Shown here: positions 1-13,422 of the stretch, piece after piece
Layout: each line of letters starts with the position of its first letter
How positions within the stretch are numbered: position 1 is the stretch's first letter
Source of the DNA: an uncultured Lachnospiraceae bacterium
Lineage (GTDB): Bacteria; Bacillota; Clostridia; Lachnospirales; Lachnospiraceae
NCBI GenBank assembly: GCA_945788595.1
Contig: CALZMS010000008.1
Span: 1-13,422, forward strand
Direction: 5' to 3'
Length of the DNA stretch: 13,422 bases
The notes under the pieces: model-generated
Told to the model about the DNA's origin: nothing
Database searches by the model: none
The model's input: the letters and a program-made list of their open reading frames with translations, nothing else
Made by a program: the position numbers and the translations under genes

Positions 1-1
1 T

Positions 2-64
2 GCAGGGATCATACTGCTGAGCAAAGAGCTGGGCGTGCAGAAAGAAAAAATCAAGGCAGACTAG
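2..64 (+). CDS. 3' end of an unidentified gene (last 20 codons)
   Basis: Reading from base 2 gives 20 sense codons and a TAG stop at 62-64. The peptide is AGIILLSKELGV followed by a lysine-rich end, KIKAD. It is too short to assign to a family. The amphipathic, charged tail looks like a real protein end rather than random sequence, but that is only an impression. The gene would be convergent with the methyltransferase gene that ends at 152. I see no convincing terminator hairpin in the 87 bases between them. Confidence 0.4.
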   Translation, partial: AGIILLSKELGVQKEKIKAD

Positions 65-151
65 TTCTGTCTTGGGCGCGGTGACCGTTCTTTGTGGAAT
101 TGCTTTTACTGTAAATATATTCATTTCAATATTATCAGCTTTGTCAATGCT

Positions 152-997
152 TTATTGTTTCATCAAAACGACACTTCCATGCAGATCGCATATGGGGACA
201 GGAAATATATTTGTCTTTTCACAGAATTCACGAACAGCTTTTTTTGCACCGGTATACTGCATACTGTTATAATCGTGTACCATAAGGCATCCGCCCCGGC
301 TCATATAGGGCCAGAAAAGCTCAAGCGCGGCTTTCGTAGGTACATAAAGGTCAACATCAAGACTGACAAAGGCAAAAGTGGTATTTTCACATGGCAAAAA
401 TGTATCAGGAAAATATCCTTTGTGCAGGACAATATTTTCCGGATAGGGCATTTTGAGCGTGACGATTTCCGGGTCTGTGGATGAGAAATCTCCGGCCCTG
501 GCATGGGACAGGCTGTATTGCTGTTCCACGAGTACATCTTTGGCAGAAAAACCGGTAAAGGTATCAAAAAGATGGAGTGGCCGTGTCGGAAATGCCTCGT
601 TGATCAGTGTCGCGAAATCTCCGCGATATACACCGACTTCGGCTGTATCCCCGGGGACACAGCTTTCGATGATCTGTTCCGCAAGAAGTCTGAGGATACC
701 GGAGCGAGGGTTAAAGACTTCCATAAGATCCGGGCGGAGAATCTCACCGGTAAAGCCAAGAGCATGAAGCTGCTGTTCCATTTGCAGAGTCCTTTCAGTA
801 TCCCTGACTCCGATAAAGAAACAGTCAGGATTTGTTTTTACAGCATCTTCAGGAGACAGAATGGGAAGTCCGTGAAGAAGCTGCCCCTGACGTTTGGGAT
901 GATTGTCGGCAAAACATGTCACCCGGTAATCGGTACCGGCTAATCGTCTGAGCATAGAACCGATCTGTCCGGAACCAAAGATGACGGTTTTTTTCAT
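152..997 (-). CDS. Rossmann-domain + TylF/MycF-type class I methyltransferase
   Basis: Two-domain protein of 281 residues. Residues 1-90 look like a nucleotide/sugar-binding Rossmann domain (GSGQIG at 8-13, then alternating strands and helices), as in the N-termini of PglD-like or FlaA1-like proteins. Residues 95-281 match the TylF/MycF/NovP methyltransferase family: EVGVYRGDF (120-128, SAM loop), LFDTFTGF (143-150), SLDVDLY (212-218) and HDY (241-243). The acidic residues of the last two motifs bind Mg2+ in known members. Such enzymes O-methylate sugars in antibiotics or surface glycans; the substrate here is unknown. The ATG at 997 is chosen because GAAAGGA (1009-1015, minus strand) lies 11 bases upstream and it begins the Rossmann fold directly. 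An ATG at 1042 would add 15 residues without this spacing. It stands alone and is transcribed away from the molybdenum operon. Confidence 0.82.
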   Translation of the reverse strand: MKKTVIFGSGQIGSMLRRLAGTDYRVTCFADNHPKRQGQLLHGLPILSPEDAVKTNPDCFFIGVRDTERTLQMEQQLHALGFTGEILRPDLMEVFNPRSGILRLLAEQIIESCVPGDTAEVGVYRGDFATLINEAFPTRPLHLFDTFTGFSAKDVLVEQQYSLSHARAGDFSSTDPEIVTLKMPYPENIVLHKGYFPDTFLPCENTTFAFVSLDVDLYVPTKAALELFWPYMSRGGCLMVHDYNSMQYTGAKKAVREFCEKTNIFPVPICDLHGSVVLMKQ

Positions 998-1077
998 AGA
1001 AATGGGTATCCTTTCTGTGTTTTTGCGATCAGGAAAAACCAAAGAGTTAAAAAATTAACATTCTTAGGCCTGCCCTG

Positions 1078-1107
1078 TTGCTTTATTATAATATACTATG
1101 TTATAAT
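1078..1107 (+). promoter_or_regulatory. Sigma-A promoter of the molybdenum operon
   Basis: TTGCTT (1078-1083), an 18-base spacer and TATAAT (1102-1107) point toward the histidine-phosphatase/HD gene at 1171. The start would be near 1114. Its elements interlock with the leftward promoter: the two -10 boxes lie inside each other's spacer and the leftward -35 abuts the rightward -10, so both cannot be occupied at once. Confidence 0.6.
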
Positions 1108-1112
1108 GTCAA
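1085..1112 (-). promoter_or_regulatory. Sigma-A promoter for the methyltransferase gene
   Basis: On the minus strand TTGACA (1112-1107) and TATAAT (1090-1085) are separated by 16 bases, a perfect match to both consensus hexamers. The predicted start is near 1078, giving a leader of about 80 nt. It overlaps the rightward promoter of the molybdenum operon. Confidence 0.75.
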
Positions 1113-1170
1113 TAAATGAAAGAAAAAAACGACATTATTATTGCAGATTGCACAAAAAACCGGAGCAGCT

Positions 1171-2223
1171 ATGAGAAAAGTATACGTTGTCCGTCATGGC
1201 CAGATCGCACAGGAGTACACTGACCGATGCATCAGCCGGACGGACATTTTGTTGGACGCAGTGGGAAGAGAGCAGGCAGAGAGCCTGGCAGAATGGTTTC
1301 TGGCACATCCGGTCAGTGCTGTGTATACAAGTCATCTGCAGCGGTGCAGAGACACTGCCGAAATCATGGCAGATGGGAAGATGGTATGTATACAACCGGA
1401 GCTCGCAGAGATCACGGTAGGTGCATGGGAAGGATTCTCCTTTGAGGAAATTCAAAAAAAATGGCCGAAAGAATATGCCGCCCGGGGGGAGCATATCGGC
1501 ACGATAGCACCTCCGGGAGGAGAAAGTTTCCGGGAAGGCGGAGAGCGGATGCAGAGAGTGATGCAAAAGCTTCTTTCCGATACACAGGGGGATCTTGTGG
1601 TGGTGACCCATGGGGGAATTCTCCGGGGGTGGCTGTGTAAGATCACCGGTCAGTCACCGGATCATGTGTTTTCATTTGATATACCGTATGGAAGCATTAC
1701 AGAGATATCGGTCACTGGTCAGAGCTTTTATCCGGAAAGGGTGGGTTATCGGCCCGCAGAGGTTCCCGGACCGGCAGAAATACAATTTCTCATGGGAAAA
1801 TATCATACACCCAGGAACGTGCAGGAACATTGCCGGGCGGTGGCCGATAAAGCCATGGAGCTGGCCAGTGGCTTCTGTGTGGATATGAAGCTTTTATATG
1901 TGGCTGCTCTTTTGCATGATCTGTGCAGAACGGAGGGACGAGACCATCCGCAAAAGGCGGCAAAAGTACTGAAAAAGGCAGGATACAGTAAAATAGCAGA
2001 GCTTGTTCTGGTACACAATGATCTGGAGGCTTCCACAGGGGATGTTAGTGAAGAAGCGAAGCTTTTATATCTTGCGGACAAATTATTTGTGGGGACGAGG
2101 CCGGTTACGATTAAGGAGCGTTTCCTTCATTCAAAAGAAAAATGTAAAGATGAGGCATCACTGGCGGCGTGGAACAGACGTTTTGCCATGGCCTGTCAGT
2201 TATCAGAAAAATATGTGAGGTGA
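1171..2223 (+). CDS. Histidine phosphatase-HD domain fusion protein
   Basis: 350-residue protein with two hydrolase domains. Residues 1-190 are a histidine phosphatase (phosphoglycerate mutase/alpha-ribazole phosphatase type): RHG at 8-10 carries the phospho-accepting His9, Arg58/Arg60 lie in the HLQRCRDTAE helix, Glu79/Glu87 are acid candidates, and His147 sits in VTHGG. Residues 205-350 are an HD phosphohydrolase: His220, HD at 249-250 and Asp303 in YLADK fit the metal-binding pattern. The ATG at 1171 is preferred to the upstream TTG at 1141 because it directly begins the first strand and has GGAG at 1162-1165. It is first in the molybdenum operon, 6 bases before the MoeA-like gene. I recall similar phosphatase/HD modules near clostridial molybdenum hydroxylase genes. 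The substrate is unknown; a phosphorylated nucleotide or pterin by-product is a guess. Confidence 0.85.
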   Translation: MRKVYVVRHGQIAQEYTDRCISRTDILLDAVGREQAESLAEWFLAHPVSAVYTSHLQRCRDTAEIMADGKMVCIQPELAEITVGAWEGFSFEEIQKKWPKEYAARGEHIGTIAPPGGESFREGGERMQRVMQKLLSDTQGDLVVVTHGGILRGWLCKITGQSPDHVFSFDIPYGSITEISVTGQSFYPERVGYRPAEVPGPAEIQFLMGKYHTPRNVQEHCRAVADKAMELASGFCVDMKLLYVAALLHDLCRTEGRDHPQKAAKVLKKAGYSKIAELVLVHNDLEASTGDVSEEAKLLYLADKLFVGTRPVTIKERFLHSKEKCKDEASLAAWNRRFAMACQLSEKYVR

Positions 2224-2229
2224 GCAGTC

Positions 2230-3255
2230 ATGAAATTAATGAAAACAGAAAAAGCTGTCGGACAGGTATTATGTCATGATATTACCCAGATTATTAAAGG
2301 TGTGACAAAGGACGCGGTTTTCCGTAAAGGTCATGTGATCCGGGAAGAGGATATCCCGGTACTTCTCAGTGTGGGCAAGGATCATGTCTATATCTGGGAG
2401 AATAATGAGAACATGCTACACGAGAATGATGCGGCAGAGATCCTTCGGGATATGTGTCAGGGGAAATATATGCATCCCTCAGAACCGAAGGAAGGAAAAA
2501 TAGAACTGATCGCGGACATTGACGGCCTTTTGATGGTAGATGCGGATCGTCTGCGGGAAGTCAATGCTCTGGGGGAGATGATGATCGCCACCCGTTCTTC
2601 TGGATTTTGTGTAAAGAAGGGCGAAAAACTGGCCGGTACGAGGATCATTCCCCTTGTAATTGAGAAAGAAAAAATGGAGCATGCAAAAGAGGTGGCAGGA
2701 GATAAGCCGCTGTTGCAGCTGTATCCGTTAAAACCGAAGAAATATGGTGTGATCACTACGGGTAATGAGGTGTTCCATGGCCGTATCCAAGATACCTTTA
2801 CACCGGTGATCGAAGGGAAAATGGCCGAATTCGGATGCGAGATGATTTCTCACGTTATTTTGGACGATGACCACGAAAAGATTACGGCAGCTATCCGCAG
2901 TATGCTGGATGAAGGCTGTGAAATGGTGATCTGTACCGGCGGCATGAGTGTGGATCCGGATGACAAGACACCGCTGGCCATCAAAAATGCCGGTGTGAAT
3001 ATTGTAAGCTATGGCGCTCCGGTACTTCCGGGAGCCATGTTCCTGGCTGGCTACAGTGAAGACGGACGTCCGGTCTGCGGTCTTCCGGGTTGTGTAATGT
3101 ACGCAAAGCGCACGATCTTTGATCTGGCACTTCCCAGACTGCTGGCAGATGTACCGGTGACAAAAGAATGGCTCGCCGGGCTCGGCATAGGCGGACTGTG
3201 CCTGAATTGTGAAGTCTGCCATTTCCCGAACTGCAGTTTCGGTAAGGGAATCTAA
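2230..3255 (+). CDS. MoeA-like molybdopterin-binding protein with C-terminal Cys cluster
   Basis: 341-residue protein related to MoeA/MogA, shorter than the roughly 400 residues of classical MoeA. Residues 1-165 are a divergent N-terminal region resembling MoeA's linker domains. Residues 170-310 form the MoCF (molybdopterin-binding) domain, with VITTGNEV (174-181), TGGMSVDPDD (236-245) and GLPGC (284-288). The last 25 residues carry four cysteines (324, 327, 330, 335) in the pattern C-x2-C-x2-C-x4-C within a Gly/Phe-rich tail, which could bind a metal or Fe-S cluster. Family members are expected to bind molybdopterin or its adenylate during molybdate insertion. GGTGAG at 2219-2224 is the likely binding site for ribosomes. 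The next gene is the molybdate-binding protein, which supports a role in Mo-cofactor assembly. True moeA activity is not proven. Confidence 0.85.
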   Translation: MKLMKTEKAVGQVLCHDITQIIKGVTKDAVFRKGHVIREEDIPVLLSVGKDHVYIWENNENMLHENDAAEILRDMCQGKYMHPSEPKEGKIELIADIDGLLMVDADRLREVNALGEMMIATRSSGFCVKKGEKLAGTRIIPLVIEKEKMEHAKEVAGDKPLLQLYPLKPKKYGVITTGNEVFHGRIQDTFTPVIEGKMAEFGCEMISHVILDDDHEKITAAIRSMLDEGCEMVICTGGMSVDPDDKTPLAIKNAGVNIVSYGAPVLPGAMFLAGYSEDGRPVCGLPGCVMYAKRTIFDLALPRLLADVPVTKEWLAGLGIGGLCLNCEVCHFPNCSFGKGI

Positions 3256-3283
3256 ATTTGACAGGAGTATAAGGTAAAAAGGA

Positions 3284-3390
3284 GATTTTTCTGATAAAGG
3301 CGGCCGGAAGAAACGGATGGGCCGCGGTAAGCATGCTTTCTCCGGGCATGATGAAAAAGACCATAATGTGTAAATCCACATTTTGGAATA
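3284..3390 (+). ncRNA. Candidate structured leader (possible Mo-cofactor type riboswitch) before modA
   Basis: The 167-base gap before modA is unusually rich in hairpins. GCGGCC (3300-3305) pairs with GGCCGC (3320-3325) around a 14-base purine-rich loop that holds GAAAC. CATGC (3332-3336) pairs with GCATG (3346-3350) around a loop containing TCTCC. CCATAATGTG (3361-3370) pairs with CACATTTTGG (3377-3386) with one mismatch. The TCTCC loop is complementary to GGAGA (3411-3415) in the modA ribosome binding site. This is the right place for a molybdenum- or tungsten-cofactor sensing RNA (Rfam RF01055), but I could not confirm the family consensus by eye. An alternative is a simple processing or attenuation structure. 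Confidence 0.45.
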
Positions 3391-3422
3391 TATTTTGAGA
3401 AAATCAAAAAGGAGAGTGTAAC

Positions 3423-4355
3423 ATGAAAAACAAAGTATTTGCAGCAATGATGGCAGCAGCCATGGTGCTGGGGATGACCGCATGCGGTTCTTCCAGTGAG
3501 GCAAAGGCACCTGCAAGCGAGACAAAGGCATCCGGGACACAGGAATCTGCTCCGGCAGAGACATCTGCAGCGGAAGCTTCTCAGGCAGAGGTATCTCAGC
3601 CGGCAGAAAGCGGTGACGCAGTAGAACTTACCGTTTTTGCGGCAGCCAGTATGACAGAGACACTGACGGAGATTGCCGAACTGTATAAGGCAGTTGCTCC
3701 TGAGGTAAGCCTGGTATTTAACTTTGACTCTTCAGGAACTCTGAAAGAGCAGATCGAGCAGGGAGCGGAATGTGATCTGTTCATCAGCGCCGGTCAGAAG
3801 CAGATGAATCAGCTGGATATCACAGCAGATTCGGAAGTCAACACAGACGGACTGGATTTTGTGGAGCAGGGCACCCGTATCGACCTTCTGGAGAACAAGG
3901 TCGTTCTGGTCGTTCCGGAGGACAATCCGAAGAATATCAACAGTTTTGATGATATGATCGCCGGATTAAAGGATGGATCTATCCTTCTGGCTATGGGAAA
4001 CAGCGATGTTCCTGTGGGACAGTACACACAGAAGATCCTGGCTTACTATGAGTTAAGCGAAGAAGAGCTGGCCAATACCGGTTCCATCACCTACGGCACC
4101 AACGTAAAAGAGGTTACTACCCAGGTTTCCGAGGGTGCTGTGGACTGTGGTGTTATCTATTGTACAGACGCGTTCAGCGCAGGTCTTACTGTTGTGGACA
4201 ATGCAACAAAAGAAATGTGCGGACAGGTTATCTATCCGGCGGCCGTATTGAATGTCAGCACACACAAAGATGAGGCAAAGGCTTTTCTTGATTATCTGAG
4301 TACAGAGGAGCCTATGGCAGTATTTGAAAATGTTGGTTTTGCACCGGTGGAATAA
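3423..4355 (+). CDS. modA: Molybdate ABC transporter substrate-binding lipoprotein ModA
   Basis: 310-residue exported lipoprotein that captures molybdate (or tungstate) outside the membrane and hands it to ModB-ModC. A lysine-containing signal peptide and hydrophobic stretch end at the lipobox MTAC, making Cys21 the lipidated residue. Residues 22-65 are a flexible Ser/Ala/Glu linker. The binding domain starts at about residue 68 with TVFAAASMTETL; ligand-contact counterparts of known ModA proteins appear in AAASM, FDSSGTL, SDVPVGQY and VDCGVIYCTDA. The last contains the Tyr that closes on the oxyanion. The start is fixed by AAAAAGGAG (3406-3414) 8 bases upstream. A folded leader lies upstream and a long hairpin downstream. 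Tungstate specificity cannot be excluded from sequence alone. Confidence 0.95.
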   Translation: MKNKVFAAMMAAAMVLGMTACGSSSEAKAPASETKASGTQESAPAETSAAEASQAEVSQPAESGDAVELTVFAAASMTETLTEIAELYKAVAPEVSLVFNFDSSGTLKEQIEQGAECDLFISAGQKQMNQLDITADSEVNTDGLDFVEQGTRIDLLENKVVLVVPEDNPKNINSFDDMIAGLKDGSILLAMGNSDVPVGQYTQKILAYYELSEEELANTGSITYGTNVKEVTTQVSEGAVDCGVIYCTDAFSAGLTVVDNATKEMCGQVIYPAAVLNVSTHKDEAKAFLDYLSTEEPMAVFENVGFAPVE

Positions 4356-4403
4356 TAGAGATACACGTATCGGTGAAGTAGACATTGCATGTCAGATATG
4401 AGG

Positions 4404-4446
4404 ATATACACGAAGGAATGCGTATATGCATTCCTTTGTGTTATAT
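4404..4446 (+). promoter_or_regulatory. Long hairpin between modA and modB (attenuator or 3'-end stabiliser)
   Basis: CACGAAGGAATGC (4409-4421) pairs with GCATTCCTTTGTG (4428-4440), 13 pairs with one G-U, around the loop GTATAT. Five further A-T pairs (4404-4408 with 4442-4446) extend it past a single bulged T at 4441. No run of Ts follows, so it is a poor intrinsic terminator. A likely role is to protect the modA 3' end or partly reduce read-through, so that binding protein exceeds permease. It sits in the 182-base gap before modB. Confidence 0.6.
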
Positions 4447-4537
4447 GAATATTCGATTAAATTATCAGATAGACGAAAAGATGGTCCTGTAGGTCGTTTT
4501 TTCGGTAAATTGCTGGATATATATTGAAGGAGTATGA

Positions 4538-5215
4538 ATGGACTGGTTTCCGTTATATAACAGTTTGAGAATTGCGGCGATTGCCTGTACTGCGGTATTT
4601 TTTCTGGGCATTTTTTTCGCATATTATATTGCAAAGCTGTCGAGGGTGCTGAAGGGTGTGCTGGATGTGATCCTGACACTTCCTATGGTATTGCCGCCCA
4701 CGGTATGCGGTTATTTTTTACTAGTCATTTTTGGACCGAAGCGTCCGGTGGGCCAGTTTCTGGCCAAATGGGGAATACGATTTTCCATGACCTGGTACGG
4801 AGGTATTCTGGCGGCGGCAGTGGTGGCTTTCCCGCTGATGTATCGTACGGCCAGAGGCGCTTTTGAAAGTTTTGATGAAACCTTGGCCTGGAGCGGGAAA
4901 ACTCTGGGATTGTCCAATACTTACGTGTTCTGGCGCATTCGTATGCCGGCATGTAAACAGGGAATTATTGCGGGTACGGTTCTGGCTTTTGCCAGAGCGT
5001 TGGGAGAATATGGCGCCACCAGTATGCTGATCGGGTATACGCCGGGAAGGACAGCCACGATCTCTACCACAGTATATCAGTTATGGCGCACCAACGATGA
5101 AGGGGGCGCTTTCCGCTGGGTGTTAGTGAACCTGGCGATCAGTACGGTTGTCTTGCTTTGTGTCAACCTCCTGGAACAAAAAAACAGGCAGGGAGGAAAA
5201 AAGCATGAGTCTTGA
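4538..5215 (+). CDS. modB: Molybdate ABC transporter permease ModB
   Basis: 225-residue integral membrane protein forming the molybdate channel as a homodimer bound to two ModC subunits. About five hydrophobic spans are visible, beginning at residues 10-30 and 40-65. The family signature VLPPTVCGY lies in the second, and the EAA-type cytoplasmic loop that docks on ModC is EYGATSMLIGYTPGRT. Length is normal for ModB. AAGGAG (4527-4532) lies 5 bases before the ATG; another ATG at 4534 is out of frame. Its last 11 bases overlap the start of modC, indicating translational coupling. Confidence 0.95.
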   Translation: MDWFPLYNSLRIAAIACTAVFFLGIFFAYYIAKLSRVLKGVLDVILTLPMVLPPTVCGYFLLVIFGPKRPVGQFLAKWGIRFSMTWYGGILAAAVVAFPLMYRTARGAFESFDETLAWSGKTLGLSNTYVFWRIRMPACKQGIIAGTVLAFARALGEYGATSMLIGYTPGRTATISTTVYQLWRTNDEGGAFRWVLVNLAISTVVLLCVNLLEQKNRQGGKKHES

Positions 5216-6254
5216 AGTTAAAATCGAAAAAACACTGGGCAATTTTACGCTGAAAACAGAATTTATCAGTAATGGCGAACCTACAGCACTTCTCGGGGCT
5301 TCCGGTTGTGGAAAAAGCATGACCCTTCGCTGTATTGCGGGGATCATTCGGCCGGATAAGGGAAGAATCGTGTTAAATGGCCGTGTTCTGTTTGACAGTG
5401 AAGCAAAGATAGATCTGCCGCCCCAGAAGCGGAAGGTGGGATATCTGTTTCAGAATTATGCCCTGTTTGATAATATGACCGTGGAGCAGAATATCGCCTG
5501 CGGTATTTCTGCGGAAAAGAACCGGACGGAAAGAAAAAAGAAAGTTGCCGCCATGATTGAGCGTATGCAGCTTACAGGTCTGGAGAAAAATAAACCTCAT
5601 CAGCTTTCCGGCGGCCAGCAGCAGCGGGTGGCGCTGGCCCGAATTCTGATCGGCAAACCGGAGATAGTACTTTTGGATGAGCCTTTCAGCGCATTGGACA
5701 GTTATCTTAGGGATCGTCTTTTGACGGAGGTGAAGGATCTTCTGGGAGGACTTCAGCAGGAAATGATGCTGGTGACCCACAGCAGAGATGAGGCTTATAC
5801 TATGTGTGAAAAGCTTCTGGTCATGGATCATGGAAAAATCTGTGATCAGGGCAATACTAAGGAAGTTTTTGCGAATCCCCACAGTATTCCGGCGGCAGTA
5901 CTTACCGGATGCAAAAATATTTATGCCGCCCGGGCAGTGGGAGAAACTACTGTGGAGATCACAGATCTTGGCGTGACGATGGAAACCGGCCGGCCGGTAC
6001 GGCCTGATCTGTGTGCCGTGGGTATCCGTGCCCATTATTTTAATCCGAAGGCAAAGACAAATCTGTTCCCTGTGGTACTGACGGAGGAAGTGGAATCGCC
6101 CTTTGAGTGGACGTTGAAATTTCGTTATCCGGAGCAGAAAGAGGGGACTCCTGATGTCTGGTGGCGGGTGACGAAGGATAAAAAACTGCAGACATTTCCG
6201 CAGGCGCTGGGTATTGCGCCGGCAAATCTGCTGCTTTTGTATCCTTATGAATAA
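5205..6254 (+). CDS. modC: Molybdate ABC transporter ATP-binding protein ModC
   Basis: 349-residue ATPase powering molybdate import. Walker A is GASGCGKS (31-38), the Q-loop glutamine is Gln83 in LFQNYALFD, the signature is LSGGQ (134-138), Walker B is VLLDEP (155-160) followed by the FSALD D-loop, and the switch histidine is His191. Residues 235-349 form a C-terminal regulatory domain of the MOP/TOBE type expected in ModC, where oxyanion can bind and inhibit transport. The ATG at 5205 is chosen because GGGAGG (5191-5196) lies 8 bases upstream and the protein begins with the first beta strand. An upstream in-frame start at 5148 would add 19 residues lying wholly inside modB. The 11-base overlap with modB couples their translation. 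Confidence 0.94.
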   Translation: MSLEVKIEKTLGNFTLKTEFISNGEPTALLGASGCGKSMTLRCIAGIIRPDKGRIVLNGRVLFDSEAKIDLPPQKRKVGYLFQNYALFDNMTVEQNIACGISAEKNRTERKKKVAAMIERMQLTGLEKNKPHQLSGGQQQRVALARILIGKPEIVLLDEPFSALDSYLRDRLLTEVKDLLGGLQQEMMLVTHSRDEAYTMCEKLLVMDHGKICDQGNTKEVFANPHSIPAAVLTGCKNIYAARAVGETTVEITDLGVTMETGRPVRPDLCAVGIRAHYFNPKAKTNLFPVVLTEEVESPFEWTLKFRYPEQKEGTPDVWWRVTKDKKLQTFPQALGIAPANLLLLYPYE

Positions 6255-6286
6255 AAGGTTTAACTGAGTTAAAGGAGTGAAATGGC

Positions 6287-7300
6287 ATGAGGAAGTTGAT
6301 GGATACCCTGGTGGATCGTCTGGAACAGGGGAAAAAAAGTGTACTGGTGACCATCGTGCAGAACGCAGGAAGCGCGCCTCGAACGGTGGGAGCTGCCATG
6401 CTGGTGGGAGAAGAAGGCTATCTTGCAGGCACCATCGGCGGAGGTATGCTGGAATATAAAGCCACGCAGCAGGCTGTGGAAGATCTGCGTATGGAAAAAA
6501 GCTGTATGAGGGCCTATCGTCTGACAAGAGACGAAGTGGCCGGTCTTGGCATGGTCTGCGGTGGGAATGTGGATGTCTTATTTAAAGTAATCCTGCCGGA
6601 AAAGGGGAATCTGGAGACAGCAGTGCAGATTCTGGAATGCATGCAGCAGTACCGGAAAGGCTGGCTGGTGCAGTCCCTTTCCGGGGAAGGATTTGGATTT
6701 GTAAATGACGCGGATATTGCCTGGGGGATTGCAGAGGAAAAATTTCCGCTGTTGAAAGGTACGGGCAGTGAGCGGGCTTTTGTGGCAGAAAATGATGAAG
6801 GAGAGGCATTTTATATCTGTGATCTGGAAAATACCAGCCGTGTTTATGTTTTTGGCGGCGGGCATCTGGCCCAGGAACTGGTTCCTTTACTTTCTCATCT
6901 TGGTTTTCGCTGTATTGTCACGGATGACCGTGAAGAATTTTCTACAAAAACACTGTTTCCCACTGCGGAAGAAGTGCATACCAGAGATTTTAATTGTCTT
7001 GAGGGTCAGTATGACATTCATGAGCAGGATTATATTGTTGCCGTGACCAGAGGACATATGGGAGATCTGGCGGTGGAAAAATTTGCTCTTCGCACTCCTG
7101 CATACTATATCGGTGTGGTGGGCAGCAAAAAGAAGATCGAAGCGGTCAACGCAAAGCTCAGAGAAGCCGGGTTTACGCAGGAAGATCTTGACCGGGTGGT
7201 CAATCCCATCGGTCTGCCTATCCAGAGTGAGACTCCGGCAGAGATCGCTGTCAGTATTGCGGCACAGCTGATCGAAAAACGGGCCAATTATAAAAAGTAA
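6287..7300 (+). CDS. xdhC: XdhC/CoxI family molybdenum-hydroxylase maturation protein
   Basis: 337-residue protein of the XdhC/CoxI family. Known XdhC binds Mo-cofactor, promotes its sulfuration and delivers it to xanthine dehydrogenase-like enzymes. The N-terminal XdhC domain shows GSAPRTVGAAMLV (28-40), GTIGGGMLE (48-56) and MVCGG with Cys91, a conserved possible ligand. The C-terminal Rossmann domain begins with VFGGGHLA (188-195) and carries VVGSKKK (278-284), typical of the family. AAAGGAG (6271-6277) sits 9 bases before the ATG; an ATG at 6282 is in another frame. Presence of this gene points to the sulfo-molybdenum hydroxylase class as client, yet no such enzyme lies in this window. 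It is followed after 36 bases by moaA. Confidence 0.92.
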   Translation: MRKLMDTLVDRLEQGKKSVLVTIVQNAGSAPRTVGAAMLVGEEGYLAGTIGGGMLEYKATQQAVEDLRMEKSCMRAYRLTRDEVAGLGMVCGGNVDVLFKVILPEKGNLETAVQILECMQQYRKGWLVQSLSGEGFGFVNDADIAWGIAEEKFPLLKGTGSERAFVAENDEGEAFYICDLENTSRVYVFGGGHLAQELVPLLSHLGFRCIVTDDREEFSTKTLFPTAEEVHTRDFNCLEGQYDIHEQDYIVAVTRGHMGDLAVEKFALRTPAYYIGVVGSKKKIEAVNAKLREAGFTQEDLDRVVNPIGLPIQSETPAEIAVSIAAQLIEKRANYKK

Positions 7301-7336
7301 TGAGTGAAGATAAAAAAAGAACGGAATGAATATACA

Positions 7337-8317
7337 ATGACGGATAATCAGGGAAGAACAATAGACTATCTGCGGATATCGGTGACGGACCGATGCAATC
7401 TGCGCTGCGTATACTGCATGCCGGAAGAGGGGATGGAAAGCATTCCCCACAGCCGGATCATGACCTACGATGAGATCATCAGGGTCTGCCGGATACTGGC
7501 AGAGCATGGGCTGAAAAAAATCAAGATTACCGGAGGAGAGCCGCTTGTCCGCAAAAATGTTGTCTGGCTGATCTCGGAAATAAAAAAGATCCCGGGGATC
7601 ACCAGTGTGACGATTACCACCAACGGCGTGCTTCTGAAGGAATCTTATGAGGCTCTGGTGGAGGCGGGGATCGATGCGATCACGGTAAGTCTGGATACGC
7701 TGGATCCGGAACTTTTCCGGCAGATCACCCGCAGAGATGAATTATCTCCGGTGCTGGAAGGGATTCAGCTGGCTGCAAAACAGGCAAGGGTACCTTTAAA
7801 AATTAATTGTGTGCCCATGATGGGGATTCAAAATCAGGGGATTTTAAATTTGCTGGAATATGTCCGCAAGTTTGCTGTGGATATCCGATTTATTGAGATG
7901 ATGCCCATCGGACTGGGAAAACAGTTCGAATTCGTATCAGAAGACGCACTGCGAAAGCTGATCGAGGATACCTATGGCGAAATGACGCTGTATTGTGAAA
8001 GAAGGGGAAATGGTCCCTGCAGATATTATGATGTGCCCGGATTTACAGGAAAAGTTGGTTTCATCAGTGCCTTGAGCCATAAGTTCTGTCATGAATGCAA
8101 CCGGGTGCGGCTGACCGCAGACGGATTTTTAAAGACCTGCCTGCAGTATGACTGCGGTGTAAATTTAAAACCGGCACTCTCTGAGGGAGTATCGGATGAC
8201 ACACTGTGGAAGATGATGAAAGAAGCTATATTGCAGAAACCAAAAGCCCATCATTTTGAGGAAGAAAAAAAGGATGCTGAGGATGAGGAAAGAGGAATGT
8301 CTCAGATCGGCGGATAA
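7337..8317 (+). CDS. moaA: GTP 3',8-cyclase MoaA (radical SAM)
   Basis: 326-residue enzyme that converts GTP to 3',8-cyclo-7,8-dihydro-GTP, the first step of molybdopterin synthesis. The radical-SAM cluster ligands are C-x3-C-x2-C at Cys20, Cys24 and Cys27; the SAM-contacting GGEPL is at 66-70. The C-terminal cluster that holds GTP uses Cys251, Cys254 and Cys268. The protein ends in SQIGG, retaining the functionally important C-terminal Gly-Gly. The ATG at 7337 is chosen by family alignment (TDNQGRTIDYLRIS start); a GTG at 7304, four bases after xdhC, would add 11 lysine-rich residues and cannot be ruled out. The ribosome binding site is weak (ACGGA, 7321-7325), suggesting coupling to xdhC translation. 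The expected partner moaC is absent nearby. Confidence 0.95.
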   Translation: MTDNQGRTIDYLRISVTDRCNLRCVYCMPEEGMESIPHSRIMTYDEIIRVCRILAEHGLKKIKITGGEPLVRKNVVWLISEIKKIPGITSVTITTNGVLLKESYEALVEAGIDAITVSLDTLDPELFRQITRRDELSPVLEGIQLAAKQARVPLKINCVPMMGIQNQGILNLLEYVRKFAVDIRFIEMMPIGLGKQFEFVSEDALRKLIEDTYGEMTLYCERRGNGPCRYYDVPGFTGKVGFISALSHKFCHECNRVRLTADGFLKTCLQYDCGVNLKPALSEGVSDDTLWKMMKEAILQKPKAHHFEEEKKDAEDEERGMSQIGG

Positions 8318-8471
8318 AAACTGAGGTTGGAACGATATTAAGTTTTTAGGCAGGTCAATAGAAAAGACTGAGAATGGAGCAGGAGAATAGCTTCATATTG
8401 GTAAATAAAAGGAAATGAGGATGGGACGAGAAGAAGGTTCCAGACCGGTAAACAGCGAGGAGGACGCGAAA

Positions 8472-9395
8472 ATGGGAAAGGTGATTGCCACATGTATCAG
8501 TGAGGCGAAAGGAATTCAGAAACACAACGTACATTCTGTGAAACTGATTGAGGATTTCGGTATTGAAGGAGATGCCCATGCCGGAAAATGGCACAGACAG
8601 GTGAGCCTGCTGTCCTGGGATAAGATCGAAGAGTTTCGGAAAAGAGGCGCAGAGGTCATCGACGGAGCTTTTGGAGAAAATCTGGTGGTGCAGGGCATAG
8701 ATTTCCGTTCACTTCCGGTAGGAACAAAGTTTATCTGCAACGATGTTATTTTGCAGCTGACCCAGATTGGCAAAAAATGTCATCAGGGATGTGCGATTTT
8801 TCAGCAGATGGGTGACTGTATCATGCCAAGAGAGGGTGTATTTACCAAAGTTCTGCGGGGCGGCGTGATCTCTGAGGGAGACGAGCTGGAGATTTTGTCC
8901 TATCCGCTGCGTGTGGCAGTGATCACTTCCAGTGATAAAGGTTATGCGGGGGAACGCGAGGATAAGAGCGGCCCTGCTATTGTACAGATGATGCAGGATG
9001 CAGGATATCAGATCGTGGAAACTGTGATCCTTCCGGATGAGAAAGAGATGTTAAAAGAAAAAATGGCCCAGATCTGTGATGAGAATACGGCGGATCTGAT
9101 CCTGACCACCGGCGGAACCGGATTTGCTCCCCGGGATGTGATGCCTGAGGCCACAAAGGAAATCTGCCAGAAAGAGGTGCCGGGTATACCGGAAGCCATG
9201 CGGGCCTACAGCTTACAGATCACCGGGCGTGCCATGCTCAGCCGCGCTGCAGCCGGAATCCGTGAGAAAACACTGATCGTCAACATGCCGGGAAGTCCCA
9301 AAGCAGTGGCAGAATGTCTGGAATATATTCTGCCCCATCTTGAGCATGGGCTGGATATTTTGACGGAACGCGGCGGAGAGTGTGCGAGAAAGTAG
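8472..9395 (+). CDS. MOSC domain-MoaB/MogA fusion protein
   Basis: 307-residue fusion. Residues 1-144 are a MOSC domain (GIEGDAHAGKWHRQVSLLS, about 30-48; GAFGENLVV, 65-73; two Cys at 103 and 107), a fold that binds Mo-cofactor or carries sulfur in MoCo sulfurases. Residues 146-295 are a MoaB/MogA domain with TTGGTGF (212-218), Asp222 and MPGSP (272-276), expected to adenylylate molybdopterin before metal insertion. GAGGAGGA (8457-8464) lies 7 bases before the ATG at 8472, and the MOSC fold starts there. An in-frame ATG at 8421 also has an AAAGGA 7 bases upstream and would add 17 polar residues. The fusion physically links an early cofactor step with a late carrier step. It is the last gene of the molybdenum operon. 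Confidence 0.92.
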   Translation: MGKVIATCISEAKGIQKHNVHSVKLIEDFGIEGDAHAGKWHRQVSLLSWDKIEEFRKRGAEVIDGAFGENLVVQGIDFRSLPVGTKFICNDVILQLTQIGKKCHQGCAIFQQMGDCIMPREGVFTKVLRGGVISEGDELEILSYPLRVAVITSSDKGYAGEREDKSGPAIVQMMQDAGYQIVETVILPDEKEMLKEKMAQICDENTADLILTTGGTGFAPRDVMPEATKEICQKEVPGIPEAMRAYSLQITGRAMLSRAAAGIREKTLIVNMPGSPKAVAECLEYILPHLEHGLDILTERGGECARK

Positions 9396-9447
9396 AAGCA
9401 GCATAATAAGGAAGAATTATAATAAAAAGTTGATCGGCAAAATAACA

Positions 9448-9504
9448 AAGAGGTGATCGATATCCATATCATTTTATGATGAGCGTAGATAACGATTACC
9501 TCTT
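9448..9504. terminator. Branched hairpin, candidate bidirectional terminator
   Basis: AAGAGGTGATCG (9448-9459) pairs with CGATTACCTCTT (9493-9504), 12 pairs with one G-U. Inside, ATCAT (9468-9472) pairs with ATGAT (9476-9480). On the plus strand the stem is followed by TCTTTTGCTTTT after its end; on the minus strand by TTTGTTATTTTG. It lies between the convergent molybdenum operon and MATE gene, so it can end both. The long internal loop makes it weaker than a simple terminator. Confidence 0.5.
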
Positions 9505-9569
9505 CTTTTGCTTTTCAAAGAGAAAGATGGATGTTTTGAATGCAATGTGTGGGAAATATCCATATATAT

Positions 9570-10904
9570 TTACGAAAATAATATCTTCTTCCGGACAAGA
9601 TAGTAGCACCCGCCCACGCAATCCGCCAGAAACCATCCGATCGGAACAGACCACCAGATACCGACTACGCCGATGGAAGGAATAAAGGACAGCAGGTAGG
9701 CCAGTGCCACTCTGGTACCCAGAGAGACAACAGTGAGTACGACGGACATGCCCGGTTTGCCGAGGGCGCGGTACAGACCGTAGAGCAGAAACAGGCAGCC
9801 GATACCGCAGTAAAATGCTCCTTCAATGCGAAGATAGCGCACACCTTCCAGAACAATAGCCTGTTCACTCGCGTTGACAAACAAACCCATCAGTGGACGG
9901 GCAAATATACAGACAACCGCAGAGACCAATATACTGAAAGTGCAGGACGCCAGCACAGCTCCTTTAAGGCCTTTCCGTATGCGGTCTTCTTTTTTTGCCC
10001 CGTAATTTTGGGAAATAAACGTAGAAAAAGCATTTCCGAAATCCTGTACCGGCATATAGGCGAAGGCATCAATCTTAACTGCCGCGGCAAAAGCAGCCAT
10101 GATCGTAGGACCAAAGCTGTTGACCAGTCCCTGCACCATGAGAATCCCAAGATTCATCACCGACTGCTGTATACATGTCAGAAAAGAATAGTTCGTGATT
10201 TCCTTCAAAGACTGAAGGCGAACCTGACGCAGCTGTTTCAGAGCGTGCAGCTGTGGACAGCAAAGCAATGCGTAAATGGTAATTCCTACTCCGGAAACAT
10301 ACTGAGAGATCACCGTGGCTTCAGCGGCTCCGGCCACGCCCCGGCACAGACAGATCACAAACAACAGATCCAGACCGATATTCAGCACAGCAGAAATGCC
10401 GAGAAAAATCAGCGGCACCAGAGAGTTTCCTACAGATCTAAGAAAAGAGGAAAAATAATTATACAAAAACACTGCCGGAATACCCATAAAGATCACCAGC
10501 AGATAATCCCGCATCAGAGGCCAGACTTCCTCAGGAACCCTGAGAAGAATGGAAAGCTGATCCAAAAGTATAAATACCAGAATGTTCAGAAAAATGGTCA
10601 CCACAGTGATTAGTAAAAAAGAAGCGCATATGCTCTCCCGTAAGGAAGAGTCCTTACTGGCACCGAAGTACATAGAAAATACATTTCCGCTGCCCATGCA
10701 CAGGCCGAGGATGATGGAGGTCAGAAATGTCATCAGCGTAAAAGACGACCCCACAGCGGCCAGAGCGTTGGCACCGAGAAACTGTCCTACAATAAAGGTG
10801 TCTGCAATATTGTATCCCTGCTGCAACAGATTGCCCAAAATCATGGGAACTGCAAAAAGGAGCATGGACCGCATAACCGGTCCTTTGGTAAGATCGCGAG
10901 TCAT
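9570..10904 (-). CDS. MATE family efflux transporter
   Basis: 444-residue membrane protein of the multidrug and toxic compound extrusion family, exporting organic cations or similar compounds in exchange for Na+ or H+. The start MTRDLTKGPV followed by FAVPMILGNLLQQGYNIADT is the family hallmark, as is FLGANALAAVG in the first loop. Around twelve hydrophobic spans are visible over the full length, in two homologous halves, so the gene is complete. The ATG at 10904 is chosen because AAGGAT (10914-10919, minus strand) is 9 bases upstream; an in-frame start at 10937 would add 11 residues and remove the leader. It has its own promoter and is divergent from perR. Its substrate cannot be told from sequence. 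Confidence 0.94.
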   Translation of the reverse strand: MTRDLTKGPVMRSMLLFAVPMILGNLLQQGYNIADTFIVGQFLGANALAAVGSSFTLMTFLTSIILGLCMGSGNVFSMYFGASKDSSLRESICASFLLITVVTIFLNILVFILLDQLSILLRVPEEVWPLMRDYLLVIFMGIPAVFLYNYFSSFLRSVGNSLVPLIFLGISAVLNIGLDLLFVICLCRGVAGAAEATVISQYVSGVGITIYALLCCPQLHALKQLRQVRLQSLKEITNYSFLTCIQQSVMNLGILMVQGLVNSFGPTIMAAFAAAVKIDAFAYMPVQDFGNAFSTFISQNYGAKKEDRIRKGLKGAVLASCTFSILVSAVVCIFARPLMGLFVNASEQAIVLEGVRYLRIEGAFYCGIGCLFLLYGLYRALGKPGMSVVLTVVSLGTRVALAYLLSFIPSIGVVGIWWSVPIGWFLADCVGGCYYLVRKKILFS

Positions 10905-10940
10905 AGTTTTGTCATCCTTAATAAAGATTATTCTCAAGAG

Positions 10941-10968
10941 ATTATAGCATTCCCCTTGAAAAGTTCAA
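10941..10968 (-). promoter_or_regulatory. Promoter of the MATE gene with overlapping inverted repeat
   Basis: Minus-strand TTGAAC (10968-10963), 16 bases and TATAAT (10946-10941) form a good sigma-A promoter. The perfect inverted repeat CTTGAA-AAG-TTCAAG (10955-10969) covers the -35 box and part of the spacer, where a dimeric regulator could bind. Confidence 0.6.
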
Positions 10969-10984
10969 GTCAGATTGTTTGTGC

Positions 10985-11013
10985 TTGCAATTTGCACTTT
11001 GAATGGTTATAAT
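10985..11013 (+). promoter_or_regulatory. Promoter of perR
   Basis: TTGCAA (10985-10990), a 17-base spacer and TATAAT (11008-11013) drive perR and probably rubrerythrin. The start would be near 11020, inside the palindrome described next. Confidence 0.7.
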
Positions 11014-11015
11014 GA

Positions 11016-11034
11016 TTTTAGAATTATTCTAAAA
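11016..11034. promoter_or_regulatory. PerR-box type operator (9-1-9 palindrome)
   Basis: TTTTAGAAT-T-ATTCTAAAA is a perfect inverted repeat. Its core TTAGAATTATTCTAA has the 7-1-7 form of Fur-family operators and closely resembles the Bacillus PerR box TTATAATNATTATAA. It begins 3 bases after the -10 box, so bound repressor would block initiation. This implies autoregulation of perR and peroxide control of the genes after it. Confidence 0.8.
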
Positions 11035-11071
11035 GAAATGGGAACAATCAAAGCACGAGAAAGGATTAGAT

Positions 11072-11449
11072 ATGACAAAATATGAAAAAGATATCTTTGC
11101 TATCATAAACACCTCCCGCGACCATTTGACTGTAGAACAGATTTTCCAGAGACTTAAGGAAAAACATCCGCAGGTGGTGCTGGCCACTGTATATAATAAT
11201 TTGAATCGATTGCTGGAGGAGGGGCTGATCCGCAAGGTTTCTGTGGAGGGAATGCCCGACAGATATGACAAAATGGAAAAACATGATCATCTTGTATGCC
11301 AGTGCTGTGGGAAACTGTCAGATGTGACACTGGAAGATCTGACGGCTTCATTGAAAAAACAGCTGGGAGACGATGTATTGTCGTATGATCTGAAGGTATT
11401 TTATATTTGCCCGGCATGCAGAGAAAAGGAACAGAGAGGACAGGCATAA
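11072..11449 (+). CDS. perR: Peroxide-responsive Fur-family repressor PerR
   Basis: 125-residue Fur-family regulator. An N-terminal winged helix (about 1-60, with VVLATVYNNLNRLLEEG as recognition region) is followed by a dimerisation/metal domain. Structural zinc sites are Cys76/Cys79 and Cys113/Cys116. Counterparts of all five regulatory-metal ligands of Bacillus PerR are present: His18, Asp66 (RYD), His71, His73 and Asp84. In PerR the iron-bound form loses DNA binding when His residues are oxidised by H2O2. The Asp at position 66 is the residue that favours PerR over Fur. The protein is about 20 residues shorter at the N-terminus than the Bacillus protein. GAAAGGA (11059-11065) sits upstream. 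The operator in its promoter and the rubrerythrin gene after it support the PerR call. Confidence 0.9.
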   Translation: MTKYEKDIFAIINTSRDHLTVEQIFQRLKEKHPQVVLATVYNNLNRLLEEGLIRKVSVEGMPDRYDKMEKHDHLVCQCCGKLSDVTLEDLTASLKKQLGDDVLSYDLKVFYICPACREKEQRGQA

Positions 11450-11470
11450 AGCTCTCGACACATTGCTTCC

Positions 11471-11491
11471 AAAGATGCGAAAGGCGTCTTT
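11471..11491 (+). terminator. Weak hairpin between perR and rubrerythrin
   Basis: AAAGATGC (11471-11478) pairs with GCGTCTTT (11484-11491), 8 pairs with one U-G, around loop GAAAG, followed by only TT. It may partly end perR transcripts or act as a processing site, letting some transcription continue into rubrerythrin. No clear separate promoter for rubrerythrin is visible in this 77-base gap. Confidence 0.4.
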
Positions 11492-11526
11492 TAGGAATAG
11501 AAGGGTAATAATAAGGAGGAAATAAC

Positions 11527-12072
11527 ATGAGTGAGAAACACAAATACGCAGGTACACAGACTGAGAAAAATCTGGAGGCTGCTTTTGCCGGCGAGTCCCA
11601 GGCAAGAAACAAATATACGTATTTTGCTTCCGTAGCAAAGAAGGAAGGATATGAGCAGATCGCGGCTCTTTTCTTAAAAACTGCAGATAATGAAAAAGAA
11701 CACGCAAAAATGTGGTTTAAAGAGTTGAAAGGTATCGGTGATACCCAGGCAAATCTGGAAGCTGCCGCAGATGGCGAGAATTATGAGTGGACAGATATGT
11801 ATGCCGAATTTGCCAAGACAGCAGATGAAGAAGGTTTCCCGGAGCTGGCAGATAAGTTCCGTCTGGTGGCTGAGATCGAGAGACGTCATGAGGAGAGATA
11901 CCGCACACTGTTAAATAATGTAAAGACCGCAGCTGTATTTGAAAAGAGCGAGGTCAAGATCTGGGAGTGCCGCAACTGTGGCCATATCATCGTTGGAACC
12001 AAGGCACCGGAGGTGTGTCCGACCTGTAATCATCCCCAGAGCTATTTTGAGGTACGTTCTGAGAATTATTAA
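11527..12072 (+). CDS. rbr: Rubrerythrin (peroxide reductase)
   Basis: 181-residue cytoplasmic di-iron protein that reduces H2O2 to water in anaerobes, using electrons from rubredoxin-type donors. Residues 1-135 form the ferritin-like four-helix domain with ligands Glu23 (GESQARN), Glu56 and His59 (NEKEHAKMW), Glu94 and the Glu117/His121 helix. Residues 145-181 are the rubredoxin-like domain with an Fe(Cys)4 site: Cys148, Cys151, Cys164 and Cys167. Length is normal. A strong AAGGAGGAAA lies 7-8 bases before the ATG. It follows perR by 77 bases and is the expected target of the PerR operator upstream. A natural electron donor gene follows but is broken. Confidence 0.96.
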
Positions 12073-12073
12073 T

Positions 12074-12193
12074 TGTGCAGGAAATGTTGGTGAATCCATG
12101 GATATTGTCAACACCTGTCTTTTCCTGGCAAGTGACCTTGCAAGCTATGTAACCGGTCTGACTGTTCGCGTTGACGGCGCAGCTATGGCCTGA
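12074..12193 (+). pseudogene. C-terminal remnant of a short-chain dehydrogenase (FabG/SDR)
   Basis: Between rubrerythrin and the rubredoxin gene one frame reads through a segment ending TGA at 12191-12193 that contains CLFLASDLASYVTGLTVRVD near its end. This is the unmistakable C-terminal block of SDR oxidoreductases (LFLASD-x4-YVTG-x3-VDG). Only about 40 codons remain; the NAD-binding GxxxGxG and the YxxxK catalytic site are missing, and no start codon with a ribosome binding site precedes it. The usual VDGG has become VDGA. It is therefore a deletion remnant lying directly after the rubrerythrin stop. Confidence 0.8.
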
Positions 12194-12211
12194 TAAGGAG
12201 GAATATACAGA

Positions 12212-12867
12212 ATGAACAAAAAAGCAATGTACAGTCTCTCTTACGGACTGTTCGTACTGACCGCTCGGGTGGGAGGTAAAGACAATGGCTGTATCATTAA
12301 TACAGCAGGTCAGGTCACTTCCGAGCCCAACAGAATCAGCATCGCGGTGAATAAGAGTAATTTGACCCATGACATGGTAAAAGAGAGCGGAAAATTCAAT
12401 ATCTCTATCCTAAGTGAGAAAGCCAGCTTTGATATTTTTCGATTTGTTAAGCTATTTATATCATTTTTGATATTTTTAAGCATTTCGGCTTCCAGTCCGG
12501 AAAAGACGTGGATAAATTTGCCGATTATGCAGCCTGCAAGCGCAGTGAGAACGGCCTCTATTATATCACAGAGGGAACCAATGCCTATATCAGCGCTACC
12601 GTAGAGCAGACTGTGGACCTGGGAACCCATACACTGTTTATCGCTGCTGTAGACGATATGGATGTACTGGCTACAGAGCCGTCTGCAACCTATGCTTATT
12701 ATCAGTCTTCCATCAAACCGAAACCGGAGGAGAAAGCCCCGGCAGGAAAGACCGTATGGCGCTGCACAGTATGCGGCTATATCTATGAGGGAGAAGAACT
12801 TCCGGCTGACTTTACCTGTCCGTGGTGTAAACATCCTGCATCCGATTTTGAGAAGGTTGTGCAGTAA
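12212..12867 (+). pseudogene. hrb: High-molecular-weight rubredoxin (flavin reductase + rubredoxin), frame broken by a 38-bp insertion
   Basis: The gene encodes the flavoprotein-rubredoxin that passes electrons from NAD(P)H, via FMN, to rubrerythrin or flavodiiron proteins. The first 72 codons (starting KKAMYSLSYGLFVLTAR) match the flavin-reductase domain and are preceded by AAGGAGGA 9 bases before the ATG. The frame then shifts at a 38-bp insertion. From 12466 a second frame continues the same protein: HFGFQSGKDVDKFADYA, the rest of the flavin domain, and a C-terminal rubredoxin domain with CTVCGY and CPWCKHP as its Fe(Cys)4 site, ending TAA at 12865-12867. Removing 38 bp gives a 205-residue protein of normal size. 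As read, the first frame stops at 12604 after 130 residues and lacks rubredoxin, so the product is probably non-functional. Confidence 0.88.
12428..12477 (+). repeat. 12-bp direct repeat flanking 26 AT-rich bases inside hrb
   Basis: TTTGATATTTTT occurs at 12428-12439 and again at 12466-12477. The offset of 38 bp is not a multiple of three. Between the copies lie 26 bases very rich in A and T. A hairpin ATATCA-TTTT-TGATAT (12458-12473) overlaps the second copy. Recombination or slippage between copies would delete 38 bp and restore the gene. Confidence 0.85.
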
Positions 12868-13030
12868 GTAAAAGCGTATGGAAAGAAATGCCTGTGGAAC
12901 GGTGAATCCGCAGTGGCGAAATCTATTTTGGCATGTAAGTGAAAAGCAGGAAAAGAAATGTCGTGGATAGATGAAATCTCAACGGAAAAGTCCATTTTGA
13001 CATGTAAGTAAAAAGTTGAAAAAGGAATGC
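12861..13030 (+). repeat. Three degenerate copies of a ~70-bp noncoding unit
   Basis: GTAAGT followed by an A/G-rich stretch ending in GAAATG or GGAATG recurs at 12864, 12935 and 13004, spacings of 71 and 69 bp. The second and third units also share CATTTTG/TATTTTG followed by GCATGTAAGT or ACATGTAAGT. The first unit begins at the hrb stop codon and the third runs into the terminator. No coding frame with a start signal is visible. Confidence 0.6.
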
Positions 13031-13067
13031 TGTGTTGCAGTGAAAACTGTACCGGCATTCCTTTTTT
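13019..13067 (+). terminator. Strong intrinsic terminator after hrb
   Basis: AAAAAGGAATGC (13019-13030) pairs with GCATTCCTTTTT (13055-13066), ending in a six-T run. An inner stem CAGT-GAAA-ACTG (13038-13049) caps the loop. The A-rich left arm would also make it work on the opposite strand. Confidence 0.85.
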
Positions 13068-13068
13068 G

Positions 13069-13095
13069 CATATACTGTAAAGAAAACAGTATATG
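13069..13095. promoter_or_regulatory. Perfect 10-bp inverted repeat before the DUF2935 gene (operator candidate)
   Basis: CATATACTGT (13069-13078) and ACAGTATATG (13086-13095) are exact inverted repeats around AAAGAAA. No run of Ts follows in either direction, so it is not a typical terminator. It ends 15 bases before the ATG at 13111, a position suited to a dimeric repressor or a translation-blocking hairpin. Confidence 0.5.
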
Positions 13096-13110
13096 TGGGT
13101 TTGAGAAAAA

Positions 13111-13422
13111 ATGGATAATTATGTGACTTCGTCTCTTGAGCTGCATCTTTTTTTCGGAAGAATTATGAAAGAACATTCTTTGTTTCTGATGGCGGGATTT
13201 CCCTGCTGTGAAAAAGAACGGATAGCCAGAGCCGACTGGTTTCGACAGGAGTTTGAAAAGATACTGGTGAATGTAGTACAGCTGGCGGACGGTATGGTAG
13301 GGAAAGACGTGCTTGGCTCTGGCGAAGTGGTGACAGAATATACGGAGATTGCCGAAGGTGAGACACAGAAGCTGTCCGGTATACCCATAAATATGCAGAT
13401 TACCCGGGCTGAGAAAAAGCTT
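13111..13422 (+). CDS. DUF2935 family protein, 5' part (runs off the window)
   Basis: The frame opens at ATG 13111 and stays open for 104 codons to the window end. An in-frame TGA at 13102-13104 excludes an earlier start; the ribosome binding site is weak. SLELHLFFGRIMKEHSLF (about 8-25), ADWFRQEFEK (about 46-55), GSGEVVTEYT and GIPINMQITRAE match the DUF2935 family (pfam11155) as I remember it. These are helical, hemerythrin/ferritin-like clostridial and bacillar proteins with His and Glu residues placed to bind metals; function is not established. Position after a peroxide-defence cluster is compatible with a redox role, but a terminator and inverted repeat separate them, so it is probably a separate unit. 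Confidence 0.8.
   Translation, partial: MDNYVTSSLELHLFFGRIMKEHSLFLMAGFPCCEKERIARADWFRQEFEKILVNVVQLADGMVGKDVLGSGEVVTEYTEIAEGETQKLSGIPINMQITRAEKKL

Follow-up and report, generated by a model that had tools for sequence, protein, structure and literature searches.

The question raised by this locus is whether the 38 extra bases that break a flavin reductase/rubredoxin gene are a functional element, the mark of a recent mutation, or an artefact. The window, i.e., the whole 13,422-nt stretch of DNA that was analysed, is contig C8 of a draft genome that is 57.1% complete in 291 contigs. Scans of the organism's own contigs covered 101 contigs with 794,740 bases. The genome used for comparison was G002, the closest relative as judged by the flavin reductase/rubredoxin gene. 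The features at the locus are the following.

11072..11449, + strand: Fur-family regulator gene (PerR-like), 5' of rubrerythrin (PF01475, E 1.7e-21)
11527..12072, + strand: rubrerythrin gene, intact (NF045767, 253.4 bits, above the cut-off of 200)
12070..12193, + strand: short-chain dehydrogenase gene remnant, at most the last ~40 codons (alignment to G002)
12212..12439, + strand: left half of the flavin reductase/rubredoxin gene, 76 codons from the ATG at 12212, including repeat copy 1 (PF01613)
12428..12439, + strand: direct repeat copy 1, TTTGATATTTTT
12440..12465, + strand: 26-nt AT-rich spacer
12458..12473, + strand: weak 6-bp A/T hairpin, ATATCA-TTTT-TGATAT
12466..12477, + strand: direct repeat copy 2, TTTGATATTTTT
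12478..12867, + strand: right half, i.e., the remaining flavin reductase domain and the rubredoxin domain, in another frame (PF01613; PF21349 for 12508-12864)

The gene at 12212-12867 of this gut bacterium encodes a flavin reductase domain and then a rubredoxin-like domain, the product being a helper protein in oxygen stress. An earlier, sequence-only reading named it high-molecular-weight rubredoxin, a term that reportedly occurs in the title of a paper on Moorella. The same reading described both halves as intact but out of frame, and this was borne out. Both halves are open and match their families, the frames differ, and the break follows codon 76 through the 38 extra bases. Compared with G002, the left half showed 96.1% amino acid identity and a dN/dS of 0.020, and the right half showed 95.3% and 0.017. 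As judged from these ratios, which are like that of rubrerythrin (0.021 against G002), selection on both halves was strong until very recently. If the insertion is real, the product would have 130 aa, 76 from the left half followed by 54 read out of frame, and no rubredoxin domain. In that case, the right half could in principle be restarted at the GTG at 12508.

The two repeat copies (12428-12439 and 12466-12477) are exact 12-mers with a start-to-start distance of 38, so the 12-bp direct repeat and the 38-bp frame-breaking insertion stand as first described. A repeat of at least 12 nt was reached in 5 of 2000 dinucleotide shuffles of the 50-mer, which makes it unusual for this composition. 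The GC content is 16% over the 50 nt and 23% in the spacer, against 47% in the window, and 617 of 789,791 50-nt windows in the 101 own contigs were equally AT-rich. The insert had been called AT-rich and hairpin-forming; the former is clear from these values, and the hairpin is present but weak. On the - strand, the 50-mer folds somewhat better than chance (z -3.44, 5 of 200 shuffles as good).

The comparison with related strains, proposed in the sequence-only reading, gave 97 uninterrupted loci out of 98 with a tblastn match to the gene; at the remaining locus, L019, only one half was matched. The count leaves out the window's own copies (L001 and L021) and the A1 alignment rows. L002/L022 and L003/L040 are of equal length and probably the same contigs, so that at least two of the 97 loci would be duplicates. 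At each of these 97 loci, the match extends at least to residue 70 on the left and begins no later than residue 7 on the right, so that the gap is extrapolated over a few residues. One further locus, L020, gave no match to the gene. The extra length relative to these strains is 38 nt. In L022 there is a single target site, TTTGATATTTTC, and the word at the site in G002 is TTTGATATTTTCAAACATTTC, without the repeat. Because recent selection was strong and 97 of the 98 matched loci are free of the insert, the break is either new or not real.

A reversible on/off switch had been suggested, in which the gene would be toggled by slippage at the 12-bp repeats or by recombination between them. Short direct repeats can recombine, deleting the stretch between them. 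Deletion between the present copies is mechanically plausible, and with exact repeats at a frame-breaking spacing the locus resembles phase variation by short direct repeats. It differs from such systems in that no second state was seen: all 97 related loci that can be read through lack the insert, and L019 offers one half only. The tail encoded by the insert shares no word of more than four residues with any of 214 database proteins, i.e., the matches listed as best and three others. No template for the return of a lost 26-bp spacer was found in the own genome (57.1% complete) or in 396 family genomes. Since the spacer is single-copy where searched, its loss by recombination would be irreversible without a donor, and the change is one-way as far as the search extends. 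The switch is therefore not supported and is considered very improbable. The statement that deletion restores the gene exactly holds as arithmetic, i.e., 38 nt that relatives lack, and it is not evidence for a switch.

Further copies of the spacer had also been proposed as a search target. In the own genome, with up to 3 mismatches, only the window itself matched; this genome is 57.1% complete. With the same tolerance, none was found in 4 genomes of the genus or in 396 other genomes of the family, which were drawn from a larger group. A 121-base query found no match among the phage records, and the viral contigs had no exact match to the 26-mer; an inner 18-mer of the spacer was present in one viral contig. 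A templated origin within the own genome was considered and rejected. The longest words in common with the rest of the 101 own contigs were 14 nt for the insert and 13 nt for the spacer, no longer than those of 200 shuffles each.

These results bear on a recent one-off insertion, in which a staggered break took up 26 bp of AT-rich DNA, or a mobile element left an excision scar, with 12 bp duplicated and the gene knocked out in this strain. The anatomy is that of a target duplication made in one step, which is the mechanically simpler course: the exact 12-bp repeat flanks foreign-looking DNA, and a single site is found in L022. The dN/dS of about 0.02 in both halves is as expected for a fresh loss. 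In likeness to a mobile-element scar, the locus has the direct repeat and the one site in relatives, but the spacer has no bounding inverted repeat of at least 8 nt. An insertion element or MITE would also be expected in other copies, and no second copy of the spacer was found in the own genome, which is incomplete, in the 396 family genomes, in the phage records or, as an exact match, in the viral contigs.

The neighbouring dehydrogenase gene also speaks for the insertion. In G002 it is whole (247 aa, L002:740-1483) and lies between the rubrerythrin gene and the flavin reductase/rubredoxin gene. In the window it has decayed to its 3' end, with most of the gene missing; the alignment is clear from 12089 and tentative upstream of it. 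Its dN/dS of 0.143 over 34 codons indicates looser constraint. An extra 12-nt gap proposed within the remnant is tentative and leans on a 14-nt match to the left of the gap. As this gene has decayed nearby, gene loss in this stretch is credible, and we hold the one-off insertion to be a serious possibility with somewhat less than an even chance. Further upstream, the product of 11072..11449 had the PerR model as its top NCBIfam match, with 72.7 bits, well under the cut-off of 180.

The wider genome was searched for inserts of the same kind. Comparing the 101 own contigs with 41 stretches of G002 gave 106 alignments. Of these, 68 were kept (at least 70% identity and at least 300 columns), and they covered 218,094 of the 794,740 own bases, i.e., about a quarter. 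The comparison gave 76 insertions of 10-200 nt, seven of them with both flanks at least 70% identical. A flanking repeat of at least 7 nt was found in only one of the 76, the rubredoxin-gene insert, and the next longest was 6 nt. No family of repeat-bounded inserts was found in the 218 kb of this incomplete genome compared with G002.

In the own contigs at large, 63 repeat pairs of at least 12 nt occur at a spacing of 20-80, and many of the 60 listed lie in tandem arrays. Direct repeats with spacings of 55 and 72 nt were also noted at 4055-4190 of L166 and 4813-5005 of L114. There are 61 AT-rich islands, and eight, including this insert, lie within stop-to-stop frames of at least 150 codons on either strand. 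The longest repeats of the other seven are 6-8 nt, or 13 nt in a triplet run. By a stricter test (50 nt with at most 8 G+C and both 100-nt flanks at 45% GC or more), 1 of 769,490 windows qualified, in L133, and the rubredoxin-gene insert narrowly fails.

Programmed ribosome bypassing would have the ribosome take off at the first repeat and land on the second, skipping 38 nt. The insert would then be a real bacterial bypass element, and the seemingly broken gene would still yield flavin reductase/rubredoxin, as a bacterial equivalent of the inserts in yeast mitochondria. The hallmarks of bypassing were taken from PMC5009743, which describes the 50-nt bypass of T4 gene 60. As in that gene and in the mitochondrial inserts of Magnusiomyces, according to the same source, a short frame-breaking insert lies in a conserved gene with matched take-off and landing codons on both sides (TTT GAT ATT TTT); the skipped 38 nt are near the 50 nt of gene 60, and both gene halves are strongly constrained. 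Unlike those systems (PMC5009743), the window has no stop codon after the take-off site, where CGA follows, and no significant fold on the coding strand: the 50-mer RNA reached z -1.43 (21 of 200 shuffles as good), and 91 nt around the insert z -0.28 (68 of 200). The insert is also single and not conserved, with no second such insert in the 218 kb compared with G002 and none found in relatives. Both the bypass and the existence of a true bypass element here are regarded as extremely unlikely.

A different kind of evidence came from a database protein, P0001, which was among the best 120 of 3988 matches when proteins were searched with the left product of the broken gene. It has 204 aa and is encoded on a 1335-base contig. 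Its residues 1-76 are the left half of the window gene (76 of 76 identical). Both words that are private to the window were found in P0001 alone among the 214 proteins compared, and one of them in P0111. These 214 were the top-listed entries from two sets of 3988 and 5435 matches, together with three further proteins. Because entries of the protein collection are clustered at 90% identity, another cluster may conceal an intact protein of the same species. P0001 apparently comes from the same species as the window.

After FDIFKH, P0001 reads LIKT, and the right half of the window gene reads FGFQSG. Among 12 candidates, the remainder of P0001 matched three other proteins, i.e., P0212, P0213, and P0214. 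FDIFKHLIKT is contained in P0214, which has a weak match to the eukaryotic family RMC1_C (25.8 bits, below the cut-off of 26.9). At a second common word, TEMKDI, P0001 switches to P0212/P0213. No significant match was found among solved structures for the P0001 tail, P0212 or P0214. These three proteins, P0212-P0214, look to us Entamoeba-like, presumably. Thus P0001 has the look of a mosaic in three parts, this bacterial gene and two putatively eukaryote-like fragments, with both joins at shared six-residue words. At the DNA level the joins would be about 18-20 nt, as deduced from the protein words, and joins at words of this size point to assembly at a small word size or to template switching. 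On its sequence, the best reading of P0001 is a chimeric contig, probably an artefact, which would mark the FDIFKH word as chimera-prone. Among 601 20-mers around the gene in G002, this word has the highest AT content; with the two halves of the window gene considered separately, several of the 583 20-mers are level at 25% GC. Two other database proteins are unusual at this locus. P0003 has the gene product fused to a dehydrogenase tail by Pfam match, and P0004 seems by eye to continue into the opposite strand of the gene.

The 38 bp are then most likely a chimera from library preparation or short-read assembly, with no functional element in them; we give this about an even chance and prefer it to the one-off insertion. 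Given the P0001 mosaic at the same word, such a chimera, which the sequence-only reading had brought up only as a refutation, is at least as likely as the target duplication or the one-off mutation that it also offered. The AT-rich word coding for FDIFKH would resemble words of a co-sequenced, very AT-rich and probably eukaryotic genome. A left-half contig that ends inside this word would have been fused with another contig, in which 26 foreign nt precede the shared word and the right half, and the 12-bp repeat would be the shared word read twice. That the window insert arose like the P0001 mosaic, that this joining step took place and that the 26 nt have a foreign source are each presumed.

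Several results are consistent with the chimera. P0001, whose left half is identical, has a mosaic join at precisely this word, which is the most AT-rich around the gene in G002; under the one-off insertion this would be a coincidence, helped by AT-richness. The gene is strongly constrained (dN/dS 0.02) and uninterrupted in 97 of 98 matched loci, the draft genome is 57.1% complete in 291 contigs, and no second copy of the spacer turned up in the own genome or among the 396 other genomes of the family. Older short-read assemblers made inter-species chimeric contigs on simulated data (PMC3100316). The draft genome, the AT-rich junction word and the mosaic database entry with the same left half are like the chimeric contigs described there (PMC3100316). 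The window differs from them in that the host gene resumes after 26 bases and that the foreign source was not found.

The chimera also has points against it. The spacer does not encode KY, the residues preceding FDIFKH in P0214, so that the P0214 gene, in the form seen, is not its origin. No source was found in the genomes, phage records and viral contigs searched, and sharing of the junction word with foreign sequence was seen at the protein level, for P0001 and not for the window spacer. Two switches or an odd join are needed for the window to return to the host gene, and a one-step insertion with target duplication is simpler. Several other words in the window's own halves are about equally AT-rich. 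No other insertion with a flanking repeat longer than 6 nt occurs among the 76 (218 kb), so there is no sign of systematic error. AT-rich contig ends were considered as a mark of chimeras and rejected, as 20% GC or less was seen in 1 of 202 ends against 7 of 2020 inner windows.

The chimera or a one-off mutation is the ordinary explanation, and a switch or a bypass is unlikely. The locus calls for caution, since a repeat-bounded, frame-breaking insert in a draft genome can mimic a switch, and here the AT-rich word at the insert is also a join of the mosaic P0001, a database protein that shares the left half. P0001 is likewise a warning that protein collections may hold chimeric entries. A genuine insertion would mean that an anaerobe has recently lost a conserved neighbour of rubrerythrin, beside a second decayed gene. 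Such a loss would be mildly interesting for oxygen tolerance and would bring no new mechanism.

Elsewhere in the window, a molybdenum cofactor and transport cluster was observed at 2230-9395. Its members are a molybdopterin-binding protein, a probable ModABC assigned by eye, XdhC, a MoaA-like protein, and one protein in which a MOSC domain is fused to a molybdopterin-binding domain.
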